Assembly: GCA_019347675.1 (NCBI GenBank)
Contig: JAHWKW010000005.1
Coordinates: 62,001-126,000, forward strand
DNA: 64,000 nt
Direction of reading: 5' to 3'
Origin: Actinomycetota bacterium
GTDB taxonomy: Bacteria > Actinomycetota > Nitriliruptoria > Nitriliruptorales > JAHWKO01
Shown here piece after piece: positions 1 to 64,000 of the stretch (positions are counted from its first letter, which is position 1; each line of letters opens with the position of its first letter). The notes under the pieces were generated by a model, which worked only from the letters and a program-made list of their open reading frames with translations, had not been told where the DNA came from and did not search any database. The position numbers were made by a program, and so were the translations under genes.

Positions 1-160
1 GTGTTGCCGTCGGTGGCGATGCGGCTGACCCCGTCGTAGGTGATCGTGATCGTGCCCAGCGGGTCGCGCGGGTCGATCGACGTCAGCTGCCCTCGGTGTC
101 GTAGCCGTACACGGTGGCAGGGTCGGAGCGTTCGTCGACCGCATGGAAGCCCCGGCTTGC
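1..160 (-). pseudogene. RHS/YD-repeat gene fragment with frameshift, running off the left edge
   Basis: Read on the minus strand, about 115 to 92 encodes VYGYDTEG. After loss of one base near 83-91, the next frame continues QLTSID, then DPLGTITITYDG to the window edge. This is the YD-repeat pattern of RHS-type secreted polymorphic toxins or wall-associated proteins. In the first frame a stop follows immediately at 83-85. Upstream of about 160 no RHS text is recognisable, so the 5' part is missing or degenerate. The break could be a true pseudogene or a sequencing error. The right-hand limit is approximate. Confidence 0.6.
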
Positions 161-458
161 TGCGCGCAGTTGGACCAGCCCACCGAGAGCCAACGACCGG
201 TGTCGCGATTTCGGTCGGTGTGAGGTGTTCGGGTTGCAACCGGTGACGCCAGCTGCCCGCCCCGACCGCTCCTGACATCGCCGTGACACCGACCGGCCGG
301 GTATGGTCCGCGACAGGAAAGAACGCCGGGGACAGCACGACCTTGCTTCCGCAGGTCAGCAGCACCACTATCCGCGACCAGCGGGGATCGGCCGCAACGC
401 TCTTTCGTGGGATTCCCAGTCCCTGCCTCCCAGCTGTGATGCGCCGCATGGAGGCGCC
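161..458. other. Non-coding stretch upstream of glmU
   Basis: No coding sequence with convincing codon bias or a family match is seen on either strand. A reading frame on plus runs into glmU from 303, but its first 52 codons look unlike GlmU and the real start is at 459. The glmU promoter presumably lies here. I could not identify a good -35/-10 pair. Confidence 0.5.
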
Positions 459-1865
459 ATGACCTCTCCCGCCCGCGACGATCTCGCCGCCGTCGTCCTC
501 GCCGCCGGCCTCGGCACCCGCTTCCGGTCCGATCGGGCCAAGGTGATGCACCCGGTGACGGGTCGAACGATGCTGCGCCACGTGTTGGAGGCGCTCCGTC
601 CGCTCGGTCTCGGACAGGTCGTTGTGGTCGTCGGCCACCAAGCCGACGCGGTCACGCAGGAGGCCGACGCGGCCGACTTCCACCGCCTGATGACGGTCAC
701 ACAGGAGGAGCAGCGAGGCACCGGCCACGCCGCTCGCCAGGCGCTACCGGCGCTCGACGCTTCGATCCGCCGAGTGCTCGTGCTGCCCGGTGACACGCCG
801 CTGGTGCGCCCCTCGACGCTCGAGCGGCTCGCCGACGCCGACATCGACTCCGATGCGGTGCTGCTGTCGGTGCAGCTCGACGACCCGACCGGGTACGGGC
901 GACTGTTGCACGACGACACGGGTCGGGTCGTGGGCATCGTCGAGGAGACCGACGCGACCGACCAGCAGCGCCAACTGCGCCACGTCAACGCCGGGATGTA
1001 CCGCTTCGACCGCCACGTACTCGCGGACGTGCTCGGAGCCCTGGATGCTGACAACGTCCAGGGCGAGCAGTACCTCACCGACGTGGTCGGGATCCTGGCG
1101 GAACGTGGCCATACCGTCCGGACGGTCGAGGCCGACATCGACGAGGTCCGCGGGGTCAACGACCGGGTCGAGCTCGCGGCCGCCGCCGCCGTCCTGCGTC
1201 GCCGTTGCCTCGAGGAACTGATGCGCTCGGGGGTGACGGTCGTGGACCCGGCCACGACGTACATCGACGTCGGCGTCACGGTGGGGCGCGACACCGTCGT
1301 GCTGCCCGGCAGCATCCTGCAGGGCCGGACTCGGGTCGGCGACGGCGCAACGGTGGGACCGTTCACGAGGCTGGTCGACGCCGAGGTTGCCGACGGCGCG
1401 CACGTGGAGCAGTCCACCGTCGTGGCAGCGTCGATCGGTCCCGACGTGTCGGTCGGCCCCTACGCGTACCTGCGCCCCGGCACTCGCCTGGAGCGCGGCG
1501 CCAAGGCGGGGACGTTCGTCGAGATCAAGAACTCCACCGTGGGAGAGGGCTCGAAGGTCCCGCATCTGTCGTACGTCGGTGACGCCACCATCGGTGACGA
1601 CGTCAACGTCGGCGCGGGGACGGTCACGGTCAACTACGACGGGTACGGCAAGTACGAGACGCTGATCGGCGACGGGGCGTTCATCGGCTCGGATTCGATG
1701 CTGATCGCGCCGGTGCGGATCGGGGACGGGGCGGTCACCGGCGCCGGGTCGACCATCACCAACGACGTCCCTTCCGACGCTTTGGCGGTCGCGCGGGCGC
1801 GGCAACGCAACATCGACGGGTGGGCCGCACGACGGCGGCAACGCGAGGAGGGCCGCGGGCGCTAG
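459..1865 (+). CDS. glmU: Bifunctional UDP-GlcNAc pyrophosphorylase / glucosamine-1-phosphate N-acetyltransferase
   Basis: GlmU acetylates glucosamine-1-phosphate and then couples it to UTP, making UDP-GlcNAc for peptidoglycan. The 468-residue protein has the usual length. The N-terminal nucleotidyltransferase shows LAAGLGTRF at residues 14-22 with the following K of SDRAKVMHP. The C-terminal half is a left-handed beta-helix with hexapeptide repeats, the acetyltransferase histidine in VPHLSYVGD (about residue 368) and NYDG about residue 391. ATG 459 was chosen because GGAGG lies at 450-454 and homology begins there. It is followed by prs, an order conserved in actinobacteria. Confidence 0.97.
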   Translation: MTSPARDDLAAVVLAAGLGTRFRSDRAKVMHPVTGRTMLRHVLEALRPLGLGQVVVVVGHQADAVTQEADAADFHRLMTVTQEEQRGTGHAARQALPALDASIRRVLVLPGDTPLVRPSTLERLADADIDSDAVLLSVQLDDPTGYGRLLHDDTGRVVGIVEETDATDQQRQLRHVNAGMYRFDRHVLADVLGALDADNVQGEQYLTDVVGILAERGHTVRTVEADIDEVRGVNDRVELAAAAAVLRRRCLEELMRSGVTVVDPATTYIDVGVTVGRDTVVLPGSILQGRTRVGDGATVGPFTRLVDAEVADGAHVEQSTVVAASIGPDVSVGPYAYLRPGTRLERGAKAGTFVEIKNSTVGEGSKVPHLSYVGDATIGDDVNVGAGTVTVNYDGYGKYETLIGDGAFIGSDSMLIAPVRIGDGAVTGAGSTITNDVPSDALAVARARQRNIDGWAARRRQREEGRGR

Positions 1866-1957
1866 GTCCCCATGTCGTGATCGCAGACGACGGTGGCGGC
1901 GCACGCTTGTACGCTGGGTGACGCGGGGGCGCACGGTCCGCCAAGGCGGAGGGGACG

Positions 1958-2941
1958 GTGGAAGTCGTCACCAAGAAGCGCATGATGATCTTCTCCGGGT
2001 CGTCGTACCCGGAGTTCGCCCGTGAGGTTGCCGACCACCTCGGCATGCGACTCGGCGAGGCGAAGCTGTCCCGCTTCGCCAACGGCGAGCTGTACTGCCG
2101 GTACATGGAGTCGGTCCGGGGTGCCGACGCCTTCGTGATCCAGTCGCACACCGGTGCGGCGCGCGACGGCATGTCGATCAACGATCACATCATGGAGCAG
2201 CTGATCATGGTGGATGCGTTGCGGCGCGCGTCGGCCAAGCGCATCTGTGCGGTTATCCCCTTCTACGGCTACTCGCGAGCGGACAAGAAGACCCTGTCGC
2301 GCGAGCCGATCTCGGCACGTCTCATGGCCGACCTTTTCATCTCGGCGGGTGCGGACCGCATCATGTCGATCGACCTGCACACCGGCCAGATCCAGGGTTT
2401 CTTCGACGACCCGTTCGATCATCTGACCGCGCTGCCGCTCCTGACCGGGTGGCTCAGCGACCAGCTCGACGGCGGCGAGCCGGTGGTGGTCTCCCCGGAC
2501 GCGGGGCGGGTGCGGCTCGCCGAGAAGTTCGCCAGCCACCTCGACGCCCCGATCGCGATCCTGCACAAGCGACGCACCGCGCACAACATCGCCGAGGTCC
2601 TCGAGGTCGTCGGCGACGTCCGCGACCGTGTGGCGGTGGTGGTCGACGACATGATCGACACGGCCGGGACGATCACCGAGGCCGCACGGGTCCTCAAGGA
2701 CCACGGCGCGGCGCGGGTGGTTGCGTGTGCCACCCACCCGGTCCTGTCCGGGCCGGCCACCGAACGGCTGCGCACGTCCGAGATCGAGACGTTGGTGGTG
2801 ACCAACACCCTCCCGATCCCGCTGGAGCACCGGATCGACAAGATGGTGGTCCTGTCGATCGCGCCGATCGTCGCTTCGGCGTTGAAGGCGGTGTTCGAGG
2901 ACCAGTCGGTGTCGGAGATCTTCCGCGGCGAGAACGTGTGA
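1958..2941 (+). CDS. prs: Ribose-phosphate pyrophosphokinase (PRPP synthase)
   Basis: Makes PRPP from ribose-5-phosphate and ATP for nucleotide, histidine and tryptophan synthesis. It is 327 residues, the normal class I length. The SRFANGELY segment is near the N-terminus and the PRPP-binding loop VDDMIDTAGT lies at about residues 228-238. The GTG start at 1958 has GGAGGGG just upstream (1948-1954), which is close. ATG 1982 is an alternative. It lies 92 bases after glmU and precedes rplY, and a perfect 6-bp hairpin follows its stop. Confidence 0.97.
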   Translation: MEVVTKKRMMIFSGSSYPEFAREVADHLGMRLGEAKLSRFANGELYCRYMESVRGADAFVIQSHTGAARDGMSINDHIMEQLIMVDALRRASAKRICAVIPFYGYSRADKKTLSREPISARLMADLFISAGADRIMSIDLHTGQIQGFFDDPFDHLTALPLLTGWLSDQLDGGEPVVVSPDAGRVRLAEKFASHLDAPIAILHKRRTAHNIAEVLEVVGDVRDRVAVVVDDMIDTAGTITEAARVLKDHGAARVVACATHPVLSGPATERLRTSEIETLVVTNTLPIPLEHRIDKMVVLSIAPIVASALKAVFEDQSVSEIFRGENV

Positions 2942-2951
2942 CGTTGCCGCC

Positions 2952-2967
2952 CCGACGACGCCGTCGG
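2952..2967 (+). terminator. Hairpin after prs
   Basis: CCGACG (2952-2957), loop ACGC, CGTCGG (2962-2967) form a perfect 6-bp stem 10 bases after the prs stop. There is no U-tract, as is common in high-GC actinobacteria. TAACCT directly after it (2968-2973) could be the -10 box of rplY, so the site may separate the two transcripts. Confidence 0.45.
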
Positions 2968-3081
2968 TAACCTGGGTCAAGGCCGCCTGTTCACTCCAAG
3001 TAGCGTCGGCCACGTCGGAACCGCCCCGCCTCCGGTCGGACCGACCACGCCGAACGATCGTGGTGAAGGAGCTGTAGGACC

Positions 3082-3783
3082 ATGGCTGAACAGGTGAAGC
3101 TGGTTGCCGACACCCGCACCGACAGCGGGCGTTCCGTGGCGCGGCGACTGCGGGCCAACGGTCGCGTCCCTGCCGTTGTGTACGGCCGTGGCGTCGAGCC
3201 CACCAAGCTGCACGTGGACGCCCGCGACCTCTACCACGCGCTGCACACCTCCGCTGGTCTCAACGCGCTGATCCGCCTGCAGGTCGACGGCGACGAGCAC
3301 CTGACCATCGCCCGGGAGGTTCAGCGTCACCCCGTCCGTGGAGATGTGCTGCACGTCGACTTCGTCGCCTTGCACCGCCAGCAGCTGATCCGCGTCGAGG
3401 TCCCCATCCACCTCGAGGGGCTGGAGGAGGTGGCGTCACCGGGTGTGGTCAACCACGTGCTGCACACCGTTCCGCTCCGGGTGCGGCCACTGGACATCCC
3501 CGATTCGTTCACGCTGTCGGTCGTCGACCTGGTGATCGGTGACGTGCTGCGTGTCGAGGACATCCAACTGCCCCAAGGCGCCGAGTTCGACATCGAAGAA
3601 GACCGCACGGTCGTGACGGTCACCGCCCCGACCGTCATCGAAGCCCCCGAGGAGGAGGAGCCGGAGACCGCCGCCGCGCTCGAGCCTGAGGAGGCGCCGC
3701 TGGCTGAGGGCCAGGAGGACGCCCCGATCGGGAGCGAGCGACCCGAGCCGGAGCACACCGCGGCAGGCGGCCGAGAGGGCTGA
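3082..3783 (+). CDS. rplY: Large ribosomal subunit protein bL25, general stress protein Ctc type
   Basis: Binds 5S rRNA in the 50S subunit. The long Ctc/TL5 form also helps ribosomes under stress. The 233-residue protein has the L25 core at about 5-95 (SGRSVARRLRANGRVPAVVYG is its hallmark), the TL5-type beta domain at about 100-190, and a strongly acidic Glu/Pro/Ala tail. The tail is usual for actinobacterial members. ATG 3082 is preceded by GAAGGAG. pth starts 29 bases downstream, as in many actinobacteria. Confidence 0.96.
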   Translation: MAEQVKLVADTRTDSGRSVARRLRANGRVPAVVYGRGVEPTKLHVDARDLYHALHTSAGLNALIRLQVDGDEHLTIAREVQRHPVRGDVLHVDFVALHRQQLIRVEVPIHLEGLEEVASPGVVNHVLHTVPLRVRPLDIPDSFTLSVVDLVIGDVLRVEDIQLPQGAEFDIEEDRTVVTVTAPTVIEAPEEEEPETAAALEPEEAPLAEGQEDAPIGSERPEPEHTAAGGREG

Positions 3784-3812
3784 TCGGAGACCGCCAACGT
3801 CGAGCGGCGGGG

Positions 3813-4397
3813 ATGAACGCCGACCGCTGGCTGGTGGTCGGCCTGGGCAACCCCGACGCGGAGTACGGCGGCACCCGCCACAACGTCGGGGCCGAGGCGG
3901 TGCAGACGTTGGCGCGCCGACTCGGCGTTGCGCTGTCACCCAACCGTCGTGTCGGGTGCGTGGTCGCACAGGGCCGCCGCGGTGACGCACGGCTGGTCCT
4001 CGCCCGGCCACTGTCGTACATGAACGAGTCCGGGGGGCCGGTGCAGCGTGCCGCCCGGTGGTTCAAGGTCGCGCCCCAGCGCATCGTCGCGGTCCACGAC
4101 GACCTCGACCTGGACGTCGGTGAGATCCGGCTGAAGCGGGGCGGGGGATCGGGCGGCCACAGGGGCCTCGCCGACATCGACCGGCGGCTGTCGATCCGCG
4201 ACTACCACCGCGTCCGCATCGGCATCGGGCGTCCGCCGGGGCGGATGGATCCGCGCGATTACGTGCTGCGGCCGTTCTCGCGCGAGCAACGCGAGACGAT
4301 CGACGTGTCGCTCGAGGAAGCCTGCGACGCGGTCCTGGTCCTGGTCCATGACGGGCTCGAGGTGGCTCAGAACCGCTTCCACCGGCGGTCACCCTGA
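3813..4397 (+). CDS. pth: Peptidyl-tRNA hydrolase
   Basis: Cleaves peptidyl-tRNA released from stalled ribosomes and so recycles tRNA. The 194 residues match the Pth family. Visible are GLGNP at 10-14, the catalytic histidine H23 in TRHNVG, HDDLD at 95-99 with the catalytic aspartate, and GGSGGHRG at 111-118. The start ATG 3813 follows rplY closely, so the two are probably cotranscribed. The gene converges on a small minus-strand membrane gene ending at 4420. Confidence 0.96.
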   Translation: MNADRWLVVGLGNPDAEYGGTRHNVGAEAVQTLARRLGVALSPNRRVGCVVAQGRRGDARLVLARPLSYMNESGGPVQRAARWFKVAPQRIVAVHDDLDLDVGEIRLKRGGGSGGHRGLADIDRRLSIRDYHRVRIGIGRPPGRMDPRDYVLRPFSREQRETIDVSLEEACDAVLVLVHDGLEVAQNRFHRRSP

Positions 4398-4419
4398 CCC
4401 GTCGTCGGGTCGCCGGTCG

Positions 4420-4584
4420 TCAGGACGTGCTGCGCTGCGCGCGGTAACCGACCAACGCCCCGATCACCAGGATCACGGCGGCGATCACCAGCAGCCAGCG
4501 CAGCGCTCGCAGCAGGAACCCCACCACCGCCAGGACGACGGCGAGCAGGATCAGCACGCCCGCGATCTGCAGTAGTCGTCGCAC
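4420..4584 (-). CDS. Small two-helix membrane protein
   Basis: A 54-residue hydrophobic protein with two predicted membrane helices (IAGVLILLAVVLAVVGFLL and WLLVIAAVILVIGALVGY) and a basic turn, ending YRAQRSTS. The GTG start at 4584 is chosen because GAGGG lies just upstream and a TACGTT -10-like box lies at 4613-4618 on this strand. A longer frame back to 4695 would overlap mfd and looks non-coding. It lies tail-to-tail with pth and head-to-head with mfd. Function unknown. Confidence 0.5.
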   Translation of the reverse strand: MRRLLQIAGVLILLAVVLAVVGFLLRALRWLLVIAAVILVIGALVGYRAQRSTS

Positions 4585-4679
4585 CGCGCCCTCGACGTCT
4601 CGACCCGTCAGGAACGTAACACCGGCACGGACCGCTGTCGGCGTTCGTTGGCGCCGGCCACCGACGGCATCATGGGGAC

Positions 4680-7600
4680 GTGCACCCTCCCACACCCGTG
4701 TCCGGCGGCCCGCTCGCGGGCCTGCTCGTCCCCGGGCGCCAACAGCTCGCCGACGTCCTCGGTGAGGGCACGCTGGTGGCTGGTCCGGCGGTCCGCCCGT
4801 ACCTGTTGGCGCTCCTGGCCGAGCGCTCCCCCCCGTTGGTGGTGGTCACGGCCCGCGTCTCGGACGCCGAGTCGCTCACCGACGCGCTGTCGACGTTCCT
4901 CGGCGCCGACCGCGTCGCGCTGTTCCCGCCGTGGGAGACGCTCCCCCACGAGCGGCTGAGTCCCCAACCGGCCACCGTCGGGCAGCGGCTGGCGGTCCTT
5001 GATCGGCTGGTCCGCCCGGACGCCGATGCGCACCCGGGGCGGCTGCTGGCGGTGGTGGCGCCGATCCGCGCGGCACTGCAGCCGATGGACCCCAAGCTCG
5101 GCGACCGTGCGCCCCTGACCGTCGATGCGCACTACCGTGGCTTCGATGCGCTGATCGAGATGCTGGTCGAGCTCGGATACGACCGGGTCGAGCAGGTGCA
5201 CACGCGGGGGGACTTCGCTGTTCGAGGCGGGATCGTCGACGTGTTCCCCACGGCCGGGGCGCAGGCCGTCCGGATCGAGTTCTGGGGCGACGATGTCGAG
5301 TCGCTGCGGACGTTCGCGGTCGGCGATCAGCGTTCGACGGGACCGGCCGCCACCGTCCGCATCGACCCGGCCCGCGAGCTGGTCGTCGACGCCGAAATCC
5401 GACAACGGGCCCGTCAGCTGGCCACCGCCTTCCCCAGCATCGCCGATCGCCTCCACCAGCTCGCCGACGGGCTGATGTTCGAGGGGGTGGAGTCGCTGGT
5501 GACGCTGCTGCACCCGCGCCTGAAGCTGCTCCCGGAGTTCGCCCCGGCCGGCGGTGTCGCGATCGTCGATCCGATCCTGGTCCGCGAACGCGCGAGCAAG
5601 CTCCGCGACGAGGCGGAGGCGCTGCTGGAGATCGCTTGGGAGACAGCGGCGGGTCACCGGCCGGTCGACGCCGGGTACGTCGACCTGGAGCTGTTCGTCG
5701 ACCGCGCACCCGGCCCCACGTGGGAGCTCACCCCCTTCGCCGCGCGGCCGGGCGCCACGACGCCGCTGGAGGCCGAACCGTGGGAGTCGTTCCGGGGTGA
5801 CATCGCCGCCGTCGCCGACCGCCTGGGGAAGGTCGCCGTCGACGGGCACCGCATCGTGGCGACCGCTGGCGGCCACGGACCGGCGCAGCGGCTGTCGCAG
5901 ATCCTGGCCGAAGAGGGCGTCCCGGTCGGGTTGGTCGACACCGTCGCCGAGGACGACCCGGGGCGGGCGGAGGTCGTGGCGAGCACCCTGCGTGAGGGCT
6001 TCTTCAGCGCGAACCTCGGCGTGGCGGTCCTCGGCGAGTACGACGTGTTCGGGGTCCGCCGCAGCCGGGCCGCCAGCCGCCGGCTCGGCACCCGGGCGAC
6101 CGCCCACGAGGCGGTCCTGGATCTCGAGCCCGGCGACTACGTGGTGCACCGCACGCACGGCGTGGGCCGCTACCGCGGGATGCAGACCCGCCAGGTCCCC
6201 ACCCCGTCGGGGGCGCTGGCCGCCCGCGACTACGTCGTTCTGGACTACGCCAAGGGGGACGCGCTGTTCGTCCCCTCCGATCAGGTCGACGCGATCACCC
6301 GGTACGCCGGCGCCGACCAGCCCACGGTGATGCGGATGGGCGGCGCCGAGTGGGAGCGGGCCAAGCGACGGGTTCGCGGCGCCGTCCGCGATGTCGCCGC
6401 CGAGCTGATCCGCTTGTACACCGCGCGCCTGCATGCACCGGGCACCACGTTCTCCCCGGACGGTGAGTGGCAGCGCGAACTCGAGGACGCCTTCGAGCAC
6501 GTCGAGACGGCTGACCAGCTGGTCGTGGTCGACGAGATCAAACGGGACATGGAGGCGCCACTGCCGATGGACCGCTTGCTCACCGGCGATGTCGGCTTCG
6601 GCAAGACGGAGGTCGCGATCCGCGCCGCGGCGAAGGCCGCGTTCGACGGGAAGCAGGTCGCCGTCCTGGTCCCCACCACGCTGCTGGCCCAGCAGCACCT
6701 GGAGACCTTCCGCGAGCGCCTGACCGGTTTCCCGGTCGACGTGCGGATGCTCAGCCGGTTCGTGTCGTCCGCGGAGCGCCGGGCGGTCCTCGACGGGCTG
6801 GCGGCCGGGACGATCGACGTGGTGATCGGGACGCACGTCCTGCTGGGCGGACACGTCCGTTTCAAGGACCTCGGCCTGGTGATCGTCGACGAGGAGCAGC
6901 GCTTCGGGGTCCGCCACAAGGAACGCCTCAAACAGCTGCGGACCAGCGTCGACGTGCTGTCGATGTCGGCCACGCCGATCCCGCGCACCTTGGAGATGGC
7001 CATCTCGGGGATCCGTGACCTGTCGGTGATCGAGACCCCACCCGAGGACCGCCAGCCCGTCCACACGGTTGTCGCCCCCTACGACGACGCGCAGGTGGCG
7101 TTGGCCGTCCGCCGGGAGCTGCTCCGCGAGGGGCAGGTGTTCTACGTGCACAACCAGATCGCGACCATCGGCCAGGCCGCCGCACGGCTACGCGAGCTCG
7201 TCCCCGACGCTCGCGTCGAGATGGCGCACGGTCAGACGCCCGAGGACCAGCTCGAACGCGTCATGGTGCGCTTCTGGGAGCGGGAGTTCGACGTGCTGTT
7301 GTGCACCACGATCATCGAGTCCGGTCTCGACGTGCCCAACGCCAACACCTTGATCATCGAGCGGGCCGACCTGCTGGGCCTCGCCCAGCTGCACCAGCTC
7401 CGCGGACGGGTCGGTCGCGCCACCGAGCGCGGGTACGCGTACCTGTTTTTCCCCCCCGACGGTGCGGCGATCACCGAGGGCGCCTACCAGCGGCTGCAGA
7501 CGGTCGGCGAGCACGCCCGGCTGGGATCGGGACTGGCGATCGCGCTCCGCGACCTCGAGCTGCGCGGCGCCGGCAACGTCGTCGGTGCCGAGCAGTCGGG

Positions 7601-8153
7601 CCACGTCGCGGCGGTCGGGTTCGATACCTACACCGAGATGCTCAAGCACGAGGTGGCCGACCTCACCGGGCAGCCGATCGAGGAGGAGATCGAGGTCAAG
7701 CTCGAGCTTCCGGTCGATGCGCACCTGCCCGACGGGTTCGTGCCCGACGAGAAGCTCCGGTTGGACCTGTACCGGCGCATCGCGGCCGTTGGTGACGCGG
7801 CCGGGGTCAAGGCTCTCCGCGAGGAGCTCGCCGACCGGTTCGGGCGGCTCCCGCCGCCTGCGGAGCGTCTCCTCAACGTCGCTGCTCTGAAGGCGGCGCT
7901 GCGGCGATGGGGGATCACCGAGGTGGTCCTGCTGGGCGGTGCGGCCACCGCCGGTCCGGCTCGCCGCGTGCTGCGCGCGTCACCGGTCCACCTGACCGAC
8001 TCACAGCAGGTGCGCCTCCAGCGCCTGCACCCGCGGGCACGGTGGCGGTCGACCGCGGAGGTGCTCGAGGTCCCGTTCCCGCCCGACGTCGACGACATCG
8101 TGGCCTGGGTCGCGGCGACGCTCCGCGACGTGCTGGGCGCGCCGGGGCGGTGA
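4680..8153 (+). CDS. mfd: Transcription-repair coupling factor
   Basis: Mfd is an ATP-driven translocase that removes RNA polymerase stalled at lesions and recruits UvrA. At 1157 residues it has the full length. In order: a UvrB-like module with ALFPPWETLPHERLSP near residue 80, the RNA polymerase interaction domain with VVHRTHGVGRY (about 487), helicase Walker A GDVGFGKTE (about 635), the DEEQ box in VDEEQRFGV (about 736), the TRG motif region, and the C-terminal autoinhibitory domain. The start is GTG 4680; only GGGGAC precedes it, so the exact start is less sure. In mycobacteria mfd is likewise followed by mazG and eno; here the znu cluster intervenes. Confidence 0.96.
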   Translation: MHPPTPVSGGPLAGLLVPGRQQLADVLGEGTLVAGPAVRPYLLALLAERSPPLVVVTARVSDAESLTDALSTFLGADRVALFPPWETLPHERLSPQPATVGQRLAVLDRLVRPDADAHPGRLLAVVAPIRAALQPMDPKLGDRAPLTVDAHYRGFDALIEMLVELGYDRVEQVHTRGDFAVRGGIVDVFPTAGAQAVRIEFWGDDVESLRTFAVGDQRSTGPAATVRIDPARELVVDAEIRQRARQLATAFPSIADRLHQLADGLMFEGVESLVTLLHPRLKLLPEFAPAGGVAIVDPILVRERASKLRDEAEALLEIAWETAAGHRPVDAGYVDLELFVDRAPGPTWELTPFAARPGATTPLEAEPWESFRGDIAAVADRLGKVAVDGHRIVATAGGHGPAQRLSQILAEEGVPVGLVDTVAEDDPGRAEVVASTLREGFFSANLGVAVLGEYDVFGVRRSRAASRRLGTRATAHEAVLDLEPGDYVVHRTHGVGRYRGMQTRQVPTPSGALAARDYVVLDYAKGDALFVPSDQVDAITRYAGADQPTVMRMGGAEWERAKRRVRGAVRDVAAELIRLYTARLHAPGTTFSPDGEWQRELEDAFEHVETADQLVVVDEIKRDMEAPLPMDRLLTGDVGFGKTEVAIRAAAKAAFDGKQVAVLVPTTLLAQQHLETFRERLTGFPVDVRMLSRFVSSAERRAVLDGLAAGTIDVVIGTHVLLGGHVRFKDLGLVIVDEEQRFGVRHKERLKQLRTSVDVLSMSATPIPRTLEMAISGIRDLSVIETPPEDRQPVHTVVAPYDDAQVALAVRRELLREGQVFYVHNQIATIGQAAARLRELVPDARVEMAHGQTPEDQLERVMVRFWEREFDVLLCTTIIESGLDVPNANTLIIERADLLGLAQLHQLRGRVGRATERGYAYLFFPPDGAAITEGAYQRLQTVGEHARLGSGLAIALRDLELRGAGNVVGAEQSGHVAAVGFDTYTEMLKHEVADLTGQPIEEEIEVKLELPVDAHLPDGFVPDEKLRLDLYRRIAAVGDAAGVKALREELADRFGRLPPPAERLLNVAALKAALRRWGITEVVLLGGAATAGPARRVLRASPVHLTDSQQVRLQRLHPRARWRSTAEVLEVPFPPDVDDIVAWVAATLRDVLGAPGR

Positions 8154-8163
8154 CCGCCGGCGC

Positions 8164-8601
8164 TCAGCGGCAGTCGGCGCAGGTGCCGACCAGATCGAGC
8201 CGGTGGTGCTCGGTCGCGAAGCGGTCGGCGGCGGCCAGTTCACTGGTCAGCCGGGCCACGGCGCGCTCGATCGGGGCTGACGGCTGGAGGTCCTCGATCC
8301 CCCCGCACACGTTGCAGATCAGGTGGTGGTGGTGCGACGTCAGGTCCTCGGCCAGCTCGAACCGGGCACCCGGGTCCGTGGCGGTCACCAAGCGCCGCAC
8401 CGCCCCGGCCTGCTCCAGGACCTGCAGGTTGCGGTACACCGAGCTCTGCGACAGGCCGCTGCCCCCGTCGAGGAGCTCTCCGATCGTGACCGGGCGACCG
8501 GCATCCGCCAGCAGATCGACCAGCTGTCGGCGTCCGCGCGTGTACCGCGACCGGGCCCGGCGCAGCCGCTGCTCGACCGTGCGATGCAACTGGGAGCCCA
8601 T
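8164..8601 (-). CDS. Fur-family metalloregulator, probably Zur
   Basis: A 145-residue Fur-type repressor. The winged helix is at about 10-80 (SQSSVYRNLQVLEQAGAV is the recognition region). The metal site HHHH is at 90-93, and the structural zinc cysteine pairs are C96/C99 and C141/C144. Adjacent znuC and divergent znuAB point to zinc, so Zur is the best call. Fur, Mur or Nur cannot be excluded from sequence alone. The ATG at 8601 lies 6 bases after a TAGGCT box, suggesting a leaderless message. It is 18 bases downstream of znuC on the same strand and may also be read from the znuC transcript. Confidence 0.88.
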   Translation of the reverse strand: MGSQLHRTVEQRLRRARSRYTRGRRQLVDLLADAGRPVTIGELLDGGSGLSQSSVYRNLQVLEQAGAVRRLVTATDPGARFELAEDLTSHHHHLICNVCGGIEDLQPSAPIERAVARLTSELAAADRFATEHHRLDLVGTCADCR

Positions 8602-8613
8602 GCGCCGAGCCTA
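8602..8613 (-). promoter_or_regulatory. Leaderless promoter of the Fur-family gene
   Basis: On the minus strand TAGGCT (8613-8608) is followed by six bases and then the ATG at 8601. A -10 box at that distance puts the transcription start at or next to the start codon, and no ribosome binding site fits between. It lies at the end of znuC. Confidence 0.5.
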
Positions 8614-8619
8614 CTGGCG

Positions 8620-9426
8620 TCAGTGCGGGTGGTGCGGGTCGTCGATCATCACCGCCCCGTCGGCGGTCACGTGCACCTGCCCGCCGTAGGCGGCCTGAAG
8701 CAGGTGCGGCTGCAGGACCTTCGCGGGCGTCCCGGAGCCGACCACGCGGGTGGCCAGCAGCACGACGTGGTCGGCGTCGGCTGCCTCGGTCACGCTGTGG
8801 GTCGCGTGGATCACGGTCCGGCCGGCGGCGACGAGCTCACGCATGATCGCCGTGATCTGGGCCTGTGACGGGAGATCCAGCCCCGTGGCCGGCTCGTCGA
8901 GCAGCACGAGGTCCGCCTCCTGGGCCAGCCCTTGTGCGACGTACACCCGTTGGCGCTGGCCCGCCGACAGCTCGCTGAGGTGACGGCGCTGCAGGTCCCT
9001 GATCTGCAGTCGCTCCAGAGCCTGGTCCACGGCCCGGTGGTCGCCCACCGTCAGCGGACGGAACGGTCCCCGGCGGGCGTAGCGGCCCATGCGGACGATC
9101 TCCCGGACGGTCAGCGGCACGGCCGCGTTCGCGGTGGTGTCCTGCAGCACATGAGCGACCCGTCCGCGGGTCGCGCCGGGCCGCTGGCCCAGGACCTCGA
9201 TGGTGCCCGCGGCCGGTTCGACGATCCCCGAGATCGCCGCCAGCAGCGTGGACTTCCCCGACCCGTTGGGGCCGATCACCGCCGTGATGACAGCAACAGG
9301 GACCTGCAGGTGGTCGGACTCGAGCGCGACATGATCGCCGTAGGTGACGACGAGCCCGTCGGCGCGGACCGCGTCCGCGGCCCGGTGCGACGGTGACCGG
9401 TCGCTGCCCACGTCGATGGTCCCCAC
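8620..9426 (-). CDS. znuC: Zinc/manganese-type ABC transporter ATP-binding protein
   Basis: ATPase of a cluster A-1 metal uptake ABC system. The 268 residues show Walker A GPNGSGKST at 52-60, the signature LSAGQ at 153-157 and Walker B LVLLDEPATGLD at 173-184. The start is GTG 9426. Codons before about residue 20 are poorly conserved, so a later start is possible. It is divergent from znuA across an AT-rich intergenic region and followed by the Fur-family gene. The partners are the znuA lipoprotein and znuB permease on the opposite strand. Manganese remains an alternative substrate. Confidence 0.92.
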   Translation of the reverse strand: MGTIDVGSDRSPSHRAADAVRADGLVVTYGDHVALESDHLQVPVAVITAVIGPNGSGKSTLLAAISGIVEPAAGTIEVLGQRPGATRGRVAHVLQDTTANAAVPLTVREIVRMGRYARRGPFRPLTVGDHRAVDQALERLQIRDLQRRHLSELSAGQRQRVYVAQGLAQEADLVLLDEPATGLDLPSQAQITAIMRELVAAGRTVIHATHSVTEAADADHVVLLATRVVGSGTPAKVLQPHLLQAAYGGQVHVTADGAVMIDDPHHPH

Positions 9427-9489
9427 ACGAGTCGAGAATCGTTCCTAATATGATTGTAAGGTCAGCACCCAGCGTCTGAAGGCCGCCGG
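9427..9489. promoter_or_regulatory. Divergent znuC/znuA promoter region with Zur-like box
   Basis: This 63-bp gap is strikingly AT-rich for the window. CTAATATGATTGTAA (9445-9459) carries the ATGATT core and an imperfect dyad resembling the actinobacterial Zur box. TAATAT (9446-9451) could be the -10 of znuA and TACAAT on minus (9458-9453) the -10 of znuC, so a repressor bound here would block both. The match to a Zur consensus is from memory and was not scored. Confidence 0.5.
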
Positions 9490-10536
9490 TTGGACACCAG
9501 GATATGGTCGGCCACCCGCTTGGCGGGCGGGGCCGCGGGGCGCGTGCTGGCCGCCGCCGTCCTCGTCGCGGGCGTGGCGGCACTCGGCGCGTGCGGAGGG
9601 CGGAACGGCGGTGCCGGCCCCGACGCCCGCAGCGAGGTGCACGTCGTCGCGACAACCTCGATCCTGGGTGACATCGTCAGCAACGTGATGGGCGACGCGG
9701 GGCGCGTCGACGTGCTGATCGGGGCGGGCGTCGACCCGCACGCCTTCGAGCCGTCCGCCGCTCAGGTCCAGATGCTGCGCGAAGCGGACCTGGTCGTGGC
9801 CAACGGCCTGCAGCTGGAGGAGCGGCTGCTGGCCGAACTGGACGCCGCCGCGCGCGAGGGGGCGGCGGTGGTCCACGTCGCCGAGCACGTCGACCCGATC
9901 CCGTTCGAGGATGGGAGCCCCCACCAGGCCGACGAACGCGACCCCGAACGCAACCCCCAGCCCGACGACGACGCCGACGTCGACGTCGATCCACACGGCG
10001 CACTCGACCCCCACTTCTGGTGGGACCTGATCCGTGTCGCGGACGCGGTCACCGTGATCGCCGATCACCTGGCGCAGGCCGCCCCGGACGTGGCCGAGGC
10101 CGCGACCGCCAACGCAGCGTCCTACCGCAGCCAGGTGCTCGAGACCCACCAGCGCATCGTCGACACGCTCGCGGCCGTCCCCGACGAGCGCCGCACGCTG
10201 ATCACCAACCACGCGTCGTTGGGCTACTTCGCTGCGCGGTACGGCTTCCGGCTGGTCGGCACGGTGGTCCCCGGCGGGACGACGCTGGCCGAGCCCAGCC
10301 CGCGCCAACTGGCTGACCTCGCGCAGGTCATCCGCACCACCGGCGTCCCCGCGGTGTTCACCGAGTCGATCGGCTCGGCCCGGCTGGTCGAGGCGCTGCG
10401 TGCGGAGGTGGGCGGCGAGGTCGCGGTCGTCGAGCTGTACAGCGACGCGTTGGGCCGGCCGGGTTCGGGCGCGGAGACCTACCTGGGGATGATGACCACC
10501 AACGCCCAGCGCATCGCCGACGCGCTCGCGCCGTGA
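9490..10536 (+). CDS. znuA: Zinc ABC transporter substrate-binding lipoprotein
   Basis: Extracytoplasmic metal-binding lipoprotein feeding ZnuB. A signal peptide ends in the lipobox LGAC with C35 as the lipidated residue. Metal ligands are likely H84 (VDPHAFEPS), H175 (DPHFWW), a histidine near 241 (TNHASLGYF) and an acidic residue near 293 (FTESIGS). Residues 140-173 form a His/Asp-rich loop typical of zinc-binding members. The start is TTG 9490, with GAAGG at 9478-9482. The stop is 13 bases before znuB. Confidence 0.93.
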   Translation: MDTRIWSATRLAGGAAGRVLAAAVLVAGVAALGACGGRNGGAGPDARSEVHVVATTSILGDIVSNVMGDAGRVDVLIGAGVDPHAFEPSAAQVQMLREADLVVANGLQLEERLLAELDAAAREGAAVVHVAEHVDPIPFEDGSPHQADERDPERNPQPDDDADVDVDPHGALDPHFWWDLIRVADAVTVIADHLAQAAPDVAEAATANAASYRSQVLETHQRIVDTLAAVPDERRTLITNHASLGYFAARYGFRLVGTVVPGGTTLAEPSPRQLADLAQVIRTTGVPAVFTESIGSARLVEALRAEVGGEVAVVELYSDALGRPGSGAETYLGMMTTNAQRIADALAP

Positions 10537-10549
10537 CGGGGGAGTCGCC

Positions 10550-11449
10550 GTGCAGTGGCTGACCGAGCCGTTCGTCTTCGGCTTCATGCAGCGGGCGTTG
10601 CTCGCCGGGGTGGTCGTGGTGGTCGTGACGTCGGTCGCGGGCACCTGGGTGGTGATGCGCGGCATGACCTTCCTCGGGGACGCCCTCGCGCACGGCGTCC
10701 TGCCCGGGCTGACGGTGGCCTACCTGTTCGGTTTGAACCTGATCGCAGGTGCCGCCGTGGCTGCGGCGGTGATGCTCGCCGGGATCGAGCTGGTCCACCG
10801 CCGCTCCCGGCTCAGCGAGGACGTCGGCATCGGGCTGCTGTTCGTGGGGATGCTCGCGCTCGGGGTGATCATCGCGAGCAAGGCGCGATCCTACGCCGGT
10901 GACCTCACCGTGATCCTGTTCGGCGACATCCTGGCGGTGACGGCCGCCGACATCCGGGCGACCGCCGTCGCCGCCGTGGTGGTGCTGGTGGCCTCGGTCG
11001 TGCTGTACCGGCCGTTGATCGTGCTGGCGTTCAACGAACGCAAAGCCGCCGCGCTGGGGATGCGACCGGGACTGGCGCACGCTGCGCTGCTGGTCCTGAT
11101 CACCGTGGCGATCATCGCGTCGTTCCAGGCGGTCGGCGTCCTGCTGGTCTTCGCGTTCCTGGTCGGCCCTCCGGCGAGCGCCGCGCTGGTCGTCCGTCGG
11201 GTCCCGACCATGATGGTCGCGGCCATGGGCTTCGGCGCGGTGGGGGTGGTGGTTGGCCTGCTGCTCAGCTACCACCTGGGCACGGCCGGACCCGCCACCA
11301 TCGCCGGGGTGACGGTCGCGGAGTTTTTCGCGGTGCTGGCCGTCCACGACCTGCGTCGCGCCAAGCGGCGGCGTCCGGACGGGGCGCGGACCGCCGCCAC
11401 GCCGTCCCCGCGCCGTCACGGCCGTCCGCGCGGGGACGGGGTAGCCTGA
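10550..11449 (+). CDS. znuB: Zinc ABC transporter permease
   Basis: Integral membrane permease of the ABC-3 family, 299 residues with about eight hydrophobic helices. The N-terminus QWLTEPFVFGFMQRALLAG and the segment MRGMTFLGDALAHGVLPG are family hallmarks. The EAA-like coupling region follows around FNERKAAALGMRPG. GTG 10550 is preceded by GGGGGAG. It follows znuA by 13 bases and completes the ZnuABC system with the divergent ATPase. The C-terminus carries a basic arginine-rich tail. Confidence 0.93.
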   Translation: MQWLTEPFVFGFMQRALLAGVVVVVVTSVAGTWVVMRGMTFLGDALAHGVLPGLTVAYLFGLNLIAGAAVAAAVMLAGIELVHRRSRLSEDVGIGLLFVGMLALGVIIASKARSYAGDLTVILFGDILAVTAADIRATAVAAVVVLVASVVLYRPLIVLAFNERKAAALGMRPGLAHAALLVLITVAIIASFQAVGVLLVFAFLVGPPASAALVVRRVPTMMVAAMGFGAVGVVVGLLLSYHLGTAGPATIAGVTVAEFFAVLAVHDLRRAKRRRPDGARTAATPSPRRHGRPRGDGVA

Positions 11450-11478
11450 CGCCTCGCTGGATCCCTGGAGTCATCCTC

Positions 11479-12495
11479 GTGCGTGTCAAGACGCGGGTGG
11501 CGGGCGCCGCCGCGGCTCTCGCCCTGCTGATCGCCGGCTGCGCCAGCGCTGCGGTCGGTCGAGAGATCGCCGCCACCGTCGACGGCCACGACATCCTCAC
11601 CGACACGCTCGCGGTCCTGGTCGACGCCCAACGCCAGAGCGACGACCGCCCCGCGCCCGAGGACTACGCGGCCGTCGAGCAGCTGCAGCGTGAGACGCTC
11701 ACGCAGCTGATCCGCGACGAGATCGCGGCTCGCGCCGCCGGTGACCTCGGGATCGAAGTCAGCCAAGACGTGGTCGAGGAGCGGTTCAACGAGCTGGCCG
11801 AACGGTTCGGCGGCCCCGAGGCTCTCCGCCAGGAGATCGCCGAGGCCGGCCGGAGCGAGGTCGAGATCCGCTCACAGATCGCCGCGGTGATCCGCCGTGA
11901 GAGGCTCCAGGAGCACTTCGCCGCCCAGGCTGAGGTGACCGACGCCGAGATCCGGGCCGCGTACGACCGGGCCCTCGACGACGAGTACCGGGTGGCCGAC
12001 GTGTCCCACATCCTGGTGGAGACCCGCGAGCAGGCCGAGGACCTCCGAGCCCAGCTGGATGCGGGGGCCGATTTCGGCGAACTGGCGCGGGAGCACTCCA
12101 CCGACGAGCTCAGCGCCGTCAACGCCGGGGCGCTCGGAGAGCAGCCGCGTGGCCGCTACATCGAGGCGTTCGACGAGGCGGTGTGGGACGCCGAGCCCGG
12201 TGAGGTCGTCGGCCCGGTGCAGACCCAGTTCGGCTTCCACCTGATCCAGGTCAACGGGTTCCGCGAGGTCCCACTGTCGGAGGTCGAGCCCCGCATCCGC
12301 CAGGAGCTGCAGGCCGAGGCATCCCAGGAAGCCTTCGATGAGTGGTTCCGCGAGGTCGTCGCCGCAGCCGACGTGCGGGTCGGTCCCCGCATCGGCCGGT
12401 GGGACCCCGCCACCGCGACCGTGATCCCCACCGACGCGATCCCCGAGCGCGGCAGCGTCCGGCTGGACGGGTCGGTGGCGACGCCGGCCGGCTGA
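11479..12495 (+). CDS. SurA/PrsA-like lipoprotein foldase (parvulin-type peptidyl-prolyl isomerase)
   Basis: An exported folding factor. GTG 11479 begins a signal peptide with lipobox IAGC (C21). Residues about 30-165 are a SurA N-domain-like helical region (TLTQLIRDEIAARAAG, ERFNELAERFGG), followed by a PPIC/parvulin domain at about 172-262 (SHILVETREQAEDL, GELAREHSTD, QTQFGFHLIQV). The C-terminal 40 residues look unstructured. It sits between znuB and mazG; TAGCCT at 11443-11448 could be its -10. A lipoprotein gene between mazG and eno in mycobacteria (lpqU) is unrelated. Confidence 0.88.
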   Translation: MRVKTRVAGAAAALALLIAGCASAAVGREIAATVDGHDILTDTLAVLVDAQRQSDDRPAPEDYAAVEQLQRETLTQLIRDEIAARAAGDLGIEVSQDVVEERFNELAERFGGPEALRQEIAEAGRSEVEIRSQIAAVIRRERLQEHFAAQAEVTDAEIRAAYDRALDDEYRVADVSHILVETREQAEDLRAQLDAGADFGELAREHSTDELSAVNAGALGEQPRGRYIEAFDEAVWDAEPGEVVGPVQTQFGFHLIQVNGFREVPLSEVEPRIRQELQAEASQEAFDEWFREVVAAADVRVGPRIGRWDPATATVIPTDAIPERGSVRLDGSVATPAG

Positions 12496-12507
12496 TCGCG
12501 ACGGTCG

Positions 12508-13653
12508 ATGGCGCGCGTCGTCCTGGTCGGATCGTGCGAGCAGCTGCCGGCCCTGTTCCCGTTCCAGTGTTGGGAGGCGCTCAGCGGTGCTGACCTGATC
12601 TGGATGCGTCACCCCGACTCGCACCCGTCAGCCCCGTTCCTGCGGATGGTCGAGCTGCCGGTGGCGCGGCTGGAACCTGCCGGGATCGAGCTGTCGCGGA
12701 TGGATCTGACGCTGCCCGGGTCGCCGCAGGACCGCCGCTACGCCCAGGCCCTGCTGGACCTGGCCGAGGTCGAGGGCACCGCGGTGTACCTGCTGGGACC
12801 CGACGACACCGACGCCTTCACCCGCACGGTGGGAATGGAGGCCGCCCGCTCCGGCGCCGAGGTGGAGTTCGTCTTCCACCTCCCGCCAGCCGGCGTCCAG
12901 GTCGTTCGTCTGGCGGAGGTGGAACGCGCCCTGCGTGACCCCGAGCACGGCTGCCCGTGGGACCTGGAGCAGGACCACGCGTCCCTGGGGCGCTACCTGG
13001 TCGAGGAGACCTACGAGCTGCTGGAGGCGATCGATTCCGGTGACGACGCTGCCATCGCCGAGGAACTCGGAGATGTGCTCCTGCAGGTCGTCTTCCACGC
13101 CCAGATCGCCAGCGACCGTGGCGCCTTCGACCTCGACGACGTCGCCCGTGGCATCGCCGACAAGCTGGTGCGTCGCCACCCGCACGTCTTCGCCGACGTG
13201 GAGGTCACCGGGGCACAGGACGTGATCGCCCGCTGGGACGTGCTCAAGCAGGAGGAGAAGCAGCGCACCGGGCCCTTCGAGGGGATCCCGAGCGCTCTGC
13301 CGGCCCTCACCCTGGCCGAGAAGCTCCAACGGCGCGCCTCAAAGCTCGGCTTCGACTGGGCCGACGCCACCGCACCCGCCGAGCGCGTCCGCCAGGAGCT
13401 CGACGAACTGCTCGACGCAGGCGATGGCGACCGCCGGGCGCACGAGGTGGGCGACCTGCTGTCAGCGGTCGTCGCGACCGCCCGCCACGTCGGCGTCGAC
13501 CCCGAGGCGGCCCTGCGAGGAGCGGCCACCAGGTTCCAGCGCCGGTTCGAGGCGGTGCTGGCCGCTGCACAGGTCGCCGGGCACGACCCGGCTGACCTCG
13601 ACCGTGACGGCTGGCTGGCGCTGTGGGAGCAGGTCAAGCGCTCCCAGCGGTGA
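12508..13653 (+). CDS. mazG: MazG-family nucleoside triphosphate pyrophosphohydrolase
   Basis: Hydrolyses NTPs to NMP and pyrophosphate, cleaning abnormal nucleotides. The 381 residues divide into an N-terminal region of about 130 residues without clear motifs, reminiscent of a degenerate tetrapyrrole-methylase-like domain, and a MazG part. The metal-binding helices show EETYELLEAID (about 166) and EELGDVLLQVVFHAQ (about 184), which is the EExxE...ExxD pattern. A second MazG-like repeat follows (KLGFDWADA onward). The start is ATG 12508, 12 bases after the foldase gene. Confidence 0.93.
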   Translation: MARVVLVGSCEQLPALFPFQCWEALSGADLIWMRHPDSHPSAPFLRMVELPVARLEPAGIELSRMDLTLPGSPQDRRYAQALLDLAEVEGTAVYLLGPDDTDAFTRTVGMEAARSGAEVEFVFHLPPAGVQVVRLAEVERALRDPEHGCPWDLEQDHASLGRYLVEETYELLEAIDSGDDAAIAEELGDVLLQVVFHAQIASDRGAFDLDDVARGIADKLVRRHPHVFADVEVTGAQDVIARWDVLKQEEKQRTGPFEGIPSALPALTLAEKLQRRASKLGFDWADATAPAERVRQELDELLDAGDGDRRAHEVGDLLSAVVATARHVGVDPEAALRGAATRFQRRFEAVLAAAQVAGHDPADLDRDGWLALWEQVKRSQR

Positions 13654-13713
13654 CCCGTCACACGACAGCCGTCGCGTAGTCTGGGTGGTGCCCAGCGACA
13701 GGAGGCCGTGGCG

Positions 13714-16089
<2,376 letters not shown>

Positions 16090-16258
16090 CGGTTGCTGGC
16101 CGCGAGAGGCAGCCGTAGGCTGGCTGCGGGCACCCCCGGGCGTCCGATCGCCGCGACACGGCAGGTCCCAGGCAGATCCAAGACATGTCCCACGAGGACA
16201 ACTTCAACCCACAGGTCGGGCCTCGGACGGGCTCGCCACCATGCCGACAGGAGGGCGC

Positions 16259-16651
16259 TTGCTCAGCGAAGGGATGATCATCAAGGGAAGGGTCGTCCGG
16301 CTCGAGGAGTACGGGGCGTTCGTGGAGGTGCCCCTGTTCCCCGAGAACCCGGAGGACCCGCAGGTCGTCACCGGCCTGTGTCACGTCTCGGAGGTCGACC
16401 GGGACTACGTCGAGAACATCTTCGCCTACCTCGCCGAAGACCAGGAGGTCGAGGTCAAGGTCCTCAACATCAAGGAGGACGGGAAGGTCGACCTCTCGAT
16501 CAAGCAGGCGGACCCCGACTGGGAGCCCGAGCCGACCCAGCCGCGTCGGAGCAAGTTGGACAAGGACTTCGACAAGCGCCTGCGCCGCTTCATGCACCAG
16601 TCACAGATGATCCAGGGGGAAGCGCGCCGCCAGCGCGAATCCCGCCGCTGA
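16259..16651 (+). CDS. S1 RNA-binding domain protein
   Basis: A 130-residue protein with an S1 OB-fold at about 5-85 (GMIIKGRVVRLEEYGAFVEV, GLCHVSEVD, VEVKVLNIKEDGKVDLSIKQ) and a basic C-terminal tail, so it probably binds RNA or ribosomes. The TTG at 16259 is chosen because AGGAGG (16248-16253) lies 5 bases before it. ATG 16241 in the same frame lacks such a site. TAGGCT at 16115-16120 could be a -10. It lies between the FtsB-like and DUF501 genes. Confidence 0.82.
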   Translation: MLSEGMIIKGRVVRLEEYGAFVEVPLFPENPEDPQVVTGLCHVSEVDRDYVENIFAYLAEDQEVEVKVLNIKEDGKVDLSIKQADPDWEPEPTQPRRSKLDKDFDKRLRRFMHQSQMIQGEARRQRESRR

Positions 16652-16749
16652 CCGGCCTCGCCGTGACGTCCGCGGCTCGCGATCCCACCGGGGATGCTCT
16701 CCGAGCCGACCCCCAGCCCTCGTACGCGCGCGCCGCCGCGGCTCGGACC

Positions 16750-17319
16750 ATGGGACCCACCGAGCGTGCCGTGGTCTCGCAGCAGCTGGGCCGGCGTGCC
16801 CGCGGTCACAGCGCCGTCGTGCACCGGTGCGTGTACGGGCTGCCCACCGTGGTCCGCGTCGCCCCGTACCTCGATGACGGCACGCCGTTCCCGACGGTGT
16901 TCTGGCTCGTGTGCCCGGTGGCGCGCCGCCACGTCGGCCGGCTCGAGGCCGACGGCACGATGGGGTCGTTCAACGCCAGCCTGGCGGCCGACGCGGAGCT
17001 CGCGGCCGGCTACGCCGCCGCAGCCGGACGCTACGTCGCCTTCCGCGACGCGCTGGACCGGCCGATCCGGGAAGATCCCGCAGCCGGCGGCATGCCCGGC
17101 CACATCAAGTGCCTGCACGTCCACCACGCCCACTTCCTGGCCACCGCCGACAACCCGGTCGGCGCCAAGACCCACCAGCAGGTCACGCCGATGCCGTGTC
17201 CGGGACCGTGTGTCGACGAGGACGTCCTCGCCGAGGCATACGGCGAGCTCCCGCCCCCCACAGCGGTGCCCGGCGCCTGGGAGCACGCCGCGCCACCTCA
17301 CCAGCGGCCCAGAGGCTGA
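16750..17319 (+). CDS. DUF501 family protein
   Basis: An actinobacterial conserved protein of unknown function, here 189 residues. The family pattern is clear: a QQLGRRARG stretch near the N-terminus, PTVFWLVCPV, RLEADGTMGSFN, GHIKCLHVHHAHFLAT and a C-terminal PCPGPCV, with several conserved cysteines and histidines that may bind metal. ATG 16750 is used. GTG 16663 in the same frame is possible and would add 29 residues. The stop overlaps the ppx start by one base. The eno-divIC-DUF501-ppx order is the same as in mycobacteria. Confidence 0.9.
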   Translation: MGPTERAVVSQQLGRRARGHSAVVHRCVYGLPTVVRVAPYLDDGTPFPTVFWLVCPVARRHVGRLEADGTMGSFNASLAADAELAAGYAAAAGRYVAFRDALDRPIREDPAAGGMPGHIKCLHVHHAHFLATADNPVGAKTHQQVTPMPCPGPCVDEDVLAEAYGELPPPTAVPGAWEHAAPPHQRPRG

Positions 17320-18239
17320 TGGGACGCCGCGCCGCCGTGGACGTGGGGACCAACTCGGTCCGCGTGCTCGTCGTCGACGACGACGGCCATGCGCTCGCCC
17401 GCGACATGGAGATCACCCGCCTGGGCCAGGGCGTCGACGAGACCGGTGAGCTCGACGATGAGGCGTTGGCCCGCACCCTGGATGTGATCGGCCGGTACCG
17501 CCAACGCTGGGAGGAGTTCGGCGTCCGGGGCGACGTGCGCATCGCTGCGACCTCCGCCATCCGTGACGCCGCCGACCGCGAGCGTTTCTTCGCGGGGGTG
17601 CGCCGGGTGGCGGGGGTCGACGCCGAGGTGCTGTCCGGCGAGGAGGAGGCCGCCACCGCGTTCCACGGGGCGACCGCCAAGCTCGACGTCGGCCACCCCG
17701 CTGCGCTGCTGGACGTCGGCGGCGGCTCGACCGAGATCGTCGTCGGGGACCGCGCCGGGGACGTCAAGGCGTCGATCTCGCTGCAGCTGGGCTGCGTCCG
17801 GCTCACCGAACGGCTGCTGTCGTCCGACCCGCCCACCGACGAGGAGCTGCAGGATGCCCGGGCGGAGATCGCCGGCCAGCTCGACCACGCCGCGGAGACG
17901 CTGGCGCGCCAGGACGCCGACCCCGGCGACTGTCGCTCGCTGATCGGCGTGGCCGGGACGGTCACCACCCTGGCGGCGCTGTCTCTCGACCTCGACGAGT
18001 ACGACGCGGACGCCGTCCACGGCACCGTCGTCGACCGCGAGACGGTCGGTGACCTGACCCGGTGGCTGGCCGGACTGCGCTCGGCCGAGCGGCGCGAGCT
18101 GGGCCCGGTCGCCCCCGGCCGTGAGGACATCATCCTGGGCGGGGCGTTGGTGGTCGAGGCCGTCCTGGACCGGTTCGGGTACGACGCGCTCACCGCCAGC
18201 GAAGCCGACATCCTCGACGGGTTGGTCGCCCGCCGCTGA
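17319..18239 (+). CDS. ppx: Exopolyphosphatase / guanosine pentaphosphate phosphohydrolase family
   Basis: Ppx/GppA enzyme acting on polyphosphate or pppGpp, using the actin-like ATPase fold. The 306 residues match the short actinobacterial form. VDVGTNSVRVLVVD at the N-terminus is the phosphate-1 loop, LSGEEEAATAFHGA contains the catalytic glutamate, LDVGGGSTEIVVGD is the second loop, and GVAGTVTTLAAL follows. The start ATG 17319 overlaps the DUF501 stop (TGATG), so translation is probably coupled. Confidence 0.93.
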   Translation: MGRRAAVDVGTNSVRVLVVDDDGHALARDMEITRLGQGVDETGELDDEALARTLDVIGRYRQRWEEFGVRGDVRIAATSAIRDAADRERFFAGVRRVAGVDAEVLSGEEEAATAFHGATAKLDVGHPAALLDVGGGSTEIVVGDRAGDVKASISLQLGCVRLTERLLSSDPPTDEELQDARAEIAGQLDHAAETLARQDADPGDCRSLIGVAGTVTTLAALSLDLDEYDADAVHGTVVDRETVGDLTRWLAGLRSAERRELGPVAPGREDIILGGALVVEAVLDRFGYDALTASEADILDGLVARR

Positions 18240-18303
18240 CGACGGGCGACGCTGCCGGCGGCGCGGCGAGCTCTACCCTTGCGACCCCGACCCGAAGGCT
18301 CCC

Positions 18304-18954
18304 ATGGCGGTCGACATCGCTGACGTGCGCGTCGAAAACCCCCACGGCGCGGTCGTGCGGTGGCTCACCGAGCACGACAAGACGGTCCGCGGCTACGACC
18401 TGCACACCCAGCAACACCCCGACCGCATCACCGCCCGCGACGTCCTCGCCACCCAGTACACCAAGCTGCGCGTCGACGGGATGGAGCTGCAGTTCTTCCT
18501 CGACCGTGGCCGCTCGGCGCCGTGGCACCTGGTCCCGGCTGGCGCGACGCTCGCCGCGGCGGACCCCGACGAGGAGGGCGGTCTGTACGACGCGGCCGAG
18601 GAGCTCTACGGCCACTTCTACCGCGGTCGGCTGCGTGAGTTGGCGATCGGGAAGATCCACCGCGTCCTGCACCTCAAGCGACGCCACCTGTTCCCGCTGC
18701 TGGACGGGCGTCTGCTGGAGCTGTACAAGGACGCGGCCACGGAGGCGTCGCGACGGTTGCGCGACCAGGGTCGTCGGGGGCGGCGTGGTCGGCTGTACTG
18801 GGTCGCGATCCGCGACGACATCCTCGCGGCGGGCCACCTGTGGGACGACCTGCGAGCGAACCTGGCCACCTGCAACGAGCCGGCTGCGTTGGGGGCCGAG
18901 CTGTCCGACGTGCGCCTGCACGACATCCTCTGCTGGGAGGCCGTGCGTCGCTGA
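18304..18954 (+). CDS. DUF6308-like conserved protein
   Basis: A soluble 216-residue protein with good codon bias. The segment HPDRITARDVLATQYTKLRVDG and the C-terminal GRLYWVAIRDDI...LHDILCWEAVRR resemble DUF6308 members seen in actinobacteria. This match is from memory. No catalytic motif is evident. ATG 18304 follows a TACCCT box at 18276-18281. The AGGAGG for the next gene lies just after its stop. Confidence 0.72.
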   Translation: MAVDIADVRVENPHGAVVRWLTEHDKTVRGYDLHTQQHPDRITARDVLATQYTKLRVDGMELQFFLDRGRSAPWHLVPAGATLAAADPDEEGGLYDAAEELYGHFYRGRLRELAIGKIHRVLHLKRRHLFPLLDGRLLELYKDAATEASRRLRDQGRRGRRGRLYWVAIRDDILAAGHLWDDLRANLATCNEPAALGAELSDVRLHDILCWEAVRR

Positions 18955-18986
18955 AGCCCTCGAGGAGGTCACCGCTGGACGGCCGT

Positions 18987-20354
18987 GTGGGCGTCGACGC
19001 GTTCCAGGAGCGGCTGCGCGACGCGATCGCTCGCGTGCCTGACGACGCGTCACGTCCGCCGCCGGATGCTCGGGTCGGAGCGGTGCTGGCCCTGTTCGAG
19101 AGCACCGACCGAGGACCCGGCGTGGTCCTGACCCGGCGGCGTCGGGATCTGCGCTCCCACCCCGGCCAGCTGTCGTTCCCCGGCGGGCGGGTCGACACCG
19201 GCGAGACGTTCGAGCAGGCGGCGTTGCGTGAAGCCCGCGAGGAGATCGCCCTGCGGACCGAGTCGGTCGAGATCTTCGGCACCGCCCCGACGTTCTACAT
19301 CCCGCCGTCGCGGTTCTGGGTGGTCCCCGTGGTGGGCTGGTGGCGCGACCGTCATCGGCTCGACCCCAACCCCTGGGAGGTCGACGAGGTGCTGCACGTT
19401 CCTCTGGTCACCCTCGTGCAGGACGAGCGGCTGCGGTGGGTGTCGCTCTCCGAACGCGGTGCGGCGTGGGCGTGGCAGCTCGATGACGACCTGCTGTGGG
19501 GGGCGACCGCGATGCTGGTCGCGGCGCTCCTCGACGTGGTCAGCCCGGGTTGGGCTGGCGGCCGCCGGCCGACCGACCTCGGCCGTGACTGCCAGGTGCG
19601 TCCCTGGGAGCACTTCCCGTCGTGGCAGCCACCACTGCGGCTGCAGGGGATCCCGGAGGTGGCCGCGGCGGCTGTGCCGGTGGTCGGCTCCCGGCAGGCG
19701 CGCCAGGTGGTCCGGCTGCTGCAGGACGACGCCGGTGTCTCCTTCGCACAGGTCCTCGAGCACGCCGCCCGGCCGGTGACCGAGGCGGTGCGTCAGCTGG
19801 CGGGCGGGGACGTCTCGGGTGTGGCGGTGACCGTCCTGGCCGGGCCGGGTGGGAACGGCGCCGCCGGGGCGGCCGCCGCCCGGCTGCTGGCAGCGGCCGG
19901 TGCCCACGTCGCAGTCTGGCTGACCGGGGCGCTTCGTGTCCCGGACCAGTTGAACGTGCTGCGCACCGCCGGCGTGGCGGTCGCCCCGTTCGGCGAGGGC
20001 GCCACCGCTGGCGACGTCGTCGTCGACGCGCTGCTGGGGGTGGGCGCGCGCCCACCCGCGCACGGAGCCGTCGCCGCGGCGATCACCTGGCTGCAACGCC
20101 ACGACGTCCCGGTCGTCGCCGTGGACCTGCCCAGCGGGCTCCACCCCGACGCGGGCGTGGTCGGGCCCTGCGTCAGCGCCGACGTCACGATCACGCTGGG
20201 AGCCGCCAAGGCGGCGTTGCTCGACCCCGCCTACCGCGCGTACGTGGGGGACCTGTACCTGGCCGACCTGGGCGTCCCCGCGGACGTGTGGCGCCGCGCG
20301 GACGTCGAGCCGGTCACGGTGTTCGGCCGCGGCCCCCTGGTGCGGTTGGTGTGA
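18987..20354 (+). CDS. Fusion of a Nudix (CoA pyrophosphatase-type) hydrolase and a YjeF N-terminal (NAD(P)HX epimerase-like) domain
   Basis: Residues 1-210 are a Nudix hydrolase of the CoA-diphosphatase type: SHPGQLSFPGGR, then a complete Nudix box from G67 to REAREE at 81-86. Residues about 232-450 match the YjeF_N/NnrE epimerase: VLEHAARPVTEAV, VVDALLGVGA (about 345) and VDLPSGLHPDAG (about 379). The usual NNGGDG motif reads GNGAAG here (about 286-291), so epimerase activity is doubtful. No NnrD dehydratase domain is attached. GTG 18987 is used, but AGGAGG at 18963-18968 fits better with CTG 18975 in the same frame. No stop lies between the two domains. Confidence 0.85.
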   Translation: MGVDAFQERLRDAIARVPDDASRPPPDARVGAVLALFESTDRGPGVVLTRRRRDLRSHPGQLSFPGGRVDTGETFEQAALREAREEIALRTESVEIFGTAPTFYIPPSRFWVVPVVGWWRDRHRLDPNPWEVDEVLHVPLVTLVQDERLRWVSLSERGAAWAWQLDDDLLWGATAMLVAALLDVVSPGWAGGRRPTDLGRDCQVRPWEHFPSWQPPLRLQGIPEVAAAAVPVVGSRQARQVVRLLQDDAGVSFAQVLEHAARPVTEAVRQLAGGDVSGVAVTVLAGPGGNGAAGAAAARLLAAAGAHVAVWLTGALRVPDQLNVLRTAGVAVAPFGEGATAGDVVVDALLGVGARPPAHGAVAAAITWLQRHDVPVVAVDLPSGLHPDAGVVGPCVSADVTITLGAAKAALLDPAYRAYVGDLYLADLGVPADVWRRADVEPVTVFGRGPLVRLV

Positions 20355-20437
20355 CGTGTGGCCCGGACACGTCGACGACCTCCGCGCAGCGGGCTGCGGC
20401 GGTGACGTCGCGGGGCGGCCGCGACCGGAGCGCGGCG

Positions 20438-20450
20438 TAGAGTCGCAAGC
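20438..20450 (+). promoter_or_regulatory. Leaderless promoter of the alpha/beta hydrolase gene
   Basis: TAGAGT (20438-20443) is followed by seven bases and the GTG start at 20451. No Shine-Dalgarno sequence lies between, which fits a leaderless transcript. Confidence 0.45.
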
Positions 20451-21344
20451 GTGCAGCATCGAACCCTCCGACGCGACGGACCCCTGCACGTCGTCGACTT
20501 CGGCGGGAGCGGTCAGCCGATCGTCCTGCTGCACGGCCTCGGGGGATCCCACGCCAACTGGATCTCGGTCGGAGAGCGCCTGGCGGAACACCGTCACGTG
20601 GTCGCGTTGGACCTCGTCGGCCACGGCCTCACCCCACCGGTCGGCCGGCGCGCACGCATCGTCGACCACCGCCGTCTCGTGCAGCGCTACCTTGGCCACC
20701 TCGACCAGCCGGCGGTGCTCGCCGGCAACTCCATGGGCGGGTACGTGGCGCTGACCGTGGCTGCCTCGACCCCCGAGCTGGTCGCCGGCCTGATCCTGGT
20801 CGGGGCGGCGCTGCCGCGCGAGCAGATCGTGCCGCGGGATCCCCTGGTGCTGGGGATGTTCGCGGTGTACATGATCCCTGGGCTGGCGGACCGCTTCCTG
20901 TCCTGGCGCAGGCGCAGGCTCCGACCCGAAGGCCTCGTCGAGCAGGCCTTGAGGTTGTGCAGCGTGGACGCGTCGCGCATCGCCGACGAGGCGTGGGAGG
21001 CGCACGTGGAGATGGCCCACGAGCGCATCCTGCAACCGTGGAGCCGCCGCTGCTTCCTGCAGTCGGCCCGGTCCCTGGTGGCGCGGATGGTCGGCCGCCG
21101 GCGCGTCGCCGACATGATCGAGGCGATCGAAGCGCCAGCCCTGATCATCCAGGGCGATCGGGACCGCCTGGTTCCCGTCGAAGTGGCCCGTGACCTCGCC
21201 GGGCGCCGCCCCGACTGGCAGCTGGAGGTCTTCACCGACATCGGCCACGTCCCCCAGCTGGAATGCCCGGATCGTTTCATCGAGGTCGTCGACCGCTGGC
21301 TGCACGGCGGCCTGTCCGCGGAGAGGTCCACCTGTGCGAGCTGA
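20451..21344 (+). CDS. Alpha/beta-fold hydrolase
   Basis: A 297-residue serine hydrolase. The oxyanion loop LLHGLGG lies near 27-32, and the nucleophile elbow GNSMGG puts S94 as the nucleophile. The acid is probably D in QGDRDRLVP (about 233) and the base H266 in DIGHVPQLE. A short cap region with basic residues (FLSWRRRRL) follows strand 6. The substrate cannot be told. GTG 20451 is supported by a -10-like TAGAGT 7 bases upstream, and no ribosome binding site is seen. A hairpin after its stop separates it from the tRNA. Confidence 0.88.
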   Translation: MQHRTLRRDGPLHVVDFGGSGQPIVLLHGLGGSHANWISVGERLAEHRHVVALDLVGHGLTPPVGRRARIVDHRRLVQRYLGHLDQPAVLAGNSMGGYVALTVAASTPELVAGLILVGAALPREQIVPRDPLVLGMFAVYMIPGLADRFLSWRRRRLRPEGLVEQALRLCSVDASRIADEAWEAHVEMAHERILQPWSRRCFLQSARSLVARMVGRRRVADMIEAIEAPALIIQGDRDRLVPVEVARDLAGRRPDWQLEVFTDIGHVPQLECPDRFIEVVDRWLHGGLSAERSTCAS

Positions 21345-21346
21345 CG

Positions 21347-21370
21347 CACCGGCGCGTCGTCGCGCCCGTG
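21347..21370. terminator. Hairpin between the hydrolase gene and tRNA-Leu
   Basis: GGCGCG-TCGT-CGCGCC (21351-21366) is a perfect 6-bp stem, extended by CAC/GTG outside a single C/C mismatch. It starts two bases after the hydrolase stop and lies 12 bases from the tRNA 3' end, so it could stop transcription from both sides. Confidence 0.5.
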
Positions 21371-21382
21371 CCGGAAGACAAG

Positions 21383-21467
21383 TGCGGGCGACAGGATTCG
21401 AACCTGCATGGGGTCGCAACCCCGGGGCGGTTTAAGCGCCCTGCGTCAACCGTTCCGCCACGCCCGC
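21383..21467 (-). tRNA. tRNA-Leu, anticodon UAA
   Basis: The minus strand folds as an 85-nt class II tRNA. The 7-bp acceptor stem is GCGGGCG (21467-21461) with CGCCCGC (21390-21384), and the discriminator is A at 21383. The anticodon loop CTTAAAC is closed by GGGCG/CGCCC, giving UAA. A long variable arm with CGGGGTTGCGACCCC and the T-loop GGTTCGAATCC are present. CCA is not encoded: the next bases are CT. It reads UUA, a very rare codon in this GC-rich sequence, and probably UUG by wobble. Confidence 0.95.
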
Positions 21468-21560
21468 TGACGAGGACGACGCACCGTCGCTACTTCCCCG
21501 TCGCCAGCGACGGGCGGCCTGTCCTCGGTGATGATGTTACAAGCCGCGATCGGAGGACCC

Positions 21561-22496
21561 ATGAGGTGGGCGACCTACCGCCACGACACGGACGGTCCCG
21601 ACCGCGTCGGGCTCGTCATCGACGGCCGCATCAGCGGGCTCCCGCCCGGCGTGTCCCTGCTGGGGCTGCTCCATGACGGCCCGCAGGCGCTGGCGGAGGC
21701 GGGCCACCGCGCCGGGCAGGACCCCGCCGAGGACGTCGCGGTGGCCGACGTCCAGCTCCGCGCCCCGATCCCCGACCCCCCGTCCGTGCGCGACTTCTCC
21801 GCGTTCGAGGCGCACGTGCGCACCGCTCGGCGGGCCCGCGGCGTGGAGATGGACCCCGACTGGTACCGGCGGCCGGCGTTCTACTTCAGCAACCCGCACG
21901 CGATCGTGGACCCGGATGCGGACGTGGCCGTCCCACCCGGTTCGCACGCGCTGGACTTCGAGCTGGAGGTCGCCGCGATCGTCGGCCTCCCCGGCCGTGA
22001 CCTCGACCCGGAGGCGGCTGCCCGCCACATCGCCGGCTTCACGGTGATGAACGACTGGAGTGCCCGTGACCTGCAACGCGGCGAAATGCGCTCGCAGCTC
22101 GGCCCGGCCAAGAGCAAGGACTTCGCCACCACCCTCGGCCCGTTCCTGGTCACCCCCGACGAGCTCGAGCCCTACGCCGTCGGCCGCGGCTACGCCCTGA
22201 CCATGACCGCGTCCGTCAACGGTCGCGAGTACACCCGGACGTCGTGCGCGGACCTGTACTGGTCGTTCGGCGAGCTCGTCGCGTACGCCTCTCGGGGGGC
22301 TTGGATCCGCCCCGGCGACGTGATCGGCTCGGGCACGGCCCCCGGCGGGTGCATCCTCGAGCTGGCGCTCGTCCACGGCGCCGACCCCTACCCGTGGTTG
22401 CAGCCGGGCGACGATGTCACCCTCACGGTCGAGGCGCTCGGCGCGATCGCCAACCGCGTCGTCGAAGGACCGCCGTCGCCGCCGCTGCGGCGGTGA
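21561..22496 (+). CDS. Fumarylacetoacetate hydrolase family protein
   Basis: Probably splits fumarylacetoacetate to fumarate and acetoacetate, the last step of tyrosine degradation. The 311 residues show the FAH fold: PPSVRDFSAFEAHV, a metal ligand in ALDFELEVAAIVG, GFTVMNDWSARDLQ, LGPAKSKDFATTLGPF and GDVIGSGTAPGGC. It is shorter than eukaryotic FAH, like other actinobacterial members. ATG 21561 has CGGAGGA just upstream. The homogentisate dioxygenase gene is immediately downstream, which supports this role over other FAH-family reactions. Confidence 0.88.
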   Translation: MRWATYRHDTDGPDRVGLVIDGRISGLPPGVSLLGLLHDGPQALAEAGHRAGQDPAEDVAVADVQLRAPIPDPPSVRDFSAFEAHVRTARRARGVEMDPDWYRRPAFYFSNPHAIVDPDADVAVPPGSHALDFELEVAAIVGLPGRDLDPEAAARHIAGFTVMNDWSARDLQRGEMRSQLGPAKSKDFATTLGPFLVTPDELEPYAVGRGYALTMTASVNGREYTRTSCADLYWSFGELVAYASRGAWIRPGDVIGSGTAPGGCILELALVHGADPYPWLQPGDDVTLTVEALGAIANRVVEGPPSPPLRR

Positions 22497-22601
22497 AGTG
22501 CGCGGACCGGACGCGTGCTGCCGGGCGTGCCCGACTGTGCCATCCTCGTCCCGCCGACCGCAGCGCTGCGGGACCCGCAAGCCGACCAGGAGTGTGCGCG
22601 G

Positions 22602-23807
22602 ATGGTCATGTACCAGGTGCGCGGACGCATCCCGCGCAAGCGGCACACCCAGCTGTGGCAGGGCGAGCGGTTGCTGACCGAGCAGGTCGTGGGCGTCGAG
22701 GGGTTCTCCGGGGCGTCCTCGATCCTCTACCACCTTGACACCCCCGTGCGGGTCAAGCACATCGGCGCGTTCCGTCGACTGCAACGCGACGAGTGGATCC
22801 CCGACGCCCACGCCCACCACCTGTTCGACACCTGGACGCTGCCGGAAGCCGGTGACGCCATCAGCGGACGCCGGCTGCTGATGTGGAACCAGGACGTGGA
22901 GATCGGTCTGTGCCGGGCCGCCGAGCCGATGGGCGACTTCTACCGCAACGGCGAAGCCGACGAGGTCATCTTCGTTCATGAGGGGGGCGGGACCGTCGAG
23001 ACCGTGCTGGGAGACCTGCCCTACGTGCCCGGCGACTACATCGTGGTCCCGCGGGGCATCACCTACCGGTTCCGTCCCGACGATCGGCGACCCCAGCGTT
23101 ACCTCGTCTTCACCTCGCCGGGGCTGATCGAGATCCCCCGCCGGTACCGCAACGAGTACGGCCAGCTACTCGAGCACGCCCCGTTCTCCAACCGCGACGT
23201 GCACCCCCCGACGGAGCTACGCACCCACGACGAGCGGGGCGAGTTCGTGGTCAACGTCCGGGTCGGCGGCGGCCTGCAGCGCTACGTCCTCGACCACCAT
23301 CCGTTCGACGTCGTCGGGTGGGACGGTTACCTCTACCCGTACACGTTCAACATCGCCGACTTCGAACCGATCGTGAAGAAGGTCCACGCCCCGCCACCGG
23401 TCCACCAGACCTTCGAGGGGCGCAACTTCGTGATCTGCTCGTTCTGTCCCCGGCCGCTGGACTGGCACGCGGACTCGGTCCCGATCCCCTACAGCCACGC
23501 CAACCTCAACTCCGAGGAGATGATCTACTACGTGGCAGGCACGTTCGGGTCCCGGGAGGGCGTCGACGTCGGCTCGGTCACCCTGCACCCGTCGGGGGTG
23601 CCGCACGGTCCGCAGCCGGGGCTGGCGGAGCGTTCGCTCGGTGCGACGTCAACCGACGAGCTCGCGGTGATGTGCGACACCTTCCATCCGCTCCGGCTGA
23701 CGCCGTTGGCACGCGAGCTGGACCGACCCGGGTACGCCCACTCGTGGTCTGCAGCTCCGGTCGGTGACGCCGACACCTCCGACGGGGCGGCCAGCATCTC
23801 GGAGTAG
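22602..23807 (+). CDS. hmgA: Homogentisate 1,2-dioxygenase
   Basis: Opens the ring of homogentisate to maleylacetoacetate using non-haem iron and oxygen. The 401 residues form a double cupin: GDFYRNGEADEVIFVHEG and GDYIVVPRGITYRF in the N-terminal part, then HPFDVVGWDGYLYPYTFNI, the iron-ligand region SHANLNSEEMIYYVAG, and TLHPSGVPHGPQPG. ATG 22602 is chosen with AGGAG at 22588-22592. Starts further upstream give a non-homologous leader. With the preceding FAH gene it forms a homogentisate pathway. No maleylacetoacetate isomerase or hydroxyphenylpyruvate dioxygenase is in the window. Confidence 0.93.
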   Translation: MVMYQVRGRIPRKRHTQLWQGERLLTEQVVGVEGFSGASSILYHLDTPVRVKHIGAFRRLQRDEWIPDAHAHHLFDTWTLPEAGDAISGRRLLMWNQDVEIGLCRAAEPMGDFYRNGEADEVIFVHEGGGTVETVLGDLPYVPGDYIVVPRGITYRFRPDDRRPQRYLVFTSPGLIEIPRRYRNEYGQLLEHAPFSNRDVHPPTELRTHDERGEFVVNVRVGGGLQRYVLDHHPFDVVGWDGYLYPYTFNIADFEPIVKKVHAPPPVHQTFEGRNFVICSFCPRPLDWHADSVPIPYSHANLNSEEMIYYVAGTFGSREGVDVGSVTLHPSGVPHGPQPGLAERSLGATSTDELAVMCDTFHPLRLTPLARELDRPGYAHSWSAAPVGDADTSDGAASISE

Positions 23808-23849
23808 GACCGGTCACAGCAGGCGAGCCCGGTCGTGGGGGCCCGACGG

Positions 23850-24323
23850 TCAGGCTCGGTCGTCACCGATCAGTTTGGCGAACACGTCGTGGAGGAAACC
23901 GCGGGCAGCGGCTGCGGCCAGGGCGTGCTGCTGGCTGGGCCCCAACGCCGCACCGATCGAACCCGTCGGTGCGGCGTAGTCACCCTCGAGGCGCAGTTCG
24001 GGCCAATCGCCGTCGCGCGACCGCAAGGTGAGGTAGCCGTCGAAGGATGGCAGCGCCCGTTGCATGTGCTCGTCTTCGGGCTCGGGGTCGGCGCGCCAGC
24101 GGATGTGGCGGCGGACCGAGTGCTCGTCGCCGTGCGGCTCGCCGACCATGCACGTCGCCAGGCGCGACGCCGGTCCGGCGCGGACCTCGACCGCCCAGTG
24201 GCCGGGGCCACGGTCGGTCGCCGGCTGCGGGAGCCACTCGTGCGGATCGCCGCTCAAGGTCCGTACCAGCTTGGTGGTGCTGGCGCCGGCCTCGAACGGC
24301 TCCCACGCCTCGATCCGCGGCAC
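23850..24323 (-). CDS. Hypothetical protein, possibly SRPBCC-like
   Basis: A 157-residue soluble protein with normal codon bias. The C-terminal half (LPSFDGYLTLRSRDGDWPELRLEGDY, GSIGAALGP, AAARGFLHDVFAKL) resembles actinobacterial hypothetical proteins of the polyketide cyclase/SRPBCC kind. The resemblance is weak. The GTG at 24323 has GGAGGAGA 8 bases upstream, and TAGACT on minus (24360-24355) is a plausible -10. It is the last gene of the minus-strand block and converges on hmgA. Confidence 0.65.
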   Translation of the reverse strand: MPRIEAWEPFEAGASTTKLVRTLSGDPHEWLPQPATDRGPGHWAVEVRAGPASRLATCMVGEPHGDEHSVRRHIRWRADPEPEDEHMQRALPSFDGYLTLRSRDGDWPELRLEGDYAAPTGSIGAALGPSQQHALAAAAARGFLHDVFAKLIGDDRA

Positions 24324-24375
24324 GAACGCGTCTCCTCCCCCCCGTCGCGGTGAGAGTCTAGGCGGCGCAAGCGGT

Positions 24376-24402
24376 GCCCCCGCCCTGGGCGGAGCGGGGG
24401 GC
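24376..24402 (-). terminator. Hairpin after hyuB
   Basis: GCCCCCGC (24376-24383) pairs with GCGGGGGGC (24394-24402), with one bulged base and a ten-base loop. It lies directly after the hyuB stop on the minus strand. No U-tract follows. Confidence 0.4.
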
Positions 24403-24403
24403 T

Positions 24404-26005
24404 CTACGACGGCGCCCCGAACCCACCACCGCCAGGGGTGTCGACCACGATGCGGTCGCCGCGGTGCAGGATCAACGTGATCTTGGCGGGCAGGTCGCGT
24501 TCCTCGTCGTGGCCGTCGGCGCTGCGGCGGACCACGCGGTTACGGCCGGGTGCGCCGTCGTGCCCGCCCGCCAGTCCCCACGGGCCGCGCCGTCGCCGCT
24601 CGGTCACCAGCGAGCAGGTCGCCCGCTCGCCGAGCACCTCCAGGGTGCGGCGGAGCCCGTCACCGCCGCGGAAGCGTCCTGTCCCGCCCGACCCGTCGCG
24701 CAGCCGGTACTCGACCACCCGCACCGGGTAGGCCAGCTCGAACGCCTCGATCGGGGTGTTCTTGGTGTTGGTCATGTGGGTGTGCACGCCGCTCATCCCG
24801 TCGGCGTGGGGACGTGCGCCCTGGCCGCCGGCCAGCGTCTCGTAGTAGGCGAACGCCTCGCCGGTCCGCGGGTCGGTCCCACCCAGCAGCGTGTTGTTCA
24901 TCGTGCCCTGCGAGGCGGCCGGGACCCGGTCGGGGACCGCCTGTGCCAACGCCCCGAACAGCGCATCGACGATCCGCTGCGACGTCTCGACGTTCCCGGC
25001 CGCGACCGCCGCGGGAGGTCGCGGATCGACCAACGAGCCCTCGGGGGCGCGCACCTCGAGCGGCCGCCAGCCGCCGGCGTTCGCGGGCACGCCGGGGGCG
25101 ACGACCGCGCGTAGCGCGAAGAAGCAGCACGACCGTGTCACCGCCACCGGCGCGTTGAGTGGCCCGTCGCACTGGGGCGCCGTCCCCGCGAAGTCCATCG
25201 TGATCCGGTCGGCGTCGACGGTGACCGCCACGCGGATCGGGATCGGTTGGTCGCCGATGCCGTCGTCGTCGAGGACGTCCTCGAAGCGGTACGTCCCGTC
25301 GGGCAGCTGTGACACGGCTGCGCGCACCGCCCGCTCGGCGTGGTCCTGGGTCGCGCTCATCGCCTCGAGCAGGAGATCGATCCCTGCGGCGTCATCGCCG
25401 TCACCGAGCCGGGCCGCCAGCTCGCGCACCCGCCGGGCCCCGAGATGGTTGGCGCCGACCTGGGCGCGCAGGTCCCCGGTGCGTTCCCGTGGGGTCCGCG
25501 AGTTGGTCGTGAGCAGGGCGAGCAGGTCGCGGTCGACCTCCCCGCCGCGCACCAGCTTGATCGGTGGGATGCGCAGACCTTCGGCGAAGATCTCGGTTGC
25601 CCCGGCCGGCATGCTGCCTGGCGCCGCGCCTCCCACGTCCGCGTGGTGAGCCCGCGTCGCGACGAACCCCAGCAACCGGTCACCGCTCCATACCGGCGCG
25701 ACCAGCGTCCAGTCGGGCAGGTGCGTCCCACCGGCGAACGGGTCGGACACCAGCACCTGCTCGCCCTCGGCCAGCGCGCCGAAGCTCTCGAGGGCTGCGG
25801 CGACCGAGGCGGGCATCGCGCCCAGGTGGACGGGGATGTGCTCGGCCTGGGCGACCATCGCTCCGTCGGGATCGAACAGCGCCGTCGAGCAGTCCGCCCG
25901 TTCCTTGATGTTGGGCGAGTAGGCCGTGCGTCGCAGGGCCGCGCCCGTCTCCTCGGCGATCCCCACCAGGGCGTTGCGGGTCACCTCCAGCGTGACGGGG
26001 TCCAC
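24404..26005 (-). CDS. Hydantoinase B / 5-oxoprolinase-type subunit B
   Basis: The 533-residue HyuB subunit works with HyuA to open hydantoin or 5-oxoproline rings using ATP. It begins VDPVTLEVTRNALVGIAEE, the family start. It contains IKERADCSTALFD, AHHADVGGAAPGSMP with metal-site histidines, GNVETSQRIVDALFGAL, and C-terminal GTGRFRGGDGLRR...GGGGFG. GTG 26005 has GAGGAG upstream; earlier in-frame codons are not homologous. hyuA lies 310 bases upstream on the same strand, with a small opposite-strand gene between them. The precise substrate is unknown. Confidence 0.9.
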   Translation of the reverse strand: MDPVTLEVTRNALVGIAEETGAALRRTAYSPNIKERADCSTALFDPDGAMVAQAEHIPVHLGAMPASVAAALESFGALAEGEQVLVSDPFAGGTHLPDWTLVAPVWSGDRLLGFVATRAHHADVGGAAPGSMPAGATEIFAEGLRIPPIKLVRGGEVDRDLLALLTTNSRTPRERTGDLRAQVGANHLGARRVRELAARLGDGDDAAGIDLLLEAMSATQDHAERAVRAAVSQLPDGTYRFEDVLDDDGIGDQPIPIRVAVTVDADRITMDFAGTAPQCDGPLNAPVAVTRSCCFFALRAVVAPGVPANAGGWRPLEVRAPEGSLVDPRPPAAVAAGNVETSQRIVDALFGALAQAVPDRVPAASQGTMNNTLLGGTDPRTGEAFAYYETLAGGQGARPHADGMSGVHTHMTNTKNTPIEAFELAYPVRVVEYRLRDGSGGTGRFRGGDGLRRTLEVLGERATCSLVTERRRRGPWGLAGGHDGAPGRNRVVRRSADGHDEERDLPAKITLILHRGDRIVVDTPGGGGFGAPS

Positions 26006-26079
26006 AGTTGCTCCTCGCGCATCGCGACCTTGGCCGCCGCGGTGTGCTGACGCGTGACGTTCACGGGCGGCCGCTGGGC

Positions 26080-26092
26080 CATACTGCCCGCC
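26080..26092 (+). promoter_or_regulatory. Leaderless promoter of the small gene at 26093
   Basis: CATACT (26080-26085) is followed by seven bases and the ATG at 26093. There is no ribosome binding site in between. Confidence 0.4.
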
Positions 26093-26299
26093 ATGCGCAC
26101 CACCTACCTCGGCCAGTACACCGACGAGCACGCCGACGAGCTGCTCGAGGCGCTCGATCGTACCGGGATCGTCCACTGGGAGAAGCGCAGCGGCCGCTTC
26201 TCCCGGTTCGTGTTCGCCGGTGAGTGGGGCGTGCGGGTCTTCGTGGAGGCGGACCGGCTCGACGACGCCCGCAGCATCGCGGAGGCGATCACGTCGTAG
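26093..26299 (+). CDS. Small conserved-looking acidic protein
   Basis: A 68-residue soluble protein (RTTYLGQYTDEHADELLEAL...GEWGVRVFVEADRLDDARSIAEA) with strong third-position GC bias. It looks like a small alpha/beta domain of the kind found as putative signal-transducing or DUF2007-like proteins, but the family is not certain. It lies on plus inside the gap between hyuA and hyuB (both minus) and reads towards the end of hyuA. A CATACT box 7 bases before the ATG suggests leaderless expression from its own promoter. Confidence 0.68.
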   Translation: MRTTYLGQYTDEHADELLEALDRTGIVHWEKRSGRFSRFVFAGEWGVRVFVEADRLDDARSIAEAITS

Positions 26300-26314
26300 G
26301 TGGCGACGGCCGGG

Positions 26315-28303
26315 TCAGCCGCGGATCAGCAGGCTCCCGAACCGATCGACCTCGGCCACCTGGCCGGGCAGCAGCAGGCAGGTGGTGTCCACGCCGGCCA
26401 CCACCGCCGGGCCCTCCAGACGGTCGCCCCGCCCCAGCCGGTCGCGCGCGTAGACGGGGCACGTCCGCGGTCGCCGGTCGATCACGACGGGGCGCGCGCC
26501 CAGCTGCGCGGCGTCGGGACCGTCGCCGTGCCCGATCTCGGACAGAGGCAGGAGCGGAGTGGGTCCCTCGGCGTGGACCCGCAAGGTCACCACCTCGACC
26601 GGCTCGCTGGGCTGGGCGTAGCCGTACCGCTCGCGGTGAGCATCGTGGAAGCCGGCGGCCAACGCCTGCGGATGGTGATCGGTGACGGCGACCTCCAACT
26701 CGTGGGACTGGCCGCGGTAGCGGCAGTCAGCGCGGCGGGTGACGTGCTCGGCGGCGACGTCCTGCTCGGCGAGTGCCGCCGTGGCCTGGCGCTGGAGCTC
26801 GGCGAACGCGGTCGCCAACTCGTCGGTGGCCAGCTCGTCCAGGACGGCCAGGCGGGTGCGGACCGCCTCGGCGGTGATCGGGGCGGCCAGCAGCCCCAAG
26901 GCTGCCAGGACGCCGGCGTGGGGCGGGACGATCACCAGTGAGCAGCCCAGTTCGCGGGCCAACGTCCCCTGGTGCAGCGGCCCCGCCCCGCCGAAGGCGA
27001 CCAGCGCGTACCGGCGGGGGTCCTTCCCGCGCTCCACGGACACCACCCGCAGCGCTCGCACCATCGTTGCGTCCGCCACGCGGACGATGCCGTCGGCGCA
27101 GTCCCGCACCGACAGGTCGAGGCGGGCGGCCAGCCGGCCCACCGCGTCGTGGGCGGCGTCGGCGTCCAGCCGCAGCGTCCCTCCCAGAGCGGCGTCCGGG
27201 TCGAGGCGGCCGAGCACCACGTGGGCGTCGGTGACGGTCGGTTGGTTGCCGCCCCGCCCGTACGCCGCCGGTCCCGGGTCGGCCCCTGCTGAGCGTGGTC
27301 CGACCCGCAGCGACCCACCAGCGTCGCGCCACGCGATGCTCCCGCCACCCGCCCCGACCGTGTGGATGTCGGTAGTGGTGACCGCGAACGGCAGGCCTCC
27401 GATCGCTCCCTGCGAGGTGGTCGTCGGTCGGCCCGCCTCGATCAGCGTCACGTCGGTCGATGTCCCACCCATGTCGAAGGCGACCAGGTCGCCGTGTCCG
27501 GCGGTCTGGCCGCACGCCGCTGCACCGAATGCCCCGGCGGCCGGGCCGGACAGCAACGTGTGGACGGGGTAGCGGGATGCCACCGTCGCGGCGAAGGTCC
27601 CGCCGGCGGACCGCATCACCTCCAACCGGCAGCGCAGCCCGCGTTCGTGCAGCGCCCCCTCGAGGGTGGCGAGGTAGCGGCCCAGTCGGGGCGTGACGTA
27701 GGCGTTCAGCGCGGTGGTGTTGGCTCGTTCGTACTCGCGCACGACCGGCAGCACGTCGCTCGAGCGGCTGACCGGCAGGTCCGGCGCGCGGGTCCCCAAC
27801 GCGTCGGCCACGGCCCGCTCATGGCGGTCGTCGAGGAAGGAGAACAGCAGGCACACCGCGACGGCTTCCGGCTCGAGGTCCACGACGGCGGCCGCCACGG
27901 CGTCGGCGTCATCGAGGGCGGTGATCACGGTCCCGTCGGCCGACAGCCGCTCCGTCGCCTCCACCACCAGGCCGCGTGGGACCAGCGGCGGCGGACGGTC
28001 GACGCTGAGGTCGTACAGCGACGGGCGGTCCTGGCGGCCGATCTCCAGCAGGTCCCGGAACCCGGCGGTCACGACCAGCACCGTGCGGGCACCGTCGCGC
28101 TCCAGCAGCGTGTTGGTCGCCACGGTCGTTCCGTGGGCGAACCGTCGCAGGCGGCTGGCGTCCAGTCCGAGGCGGTGGAGGCCGGCCAGGACCCCGTCAG
28201 TCTGGTCGCGCGGGGTGGAAGGGACCTTCGCGGCACGCAGCTGTTCGCCGTCGTCGACGATCAGGTCGGTGAAGGTCCCGCCGACGTCGACACCCAGCCG
28301 CAT
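26315..28303 (-). CDS. Hydantoinase A / 5-oxoprolinase-type subunit A
   Basis: The 662-residue ATP-binding partner of HyuB, with an actin-like ATPase core. RLGVDVGGTFTDLIV at the N-terminus is the phosphate loop. FAHGTTVATNTLLERDGART follows, then VAFDMGGTSTDVTLI (second loop), VGAGGGSIAW and VAFGGAGPLH. ATG 28303 has GAGGAG 8 bases upstream, and upstream codons are non-homologous. The gene is 5 bases from the preceding membrane protein gene, so it probably belongs to its transcript. N-methylhydantoin, hydantoin or oxoproline are possible substrates. Confidence 0.92.
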   Translation of the reverse strand: MRLGVDVGGTFTDLIVDDGEQLRAAKVPSTPRDQTDGVLAGLHRLGLDASRLRRFAHGTTVATNTLLERDGARTVLVVTAGFRDLLEIGRQDRPSLYDLSVDRPPPLVPRGLVVEATERLSADGTVITALDDADAVAAAVVDLEPEAVAVCLLFSFLDDRHERAVADALGTRAPDLPVSRSSDVLPVVREYERANTTALNAYVTPRLGRYLATLEGALHERGLRCRLEVMRSAGGTFAATVASRYPVHTLLSGPAAGAFGAAACGQTAGHGDLVAFDMGGTSTDVTLIEAGRPTTTSQGAIGGLPFAVTTTDIHTVGAGGGSIAWRDAGGSLRVGPRSAGADPGPAAYGRGGNQPTVTDAHVVLGRLDPDAALGGTLRLDADAAHDAVGRLAARLDLSVRDCADGIVRVADATMVRALRVVSVERGKDPRRYALVAFGGAGPLHQGTLARELGCSLVIVPPHAGVLAALGLLAAPITAEAVRTRLAVLDELATDELATAFAELQRQATAALAEQDVAAEHVTRRADCRYRGQSHELEVAVTDHHPQALAAGFHDAHRERYGYAQPSEPVEVVTLRVHAEGPTPLLPLSEIGHGDGPDAAQLGARPVVIDRRPRTCPVYARDRLGRGDRLEGPAVVAGVDTTCLLLPGQVAEVDRFGSLLIRG

Positions 28304-28308
28304 GGCGG

Positions 28309-28833
28309 TCACTCCTCGCCGGTGCTCAACGCTGACGTGAGCAGCACCGCCGCCGCCCCCAGCGCCACCCACAGGCCGGTCGTCGGGTGCACGCTGAAGC
28401 GGACGGTGACGTCTGCGGGCACCGCGGAGATCACCGCGTGCAGCTCGTCGAACTGCTGCTGGCCGCGGAAGCGCCCCTGCGGCGGGCGGAGCACCGCACT
28501 GGCGGCGCTGATCGCGGCGATGCCGACGGCGACCACGATCAGCACCTTCGACGCCGATCGGGCTGGCCGGTCGACCGCCAGCGACAGGCCCACCACGACG
28601 CTGACGACGGCCAGGGCGGCGACCGTCCACACCCACGGCTGCGCCTGCCACCCGGGCAGCGCGGCGACCGTGCGTGCACGGGCATGACCGAGCATGGCCA
28701 CGGTGGCGCGGACCTCGTACCAGGGCAGGTACACCGCGACGGTCGCTGCGGCGCCGGCCAGCACGGCGGCCATCCCCAGCACGCCCCGTGGTCGCGCCAG
28801 CAGCCGAACCTGTAGCGCCAGGTCTCCGCGCAC
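28309..28833 (-). CDS. Four-helix membrane protein of unknown function
   Basis: A 174-residue protein with four hydrophobic segments (GMAAVLAGAAATVAVYLPW, VWTVAALAVVSVVVGLSLAV, VLIVVAVGIAAISAASAVL, GLWVALGAAAVLLTSAL) and a periplasmic-looking loop between helices 3 and 4. The layout is reminiscent of small actinobacterial membrane proteins such as the Trp-associated type, but no family is assigned. GTG 28833 lies 4 bases after the CWB2 gene stop, and the end is 5 bases before hyuA, so these three genes are probably one transcript. Confidence 0.7.
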   Translation of the reverse strand: MRGDLALQVRLLARPRGVLGMAAVLAGAAATVAVYLPWYEVRATVAMLGHARARTVAALPGWQAQPWVWTVAALAVVSVVVGLSLAVDRPARSASKVLIVVAVGIAAISAASAVLRPPQGRFRGQQQFDELHAVISAVPADVTVRFSVHPTTGLWVALGAAAVLLTSALSTGEE

Positions 28834-28837
28834 GCCG

Positions 28838-31093
28838 TCAGCGCAGCGACGGTGCCGGCGCCGGCTCGGCGAAGAGCCCGTCACGCAGCCCGGCGAACAC
28901 CCCGCCGAACGGCGGGTTCCTCTCGTCCTGCTGCGCCGAGTACACCACCGCACCGTCGGTTGCGGACAGCGCGTGTTCGAGCTGTCGCAGCGACGCCGAC
29001 GGTGGGTTGAGGAACGCTCCCTGCCCGACCGCCACGATCCCGTCGGATGCTCCAGCGATCCCCGCCGCGAAGTCGGTCCACTGCGCGAAGTACCCCGGCC
29101 AGCGGGCCTCGTCGAAGTACGCCATCGGGAAGACGGCGTCGACCAGGCCGTCCGCGACCCACGACGGCCAGTCCTGCAGCGTCCAGCGGTACGCGGGCGT
29201 GTCGGCGAAGCGTCGCCCGTCGCGGGGACCCTCGCCCCAGGCGATCACCGCGGCGGTGACCGCCACGTCGGGACGCACCGCGTGGACCGCCTCGGTGATC
29301 CGCGCAGCCAGCTGCCGGGTCTGGGCCCGGCGCCAGTCCAGCCACGCCGGATCGTCGGGTGCGGGCGGTCCGCTGCGGCCGAGCTGGTCGTTGAACCGGG
29401 CGACGGCGGTCGGGTTGTAGCCGTAGCACGCCTCGACCAGGCGGCCGTCGCCGCGCCGGCACGTGCCCGGGTAGCGCAGGTAGTCGAGGTGGACCGCGTC
29501 GACGGCGTAGCGCTCGACGATCTCCCGGTACACCGCCACCGCGTGGTCCTGCACGGCGGGGTGGCCGGGGTCCAGCGCGAAGGTGTCACGGTCGGTACGG
29601 CCCTCGACGTCGTAGGTGGCCCAGTCGTCGCCGCTTCCGGGCCCGTGGAGGCGCCAGACGTGGTCGGCGGGCAGGTTGGCGCAGTCGTACGCCGTGGGGT
29701 GGCACGCCGGCAGCGTCGGGACCCACGCGTGGACCGCCAGTCCCCGGTCGCGCGCCGCCGGCAACAGGCGGGCCAGCAGGTCCAAGCCGGCCGGCATCGT
29801 GGGGTCGTTCGTGCGCGGCAGGACCTGCGAGGTGTAGTAGGCGTCCTGTCGGCGCGCGACCTCGACGATCACGGTGTTGAGGTTCGCGGCCGCGGCGGCG
29901 TCCAGGACCCGGTCGATCGAGCGCGGCGACTTCAACGCCTCATCGAACAGGTGCACCCAGGTTCCACGCAGCTGCGGCGCCGGCCCACCGACCGTGGCTT
30001 CCTGGTAACGGGCCTCCAGGGCAGCCACCAGCTCGGCGGACAGGACGGCCTGGCCGCCCACCAGCCGGACCAGCGCGGTCGGGGTCAGCCCGCCCAGGCG
30101 CAGGTAGCGGTCGGTGCCGTGGCCAGGCCGGTCCCGCTCGGCGTACAGCACGACGCCCCCGCCGGGGCGCGCGGCCGACCACCCCGCGCCGATGGCGTCG
30201 ACCAGGTGCCGGTCGGCGCCGTTGGCCAGGTGGATGCGACCGTCCACCGGGAACGCGCGCGCCACCGAAGCGGCTGTCTCGAAGCGATCCCCGCCGGACA
30301 CCCGACGGATCCGGTCACGCCCGACCAGGTCGGCCAGACGCGCCTCCGCTGCGTCGGACACCACGCCGTACCCGCCGACGACCACGACCTGTTCCACCCC
30401 GTTCAGAGCGTCGGCGGTGACGTCGGGGACGACGTCGCTGTCGACCAGCAGCAGCGCCGCGCCGGCCCGAGCCGCCGGGGCTCCGGCCACCAGAGCGTCG
30501 GCGGGGCGGAAGCCGTTCACGACGAACGCGGTGCCGCCGGCTCGCGCTTCACGTGACACCGCCACGGCGGTCGCGAAGCGGTCCTCGCCCGCGACGCGAC
30601 GCAGCGTCGCCTGCGGTGCCGCCGCGGCCGCCTCGGCCACGACCGCGTCGCTCACCGCTGCGGGACCGCCGAGGACCAGCACCTCCAGCGGGCGCAGCCG
30701 ACGCAGTTCGTCGCGGGTGGGGACTGGGAGCGACTGGGGGTCTGTGAGCAGGACCGGGCCGCCGACCGCGTCGGCCAGGACGGTCCCGGCCAGCGCGTCA
30801 GGCCAGCCGCCGTGGTCGTCGCCGCGAGCCAGCACCACCGCCGGTGCGACACCGGCGAACGCCGCCTTCGAGGCGCACGCCGAGGTGGCGTACCGGTCTG
30901 GCCCAGCGACCCGGTCGACCGCGCGGACGGTGCTGGCCCGCTGAGGGCACTCGCCGGTCGCGCCGACCTGTCCAGCCGCCGCCGTCGTGGACGTGCCGGC
31001 GCCCGAGCGGTCGCCGGATCCCAGGAGCAGCGACGGGGATGCCAGCAGTGGCAGGGCCAGCAGCAGGCCGGCGAGCTGTCTGCCCCGACGCAC
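28838..31093 (-). CDS. Secreted cell-wall-binding (CWB2) protein with GHL10-type glycosyl hydrolase-like domain
   Basis: A 751-residue exported protein. A signal peptide (LAGLLLALPLLASPSLLLG) is followed by three cell-wall-binding repeat 2 units at about 57-150, 155-250 and 255-350, each opening with the pattern R(V/I)(A/S)GxDR(Y/F)xTA. Residues about 375-730 match the GHL10/DUF187 glycosyl hydrolase-like family: GTWVHLFDEA, AVHLDYLRYPGTC with candidate acidic residues, and DAVFPMAYFDEARW. CWB2 modules attach proteins to anionic wall polymers. The target glycan is unknown. GTG 31093 has GGAGG 7 bases upstream. Confidence 0.9.
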   Translation of the reverse strand: MRRGRQLAGLLLALPLLASPSLLLGSGDRSGAGTSTTAAAGQVGATGECPQRASTVRAVDRVAGPDRYATSACASKAAFAGVAPAVVLARGDDHGGWPDALAGTVLADAVGGPVLLTDPQSLPVPTRDELRRLRPLEVLVLGGPAAVSDAVVAEAAAAAPQATLRRVAGEDRFATAVAVSREARAGGTAFVVNGFRPADALVAGAPAARAGAALLLVDSDVVPDVTADALNGVEQVVVVGGYGVVSDAAEARLADLVGRDRIRRVSGGDRFETAASVARAFPVDGRIHLANGADRHLVDAIGAGWSAARPGGGVVLYAERDRPGHGTDRYLRLGGLTPTALVRLVGGQAVLSAELVAALEARYQEATVGGPAPQLRGTWVHLFDEALKSPRSIDRVLDAAAAANLNTVIVEVARRQDAYYTSQVLPRTNDPTMPAGLDLLARLLPAARDRGLAVHAWVPTLPACHPTAYDCANLPADHVWRLHGPGSGDDWATYDVEGRTDRDTFALDPGHPAVQDHAVAVYREIVERYAVDAVHLDYLRYPGTCRRGDGRLVEACYGYNPTAVARFNDQLGRSGPPAPDDPAWLDWRRAQTRQLAARITEAVHAVRPDVAVTAAVIAWGEGPRDGRRFADTPAYRWTLQDWPSWVADGLVDAVFPMAYFDEARWPGYFAQWTDFAAGIAGASDGIVAVGQGAFLNPPSASLRQLEHALSATDGAVVYSAQQDERNPPFGGVFAGLRDGLFAEPAPAPSLR

Positions 31094-31202
31094 CGAGCGC
31101 CTCCAGGTCGGTCGACGCGGCGGATGGTAGAGGCGTCGGCGTGTCGGCGCTCCGAATCGCGCGCGCCACTACGCTCGGCCTCCCGCCAGCCCGGAGACGC
31201 AC

Positions 31203-31889
31203 GTGTCGGACCCGACCACGCGAGCGCGCCCCATCGCGGTGCTCGTCTCGGGATCCGGGACCAACCTGATGGCCCTGGTCGATGCGATCGACCGGGACGC
31301 GACGTTCGGGGGGCAGGTCGTCGTGGTCGGGAGCGACCGTCCCGGCTGTCTCGGACTGGAACGTGCTCGCCAGCGCGGCATCCTGACCGTGGTCGAGGCC
31401 GTCGATGCCCACTCCGACCGGCCGACCTGGGAGCGAGCCCTGGTCGGGCGGCTTCAGCAGCACCGGCCTGACGTGGTGGTCCTCGCCGGATTCATGCGGC
31501 TGCTGTCACCGGCCTTCCTCGCTGGTTGGCCGCAGGCGGTCGTCAACGTCCACCCGTCGTTGCTCCCCGCCTTCCCTGGCGCCCACGGCGTCCGAGACGC
31601 CCTCGCCCACGGGGTCAAGGTGACCGGCACCACGGTGCACATCGTCGACGAGCACGTCGATCACGGCCCGATCATCGCCCAACGGCCCGTCGAGGTCCGC
31701 GAGGACGACGACGTGACCACGCTCCACGAGCGCATCAAGGACGTGGAGCACGACCTGCTGCCGGCCGCCGTGAAGCTGGTCTGCCACGGTCGCGTCCGGA
31801 TCGAGGGCCGCCGCACCCGGATCCTGCCGGCCGTCGACGCGCGCGCGCTCACGACACTCGATCTGGCCGACGCCGAGAGGATCCCGTGA
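31203..31889 (+). CDS. purN: Phosphoribosylglycinamide formyltransferase
   Basis: Third step of purine synthesis, formylating GAR with 10-formyl-THF. The 228 residues contain VLVSGSGTNLMAL at the N-terminus, VVLAGFMRLLSP, the active-site segment NVHPSLLPAFPG with the catalytic N and H, and GTTVHIVDEHVDHGPII with the catalytic aspartate. GTG 31203 is preceded by GGAGACGC, and TACGCT upstream at 31169-31174 is a plausible -10. The stop overlaps purH by four bases (GTGA). Confidence 0.95.
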   Translation: MSDPTTRARPIAVLVSGSGTNLMALVDAIDRDATFGGQVVVVGSDRPGCLGLERARQRGILTVVEAVDAHSDRPTWERALVGRLQQHRPDVVVLAGFMRLLSPAFLAGWPQAVVNVHPSLLPAFPGAHGVRDALAHGVKVTGTTVHIVDEHVDHGPIIAQRPVEVREDDDVTTLHERIKDVEHDLLPAAVKLVCHGRVRIEGRRTRILPAVDARALTTLDLADAERIP

Positions 31890-33469
31890 CCACCTCGCCG
31901 CAACACCCACCGGTGCGCCGGGCGTTGATCAGCGTGCACGACAAGCGCGGCGTGGCCGAGCTCGCCGCCGGCCTGGCGGAGCTCGGCATCGCGATCGTGT
32001 CGACCGGGTCGACCGCGCGACTGATCGCCGCCGCAGGGGTGGCCGTCACCGAGGCGGCAGCCGTGACCGGCTTCCCCGAGTGCCTTGACGGCCGGGTCAA
32101 GACGTTGCACCCGCGGCTGCACGCGGGGATCCTCGCCGACCGTTCCAAGCCCGAGCACCTCGCGCAGCTCGACCAGCTCGGGATCGACCCGGTCGACCTC
32201 GTCGTCGTCAACCTCTACCCGTTCCGCGAGACGGTCGCGGCCGGCGCGGCCGACGCCGCGGTCGCGGAGATGATCGACATCGGCGGACCGACGCTCGTGC
32301 GCGGCGCCGCCAAGAACCACGCCGGGGTCACGGTGGTCGTCGACCCCGACGACTACGACACGGTGCTGCTGAGCCAACTGCGTCACCACGGCGGGCTGGA
32401 CGCCACGACGCGTCACCAGCTCGCGGCCAAAGCCTTCCGTCACACCGCCGCCTACGACGCGGCCATCGCGGCGTGGTTCCAGCGCGACGAGCCGTTCCCG
32501 GTGCAGTACGGGCCCGTCTTCGAGCGGGTCCAGGTGCTGCGGTACGGCGAGAACCCGCACCAACGCGCCGCCTACTACGCCGACTCGTCGCAGGACCGGT
32601 GGGGCCTGGCGTCCGCTGTCCAGCACCACGGCAAGGAACTGTCCTACAACAACCTGCTCGACACCGATGCGGCATGGGCGATCGTGAACGAGTTCCCCCG
32701 GCCGTGCGTTGCGATCATCAAGCACACCAACCCAGCCGGGGTCGCGCTCGCCGACGACCTTCCGACCGCCTACCAGCGGGCACTGGAAGGTGATCCGGTG
32801 TCGGCCTTCGGGGGGATCGTGGCCGCCAACCGCCGGGTCGACGCGGCCACCGCCGAGCTGATCGCCGCGGTGTTCACCGAGGTCGTGGTCGCCCCCGGGT
32901 ACGACGGCGACGCGTTGGACGTGCTCGGCACCAAGGCGAACCTGCGCGTGCTGGAGATCGTGCGGCCGGCGGTGGCCGTGGTCCGCGACGACCCCGAGCT
33001 CCCCGGCGCCCCGCCCGCTGCGGTCCGAAGCATCGCGGGCGGCCTGCTCGTCCAGGACGCCGACGTCGCACCGCCGGCGCGGCACGAGTGGCGGACGGTG
33101 AGCAGCGCGACCGCCGACGACGCCACGATGTCGGATCTGAGCTTCGCGTGGACGGTGGCCAAACACGTGAAGTCGAACGCGATCGTCGTCGTCCGCGACC
33201 AGCAGGTCGTGGGCATCGGCGCCGGCCAGATGAGCCGCGTTGACGCGGTCCGGCTGGCGGTGGACAAGTCGCGGGATCGCAGCGCCGGTGCGGTGCTGGC
33301 CAGCGACGCGTTCTTCCCGTTCCGTGACGGCCCGGACGCCGCCGCCGCAGCCGGGGTCGTGGCGATCATCCAGCCCGGCGGCTCCGTCCGCGACGACGAG
33401 GTCGTCGCCGCAGCCGACGAGCACGGCCTCGTGATGGTCCTCACCGGCCGGCGACACTTCCGTCATTGA
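31886..33469 (+). CDS. purH: Bifunctional AICAR formyltransferase / IMP cyclohydrolase
   Basis: Last two steps of IMP synthesis. The 527 residues are of the normal length. The N-terminal methylglyoxal-synthase-like cyclohydrolase domain starts RRALISVHDKRGVAELA and contains CLDGRVKTLHPRLHAGIL. The AICAR transformylase part has RYGENPHQRAAYY, the IIKHTNPAGVAL motif (about residue 277), and AKHVKSNAIVV. The start GTG 31886 is inside the end of purN, so the pair is translationally coupled. Confidence 0.96.
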   Translation: MTTSPQHPPVRRALISVHDKRGVAELAAGLAELGIAIVSTGSTARLIAAAGVAVTEAAAVTGFPECLDGRVKTLHPRLHAGILADRSKPEHLAQLDQLGIDPVDLVVVNLYPFRETVAAGAADAAVAEMIDIGGPTLVRGAAKNHAGVTVVVDPDDYDTVLLSQLRHHGGLDATTRHQLAAKAFRHTAAYDAAIAAWFQRDEPFPVQYGPVFERVQVLRYGENPHQRAAYYADSSQDRWGLASAVQHHGKELSYNNLLDTDAAWAIVNEFPRPCVAIIKHTNPAGVALADDLPTAYQRALEGDPVSAFGGIVAANRRVDAATAELIAAVFTEVVVAPGYDGDALDVLGTKANLRVLEIVRPAVAVVRDDPELPGAPPAAVRSIAGGLLVQDADVAPPARHEWRTVSSATADDATMSDLSFAWTVAKHVKSNAIVVVRDQQVVGIGAGQMSRVDAVRLAVDKSRDRSAGAVLASDAFFPFRDGPDAAAAAGVVAIIQPGGSVRDDEVVAAADEHGLVMVLTGRRHFRH

Positions 33470-33547
33470 GCGCCAGGCGGATCACTGCCGAGCCGACCGC
33501 TCGCGCCGTTCGCAGCAGCCGCTCACCCGCCCGCGACAGGAGGGACC

Positions 33548-34423
33548 GTGACCGCCAGAGTGCTCGACGGGCGGGACCTCGCCCAACGCCAACGCGCACG
33601 CATCGCCGACGAGGTCGCCGCGCTCGAGCGCGACCACGGCATCACCCCCGGCCTCGCCGCGGTCCTGGTCGGCGACGATCCGGCCTCGAAGGTCTACGTC
33701 GACGCCAAGCACCGCGCATGCCAGGCCGTGGGCATCGCCAGCCGGCAGGTCGAGCTCCACTCCGCCACGACCGAGCCGGAGCTGCTGGAGGTGATCGAGC
33801 TGCTCAACGCCGACGACGCCATCGACGGGATCCTGGTGCAGCTGCCGCTCCCGCTGAGCATCGGGCCGACCACCATCCAGGAGGCGGTCGACCCGGCCAA
33901 GGACGTCGACGCGTTGCATCCCGAGTCGGCGGGGCGGCTGCTGGCCGGCGACCCGACCTTCATGCCCTGTACCCCCTACGGGATCCTGGAGATGCTCCGC
34001 GACGCCCAGGTCGACCTGGTCGGCGCACGAGTGGTCGTCGTGGGCCGCTCGATCCTCGTGGGCCGGCCGCTGTCGGTGCTGCTGTCGAGCAAGGGCGTCG
34101 ACGCGACGGTGGTTCAGACCCACTCGCGCACCAAGGACCTTCCCGGTGAGTGCCGCCGAGCCGATGTGCTGGTCGCGGCGGTGGGGGTCCCACGGCTGGT
34201 GCTCGCCGACTGGGTGCGCCCCGGGGCGGTGGTGATCGATGTCGGCATCAACCGGCTCGAAGACGGCAGGCTGGTCGGCGACGTCGACTTCGACCGGGTC
34301 AAGGAGGTGGCCGGCGCGATCTCGCCGGTCCCGGGCGGGGTCGGACCGATGACGGTGACGATGCTGCTGCAGAACACGCTCGAGGCGGCCCGGGCGCGGC
34401 ACGGGCTGCCACGCCGGCCGTGA
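33548..34423 (+). CDS. folD: Methylenetetrahydrofolate dehydrogenase / methenyltetrahydrofolate cyclohydrolase
   Basis: Interconverts 5,10-methylene- and 10-formyl-THF, supplying the formyl donor used by PurN and PurH just upstream. The 291 residues show the active-site Y and K in SKVYVDAKHRAC, GILVQLPLPL, DVDALHPESAG, PCTPYGILEML, the Rossmann segment VVVVGRSILVGRP, and C-terminal ISPVPGGVGPMTVTMLLQNT. GTG 33548 has ACAGGAGGGA upstream. Confidence 0.96.
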   Translation: MTARVLDGRDLAQRQRARIADEVAALERDHGITPGLAAVLVGDDPASKVYVDAKHRACQAVGIASRQVELHSATTEPELLEVIELLNADDAIDGILVQLPLPLSIGPTTIQEAVDPAKDVDALHPESAGRLLAGDPTFMPCTPYGILEMLRDAQVDLVGARVVVVGRSILVGRPLSVLLSSKGVDATVVQTHSRTKDLPGECRRADVLVAAVGVPRLVLADWVRPGAVVIDVGINRLEDGRLVGDVDFDRVKEVAGAISPVPGGVGPMTVTMLLQNTLEAARARHGLPRRP

Positions 34424-34444
34424 CGCCCCGACGCCGGAGAGACC

Positions 34445-34688
34445 GTGACGATCTTCGACACGTCCGGTGTCGAGCCGTGCTCCGTCCTGGACCGGATCGA
34501 GGTCGACACCGGCGACCGCAGGTGACGATCACGCTGTACGAAGGTCAGGTGACGATCACGCTGTACGAAGGTCACGACCCCCACGCCGCGACGTCGCCTG
34601 CATCGAGATCGCCACGCACAAGGCGGTGCGGCTCCACCTACCGGAGGCGTTGGCCGGGCGGGCGATCGCCGACGGGGCTGCCGGCTGA
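34445..34688 (+). pseudogene. Broken small gene with internal tandem duplication
   Basis: Three reading frames in succession give one coherent small protein of about 80 residues. From GTG 34445: VTIFDTSGVEPCSVLDRIEV. After a one-base shift near 34517-34522: VTITLYEGQ twice, then HDP. After a second shift near 34575-34590: [20 protein letters not shown] to the TGA at 34686-34688. The text resembles the ends of small actinobacterial proteins with LYEG and ACIEIA motifs; the family is unnamed here. GGAGAG precedes the start. The two shifts and the duplication suggest decay, though sequence errors are possible. Confidence 0.55.
34520..34573. repeat. Perfect 27-bp tandem duplication
   Basis: The unit at 34520-34546 is repeated exactly at 34547-34573 (it starts AGGTGACGATCACGC and ends GAAGGTC). 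The length is a multiple of three and duplicates nine codons (VTITLYEGQ) of the broken gene. The identity of the copies suggests a recent event. Confidence 0.9.
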
Positions 34689-34768
34689 CCCGCCAGGTTG
34701 ACGAGGCCGCGGCGAAAGCCGCCTGGTTACGCTGGCCGCGACACCAACCACACGACAGGAGCGTCGCG

Positions 34769-35758
34769 ATGGCCCGGCCGATCCGGATCGCCGTCACAGG
34801 AGCCGCCGGCCAGATCTCCTACGCGCTCCTGCCGCGGATCGCATCGGGAGACATGTTCGGCGGGGTCACGCCGGTCGTCCTGCAACTGGTCGAGATCCCC
34901 GCGGCCATGGGTGCACTGCGTGGCGTGGCCATGGAGCTCGAGGACTGCGCCTTGCCGCTCCTGGAGGGGATCGAGCTGAGCGACGACCCTCATGACGGCT
35001 TCGACGGTGCCAACGTGGTCCTGCTCCTGGGAGCCAAACCGCGCGGCAAGGGCCAGGAACGCCAGGATCTGATCCGCGAGAACGGGCCGATCTTCGCCGG
35101 GCACGGCGAGGCGATCGCGGCCGTGGCCGCCGACGACGTGCGGGTCCTGGTCGTCGGGAACCCGGCGAACACCAACGCGCTGATCGCGCAGTCCAACGCC
35201 GAGGGAGTGCCGCCCGAGCGGTTCACCGCCATGACCCGTCTCGACGAGAACCGCGCCACCGCCCAACTGGCGCACAAGGGCGACGTGCCGGTCACCGAGG
35301 TAACCCACGTTGCGATCTGGGGCAACCACAGCGCGACGCAGTTCCCCGACTTCGAGCACGCCCGCATCGGCGGACAACCCGCAGCCGACGTGATCAACGA
35401 CCGCGACTGGCTCGTGGAGACGTTCATCCCCACGGTGCAGGAGCGGGGCGCCGCCATCATCGACGCGCGCGGGCAGTCCTCGGCGATGTCCGCCGCGAAC
35501 GCCGTGGTCGGCCACATCGGTGACTGGCTCGGCGGGACGCCGACCCCGCACGGCCACTGGGAGTCGATGGCGGTGCTGTCGGACGGCTCGTACGGGGTCG
35601 ACGAGGGACTGATGTGCAGCTTCCCCGTTCGCGCCGACGGGGATGGCAACTACGACATCGTCGATGACCTCGAACTGTCGGAGTTCGCCCGGGAACGCAT
35701 CGATCTGTCGGTTGCAGAGCTGCGCGAGGAGCGCGACGTGGTCGCCGACCTGCTCTAG
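34769..35758 (+). CDS. mdh: Malate dehydrogenase
   Basis: NAD-dependent malate/oxaloacetate oxidoreductase of the TCA cycle. The 329 residues belong to the cytosolic-type MDH clade with the longer N-terminal region. It has the Rossmann loop [13 protein letters not shown] at 9-21, [15 protein letters not shown] with the substrate arginines, [20 protein letters not shown], and the catalytic histidine in [12 protein letters not shown] (about 187). ATG 34769 has ACAGGAG upstream, and TACGCT at 34730-34735 is a plausible -10. Confidence 0.96.
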
Positions 35759-35815
35759 GTCGGCTGTCGGGACGTGCACTAGCGTCACAGGTCGCAACCG
35801 GGTACAGGAGCCTGC

Positions 35816-37609
35816 GTGGACACCGCCGTCCGCCTGCGGACCAACGCCTGGTGGCTCGTCGCGGGCACGCTCGGCATGCTGCTCGCGGCGCTGATCGGAC
35901 CGCAGGTCGCGGCGCCGGCGCTGGATGTGCGCTGGACGGGCGTCCTGGCGCTTGCGGCGATCGGCGGGATCACCACCGCGGCGGTCGGCCCTCGTCTGCT
36001 GCCGCTGGCCGTCGCTCGGGGGCGGCGGTTGCGTCCGTTGACGCAGGGAGCGGCGGTGGGGCTCGTCTCGGCGGCGGTCACCGCCGTGGGGGTGTCGCTG
36101 TTCCCCGACGTGCTCGCCCCGGTCGAGATCCGCGTCGGTCACGGCTTCCCCGACCTGCTGTTGGGCGCGCTGCTGTGGGCGGTCCCCGCAGCAGGCGTCG
36201 CCGGAGCGGTCCTGGGGCTGGCCGGTTGGGCGGTCGTCGCCCAGCGTGACGCGGTGCGGGCGGCTGTGGGGCTGGTCGGCGGCGCCGGGATCGCGTCGTT
36301 GCTGGCGTGGAGCGCCGCCGGTGCGAACCTGCTCGCGTCGACGCTCACGGGCGCGGCCCTCGCGGATGGTTCGGCGGGGGCCGGCCCGGTCGCCGACCGC
36401 GCTGCGGCGGTCGTGGCAGCCGGAGCTGGGTGGCCGCTGGCGTGGGCGTCGTGGGGGCTGGCCAGCCTGGGGCTGCTCGCGATCCTGGTGCTCCTCGCCG
36501 AGCGCGCGCCCCCGCAGTGGCGGCCGGTCGCGGTCGCGGTCGCATCGGTGGCGGTGGCGGCCGACCTGGTCGCGTTCGCGCTGCTCGGAGCAGCGCTCCC
36601 CGCGGTCGCGCCGGCCGCAGCCGAAGGCGCCATCGGGGCGTTCCTGGCGATCGAGTGGACCGCGCTGGCGTTGAGCGGCCTGGGCGGGAACGTGGTCTAC
36701 GGCGTGGTGGGGCTGGCGCTGGTCCGGACGGCGGGGCGCCGTCTGCACCCGCTGGTGCGGCTGGTGGGCCTCGCGGCGTTCGCCGCCGCCATCGTCAGCG
36801 GCGTCGGCCTGGTGGCGGTGCCGCACTGGTTCGGCCCGATCGTCGGCGTGAGCGTCGGCTTGTTCGTCGCGTTCGCCGTCGGGTTCGGCTGGCAGCTGGC
36901 GACGTCCCGCCGCACCCAGCCCGCCGCCGAGGCGGCAGTCCGCCGGGCGGTCCGTGCGCTGGTCCCCCTGCACCCGGTCTCGTTCACCGCCCAGCTCGGC
37001 CACCTGGTCGCGGTCGAACTGGCTTGTGATCCGTCACGTGTCGCCCCGCTGCTGCCCCCGGGCCTCGTGCCGTCGCGCCGCGACGGGCGGGCGCGGATCA
37101 TCCTCCTCGGGGCGGTGACCCGACGGGCGCGCATCGCTGGCTTGCCACGGGCGCTGGGGCTGCCGGCCAGCCCCACCGTCGTGCTGCAGGCCGAGGCGGT
37201 CGACAACAGCGGTGAGCGCGTGGCGACCTACCTGCGTGGCTGGGCGGACGGCACCTTCGGGGCGGCGGCGATGCACTGGCTGACGGAGCTGCAGCTGTCG
37301 CGCGTGGATCTGCAGCTGCGGGCGACCGAACGGCAGTGGCTGGCGCGGGGATCGGCAGGCTCCGTGCGGTTGCAGCTGGAGACCGATTCCACCGCCAGGG
37401 GTGTCGACGACGTGGCTCCCGGCGTGGCGGTCGTGGCCCGTGGCGGGCGCCTGGCCGAGGTCCCGGTCCGCATCAGCGGCGCCCAGTCGCGCCCCGCACG
37501 GGTGACCGCGCTCGGTGTCCCGTTCCTCGACCGGCTCGGCGCGCAGGTGGTGGGCGCGGCGTTCCTGGGTGACGCGGTGGCGGCCACCGGTCGGGCGCGT
37601 TGGCGCTGA
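35816..37609 (+). CDS. Polytopic membrane protein with a DUF2071/acetoacetate-decarboxylase-like C-terminal domain
   Basis: A 597-residue protein. Residues 1 to about 365 contain roughly ten hydrophobic segments. Residues about 380-597 look soluble: FTAQLGHLVAVELACDPSRV, LLPPGLVPSRRDGRARI, QAEAVDNSGERVATYLRGW and PARVTALGVPFLDRLG. The soluble part resembles DUF2071-type proteins, judged by eye. GTG 35816 has AGGAG 6 bases upstream and TAGCGT at 35780-35785 as a likely -10. Function unknown; the combination of domains is unusual. It converges on the AMIN-like lipoprotein gene. Confidence 0.65.
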   Translation: MDTAVRLRTNAWWLVAGTLGMLLAALIGPQVAAPALDVRWTGVLALAAIGGITTAAVGPRLLPLAVARGRRLRPLTQGAAVGLVSAAVTAVGVSLFPDVLAPVEIRVGHGFPDLLLGALLWAVPAAGVAGAVLGLAGWAVVAQRDAVRAAVGLVGGAGIASLLAWSAAGANLLASTLTGAALADGSAGAGPVADRAAAVVAAGAGWPLAWASWGLASLGLLAILVLLAERAPPQWRPVAVAVASVAVAADLVAFALLGAALPAVAPAAAEGAIGAFLAIEWTALALSGLGGNVVYGVVGLALVRTAGRRLHPLVRLVGLAAFAAAIVSGVGLVAVPHWFGPIVGVSVGLFVAFAVGFGWQLATSRRTQPAAEAAVRRAVRALVPLHPVSFTAQLGHLVAVELACDPSRVAPLLPPGLVPSRRDGRARIILLGAVTRRARIAGLPRALGLPASPTVVLQAEAVDNSGERVATYLRGWADGTFGAAAMHWLTELQLSRVDLQLRATERQWLARGSAGSVRLQLETDSTARGVDDVAPGVAVVARGGRLAEVPVRISGAQSRPARVTALGVPFLDRLGAQVVGAAFLGDAVAATGRARWR

Positions 37610-37654
37610 GCCGCGTCCGTCGTCGACGCAACCGGTTTCACGCCGGTGACCGAC

Positions 37655-38311
37655 TCAACGGGTCTCGATGTCGATCACGAGCCGCTGGGGGTCGTCGAGG
37701 CGCGCGACCCGGTAAGGGCGGACGTCCCGGAGCCCGACGAAGAACTCTTGGCGCCCCTCGAAGAGGACATCGTCGAGGATCTCGACGACCACGTCGGTGT
37801 CCGTGGGCCGGAGCCGCTCGGGACCTTGGCGCGGCTGAGCCGGTGCATCGCCGGGGTAGGCGATGTGGGTCAGCGCGATCCTCAACACCGCGTCACCCTC
37901 GATCGAGACGGGGTCGCCCGAGCCCTGCGAGCGTGGGTCGTCGTCGTACTCGATGCGCCACCCGACGTCTCCCTGCCCCGCGATCTCGAAGACGAGTCGG
38001 TCGAAGGCGTCGTGCCCGCTGACACGGACGTCGGTGACGACCAGCATCGAACCGTCGGGGTCCTGCGTCGCGGCTGCTGTGGTGGCCGGCCCGGGCACCA
38101 TCGGTGGCGCGTGCGTCCCGGCCGGCGACGGGCCCTGGGTCCCAGACGGGGAGGGCCCATCCGTGGTCGGCGACGGCGACCCCGTGGGTTGTGTCGTGGG
38201 TGCTGTCGGGCCCGGCGAGGTGATGGCTTCGTTGGAGCCGTCCCCGTTCCCGCACGCGGACACGGCAACCACGAGGGCGGCGAGGATCAGCGCGCATGTT
38301 GGGATTTTCAC
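37655..38311 (-). CDS. AMIN-like domain lipoprotein
   Basis: A 218-residue lipoprotein. GTG 38311 begins a signal peptide with lipobox VSAC (C20). A Pro/Thr/Ser-rich linker (about 24-70) follows, then an AMIN-like beta domain: VTDVRVSGHDAFDRLVFEI, GWRIEYDDD, LRIALTHIAYPGD and a C-terminal RVARLDDPQRLVIDIE. AMIN-like domains are associated with envelope localisation. Similar lipoproteins occur in mycobacteria. It is divergent from trpS across 157 bases. Confidence 0.85.
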   Translation of the reverse strand: MKIPTCALILAALVVAVSACGNGDGSNEAITSPGPTAPTTQPTGSPSPTTDGPSPSGTQGPSPAGTHAPPMVPGPATTAAATQDPDGSMLVVTDVRVSGHDAFDRLVFEIAGQGDVGWRIEYDDDPRSQGSGDPVSIEGDAVLRIALTHIAYPGDAPAQPRQGPERLRPTDTDVVVEILDDVLFEGRQEFFVGLRDVRPYRVARLDDPQRLVIDIETR

Positions 38312-38468
38312 GGTGAGGTCCTGGCGACGGATCAACCAACCGACGCGACTCGAGGCGCAGCGTCGTGTCCGTCGCATCGGCCCGTCATCGTGCAGTCTGG
38401 TGGACGGACGATCTTTCGCCAACCGCGGGGACCTGTGGTTTCCTGACCGTCTGACGACAGGAGATCCT

Positions 38469-39515
38469 GTGACACGCGTGTTGTCGGGGATCCAGCCGAC
38501 CGGGGGACTCCACGTCGGCAACTACCTCGGAGCCGTCCGCCGCTGGGTCGAGGACCAGGACCGCGTTGACGGTTTCTTCTGCATCGTCGACCTGCATGCC
38601 ATGACGGTGCCGCACGATCCGGCACAACTGCGCGAGGACACCTTGCGCCTGGCGGCCACACTGTTCGCCGCCGGACTCGACCCGCGCCGTTCGACGATCT
38701 TCCTTCAGAGCCACGTCCCCGCGCACGCGGAGCTGCAGTGGCTGCTGAACTGCGTGGCGTCCATGGGGGAACTGAACCGCATGGTGCAGTGGAAGGAGAA
38801 ATCGGCGGGGCGGGAGTTCGTCAGCGTTGCGCTGTTCGATTATCCCGTGCTGCAAGCAGCCGACATCCTGCTGTATCAGGCCGACGAGGTCCCCGTGGGC
38901 GAGGACCAGCGACAGCACATCGAGCTCACCCGCGACCTCGCCCAGCGCTTCAACCATCGTTTCGGGAGCGTGTTCACGATCCCGAACGCCGCCATCCCCA
39001 AGGCCGGGGCGCGGGTGATGGACCTTCAGCTGGTCGACAAGAAGATGTCCAAGTCCCTCGACAGCCCCAAGGGGACGATCAACCTCACCGACACGCCGAA
39101 GCAGATCACGCGGAAGGTCATGGCTGCGGTGACCGACAGCGGGAGCGAGATCCGAGCCGCCCCCACCAAGCAGGGCGTCACCAACCTGCTTGACCTCATG
39201 AGCGCCGTGACCGGCGAAGACGTCGCGTCGCTGCAGGAACGCTTCGCCGGCCGTGGATACGGGGAGTTCAAGAAGGAAGTCGCCGAAGCGGTGGTCGAGC
39301 TGCTACGGCCCGTCCAGGACCGCTACCAGCAGCTGGCCAGCGACCTCGTGCAGCTGCAGGGACTGCTCGCCGTCGGAGCTGACAAAGCTCACGAGGTGGC
39401 GTCCGCGACGCTCGCCGCAGCCAAGGACGCCGTCGGGCTGGTCCCCCCGGTCGGCGAGCGGTGGACCGACGTGGCGCTGGCGGCACCCCAGCAGGACACC
39501 TCGCCGGCGTGGTGA
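38469..39515 (+). CDS. trpS: Tryptophanyl-tRNA synthetase
   Basis: Charges tRNA-Trp; class Ic synthetase, 348 residues. The HIGH signature appears in QPTGGLHVGNYLGA near the N-terminus and KMSKS in DKKMSKSLDS. VALFDYPVLQAADILLYQAD and VPVGEDQRQHIELTRDLA are Trp/ATP-site regions. GTG 38469 has ACAGGAGATCC upstream. No T-box or leader peptide is visible in the upstream 157 bases. The stop lies 7 bases from the end of the convergent gdh gene. Confidence 0.96.
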   Translation: MTRVLSGIQPTGGLHVGNYLGAVRRWVEDQDRVDGFFCIVDLHAMTVPHDPAQLREDTLRLAATLFAAGLDPRRSTIFLQSHVPAHAELQWLLNCVASMGELNRMVQWKEKSAGREFVSVALFDYPVLQAADILLYQADEVPVGEDQRQHIELTRDLAQRFNHRFGSVFTIPNAAIPKAGARVMDLQLVDKKMSKSLDSPKGTINLTDTPKQITRKVMAAVTDSGSEIRAAPTKQGVTNLLDLMSAVTGEDVASLQERFAGRGYGEFKKEVAEAVVELLRPVQDRYQQLASDLVQLQGLLAVGADKAHEVASATLAAAKDAVGLVPPVGERWTDVALAAPQQDTSPAW

Positions 39516-39522
39516 GCCCGCG

Positions 39523-40776
39523 TCAGATGTAGCCGCGTAGCGTCGCGGCTTCGGCGACTCGGTCGACCGCGAGCGCGAACGCTGCCTGGCGCGGGGACAC
39601 CCCCTTCCGCTCGGCGAAGTCACGGACCTCGTGGTACGCGCGCGTGAGCCGCTTGTGCAGCCGGGCGTTGACCTCGTCCTCGTCCCAGCGGAACTCCTGC
39701 ACGTTCTGCACCCACTCGAAGTAGGAGACGGTCACGCCACCGGCGTTGGCGAGGATGTCCGGGATGATGGTGATCCCGTTGTCAGCCAGGATGCGGTCGG
39801 CGGCCGGGGTGGTGGGATGGTTGGCGCCCTCCACCACCAGCTTCGCCTGCACACGGTCGGCGTTGTCGGCGGTGATCACCTCCCCGAGGGCGGCAGGGAT
39901 CACGATGTCGACGTCGAGCAACAGCACGTCGTCGGGGCGGTCGAGCGGCTCCCCGCCGGGGAAGTTCGCCACGGAACCGCTGTCTCGAACCTCGTCCAGG
40001 AGCTTGTCCACGTCCAGGCCGTCACCGTGGAAGACGCCACCGGCGGCGTCGGACACCGCCACGACCCGGTACCCCGCGTCGTGCGCCAGCCGCGCGGCCC
40101 ACGACCCGACGTTGCCGAAGCCCTGGATCGCCACCGTCAGCGACCCGCTCAGACCCGCGTCGCGGACGGCTTCGTCGGTGAGGGCCACCACCCCACGGCC
40201 GGTTGCAGCCTCACGGCCGTAGGAGCCACCCAGCGCGATCGGCTTCCCCGTGACGATCTGCGGGGTGTGACCCATCCTGCGGCCGTACTGGTCCATGATC
40301 CACGCCATGACCTGCGCGTTGGTGTTGACGTCCGGAGCCGGGATATCACGGTTGGGGCCGATGATGTGGCTGATCTGGTCGGTGTAGCGCCGCGTCATCC
40401 CCTCCCGCTCCCGCGTTGACATCCCCGTGGGATCCACCTCGATCCCGCCCTTGGCGCCTCCGAACGGCAGCTCCACCAGGGCGGTCTTCCACGTCATGAG
40501 CGACGCCAGCGCGCGCACCTCCTCGATGTGGGCGCTGGGGTGGTACCGCAGGCCGCCCTTGTACGGCCCGCGCGCACCGTTGTGCTGCACCCGGTAGCCC
40601 ACGTACAGGTCGACGGCCCCGTCGTCGCGGCGGCCCGGGACCTGCACGCGCAGCTCGCGGTAGGTGCCGCGCAACGCGTCACGGACGGCAGCGCGCAGGC
40701 CGACGACGTCCGCGGCCTCCTCGAAGAAGTAGTTGACCGCCTCGAAGGGGGTCATCGCGTCGCGCAGCTCGACCAC
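39523..40776 (-). CDS. gdhA: Glutamate dehydrogenase (Glu/Leu/Phe/Val dehydrogenase family)
   Basis: Oxidative deamination of glutamate, 417 residues as in the hexameric GudB/RocG-like group. PYKGGLRYHPS and MTWKTALVELPFGGAKGGI carry the substrate and catalytic lysines, DIPAPDVNTNAQVMAWIMD the catalytic aspartate. The NAD-binding GFGNVGSWAARL and VVEGANHPTTPAAD follow. GTG 40776 is preferred because GGGAG lies 7 bases upstream; ATG 40755 lacks one. Cofactor preference cannot be judged. It is divergent from sdhC. Confidence 0.93.
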   Translation of the reverse strand: MVELRDAMTPFEAVNYFFEEAADVVGLRAAVRDALRGTYRELRVQVPGRRDDGAVDLYVGYRVQHNGARGPYKGGLRYHPSAHIEEVRALASLMTWKTALVELPFGGAKGGIEVDPTGMSTREREGMTRRYTDQISHIIGPNRDIPAPDVNTNAQVMAWIMDQYGRRMGHTPQIVTGKPIALGGSYGREAATGRGVVALTDEAVRDAGLSGSLTVAIQGFGNVGSWAARLAHDAGYRVVAVSDAAGGVFHGDGLDVDKLLDEVRDSGSVANFPGGEPLDRPDDVLLLDVDIVIPAALGEVITADNADRVQAKLVVEGANHPTTPAADRILADNGITIIPDILANAGGVTVSYFEWVQNVQEFRWDEDEVNARLHKRLTRAYHEVRDFAERKGVSPRQAAFALAVDRVAEAATLRGYI

Positions 40777-40895
40777 CGTGGGCTCCCGCTCGGGTGCGCG
40801 TCCATGGTGGCAGCCGACCGCCCCGGGCGCATCGCGGCTGATCGGCCGCCAGGGCGGCGTTGCTAGCCTCGTCGCGCCGCCGCAGGAGAAGATCG

Positions 40896-41656
40896 ATGCC
40901 GACGCCAACGCCGACCGAATCGGCGCGCATCGACCCGACGCGGCGAGCGCCGAGGAAACAACCGCGCCGCAGCCGCCGCTCCTTCTGGCTGCTGGAGCTG
41001 TACCGGTCGGCTCTCGGCAAGAAGTACGTCATGGCGTTGACCGGGATCGTGCTCCTGGCGTTCGTCCTCGCCCACATGATCGGGAACTTCAAGCTGTACG
41101 TGGGCGAGGACGAGATGAACCACTACGCGGAGTGGCTCCGGGGGCTGATGGTTCCGGCGCTGCCCGAGACCGTGTTCCTGTGGATGATGCGCTCGGTGCT
41201 GATCGCGTCGTTCGTCTTCCACGTCCACGCCAGCTACGCGCTGACGGTGATGAATCGGCGAGCGCGCACGGTCCCGTACCAGTCGAGACGCGACTACGTC
41301 GCGGCGAACTTCGCGGCGCGGACCATGCGCTGGAGCGGGGTCATCGTCGGCCTGTTCGTGGTGTTCCACCTCGCCGACCTGACGTGGGGGTTCGCCAACC
41401 CCGGGTTCGACCGCGGAGAGGTGTACGACAACGTGGTCGTCAGCTTCTCGCGCTGGCCGGTCTCGCTGTTCTACATCGCGGCCAACATCGCGCTCGCCTA
41501 CCACATCTACCACGGAGCGTGGAGCCTGTTCCAGAGCATGGGATGGAACGCACCTCGCTTCAACCGCTGGCGGAACGGCTTCGCGGTGACGTTCGCGGTC
41601 GTGATCGGCGTCGGTAACGTGTCGTTCCCGATCGCGGTGCTGGGGGGACTCGTGCG

Positions 41657-41660
<4 letters not shown>
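40896..41660 (+). CDS. sdhC: Succinate dehydrogenase cytochrome b subunit (B-type)
   Basis: Membrane anchor carrying two b haems that passes electrons from SdhAB to quinone. The 254 residues form five membrane helices, with a basic N-terminus of about 35 residues. Haem-ligand histidines are in [31 protein letters not shown] and [14 protein letters not shown] single larger subunit and no SdhD is the B-type (Sdh-1-like) arrangement. ATG 40896 follows AGGAGAAG, and TAGCCT at 40864-40869 is a likely -10. It overlaps sdhA by four bases. Confidence 0.93.
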
Positions 41661-43710
<2,050 letters not shown>

Positions 43711-43714
<4 letters not shown>

Positions 43715-44514
43715 CCGAGCCCGGTGCCAGCAAGAGCCCTGCAGCCAGCGACGGGATGCGGATCACCGTGCGCGTGTGGCGCCAGACCGGTCCCTCCGCC
43801 CCGGGGCGGTTCGAGACGTACGTGGCCGACCGAGTCAGCGGCGAGATGTCGTTCCTGGAGATGCTCGATCAGATCAACGAGGAGCTGATCAGCGACGGCG
43901 ACGAGCCCATCGCCTTCGACAGCGACTGTCGGGAGGGGATCTGCGGGTCCTGCGGCATGATGATCAACGGGCGGGCGCATGGCCCCTTGACCGCCACGGC
44001 GACCTGCCAGCTGCACATGCGTCACTTCCGCGACGGCGACGAGATCGTCGTCGAACCGTGGCGGGCGTCGGCGTTCCCGGTGATCAAGGACCTGGTGGTC
44101 AACCGCAGTTCCCTGGACCGGATCATCGAGGCCGGCGGCTACGTCTCGGTGAACACCGGCTCGGCGCCGGACGCGAACCTCATCCCGATCCCCAAGGACG
44201 TCGCCGACCGGGCCTTCGACGCGGCTGCGTGCATCGGGTGCGGGGCGTGCGTGGCCGCGTGCCCCAACGGCGCTGCACAGCTTTTCACCGCCTCCAAGGT
44301 GGCACACCTCGACATGCTCCCGCAGGGTCAGGCCGAGCGGTACTCGCGTGCGGCCGACATGGTCGACGTGATGGAGCAGTACTTCGGGTCGTGCACCAAC
44401 TTCGCCGAGTGCGAGGCGGCGTGCCCCAAGGCGATCTCGATCGACTTCATCGCGATGATGAACCGCGACTACCTCAAGGCACAGTTCCACATCCGCCGCA
44501 AGCGCCAGGTGTGA
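43711..44514 (+). CDS. sdhB: Succinate dehydrogenase iron-sulfur subunit
   Basis: Electron-transfer subunit of 267 residues. The [2Fe-2S] ligands lie in [12 protein letters not shown] and the following TATCQLH. Two further clusters use [12 protein letters not shown] and [15 protein letters not shown] 43711 overlaps the sdhA stop as GTGA. The C-terminus overlaps the next gene in the same way, so the DUF3500 gene is coupled to the SDH operon. Confidence 0.95.
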
Positions 44515-45461
44515 CCACCAGCGCGCAGCTCGCCCAGGCCGCACAGGCCTGGCTCGACACGCTCGATGACACGCGCCGACAACAGGCGAGCAGGCCGTTC
44601 GACGACGCCCGCCGGCAGTGGGCGTACACGCCGGGCCGCAGGGACGGGGTGGCGTTCGCCGGCATGCCGCGTGATCAGGCCAAGGCTGCGCACCGGCTCC
44701 TGGCCAGCGTGCTCCGCCCCCACGTCCACGCGCAGGTGGCCGCGATCATGGGACTCGAGGACGTGCTCGACGGCTTGGAGGGTGGGCGGCGGGACCGTCA
44801 CGCCGGCGACTACTGGATGATCGTGCACGGCGAGCCGGGGGCCACCGCGTGGGGCTGGCGGTTGGAGGGCCATCACGTGTCGCTCAACGTCACCGTGGCG
44901 GCGGGCGATGTGCGCTGCGAACCGCTGTTCCTGGGCGCCAACCCGGCACGGCTCGCCGCCCCTGGCGGGACGGTGTTGGCGCCGCTCGGCCGCGAGGAGG
45001 AGCTCGGGTTCGCGTTGCTGTGGGCCCTGCCACCGGGCCGACGCGATCAGGCCTGGGTCTCGATGGACGCGCCCGGGGACGTCCTCACCGATGCGGCGGC
45101 GCAGCTGGACGGCAGCGTCGACGCGCAGGGTGTGGCGCTGGGGGCGTTGGTCGGTGAGGCCGACCGCCTCGCCGACACCCTCCTCGAGGTGTACCTCGAG
45201 CGGACGACCGGCGGAGACGACACGCGACGTGACCGGATCACCGCCGGACGGGATCAGCTGCGGTTCGCGTGGGCCGGCGGCGACCAGCCCGGCCAGCCCC
45301 ACTACTACCGGCTGCAAGGGTCCCGGCTGCTGATCGAGCTGGACAACACTCAGAACGACGCCAACCACGTCCACACGGTCTGCCGGGATCCCCTCGGTGA
45401 CTTCGGGGACGACCTGCTCCGCGCGCATATCCGAGCCGGACAGACCCCCGACGACGCGTGA
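44511..45461 (+). CDS. DUF3500 domain protein
   Basis: A 316-residue protein of the DUF3500 family, whose role is not established. The hallmark [19 protein letters not shown] followed by [10 protein letters not shown] is present at about residues 101-127. [20 protein letters not shown] and [18 protein letters not shown] end the domain, with several conserved histidines suggestive of metal binding. No signal peptide is seen. GTG 44511 overlaps the sdhB stop by four bases, so it is translated with SDH. Confidence 0.88.
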
Positions 45462-45463
45462 AT

Positions 45464-45475
45464 TACGCTGGCGGT
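45464..45475 (+). promoter_or_regulatory. Leaderless promoter inside the sdh operon, before the mutase gene
   Basis: TACGCT (45464-45469) is followed by six bases and ATG 45476. This supports ATG 45476 as the mutase start and suggests it can be transcribed independently of sdhCAB. Confidence 0.45.
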
Positions 45476-47068
<1,593 letters not shown>

Positions 47069-47088
47069 GCCCCCGACGACAGCGCGCC

Positions 47089-47108
47089 GGTCGGTCGCAC
47101 CACCGACC
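47089..47108 (+). terminator. Hairpin between the mutase and LpdA genes
   Basis: GGTCGG (47089-47094) pairs with CCGACC (47103-47108) around an eight-base loop, 20 bases after the mutase stop and just before the TACCGT box of the next gene. It could end the sdh-mutase transcript. Confidence 0.4.
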
Positions 47109-47113
47109 TGGGT

Positions 47114-47125
47114 TACCGTGCGGCC
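47114..47125 (+). promoter_or_regulatory. Leaderless promoter of the LpdA-type gene
   Basis: TACCGT (47114-47119) is followed by six bases (GCGGCC) and ATG 47126. No ribosome binding site is present. Confidence 0.45.
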
Positions 47126-48520
47126 ATGGTGCAACACCAGCGGATCGTGATCCTCGGCGGTGGGCCGGGTGGGTACGAGGCGGCACTCGTCGCCGCGGAG
47201 CTCGGCGCGGACGTCACGGTCGTGACCGACGAAGGGCTCGGCGGCAACTGCGTGCTGTGGGACTGTGTCCCGTCGAAGACGCTGATCGTCTCCGCCGAGG
47301 CGATGGGGTGGATCTCAGCCGCGGCCGAGCTCGGTGTTCGTGTTCCCGAGGCTCGCGAACTCGACCGCACCTACGTCGATTACCCGGCTGTTGCCCGGCG
47401 CGTGATGGCCCTGGCCCACAATCAGTCACGCGACATCGAGCAGAAGGTCGTCGCCAGCGGGGCGGTGATCGTCCGCGGCTGGGGACGCCTCACCGGCCCT
47501 CACGAGGTCTCGGTCGAGCTCACGGCCGGGGTGACCCGCACGCTTCGCGCCGACGTCCTGCTGATCGCCACCGGGTCGACGCCGCGCATCCTGCCGTTCT
47601 TCGAGCCCGACGGTGACCGGGTGCTGACCGCCAAGGACGTCTACGGGTTGCACGAGGTCCCCGAGCGGCTGATCGTGGTGGGGTCGGGTGCGACCGGTGC
47701 GGAGTTCGCCCACGCGTTCGTGCGGTTCGGATCGGACGTCGTCCTGGTGTCCTCGCGGGAGCTGATCCTGCCCACGGAGGATCCCGACGCTGCTCAGGTC
47801 ATCGAGGAGGTCTTCGAGCGGCGCGGGATGACCATCCTGCGCAAGGTCCGCGCCGTGTCGTGTGAGCGGACCTCCGCCGGGGTGGTGGTCGGGTTGGGCG
47901 ATGGCGATCACGTCGAGGGCAGTCACGTCCTGTTCACCGTCGGACAGATCTCGCGGTCCCGCGGGATCGGGCTCGAACAGGCCGGGGTGCGGATCGCCGA
48001 GTGGGGGGGGATCGAGGTCGACGGGGTTTCACGCACCAACGTGCCGTGGATCTACGCCGCCGGGGACGTGGTCGGCCGGGTCATGCTCGCCAACGTGGCT
48101 GCGATGCAGGGGCGGGTGGCGATGTGGCACGCGCTGGGGCAGGCGGTCTCGCCCATCCGCTGGGATGCGACCACGTCGACCATCTTCACCGACCCCGAGG
48201 TGGCCACGACCGGGTACACGGAGGCGGATTGCCGTCAGCGGGACCTGCCGTTCCGTTCCACGAGGTTGGATTTCTCGGGCAACCCTCGGGCGAAGATGGC
48301 GGCTCGCACGGACGGCTTCGTGAAGGTCGTGGCGATGCCCGGCTCCGGGACCGTCCTCGGTGGGGTGGTGGTCAGCGATGCCGCATCCGACCTGATCCAG
48401 CCACTGGCTGTCGCGGTCGAGAACCGGTTGACGGTCTTGCAGCTGGCTCGGACGTCGACCGTCTACCCGTCCATGGCCGGGTCCGTGTCGGAGGCGGCGC
48501 GGCTGCTGATGTCCGACTGA
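47126..48520 (+). CDS. lpdA: NAD(P)H-quinone reductase, LpdA type (dihydrolipoamide dehydrogenase-like flavoprotein)
   Basis: A 464-residue flavoprotein of the disulfide reductase superfamily. ILGGGPGGYEAALVAAELG binds FAD, the redox pair is in GGNCVLWDCVPSK, and GSGATGAEFAHAF is the NAD(P) loop. The C-terminal HxHPTxxE dyad of true lipoamide dehydrogenases is replaced by TVYPSMAGSVSEAA. This is the pattern of mycobacterial LpdA (Rv3303c), a quinone reductase without lipoamide activity. That function is therefore the likely one. It starts with an apparently leaderless ATG. Confidence 0.88.
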   Translation: MVQHQRIVILGGGPGGYEAALVAAELGADVTVVTDEGLGGNCVLWDCVPSKTLIVSAEAMGWISAAAELGVRVPEARELDRTYVDYPAVARRVMALAHNQSRDIEQKVVASGAVIVRGWGRLTGPHEVSVELTAGVTRTLRADVLLIATGSTPRILPFFEPDGDRVLTAKDVYGLHEVPERLIVVGSGATGAEFAHAFVRFGSDVVLVSSRELILPTEDPDAAQVIEEVFERRGMTILRKVRAVSCERTSAGVVVGLGDGDHVEGSHVLFTVGQISRSRGIGLEQAGVRIAEWGGIEVDGVSRTNVPWIYAAGDVVGRVMLANVAAMQGRVAMWHALGQAVSPIRWDATTSTIFTDPEVATTGYTEADCRQRDLPFRSTRLDFSGNPRAKMAARTDGFVKVVAMPGSGTVLGGVVVSDAASDLIQPLAVAVENRLTVLQLARTSTVYPSMAGSVSEAARLLMSD

Positions 48521-48536
48521 CACGACGTGTCGAGCG

Positions 48537-48565
48537 GGCGCCGGTGGCCTTCGGCGGGCGGCGCC
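48537..48565 (+). terminator. Composite hairpin after lpdA
   Basis: GGCGCC (48537-48542) pairs with GGCGCC (48560-48565), enclosing an inner GCC-TTC-GGC stem-loop and an interior mismatch. It lies 17 bases after the lpdA stop. Confidence 0.35.
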
Positions 48566-48671
48566 TGGCTGCCCGGCCGGGACGCGCCGCTAGGCTGCCT
48601 TGTTGTCGCTTCAGCCAACGGCGACGGCTCGTTCCCACGCAGTCATCAACGGAGGCACGCAGGAGGCAGTC

Positions 48672-49901
48672 ATGGCGGAGGAGGGGCGGCGTCCGCCCTG
48701 GCGTGGCATCACGCTCAGTATCGGTGCGGTGTTGCTGATCGCCGCTGTGGTGGCGACCTTCTGGCCGGAGAAGCCACCGTTCCTGATCGAGAACTGGCAC
48801 GTCGCCGGGGTCGACGGCTCGGAGAACGCCGTCATGCGCGCGGCCAGCGATACCAGCCAGGGTTTCGTCGCGGTCGGCCACCGCCTGGTGGACGGACGTC
48901 AGGAGGCCGCGGTGTGGCTGAGCACTGACGGCCACCACTGGCGCGAGGCGGACACCGGTCCGTTCAGTGCGCAGCGCCTCGGCGAGGACGCCAACATCGA
49001 GCTCACCGCGGTGGGGTTCGGACAGCAGGACGTGCTGGCCGCCGGTCGTGAGTGGACCGATGAGGAGTCGGTCGTGGCGATCTGGCACTCCCCCGACAAC
49101 GGCGAGACCTGGGACCGCCTGCCGCACGACCCGGACGTGTTCGGGCCGGGCGAGATCACCGCGATCACCTCCCGCGGCCAGGGCCGCTGGGTGGCGGTCG
49201 GCGAGATCCGCGACCCCGACCGGACGGTCGGGCAGGTATGGCGCTCGCCCGACGCCTTCCTGTGGGAGCGGATCGTCCCGCCCGTCGTCGCCGACGACGC
49301 TCACCAGCGGCTGTTGACGGTCACCGCCGGTGGGCCGGGCGTGGTCGTGGGCGGTGCGTCCGAGGATCCCGGAACGGCCGGCACCACGGTCGTGCACACC
49401 CCGGTGTGGACCTCCCAAGACGGCCGCCAGTGGAAGCAGGTGTCCAATCAGGATGAGCCGATCTTCCCCGCCGACACCGTCATCCGGGGGATAACGACAG
49501 GCGCACAAGCGACGCTGATCGCGGTCGCCGACATCGGCCCGCCCGACGCCCAGACCGTGGCGGCGTTCCGGTCCCTCGACAAGGAGGCCAGCAAGTGGCA
49601 CACCAGCCACGAGATCCCCACCGAGGAGCAGCACGCCAGCATGGGCGGCATCGTGGCGGGCCCGGAAGGGTTCCTGGTGGCGGCCGGTGCGCTGGGCTCA
49701 GGTGACAGCCGGCGGGCGGCGGTGTGGCTGTCGAACAAGGGCGTCAAGTGGGAGCTGGTTCACGGGTCCGCGTTCGAGGAGGTCACCGGCGCCCGGGCTC
49801 TGGCCGTCACGTCGTTGGGCTCGCGCGTGGCCGTCGTCGGCATGGCCGGCGACGAAGCCTCCCCGCGGGCGGTCGCGTGGGTGCACGGGCCCCCTTCGTG
49901 A
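48672..49901 (+). CDS. Membrane-anchored beta-propeller (BNR/sialidase-like) protein
   Basis: A 409-residue protein with a single N-terminal anchor helix (about 14-32, ITLSIGAVLLIAAVVATF) and an extracytoplasmic repeat region. Blades recur with an (A/V)(V/I)WxSxDxxxW pattern: AVWLSTDGHHW, AIWHSPDNGETW, QVWRSPDAFLW, PVWTSQDGRQW and AVWLSNKGVKW. Each is followed by segments such as GFVAVG or WVAVGE. This resembles photosynthesis-stability/sialidase propellers. No sialidase catalytic set is evident, so it is probably a binding protein. ATG 48672 has AGGAGG 5 bases upstream. Confidence 0.8.
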   Translation: MAEEGRRPPWRGITLSIGAVLLIAAVVATFWPEKPPFLIENWHVAGVDGSENAVMRAASDTSQGFVAVGHRLVDGRQEAAVWLSTDGHHWREADTGPFSAQRLGEDANIELTAVGFGQQDVLAAGREWTDEESVVAIWHSPDNGETWDRLPHDPDVFGPGEITAITSRGQGRWVAVGEIRDPDRTVGQVWRSPDAFLWERIVPPVVADDAHQRLLTVTAGGPGVVVGGASEDPGTAGTTVVHTPVWTSQDGRQWKQVSNQDEPIFPADTVIRGITTGAQATLIAVADIGPPDAQTVAAFRSLDKEASKWHTSHEIPTEEQHASMGGIVAGPEGFLVAAGALGSGDSRRAAVWLSNKGVKWELVHGSAFEEVTGARALAVTSLGSRVAVVGMAGDEASPRAVAWVHGPPS

Positions 49902-49932
49902 GCGGCCCGCTCGGCGACGAGCAGGTCCTCGC

Positions 49933-51747
49933 TCAGCCGGCGGCTTCGGCGACGTCCGCCTCGTCGTCGGGCGGCGCCGGCGTGTCCCCGATCCGCGCGA
50001 GGACCGCGCCCGACGGGACCGTGTCCCCGGGGAAGAACCGCAGGTCGTGCACAACCCCGTCGCGGTGGGCGATGACGTGGTTCTCCATCTTCATGGCCTC
50101 GAGCACCGCGACCAGGTCACCGGCGGCCACCGTGTCGCCCTCGGCGGCGGCGTAGGTCACCAGAGTCCCCTGCATCGGGGCCACCACGTCCGCCCCGCCG
50201 GCGCTGACCTGGCCGCCACCGACCCCCGACGCGCGGCGGCGGACCCGATCCGACACGGACGGCTCCCCGGAGCCGGCCGGGTCCCCCAGGTCCCCGAAGA
50301 CGGTCACCTCCAAGCGGCGACCATCCACCTCCACCGTGATCGTGCGGCCGGCGGCAGTGGGCTCCTGGGTGGCGGCCACCGCCTCGTGCCGCTCGAGGGT
50401 CGACAGGTCCCACTCGTGCTCGACCGACACGGTCGAGTGGGTCGCCTTGACGAAGTCGTGGTGCTCGAGTGCGAGACGGTGGAAGGGCGCCACGGTGGGG
50501 ACCCCCTCGACGACCAGCTCGTCCAGGGCCCGCAGCATCCGTCGGCGGGCCTCCTCGCGGTCCCCGCCCCACACGATCAGCTTCCCGATCATCGAGTCGT
50601 AGAGCCGCGGGATCTCCCAGCCCTGTTCGACGCCTCCGTCGAAGCGGACCCACGGCCCCTGCGGCAGCGCCAGACGGGTGATCCGCCCCGGACCGGGTGA
50701 GAACCCCTCCCCGGGATCCTCGGCGTTGAGCCGCACCTCGATGGCGTGTCCCCGGATCGAGACGTCGTCCTGGGTCAGGCCCATCCCGTCACCGGCGGCG
50801 ATGCGTAGCTGCGCGTGGACCAGGTCCACGCCGGTGACGAACTCGGTGACGGGGTGCTCGACCTGCAGCCGCGTGTTCATCTCCAGGAAGTAGAAGTCGT
50901 GACCGTTGTTGGCCAGGAGGAACTCGCACGTCCCGGCGTTGTGGTAGCCCACCTGCTGGGCGATCCTCACCGCAGCCGCCCCCAGACGCTGGCGCAGTGC
51001 GTCCGACACGCCGGGGGCCGGGGCTTCCTCGATCAGCTTCTGGTGGCGGCGCTGCAGCGAGCAGTCACGCTCGCCGAGGTGGATCACCGTCCCGTCCAGA
51101 TCGCCCAGTACCTGCACCTCGACGTGGCGGGGCCGTTCCAGGTACCGCTCGAGGTACACCTCGCCGCGGCCGAACGCCGCCTGGGCCTCACGCGACGCCG
51201 ACGCGACCGCGTCGCGCAGCTCCGGTTCGGATCGCACGACCCGCATCCCTCGACCGCCCCCGCCGAACGCGGCCTTCACCGCCACCGGGTAGCCGTGGTC
51301 GTCGGCGAACGCGACGGCGGCAGCGATGTCGGTGAGCGGTTCGGGGGTGCCCGGCACGACCGGAGCGTCCGCGGCCAGTGCCGCCCGGCGCGCCGAGAGC
51401 TTGTCGCCCATCCGGCGGATCGACCGTGGAGATGGTCCCACGAACACGAACCCCGCGGCCTGGACCGCCTCGGCGAAGTCGGCGTTCTCGCTGAAGAAGC
51501 CGTAACCTGGGTGGATCGCGTCGACGTCGGCCCGCTCCGCCACGTCGAGGAGCTTCTCGGTGGCCAGGTAGGAGTCCGCGGCCGAGGCGGGACCGACCAG
51601 GAACGCTTCGTCGGCGTAGCGCACGTGGAGCGCGTCGCGGTCCGCCTCGCTGTAGACGGCGACCGTGCGGACGCCGAGCTCGCGGCAGGCGCGCATCACC
51701 CGCACGGCGATCTCGCCGCGGTTGGCCACGAGGACGGCGTCGAACAC
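49933..51747 (-). CDS. accA: Acyl-CoA carboxylase alpha subunit (biotin carboxylase plus biotin carrier)
   Basis: Carboxylates its own biotin and passes CO2 to the beta subunit, making malonyl- or methylmalonyl-CoA. The 604 residues contain VLVANRGEIAVRVMRA, PGYGFFSEN, the glycine-rich ATP loop KAAFGGGGRGMR, and EMNTRLQVEHPVTE of the biotin carboxylase. The C-terminal carrier motif EAMKMENHV has biotinyl-lysine near K553. GTG 51747 is the start with GGAAGG upstream; codons before it are not homologous. The beta and epsilon subunits lie about 1.2 kb away on the same strand. Confidence 0.94.
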   Translation of the reverse strand: MFDAVLVANRGEIAVRVMRACRELGVRTVAVYSEADRDALHVRYADEAFLVGPASAADSYLATEKLLDVAERADVDAIHPGYGFFSENADFAEAVQAAGFVFVGPSPRSIRRMGDKLSARRAALAADAPVVPGTPEPLTDIAAAVAFADDHGYPVAVKAAFGGGGRGMRVVRSEPELRDAVASASREAQAAFGRGEVYLERYLERPRHVEVQVLGDLDGTVIHLGERDCSLQRRHQKLIEEAPAPGVSDALRQRLGAAAVRIAQQVGYHNAGTCEFLLANNGHDFYFLEMNTRLQVEHPVTEFVTGVDLVHAQLRIAAGDGMGLTQDDVSIRGHAIEVRLNAEDPGEGFSPGPGRITRLALPQGPWVRFDGGVEQGWEIPRLYDSMIGKLIVWGGDREEARRRMLRALDELVVEGVPTVAPFHRLALEHHDFVKATHSTVSVEHEWDLSTLERHEAVAATQEPTAAGRTITVEVDGRRLEVTVFGDLGDPAGSGEPSVSDRVRRRASGVGGGQVSAGGADVVAPMQGTLVTYAAAEGDTVAAGDLVAVLEAMKMENHVIAHRDGVVHDLRFFPGDTVPSGAVLARIGDTPAPPDDEADVAEAAG

Positions 51748-51931
51748 CTGACACGGACCTTCCGGGATGGCGCACGGACTCGAGACGCCATCGTAACCAG
51801 CGGCCCGGCGCATGCTCGACGCCGGCCCGAGCCCGTCACGCTACCGCCGAGCGGCTGTTCCCCAGGTTTGCACGCCAGGGCGCCAACCGCGACCATGTCG
51901 GCTCCCGGCCCCGTCCGTCCAGGAGATCCCC

Positions 51932-52291
51932 GTGTTGCGTCCGCTCGCCTTGCTCCTCGCCGTCCTGATGGCCGTCGCGCTCGCCGGTTGCGGCGGAGGC
52001 GGAGGTGAGACCGCCGACGCCGACGCGACCGTCGCTGCGGTGCGGGAGTTCGACTTCGAACCCGACAACGTCAGCGTCCAAGCCGGTGAGGTCAGCGTCG
52101 CACTGGACAACCGCACCCAGCAACGACACACCTTCGTGATCGAGGGCCGCGAGGACGACCTCAAGCTGTCGGCCAACGCGGGGGAGACCGATGCCGGCTC
52201 GATCGAGCTGCAGCCGGGGACCTACACCTTCTACTGCGACGTGCCGGGCCACCGTCCCGCCGGCATGGAGGGCACCCTCACCGTCGGATAG
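51932..52291 (+). CDS. Cupredoxin-domain lipoprotein (plastocyanin-like), first copy
   Basis: A 119-residue exported blue-copper-type protein. GTG 51932 starts a signal peptide with lipobox LAGC (C20). The type 1 copper ligands are all visible: H66 (QRHTFVI), C102, H107 and M112 in YCDVPGHRPAGM. It probably carries electrons or copper outside the membrane. The leader AGGAGATCCCC before the GTG is repeated before the next gene. Both are on plus, between carboxylase genes on minus. The second copy starts 32 bases downstream. Confidence 0.9.
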   Translation: MLRPLALLLAVLMAVALAGCGGGGGETADADATVAAVREFDFEPDNVSVQAGEVSVALDNRTQQRHTFVIEGREDDLKLSANAGETDAGSIELQPGTYTFYCDVPGHRPAGMEGTLTVG

Positions 52292-52323
52292 CCTCGCTCG
52301 TCCGACGGATCAAGGAGATCCCC

Positions 52324-52959
52324 GTGCACCGCTCGCTGGCGCCGCTCGCGGTCGCCGCTGCGGCCGTCCTCGTTGTGGCCTCCTGTGGGGGGGCGCCCGA
52401 TGAGCTGAAGAACGCTGAAGCGCTGGAGTGTCCCAGCGGGAGCGACTGCTACGACCCGCCCAAGCCGATCGGCCCCGGTGGGGAGATCGTCGCCGACGGT
52501 GGCGAGTTCTTCTTCGAGCTCACCACGGCGAACGCGGTCGAGGGCTCCATCAAGGTCACCTTCCACAACGTCGGGTCGGCCGAGCACAACTTCACGATCG
52601 ACGAGGCCTTCGGAGACGTCAACTCCGTCCCCCCGCAGGGCAACACCCCTCCCGGTGGGACCGACGAGGCGACCCTCGAGCTGTTCGCCGGGACCTGGAC
52701 CTACTACTGCTCGGTGCCCGGTCATCGTGAGGCGGGCATGGAGGGGACCCTGACCGTCGAGATGGCCGACCAGTCCGCCGCCGGCGGCGAGGCGGGAACC
52801 CCGACGCAGCCGGTGGACGCGGGGGGGACCGAGGCGGAGCCGGCGGGCGAGGAAGGCGCTGCCACCCCCGGTGAGGAAGGTGCGTCGCCGCAGCCCACGC
52901 AGGACCCGGCCACCTCCCAGCCAGAAGGTCCCGAGCCGGTGCCGCAGCAGACGGACTAG
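52324..52959 (+). CDS. Cupredoxin-domain lipoprotein, second copy with acidic tail
   Basis: A 211-residue lipoprotein (lipobox VASC, C21). A cupredoxin domain follows at about 55-148, with ligands H88 (AEHNFTI), C129, H134 and M139 (YYCSVPGHREAGM). A two-cysteine segment (C36, C42) precedes it. The last 60 residues are a Pro/Glu/Gly/Thr-rich low-complexity tail, perhaps a wall-spanning spacer. GTG 52324 has AAGGAGATCCCC upstream. Its TAG stop overlaps the TAG stop of the convergent accE gene in a shared CTAG. Confidence 0.9.
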   Translation: MHRSLAPLAVAAAAVLVVASCGGAPDELKNAEALECPSGSDCYDPPKPIGPGGEIVADGGEFFFELTTANAVEGSIKVTFHNVGSAEHNFTIDEAFGDVNSVPPQGNTPPGGTDEATLELFAGTWTYYCSVPGHREAGMEGTLTVEMADQSAAGGEAGTPTQPVDAGGTEAEPAGEEGAATPGEEGASPQPTQDPATSQPEGPEPVPQQTD

Positions 52960-52995
52960 GCCTCGGACGAGGCCAGGACGAGGCCAGACGAGGCC
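52954..52995. repeat. Short imperfect repeats of GACGAGGCC
   Basis: GACGAGGCC occurs at 52966-52974, 52977-52985 and 52987-52995, and a variant GACTAGGCC at 52954-52962 that contains the overlapping stop codons. The repeats form the end of accE and lie just past the second cupredoxin gene. Confidence 0.7.
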
Positions 52996-53225
52996 GGACG
53001 GGGAGCCGAAGCGTCAGCCGACGCCCCGCCTCGCCGGGCGGACAGGTCGCAGGCGCTGACGACCGGCGCCCCGCCGACACCTTCGAGGAGAGCAGCTCGG
53101 CGCCAACCCGCGACCTGATCGGCCCGGGGCGGGCGCCGACCGATCACCATCAGGGCGGCGACGACCGCGGCGACCTCCGCGTCGATGGGTCGTCCGCGCC
53201 GCAGACGGAGCGCCGGTCGACTCAC
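52956..53225 (-). CDS. accE: Acyl-CoA carboxylase epsilon subunit
   Basis: A small regulatory subunit, 89 residues, that stabilises actinobacterial acyl-CoA carboxylases. [20 protein letters not shown] resembles the conserved RGxPxxEELAAL core, followed by a variable Ala/Ser-rich tail. The usual terminal W is not clear, which lowers certainty. GTG 53225 overlaps the accD stop as GTGA, the expected accD-accE coupling. Its stop shares CTAG (52956-52959) with the convergent cupredoxin gene. Confidence 0.75.
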
Positions 53226-54781
53226 AGTGGGATGTTGCCGTGCTTCCGCGATGGCCGCGGGACCCGCTTGCTCAGCGTCAGGTGCAGGGCCCGCACGAGC
53301 TCCGCCCGTGTGCGCGACGGCTCGATCACGGCGTCGACGTAGCCGCGCTCGGCCGCTTTCCACGGGTTGGCCAGTTCGCGGTTGTACTCGTCCACGAGCT
53401 CGGCGCGACGAGCGTCCGGGTCGTCAGCCTCGGCCAGCTCGCGGCGGAACAGGATGTTGACGGCCCCCTGCGGCCCCATCACCGCGACCTCTGCGGTGGG
53501 CCAGGCCAGGTTGACGTCGGCGCCCAGATGCTTGGAGCCCATGACGTCGTACGCGCCGCCGTAGGCCTTGCGCGTGATCACCGTCAGCTTCGGCACGGTC
53601 GCTTCGGAGTAGGCGTACAGCAGCTTCGCTCCGTGGCGGATGATCCCGCCGTGCTCCTGTTCGACGCCCGGTAGGAACCCGGGCACGTCGGTGAACGTCA
53701 GGAGCGGGACGTTGAAGGCGTCGCAGGTGCGCACGAACCGGGCGCCCTTCTCGGAGCTGTCGATGTCCAGGACCCCGGCGAGGTGCTGGGGCTGGTTGCC
53801 CACGACGCCGACGACGTGACCGTCGAGCCGCGCGAAACCGACCACGATGTTGGCTGCGTAGTGCCGGTGGACCTCGAAGAACTCCTGGCCGTCGACGATC
53901 CTGGCGATCACGTCGCGCATGTCGTAGGGCTGGTTCGGCGAGTCGGGGATGAACGTGTCCAGCTCGGGGATCTCGCGCCGCGGGTCGTCGCCGAGGTCCA
54001 GCAGCGGTGGCGTCTCGAGGTTGTTGCTCGGCAGGAACGACAGCAGGTACTTGATGTCGTCCAGGCAGGATCCCTCGTCGGGGGACGCGAAGTGCGCGAC
54101 ACCGGACCGGGCGGCGTGGGCCATGGCCCCACCCAGCTCCTCCATGGTCACCTCCTCACCGGTGACCGTGTGGATGACGTTGGGACCGGTGATGAACATG
54201 TGTGCGGTGTCCTGCACCATGAACACGAAATCGGTGATCGCCGGTGAGTACACCGCCCCGCCGGCGCACGGGCCCATGATCGCGCTGATCTGCGGGATGA
54301 CCCCCGACGCGGCGACGTTGCGGTGGAAGATGTCGCCGTAGCCACCCAGCGAGACGACGCCCTCCTGGATACGGGCCCCGCCGGAGTCGTTCAGGCCGAT
54401 CACCGGGCAGCCGACGTCCAGAGCGAGGTCCATCACCTTGACGACCTTCTCGGCGAAGACCTCCCCGAGCGAGCCGCCGAAGACGGTGAAGTCCTGACTG
54501 AAGACGCATACCTGGCGGCCGTCGATCGTGCCGTACCCGGTCACCACCCCGTCGCCGAGAGGATGGTGCTCGTCCATACCGAAGGCGTGGGAGCGGTGCA
54601 CCGCGAACATGTCGGTCTCGACGAAGCTCCCCGGATCGAGGAGGAGGTCGATGCGTTCCCGTGCGGTGTGCTTGCCCTTGGCGTGCTGCTTGTCGATGGC
54701 TGGCGTGCCACCGGCGGTCAGGGCCAGGTCGCGGCGGCGACGGAGCTCCTCGAGCTTCTCCTTGGTGGTGGGTTGCGGCAC
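53222..54781 (-). CDS. accD: Acyl-CoA carboxylase beta subunit (carboxyltransferase)
   Basis: Transfers carboxyl from biotin to acetyl- or propionyl-CoA; 519 residues, the usual length. [13 protein letters not shown] and [13 protein letters not shown] form the first acyl-CoA oxyanion site, [14 protein letters not shown] and [21 protein letters not shown] the second. The D in SPAITDF is the position that usually directs propionyl/acetyl preference. GTG 54781 has GAGGAC upstream. It is followed by accE on the same strand and is divergent from birA. Propionyl-CoA carboxylase is likely, given the nearby mutase. Confidence 0.94.
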
Positions 54782-54860
54782 GGGACGTCCTCGGGTCGGT
54801 CGCGTGGCGACGCCGCGCCACGCAGGCCATGCTGACGTCACCGACCGGAGCGTAGTCGCC

Positions 54861-55652
54861 ATGCCTTTCCCCCCCACGCCCCGGCTGGAGGCGTTGCTGA
54901 ACGGTCCCGGCCGCTGGTGTCGTCTGGAGCACCTCCACGAGACCCCCTCCACCAACACCGTCGTGGTGCAGCGGGCCCACCGCGGGGCGCCCGCCGGCCT
55001 CGTCGTGGTCGCTGACCGACAGACGGCCGGCCGGGGTCGGCGGGGGCGCCGCTGGGAGGACCGCCCGGGTGGCTCGCTGTTGACCAGCGTGCTGGTGGAT
55101 GTTGCCGGCGCGCAGGCAGGGCTCCTGCCGTTCGCAGCGGGGCTCGCGGTCGCCGACGCGATCGCGGCAGCCGGTGCCTCACCCCGCCTCAAGTGGCCCA
55201 ACGACGTCCTCCTCGACGACCGCAAGTGCGCCGGGATCCTGATTGAGGCGGTCCCCGGACCGACCGGCGAGCTCCGGTTCGTCGTCGGCGTCGGCGTCAA
55301 CGTCGACTGGCGTGGCACGCCCCGCGACGGCGAGGCCGCCCGGTGGGTCTCGATCGCGGAAGCCACGCGCCGGCCGGTGGACCGCTGGGGGCTTCTGGCG
55401 GACCTGCTCGAGTCGTTCGATCGCTGGTTGGAGGAGCCGCCGTCGACGCTGCGCCCCGCGTTCCGCCAACGCTGCGCCACCATCGGGTCGCGGGTGCGGG
55501 TGACCCTGGCCGACCGGGTCGTCGTGGCGGAGGCTGTCGATGTCGACGACAGCGGAGGGCTGGTGCTGCGCACGGCCGAGACGACCGTCACCGTGAGGGC
55601 CGGCGACGTCGAACACCTCCGCCGCGAGGACAGCCCCGGAGGAACTCAGTAG
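54861..55652 (+). CDS. birA: Biotin--[acetyl-CoA-carboxylase] ligase
   Basis: Attaches biotin to the lysine of the carboxylase alpha subunit. The 263 residues form a single-function ligase without the N-terminal DNA-binding domain of E. coli BirA. Visible are [10 protein letters not shown], the biotinyl-AMP loop GRGRRGRRW at 57-65, K111 in KWPNDVLLD, and [11 protein letters not shown] 54861 has only a weak GGAG upstream. It is divergent from accD by 79 bases, the same arrangement known from mycobacteria. Confidence 0.93.
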
Positions 55653-55682
55653 TTTGCTGCTGGTCGTCCCACCGGAGCGCGC

Positions 55683-56828
55683 GTGGCGATCTCCTTCGCG
55701 CTGACCCCCGAGCAAGAGGAGTTCCGCCGCGTGGTGCGGTCGTTCGCTGAAGCCGTCATCGCCCCGGCGGCGGCCGAGTTCAACTCCGCCAGCGAGTTCC
55801 CGGTCGACATCGTGCGCCAGATGGGCGACATGGGGCTGTTCGGCATCCCCTTCCCTGAGGAGTACGGGGGGATGGGCGGCGACTTCCTCACCCTGTGCCT
55901 GGCGATCGAGGAGATCGGCCGCGTCGACCAGTCACTGGGCATCACGCTCGAGGCGGCCGTCGGGCTGGGCGCCGAGCCGATCCGGCGGTTCGGCACCGAC
56001 GCACAGCGCCGCCGTTGGCTCCCGGCGCTCGCACGGGGACAGGCGCTGGCCGGGTTCGGATTGACCGAGCCGGGCGGTGGCTCGGACCTTCGGCGGGCCA
56101 CCACCACACGAGCCCGGCTCGAGGACGGCGAGTGGGTCATCGACGGCCGGAAGGCGTTCATCACCAACGCAGGCACGCCGTTGACGTCCCTGTGCACGGT
56201 CACCGCCCGCACCGGGCAGGACGAGATCTCGTGTCTGGTGATCCCCGTCGACACCCCCGGGTTCAGCGTCTCACCGCCCTACCGCAAGGTCGGCTGGCAC
56301 GCCTCGGACACCCGCGAGGTGATCCTCGACGGGGTCCGCGTCCCCCAGGACCACCTCCTCGGGGAGCGGGGTCGCGGACTGGCCCAGCTCCTGGCCGTCC
56401 TCGACGACGGCCGGATCGCGATGAGCGCGCTGGCGGTCGGTCTGATCCAGGGTTGTGTCGACGAGTGCAGCGCCTACGCCCGCCAGCGCGAGGCGTACGG
56501 CCGGCCGATCGCCGAACTGCAGGCGGTGGCATTCACGATCGCCGACCTCGAGGTCGCCGCCCAGACCGCCCGTGCGATGTACTGGCACGCCGCGTGGCGG
56601 AAGCTTCAGGGGTCGCCGTACAGCCACGAGGCGTCGATCGCGAAGCTGTACGCATCCGAGCAGGCGGTGACGGCCGCCCGGGCGGCCTGCCAGGTCTTCG
56701 GCGGGTACGGGTACATGACGGAGTACCGCGTCGGGCGGTTCTACCAGGACGCGAAGGTGCTCGAGATCGGCGAGGGGACCTCCGAGGTGCAGCGGCTGCT
56801 GATCGCCCGTCACCTGGGCCTGCTGTGA
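55683..56828 (+). CDS. Acyl-CoA dehydrogenase
   Basis: FAD enzyme making trans-2-enoyl-CoA in fatty acid or branched-chain acyl-CoA oxidation. The 381 residues match the family. Visible are GIPFPEEYGGMGGDFL, GFGLTEPGGGSDL (FAD site), KAFITNAGTPLTSLCTV, and QVFGGYGYMTEY. The catalytic base is likely E364 in GEGTSEVQR, the short-/branched-chain position. GTG 55683 follows CGGAG. It is just downstream of birA and near the carboxylase, which suggests odd- or branched-chain acyl-CoA breakdown. Confidence 0.92.
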   Translation: MAISFALTPEQEEFRRVVRSFAEAVIAPAAAEFNSASEFPVDIVRQMGDMGLFGIPFPEEYGGMGGDFLTLCLAIEEIGRVDQSLGITLEAAVGLGAEPIRRFGTDAQRRRWLPALARGQALAGFGLTEPGGGSDLRRATTTRARLEDGEWVIDGRKAFITNAGTPLTSLCTVTARTGQDEISCLVIPVDTPGFSVSPPYRKVGWHASDTREVILDGVRVPQDHLLGERGRGLAQLLAVLDDGRIAMSALAVGLIQGCVDECSAYARQREAYGRPIAELQAVAFTIADLEVAAQTARAMYWHAAWRKLQGSPYSHEASIAKLYASEQAVTAARAACQVFGGYGYMTEYRVGRFYQDAKVLEIGEGTSEVQRLLIARHLGLL

Positions 56829-56836
56829 TCAGCCGG

Positions 56837-56851
56837 TAGCTTCGCCCGAGC
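56837..56851 (+). promoter_or_regulatory. Near-leaderless promoter of the gene at 56852
   Basis: TAGCTT (56837-56842) is followed by nine bases and ATG 56852. The implied leader is only two or three bases, too short for a ribosome binding site. Confidence 0.35.
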
Positions 56852-57643
56852 ATGCCCGAGAAGTACACCAGCCTGATCGCACTGGTCGTCGACCGCCCGG
56901 TCGAGGACGTCGGTGCGGTGGTCGACGCGGCCCGTGACGCCGGCGACGTCGACCGCAACGCGCCCGTGGGCACCGCCGCGGAGGCCCAGGAGGTCGCCTG
57001 GGGCGGCCGGATGGGCAAGGCGGTGGTCCGCGCGGTGGAAGGCCAGGATGGTGCCCCGATGCTCCGCGCCGAGGCCTACATCGGGGCGGAGGGGATCCGC
57101 AACGGGATGCGCCGCCACGCCCAGCTGCTCCTGTCGTTGGCCCGCCAGCTCGGGGACCGCGTCCGTGGCGTGCGTGACCTGTCGGCCGCGCAGGACCACG
57201 AGCCGGGGTGGTTGGCGCGCGTCGCCGGCGGCGACATGCAGGTCTCCGACGCGATCCACGTGCACGCCGAAGGCCGGGGCACCCACTGGGTGCACTCACA
57301 CGGCGCAGCCCGCTTCGACATCCCCGACCTGGAGCTGTACGGGGTGAACCGCCCACAGCTGGCAGCCGCCGAGCAGCTGATCCGCCACGTGCACGACCAG
57401 CTGCTGCGTGCCGGGCTCCGGGTGGACCTGACCATGCCCGACGGCGCCCGCATGTACCTGGTCCCGGTCCTGGAAGCATGGTCGAAGCTGCCGATGGACT
57501 GGCCCGGCGTGGGCCGCGCCGACGAGAGCCGTCCCGGTCACGACGGGCCGCGCGCCACCCTGTCGGTGCTGCACAAGCGCCGGTTCGGCCGGTACCGCAA
57601 GGACATCAAGGGTGTGGTCAAGCGTCTGGCGAGCGAACGCTGA
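56852..57643 (+). CDS. Uncharacterised protein, possibly DUF4026/DUF2314-like
   Basis: A soluble 263-residue protein with good codon bias. No catalytic motif is recognised. The segments VSDAIHVHAEGRGTHWVHSHGAARF (about 130-155) and PDLELYGVNRPQLAAAEQLI recall DUF4026-type proteins, but the match is uncertain. The C-terminus is basic (HKRRFGRYRKDIKGVVKRL). A TAGCTT box nine bases before the ATG suggests an almost leaderless message. It converges on the XRE-cupin gene with only three bases between. Confidence 0.75.
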   Translation: MPEKYTSLIALVVDRPVEDVGAVVDAARDAGDVDRNAPVGTAAEAQEVAWGGRMGKAVVRAVEGQDGAPMLRAEAYIGAEGIRNGMRRHAQLLLSLARQLGDRVRGVRDLSAAQDHEPGWLARVAGGDMQVSDAIHVHAEGRGTHWVHSHGAARFDIPDLELYGVNRPQLAAAEQLIRHVHDQLLRAGLRVDLTMPDGARMYLVPVLEAWSKLPMDWPGVGRADESRPGHDGPRATLSVLHKRRFGRYRKDIKGVVKRLASER

Positions 57644-57646
57644 CCG

Positions 57647-58228
57647 TCAGCGGCGGCTCGCTTCGTGCAGTGGCGACTCGGCGGGGACTCCACCGAGGTA
57701 GCTGACGATCAGCGCCGCGCGGACCTTGCCCTCGACCGCCTCGAAGACGTGTGCGCGGTCGGCGGCGAACGAGATGTAGTCGCCGGGGCGCAGCTCGGTG
57801 GGGGCCTCGGCGGGTCCGACCTTCAGGACGCCCTCGTACACCAGCACGCGTTCGGTCGTCCCGCTGCCGTGCGGGGTGTACTCGATGCGCATCCCCTGTT
57901 CGTAGCGAAGGTCGTAGACCTCGACCGCACCGTGCGGGACGAACGCGTCGATCGGGACGTCGTCGGTCCCCGGCCGCTCCGCGTCGCCGGCTCGGATCAC
58001 ATGGAACGGGGGGCCCTCGCGCTCCAGAAGCAGATCGCGTACCGGAACCCGTAACGCCGCGCCGAGGGCCGTCAACGTCGACACGGTCGGGTTGCCGCTG
58101 CCGGCCTCGAGCGACGACAGGGTCGCCTTGGCCACCTTGGAACGTCGAGCCAGCGCCGACAGCGACAGCCCCTGGGCGTTTCGCAGCCGTCGGATGTTCG
58201 ATCCGATTTGAACCGATGGATCGTTCAC
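57647..58228 (-). CDS. XRE-family regulator with C-terminal cupin domain
   Basis: A 193-residue transcription regulator. The helix-turn-helix at about 8-63 contains IRRLRNAQGLSLSALARRS and KATLSSLEAGSGNPTV, followed by a cupin sensor domain at about 95-180 (GTTERVLVYEGVLKVG, LRPGDYISFAADRAHVFEA). Such regulators often control amino-acid, amine or sugar use. GTG 58228 is the start. An inverted CGATCC/GGATCG pair (58199-58204, 58218-58223) lies within its first codons. The target genes are unknown. Confidence 0.88.
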   Translation of the reverse strand: MNDPSVQIGSNIRRLRNAQGLSLSALARRSKVAKATLSSLEAGSGNPTVSTLTALGAALRVPVRDLLLEREGPPFHVIRAGDAERPGTDDVPIDAFVPHGAVEVYDLRYEQGMRIEYTPHGSGTTERVLVYEGVLKVGPAEAPTELRPGDYISFAADRAHVFEAVEGKVRAALIVSYLGGVPAESPLHEASRR

Positions 58229-58316
58229 GTCCCCACCGCATGGTGTCCCTGTCGCGACCAGGATACGCGAATTTCGTGGTGGACGGTCCGTTCGGGCAGA
58301 TCGTTCGCTTCTGCGC

Positions 58317-59534
58317 TCACGCGATCTCCGGTTCGTGCCAGCCTTCGTCGCCCACGGGGCGGGTGTCGCCGCTGATCGCGCGCAGCGCCGGGGCGCCCTC
58401 CTCGGGGCCGATCGCCAGGATCCGGTCGCCGACCTGTAGCCGCCGCGAGGAACGCGGCCGGTACACCCAGCGGCTCTCGCGTTCGACCGCCAGCACCTCC
58501 ATCCCGATCTCCGTCTGCAATCTCAAGTCAGCCAAGGTGCGCTCCTCGGCCGCCGATCCGGGCGCCACGACCGCTTCGGCCACGATCTCGTCGGCTTCGG
58601 ACAGCGCCTGGGCGATCACCGGATGCGGGAGGTCCTCTTGCTCGATGATGCGAGTCATGGATTGGGCCGCGTCCGCGATGCGCTCCGACGCGGACGCCAG
58701 GTGCATCAGCCCGCGCAGCGACAGGGGGTCGTCCGCTTCGGCTGCGGCCCGTAGCACCCAGGCCTCCAGCTCGTTCCACAGGACGTCGGTGCGGTCCTCG
58801 ATCACGGCGACCTCGGCTGCCAGTCCCCGATCCCGCAGCAGGATCGCGGAGTAGGCCAACCCGACCGCGACCTCGCTGGCGTTCTTGAGCTCGACGCAGA
58901 GGTCCACCGCACGGTCGAGGTTGGACAAGGTCCGCCGCTCGGCCGGTGGTGGTCGCTCCCGGGGGGCGGCGCCGGCCAGCTCACGCACCAGGTCGACGCC
59001 GTCCGAGGGGCCCTGCAGGAACAGGACGTCACCCTCCCTCAGGATCAGGTCGCCGCCGGGGCCGAACACGAACTCCGCGTCCCGGCGGACCGCGATCGCC
59101 CACATGCCGGTATGGGCGGCCAGGGCCAGGTCGCGGAGGCTGCGGCCCTCCAGCTGGTTGTCGGGGCGGATCTTGACGCGGGCGACGACCTCGGCGGCGT
59201 GCCGCAGGTCGTCGCGCAGTTCACGGGGGACGCCGAGGTCGCGGAGCGCGACACGGGCGATCTCCTCGGCGGCGCCAGCGATGCCTTCGATCGCCACGGC
59301 AAGGTGCAGCACATCCGATAGCCGCTCGGCGTCCTCGGGGGTGCGCGCGGCGAGCATGCACACCAGGCGGAGCTCGTGCAGGGCCTGGTCGAGGTTGTCT
59401 TCCAGGCGCAGGACCTCCCGGCCGAGGTCGACGTCGTCGAAGAACACGGCTGCGTAGGCCAGGTCCACCATCAGCTCGGCAGCGTCCTTGGCGCTGACCA
59501 GGAGCTCCTTGACGGTGCGGCGTTGTGGTCGCAT
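58317..59534 (-). CDS. PhoU-TrkA_C duplicated regulatory protein
   Basis: A 405-residue cytosolic protein with two units, each a PhoU-like helical bundle followed by a TrkA_C (RCK_C) ligand-binding domain. Unit one covers about 1-195 (VKELLVSAKDAAELMVDLAY, GDLILREGDVLFLQGP). Unit two covers about 210-395 (VDLCVELKNASEVAVGLAYS, EIGMEVLAVERESRWVYRP, LQVGDRILAIGPEE). TrkA_C domains bind small ligands and gate transporters. ATG 59534 lies two bases from the end of the MgtE-like gene, so it is very likely its regulatory partner. Confidence 0.88.
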   Translation of the reverse strand: MRPQRRTVKELLVSAKDAAELMVDLAYAAVFFDDVDLGREVLRLEDNLDQALHELRLVCMLAARTPEDAERLSDVLHLAVAIEGIAGAAEEIARVALRDLGVPRELRDDLRHAAEVVARVKIRPDNQLEGRSLRDLALAAHTGMWAIAVRRDAEFVFGPGGDLILREGDVLFLQGPSDGVDLVRELAGAAPRERPPPAERRTLSNLDRAVDLCVELKNASEVAVGLAYSAILLRDRGLAAEVAVIEDRTDVLWNELEAWVLRAAAEADDPLSLRGLMHLASASERIADAAQSMTRIIEQEDLPHPVIAQALSEADEIVAEAVVAPGSAAEERTLADLRLQTEIGMEVLAVERESRWVYRPRSSRRLQVGDRILAIGPEEGAPALRAISGDTRPVGDEGWHEPEIA

Positions 59535-59536
59535 GT

Positions 59537-60805
59537 TCAACCCCCCAGGACAGCCGCGATGCCGACCATCAGGCAGAGCACACCCAGCAGGTCCATGGTC
59601 GCGGTCACGATCGGGATGCCGTGGTTGTCCGGGTCGAGCCCGAACCGGTAGGTCGCGGTCGCGGCGCTGTACGCGACTGCCGAGAGCAGCACGAACGCGA
59701 TCGCGCCTCCGAAGAGCGTGATGCCCAGCAGTTGCGGCAGCGTCGGCGTTGCCAGCCCCAGCAGCGCCGCCGCGATCCGGGTGACCACCGCCACCCCCGT
59801 GAACACCGTGGTCGCGAAGAGGAACGTCATCGAGATGTCCAGCCCGGCGGTCTTCCCCGGGAGGGGGCGCGGTTCGAGCAGGCCCAGGTGCAGTTCCGAC
59901 GAGAAGCGGCTGGCGAGGATGCCCCCCAGCGACCCGGACGCGGCGATGAACGGCGGGATCAGCACCAGCAGCGCCGGGACTCTGAAGAACTCCTCGGCAC
60001 GTGCCTCGACGACGGTGCCGGCGAAGATGTCGACGGTCGCGGCCAAGGTGAGCACGAAGATCGACTCGCGCACGATGCGGCGGACGTTGTGATCGGGATG
60101 CCGCCATCCGTACCACAGCGCGGCGGCTCCCACGGCCATGCTGGCCCCGGCCAGCACCGGCGTGAGGATCGCGATCCCCACCAGCAGTGACGCCAGCAGG
60201 AGCATCGGGACCGTCACCAGGTCGCCGGTGGCGGTGATGGTCGGAGCGCCCACGTCGTCCATGTTCCACCCGCGGGCGTACGCCTGTCGAGCCAACAGGA
60301 TCGTCACGACCAGGAGCACCACCGACGACAGGGTCCCACCCACCACCGAGATGACCATCAGGTCCGCCAGGTCGGCATCGATCCCGAACGCCCGGCCGAT
60401 GAACCACGCCAGGACCCCGATCTCCGCAGTGGTGGTGAACGTCAGCACCGTCGCGGCTTCGATCTGCCGGCCGAAGAAGTTCCTGCGGGTCAGCTCGATG
60501 CTGAACTCGCCGATGTGGATGCCGGTCGACAGCCGGGCGGCCAGCGCCCCGAAGTTGTTCCCGCGCATCCCGATGGCTGCGGGGATCAGCACGAGGAGAC
60601 CGGGCAAGGATTCCAGGCGCTGGGTGGACGACCCCAGCACGATCCCCGCGACGAGCGTCGCCAGCAACCCGAGCGACAACGCCGCCAGTCCGCGGCGGAT
60701 CGCCTGGCGTTCGCGGTACCAGAAGCGGGTGACCTCGGTGACCGGCAGGCCCAGCGCGGCGCCCAACGCCCGGAGCGGCGCGGGGACCCGCGGCCGGACC
60801 CGCAC
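59537..60805 (-). CDS. MgtE/SLC41-type divalent cation transporter with duplicated membrane domain
   Basis: A 422-residue membrane protein carrying two MgtE-type integral domains in tandem, like eukaryotic SLC41 and unlike MgtE itself, and lacking the cytosolic N and CBS domains. Repeat one contains IPAAIGMRGNNFGALAARLS and DDVGAPTITATGDLV; repeat two contains IPPFIAASGSLGGILASRFS and DPDNHGIPIVTATMDLL. These matched motifs line the Mg2+ pore in the family. GTG 60805 is the start. The following PhoU-TrkA_C gene probably supplies the missing regulation. Confidence 0.88.
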   Translation of the reverse strand: MRVRPRVPAPLRALGAALGLPVTEVTRFWYRERQAIRRGLAALSLGLLATLVAGIVLGSSTQRLESLPGLLVLIPAAIGMRGNNFGALAARLSTGIHIGEFSIELTRRNFFGRQIEAATVLTFTTTAEIGVLAWFIGRAFGIDADLADLMVISVVGGTLSSVVLLVVTILLARQAYARGWNMDDVGAPTITATGDLVTVPMLLLASLLVGIAILTPVLAGASMAVGAAALWYGWRHPDHNVRRIVRESIFVLTLAATVDIFAGTVVEARAEEFFRVPALLVLIPPFIAASGSLGGILASRFSSELHLGLLEPRPLPGKTAGLDISMTFLFATTVFTGVAVVTRIAAALLGLATPTLPQLLGITLFGGAIAFVLLSAVAYSAATATYRFGLDPDNHGIPIVTATMDLLGVLCLMVGIAAVLGG

Positions 60806-60963
60806 GCTGGGTCGGGTCCGAGGGCGACGCGCGGCGGTGTCGTCGTCGCGGGCCAGTCCCGACCTCCCCCTGCTCGCGGCGCCCGAGCGTAGCCTCGCGG
60901 CTGGCGGCCTCTGTCGGCTGCCCGCACGTCCCTACGCGCGCGGGCCAGCTGCAGGGAGCCTGA

Positions 60964-61668
60964 TCACCTCGCCCACACCGCGACCCGTTCGGCGCTGGCC
61001 GCGCCCCGGTCGACGCCGGCCAGGATCACGGTCGGTTCTCCGGTCACCAGCGGGCGGATGATCGCGGGGATCCATACGGCCGGTTCGGCGTTCGCGGGGA
61101 CGCCCAGGGCCCCTTCGTCCTCCCACTGGCGCGCCGCCGCCAGCAGCCCCGCCTGCGTGCGTTCCTCGCCGCCCGTGAACAGAGCAGCGCGTTCCGCCGC
61201 CGCCTGTGGGTTGGGATGAACGTCGGGGAAGGTCTGCACGGCCACGGCCCAGGGCTCCGAGCTGGTCTGCCCGGTCGGTGTCCCGTCGGGGGCGTCGCCG
61301 ACCGCGTAGACGTCGTGGGCGTCCTCGGGGGGGTGCAGCTGTTCGTGGTGGACCGCGACCGGGGCGTCACGGTCGACGGTGAGGCTGGCGCCGATCCACC
61401 ACGCCGCGAAGCACACCACGGCCGCCGGCCAGCCGGCGGGGCTGTGCAGGCGGACACGGTCCCCGGCTTCCAGGAGGCACTCCAGCTCCAGCAGGTGCGC
61501 TCCCTTCGCCGTCCACCGCAGGAGCGAGGCGAACCCCTGCTCGTCGCGACGGTCGGGCCGGACCACGGTGATCGCCGGGCGGTGACCCAGCGACTCAGCG
61601 GCCCCGCGCAGTGCCTGGGCCAGGTCGGTGGCGTCCGGGGGACGCCGGCGGGGGCGGCCGAGCTCCAC
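60964..61668 (-). CDS. TIGR03089 family protein
   Basis: An actinobacterial protein of 234 residues, distantly related to the N-terminal part of AMP-dependent acyl-CoA synthetases but lacking their ATP and AMP motifs. It shows LLRWTAKGAHLLELECLLEAGDRVRL, PAAVVCFAAWWIGASLT, and WAVAVQTFPDVHP near residue 145. GTG 61668 has AGGAG 8 bases upstream. It is divergent from the LCP gene, an association known in related actinobacteria. The function is not established. Confidence 0.85.
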   Translation of the reverse strand: MELGRPRRRPPDATDLAQALRGAAESLGHRPAITVVRPDRRDEQGFASLLRWTAKGAHLLELECLLEAGDRVRLHSPAGWPAAVVCFAAWWIGASLTVDRDAPVAVHHEQLHPPEDAHDVYAVGDAPDGTPTGQTSSEPWAVAVQTFPDVHPNPQAAAERAALFTGGEERTQAGLLAAARQWEDEGALGVPANAEPAVWIPAIIRPLVTGEPTVILAGVDRGAASAERVAVWAR

Positions 61669-61889
61669 GGTCGTCTCCTGGCTGGTGCGACGCGCGTCGT
61701 GGCCGGACGGTACTCGACCACCCCCCGCCCCTCGTCCCAAAAGGCAGCGTCTTCACGCGACCTGCGACGCTCCTTCGGCCGAACCGACCTGCGCTGATAC
61801 CCTGCGCCGTCGGTCGGGCGGATGGGCGCCGTCGGCCCGCCGTCGCGGTCGCCTGTCGCCCCTTGGCGGCGGATGCCGCTGGGAGCCGG

Positions 61890-63317
61890 ATGTGGGAGCC
61901 ACTCGACGCTGTGCAGCCCGACGCACGCTCCTCGCTGTTCGTCTCGGCTCGGTCGGCCAAGCGCCGGTCGGCGGTGAGGCGGGTGGTCCGTCTGGCCTTC
62001 GCGGCTGTCACGGTGTTGGCGCTGCTGGCCTCGGTCACGGTCGGGGCGCTGTACGCCTACGCCGGGAAGCGGTTCGCCCAGCACCCCATCGACTGCCTCG
62101 CTGACCGCACCGCCGGTTGCGGCGAGACCAACGCTGTCGAGCCGGTCGACGGGGTGCGCAACGTCCTGGTGGTGGGTAACGACAGTCGTGTCGGTTTGAC
62201 CCCCTCGGAGCTCGAGCAGCTCGGCACGGAACAGCTGCAGGGACCGGACCGGGCGGACACCATCATGCTCGTTCACCTCTCGCCGCGGCGTGACGACGCG
62301 GTCGTGGTGTCCTTCCCGCGCGACCTCCGCGTCGACATCCCCGGAGAGGGACGCAACCGGATCAACGCGGCGCGGGCGTTGGGCGGGCCGGAGCTGATGG
62401 TGAGAACCGTCGAGGACTACACCGGTATCCCCGTCCACCACTACGTCGAGCTGGACCTGGCCGGCTTCCTCAGGCTCGTCGACCTGATCGATGGGGTCGA
62501 GGTCTGTCTCGACGAGCCACTCGTCGATGCTGCGGCCGGTGCCGACCTCGCCGCAGGCGAGCACGTGCTCCGCGGATCCGACGCTGCCGCGTACGTGCGT
62601 GCGCGCAAGAGCGACCCGCGTGGTGACCTCGGCCGCATCGAACGCCAACAGCGCTTCATCCGCCAAGCGCTGCGGAAGGTTCTCGCCCCAGCGACGCTGG
62701 TCAACCCGCTGCGGGTCAAACGCCTCATCGACCAGGCGGCGTCCGCCGTGGTCACCGACTCGGGGTTCACCACGTCCGACATGCTGCGCCTGACGTGGTC
62801 GTTCAAGGATCTGGATCCCGGATCGCTGACCATGGTGACGGTGCCTTCCGATCTCGGCCCGCGCTACGTCGAGGCTCGACCCGAGGAGGCCGAAGCTCTG
62901 TTCCAGGCCATCCGGGTCGACGAGCCGGTCCCGGCCCGCGAGGAGGTCACGGTCGTCGAACCCGGCGACATCCGCTTGGCCATCCTCAACGGCGTGGGGG
63001 TCGACGGCCTGGCTGCCGGGGCTGCGCAACAGCTGACCGACGCGGGCGTTGAGGTGGTCGAGACCGGCAACGTCGACGACTTCGGGCGTGAGCGCACCGT
63101 GATCATGTACGGTCCGGGCGACCTGCCGCTCGCCCGGTTCGTCGCCGGGTTCTTCCCCGACGCGGACCTGGCCGAGACGGACATGACGGGGCAGGGGAAC
63201 GTCCAGGTCATCCTGGGGACCGATTGGGCGGCGGCGCCCCAGGTCGCCCGGCCACCGCCGGTCGATGAGCCGCCCACCGCTCCTGCGCCCCCAGCCCCGG
63301 CCAGCACATGCGTCTGA
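61890..63317 (+). CDS. LytR-CpsA-Psr (LCP) family ligase with LytR_C domain
   Basis: Transfers anionic polymers from lipid carriers to peptidoglycan at the outer membrane face. The 475 residues have a cytoplasmic basic N-terminus, one membrane helix (about 33-55), and the LCP catalytic domain at about 85-300. That domain has VGNDSR, RADTIMLVHLSP, VVSFPRDLRVDIP, NRINAARALGG and ARKSDPRGDLGRIERQQRF. A LytR_C domain follows at about 362-440 (IRLAILNGVGVDGLAAG). The tail is proline-rich. ATG 61890 has GGGAG 5 bases upstream. A second LCP gene follows at once. Confidence 0.93.
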   Translation: MWEPLDAVQPDARSSLFVSARSAKRRSAVRRVVRLAFAAVTVLALLASVTVGALYAYAGKRFAQHPIDCLADRTAGCGETNAVEPVDGVRNVLVVGNDSRVGLTPSELEQLGTEQLQGPDRADTIMLVHLSPRRDDAVVVSFPRDLRVDIPGEGRNRINAARALGGPELMVRTVEDYTGIPVHHYVELDLAGFLRLVDLIDGVEVCLDEPLVDAAAGADLAAGEHVLRGSDAAAYVRARKSDPRGDLGRIERQQRFIRQALRKVLAPATLVNPLRVKRLIDQAASAVVTDSGFTTSDMLRLTWSFKDLDPGSLTMVTVPSDLGPRYVEARPEEAEALFQAIRVDEPVPAREEVTVVEPGDIRLAILNGVGVDGLAAGAAQQLTDAGVEVVETGNVDDFGRERTVIMYGPGDLPLARFVAGFFPDADLAETDMTGQGNVQVILGTDWAAAPQVARPPPVDEPPTAPAPPAPASTCV

Positions 63318-63327
63318 GACGGTCGCC

Positions 63328-64000
63328 GTGAACGGCGCGGCGGAGCAGGCACCGGGGGCACTGCCGGTCAGGTGGGGGTTCGGGGGCGGAGGGCGCAAGG
63401 CCATGCGGATCGTGGCCGTCGTCGCCGCGGTCGCCATGGTCGCGGTCGCCGTGATCGGTGGGTCCCTGTACCGGGTCGCCGACCACAACGTCGAGCGGGT
63501 GCAGTTGCCGGCCCTGGCAGACAAGACCAGCGCCGCCGAACCGATCAACGTGCTCGTCGTCGGTTCGGACTCGCGCGACGGGTTGACGCCAGAGGAACGT
63601 CACAGATACGTCCTGGGTCCTGCCTACGCGGGTCAACGCGGCGACAGCGTGATCCTGGTGTCGATCAGCCCCGACCGTGCCGACGCTGCAGTGGTGTCGT
63701 TCCCGCGCGATCTGCTCGTGGTCGATGGCGAACGCGAGTCGAAGTTGACCGAGACGTTCGCCGGCGGCCCCGACCACGTGGTCGAGGTGCTGCAGCGCGC
63801 GACGGGGGTGCCGATCCACCACTACGTCGAGATGTCGATCCCGGGTTTCCTCGGCGTGCTCGGGGCCATCGGCGGAGTCGAACTGTGCATCGACTACGAG
63901 CTGCGCGACGTGAAGTCCGGTGCGGACCTGCAGCAGGGCTGCCACGAGCTGACGCCGGCGCAGGCGCTCGCGTTCGTCCGGTCACGGAGCACGCCGCTGG
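63328..64000 (+). CDS. Second LCP family ligase, cut by the right edge
   Basis: The first 224 residues of another LytR-CpsA-Psr protein, 10 bases after the previous one. A membrane helix lies at about 27-46, followed by VLVVGSDSRDG, GDSVILVSISPDR, VVSFPRDLLVV, KLTETFAGGPDHVV and the arginine of LAFVRSR. It is distinct from, but clearly related to, its neighbour, so the two probably arose by duplication. GTG 63328 is the likely start. The C-terminus and any LytR_C domain lie beyond the window. Confidence 0.9.
   Translation, partial: MNGAAEQAPGALPVRWGFGGGGRKAMRIVAVVAAVAMVAVAVIGGSLYRVADHNVERVQLPALADKTSAAEPINVLVVGSDSRDGLTPEERHRYVLGPAYAGQRGDSVILVSISPDRADAAVVSFPRDLLVVDGERESKLTETFAGGPDHVVEVLQRATGVPIHHYVEMSIPGFLGVLGAIGGVELCIDYELRDVKSGADLQQGCHELTPAQALAFVRSRSTPL

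Follow-up and report, generated by a model that had tools for sequence, protein, structure and literature searches.

A conserved gene pair encoding an MgtE/SLC41-like pore and a probable separate PhoU-RCK_C regulator in Actinomycetota

The 64,000-nucleotide stretch of Actinomycetota DNA analysed in this study, hereafter called the window, carries two adjoining genes on its minus strand (60805-58317), namely, an MgtE-type pore gene followed by a gene for a PhoU/TrkA_C protein. The two genes constitute a real and conserved system, in which an MgtE/SLC41-like pore is accompanied by what is probably its separate PhoU-RCK_C regulator. As for the function, we infer that the pair is a divalent-cation transporter, most likely for Mg2+, that is controlled in trans by the PhoU/RCK_C protein, a reading that we regard as reasonably probable. 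The parts of the pair are known, and their combination is little noticed; our literature search found no paper on a pair of an MgtE pore and a PhoU/TrkA_C regulator.

The gene pair and its conservation among relatives

Table 1. Positions of the gene pair and its neighbours in the window
Feature	Position	Strand	Remarks
Pore gene	59537..60805	-	422 aa, GTG start, stop codon included
Regulator gene	58317..59534	-	405 aa, ATG start, stop codon included
Intergenic gap, pore stop to regulator ATG	59535..59536	-	two bases, reads TGA-AC-ATG
HTH regulator gene	57647-58228	-	PF01381; follows the pair closely, in the same orientation
Gene upstream of the pore	60964-61740	-	TIGR03089 match slightly below cut-off (78.8 vs 85 bits)
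Two LytR_cpsA_psr genes in tandem	61611-63999	+	first with LytR_C domain; second runs off the window

The preliminary description had placed a protein with two PhoU-TrkA_C units two bases away from the pore gene, and both the spacing (Table 1) and the domain content (see below) were borne out. A mechanically predicted open reading frame of 696 aa (60407-58317) was rejected as the regulator gene because it is too long, and the ATG at 59534 agrees with the homologues. Judging from the sequence, a run of G just upstream of this ATG could serve as a ribosome-binding site. Rfam scans detected no riboswitch at positions 56000-64000 of the window or in 12 relative loci, where three tRNAs were the only matches. 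Scanning of positions 58100-61200 revealed no promoter-like site and one terminator-like site, which lies inside the regulator gene and is at background level.

Among 149 genomes of the phylum, near-full-length pore and regulator genes were found in the identical 48 genomes and neither gene in 101, and no genome had a single one of the two; 29 further genomes of this set gave short regulator matches only, mostly to TrkA_C. This shared occurrence is far beyond chance, and the identical presence and absence supports the earlier proposal that pore and regulator form a functional unit. In 46 of the 48 pair genomes, the two genes are direct neighbours with the same orientation. In one of the other two, G117, contig C127 ends with the regulator and C128 begins with a pore fragment, and in the other, G134, the two genes lie on different contigs (loci L152 and L153), far from the ends. 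Unlinked genes in relatives, which the preliminary description had taken to speak against the link, thus occur in G134 and perhaps in L057 (see below). The functional link is not refuted by the unlinked case, because G134 retains both genes though they are apart. A CorA gene is located about 0.1 kb downstream of the pore in G134, at the usual place of the regulator gene.

Within the class, 66 genomes were surveyed, 13 of which also belong to the 149 phylum genomes: both genes were found in 50, neither in 13, and one gene in three (G181, G189, and G200). The single gene found in G189 and in G200 borders on a contig end; in G181, the pore match ends at residue 410 of 422, and the regulator was not found in the assembly. 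One genome counted as having both genes (G201) has a 31-residue pore fragment beside the regulator.

Linkage was also followed in 80 named loci, which come from 415 relatives, among the matches listed, and of which the titled ones are all bacterial. The pore lies within the locus in 76 of the 80, again among the matches listed. Three of the remaining loci (L105, L115, and L129) have the regulator at a contig edge; L057 does not, and no pore was found inside its 9.9-kb locus. The distance from the pore stop to the regulator start is -10 to 60 bases in 63 of the 76 loci, and the pore of L083 lies 2.1 kb from the regulator. None of 129 loci has the pore fused in frame to the regulator, and 33 pattern matches on viral contigs included no relative of the pair.

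Some loci are unusual in their organization. G106 has two pore genes in tandem followed by one regulator gene (C63:168249-171951). G157 has a second pair (C11:45557-47988), in which both pore and regulator are broken by stops or frame changes, in addition to an intact pair on C26. In G010 (contig C66, L011), the pore occurs as two overlapping pieces in different frames, which represents a frameshift, either real or from sequencing.

Architecture of the pore and the regulator

The pore protein matches the PF01769 (MgtE) profile in two stretches (106.6 bits against a cut-off of 27.6), and our domain scan matched neither MgtE_N nor CBS in it; MgtE_N and CBS are present in all four canonical MgtE proteins scanned from the same phylum. 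These results agree with the earlier view of two MgtE halves in one chain, as in SLC41, without the gating domains of MgtE. The pore family is presumably COG1824 and the regulator family COG3273. An AlphaFold2 model of the pore (pLDDT 94.3, pTM 0.90) contains 5-helix MgtE halves at about residues 33-206 and 239-420, which are joined by an extra helix (214-234) with transmembrane-like hydropathy. With this 5+1+5 layout, both pore halves can lie parallel; the subunits of the MgtE homodimer lie parallel. The model suggests that the pore is a pseudo-dimer consisting of two MgtE transmembrane bundles in one chain.

When the pore model was compared with solved structures by VIA-align, four MgtE entries ranked first with Z scores of 15.3 to 13.7 (next row, 9.6), each covering about one half, to be read with the caveat that helical bundles may reach a Z score of about 13 through arrangement alone. 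The top match was T. thermophilus MgtE (4u9l; Z 15.3, rmsd 4.0, 177 of 178 residues aligned). Foldseek alone gave no match for the pore model at E 0.001 or better. A MATE fold, which topped the Foldseek list (best E 1.1e-3), was set aside, with VIA-align ranking MgtE clearly first.

We aligned the pore of the window with 54 others, redundancy-thinned from 66 near-full-length pores (55 were proposed, and L061 was removed by hand; L146 and L149-L151 gave no pore frame under the filter used). The PX6D aspartates, D195 in half 1 and D405 in half 2, are invariant in all 55 proteins, and we take this aspartate to be the pore Asp of MgtE. The PX6D motif is found in 54 of the 55 proteins in half 1 and in all 55 in half 2, where PDX4PX6D is also complete in all 55. 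Of the other MgtE motif, PX6GN, the PX6G part is present in half 1 of all 55 proteins, with N as the next residue in 25, and in half 2 of 54, with mostly A or S as the next residue.

The domain scan of the regulator matched two PF01895 (PhoU) units and two PF02080 (TrkA_C) units, the latter with 93.9 bits in two stretches, in the order PhoU unit 1 (8-97), RCK_C 1 (about 113-188), PhoU unit 2 (205-297), and RCK_C 2 (about 315-388). Besides these domains, the scan gave just two matches, both below cut-off; neither TrkA_N (RCK_N) nor a DNA-binding domain was matched. Sensing of NADH or ATP, ligands listed in the preliminary description, is unlikely to occur through an RCK_N domain, given that the regulator has no TrkA_N match.

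In the predicted regulator structure (pLDDT 87.5, pTM 0.85), VIA-align superposed Pseudomonas PhoU (4q25) with a Z score of 21.3 and an rmsd of 2.6 over 195 residues spanning positions 5..302 of the model. Because this match spans both units, the two units, each of three helices, are predicted to fold into a single PhoU body; an ordinary PhoU also carries two PhoU units. The initial argument that two PhoU-TrkA_C units fit two pore halves was dropped for this reason, and the archaeal halves are separate genes with a regulator that is still double (see below). The RCK_C domains of MthK, KhtT, and BusR match the regulator with Z scores of 13.5-13.9 and rmsds of 1.1-1.5, that of MthK (3rbx) with a Z score of 13.9 and an rmsd of 1.2 over 76 residues. 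The match of the regulator to the PhoU equivalog TIGR02135 reaches 34.1 bits, far under the cut-off of 130.25. Its nearest solved relative is Pyrococcus PH0236 (E 4e-38 over residues 5-191, 35-36% identity).

Relation to Mg2+ transport and possible mechanisms

In the window's own genome (96.7% complete), the pore is the sole PF01769 place, and scanning detected no CorA and no MgtA-type ATPase over the cut-off. We compared Mg2+ transporters in 33 good genomes of the class (at least 90% complete, at most 5% contamination), counting CorA only over the cut-off and defining canonical MgtE as PF01769 places outside the pair, of which four were scanned for CBS. None of the 33 genomes lacks all three of the pore, canonical MgtE, and CorA. 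CorA is missing from 19 of them, 11 of which have this pore alone, five canonical MgtE alone, and three both; the regulator was found in 10 of the 11 genomes with the pore alone, a group that includes the window's genome (the exception is G181). Canonical MgtE occurs in five of 27 good genomes with the pore versus five of six without it (Fisher p 0.005, a value that ignores shared descent). Within the class, the pair partly replaces canonical MgtE, and one genus has the pair in one member (G024) and, in its place, canonical MgtE in two others (G063 and G174). In the other 33 class genomes, which are less complete or more contaminated, all three transporter types are missing from G175 (78% complete) and G155 (59%), and an MgtE fragment is all that G159 (78%) has.

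Across the 149 phylum genomes, canonical MgtE is found in eight of the 48 with the pair versus 42 of the 101 without it (p 0.003). We considered the pair as the sole Mg2+ importer across the phylum and rejected this idea: both CorA and any other MgtE are lacking in seven of the 48 pair genomes and also in 10 of the 101 pair-less genomes (p 0.42), so the argument fails phylum-wide. CorA is matched in 38 of the 48 pair genomes, weakly in two of these (G051 and G081), and the weak match of G051 (24.6 bits, under the cut-off) is scored as present in the phylum count and absent in the class count.

CorA relatives also lie in 12 of the 80 named loci, among the matches listed, and in two layouts: five loci have the CorA gene upstream in the orientation of the pair (the match in L108 is weak, with overlapping frames), and seven have it downstream on the opposite strand (L073 was checked with Pfam). 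By rough arithmetic, about 0.3 loci would be expected in 708 kb at roughly one CorA per 2.6 Mb, a contrast that is inflated by shared descent. The Mg2+-type role originally proposed is supported as far as a place near Mg2+ homeostasis is concerned, by the partial substitution of the pair for canonical MgtE within the class and by the CorA neighbours.

The gate of canonical MgtE is built in, its MgtE_N-CBS part closing the pore. In the mechanism that we propose, each MgtE bundle of the single-chain pore would contribute one pore aspartate, and the regulator, with its PhoU body and two RCK_C domains, would sit on the cytosolic face of the pore and open or close it in response to a ligand or ion on the RCK_C pair and/or the PhoU body. 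Mg2+ would be the substrate and uptake the direction.

Two alternatives concern the direction and the substrate. The pore may work outward, as an SLC41-like (Na+-coupled) Mg2+ exporter that is activated by the PhoU/RCK_C protein at high Mg2+ or osmolyte load, with CorA importing. Two MgtE domains without CBS are the layout of SLC41, which passages of two papers report as a Na+/Mg2+ exchanger (PMC9276622, PMC6410215), so efflux is conceivable for this pore, and the occurrence of CorA near the pair in 12 loci and in 38 of the 48 pair genomes fits such a division of labour. We nevertheless consider export unlikely: the protein that the system replaces within the class, canonical MgtE, is an importer, CorA and canonical MgtE are both missing from 11 of the 33 good genomes, and reports on the direction of SLC41 are described as conflicting in the relevant part of PMC9276622. 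It is less probable still that the substrate is another cation (K+, Ca2+, Mn2+, or Co2+) and the PhoU/RCK_C protein a K+-type RCK subunit of the ordinary kind, Mg2+ being suggested by the family name only. RCK_C domains are best known from K+ systems, and PH0236, the relative with a solved structure, bears the title 'putative potassium channel related protein'. The PF01769 match, the pore Asp conserved in both halves, the exchange with canonical MgtE in the class, and the CorA neighbours all weigh against another cation.

The role of the PhoU/RCK_C protein may also differ from gating. PhoU proteins are generally known to signal in phosphate control as well, and the protein could act in signalling or gene control and merely be co-transcribed with the transporter. 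We judge this improbable in view of the identical presence and absence of the two genes in 149 genomes, their retention when unlinked, the absence of a DNA-binding domain match in the regulator, and the known pattern of separate RCK_C subunits beside transporters, which is seen in Halorussus (see below).

For a trans-controlled Mg2+ transporter, c-di-AMP is one candidate ligand. The window's own genome encodes a diadenylate cyclase domain, and according to part of one paper, c-di-AMP binds RCK_C and CBS domains, B. subtilis MgtE being one such case (PMC8844918). The c-di-AMP pocket of BusR is given in a section of PMC8517857 as I153, G154, N157, V158, H160, A164, T165, I166, and P181. In an alignment of the window's regulator with 54 of 80 regulators, hydrophobic residues are kept at the positions of I153 and V158, and the position of A164 is mostly Met or aromatic. 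Neither RCK_C unit retains the polar rim of the BusR pocket, and N157 and H160 rank outside the five most frequent residues in both units. An excerpt of PMC12453120 states that S. mitis TrkA binds c-di-AMP although it shows little conservation of the KtrA pocket residues. At the level of residue conservation, the RCK_C pocket appears to give c-di-AMP no specific support, and the PhoU body may just as well bind a metal or phosphate.

Known systems and the history of the pore halves

The pore resembles MgtE (TC 1.A.26; T. thermophilus 2yvx, 2zy9, and 4u9l) in its PF01769 match, 5-helix bundle, and P(D/A)X4PX6D-type motif with the pore Asp, and differs from it in having two halves in one chain with a linker helix and in lacking MgtE_N and CBS. 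SLC41A1-A3 and archaeal two-domain MgtE share two MgtE domains per chain and no CBS, as described in parts of PMC9276622 and PMC6410215, a likeness of layout; unlike them, the present pair is bacterial and has a conserved separate regulator gene. The solved relative from Pyrococcus horikoshii, PH0236 (1vct, 2bkn, 2bko, and 2bkp), consists of a single PhoU + RCK_C unit of 205 aa, half of the double arrangement in the regulator; our literature search on PH0236, 1vct, and 2bkn returned unrelated titles. KhtT/KhtU, KtrA/KtrB, and TrkA/TrkH also combine a cation transporter with a separately encoded RCK_C subunit; however, their membrane partner is not MgtE, the RCK_C domains here sit on a PhoU body, and KtrA and TrkA carry RCK_N, which was not matched in the regulator. 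PhoU and PhoU_div (DUF47) likewise have two PF01895 units forming the PhoU fold, to which the regulator adds two RCK_C domains, and the regulator scores far below the PhoU equivalog cut-off. PhoU_div occurs beside Pit transporters.

According to a portion of PMC9276622, double-motif MgtE occurs only in Archaea, choanoflagellates, and metazoa, the archaeal and metazoan ones being without CBS, and SLC41 might be differently regulated; that article and PMC6410215, as far as the portions consulted go, assign two-domain CBS-less MgtE to archaea and animals and one-domain MgtE to bacteria. Other partial sources mention some prokaryotic proteins with two MgtE domains (PMC13022745) and a Heimdall archaeon protein related to the eukaryotic MgtE subfamily (PMC7997004), and in one the MgtE, PhoU, and TrkA proteins are treated as separate systems (PMC3087415). 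The window and 47 of 148 other phylum genomes indicate that bacteria, too, have double-motif CBS-less MgtE, together with a candidate regulator. The pair thus offers a simple prokaryotic system for asking how gate-less MgtE/SLC41 pores, human SLC41 included, are controlled.

A search of 72,556 plasmid records with both window proteins gave one matching record, from the haloarchaeon Halobaculum roseum. In this locus, a gene for a 401-aa two-unit regulator is followed after two bases by separate genes for MgtE halves of 186 and 189 aa, and corA comes after the half-pore genes on the opposite strand. The neighbourhood of COG1824 and COG3273 in archaea has presumably already been seen by automatic annotation. 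Of 55 comparisons by phmmer score for each Halobaculum half, 54 put the first half nearer to bacterial half 2, and 54 put the second nearer to half 1. In trees using 19 of the 55 pores (CAN_L133, with a branch length of 10 and probably a wrong frame, was left out of the second tree), the second Halobaculum half joins bacterial half 1 (support 100/97), the first is basal, and a 100/100 branch separates canonical MgtE from all bacterial and Halobaculum halves. Topology tests did not reject placing the first Halobaculum half with half 2 (p-AU 0.38), rejected placing it with half 1 (0.006), and marginally rejected a clade of the bacterial halves alone (0.048). These sequence relationships suggest that the pore halves were probably distinct before joining in one chain, or that the chain was split in Halobaculum.

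A broader and doubtful idea is that trans gating by a PhoU-RCK_C protein, which senses a second messenger or an ion, was the ancestral state of the MgtE pores with two halves and no CBS, a branch with bacterial and archaeal members to which SLC41 belongs by its layout. If so, the gate of an Mg2+ channel would be a detachable subunit, and animal SLC41 would have lost this subunit and come under other control.

On a plasmid of the archaeon Halorussus vallis (L154, 2312-3988), a separate TrkA_C protein is encoded directly before a cation:proton antiporter, in a KhtT/KhtU-like layout.
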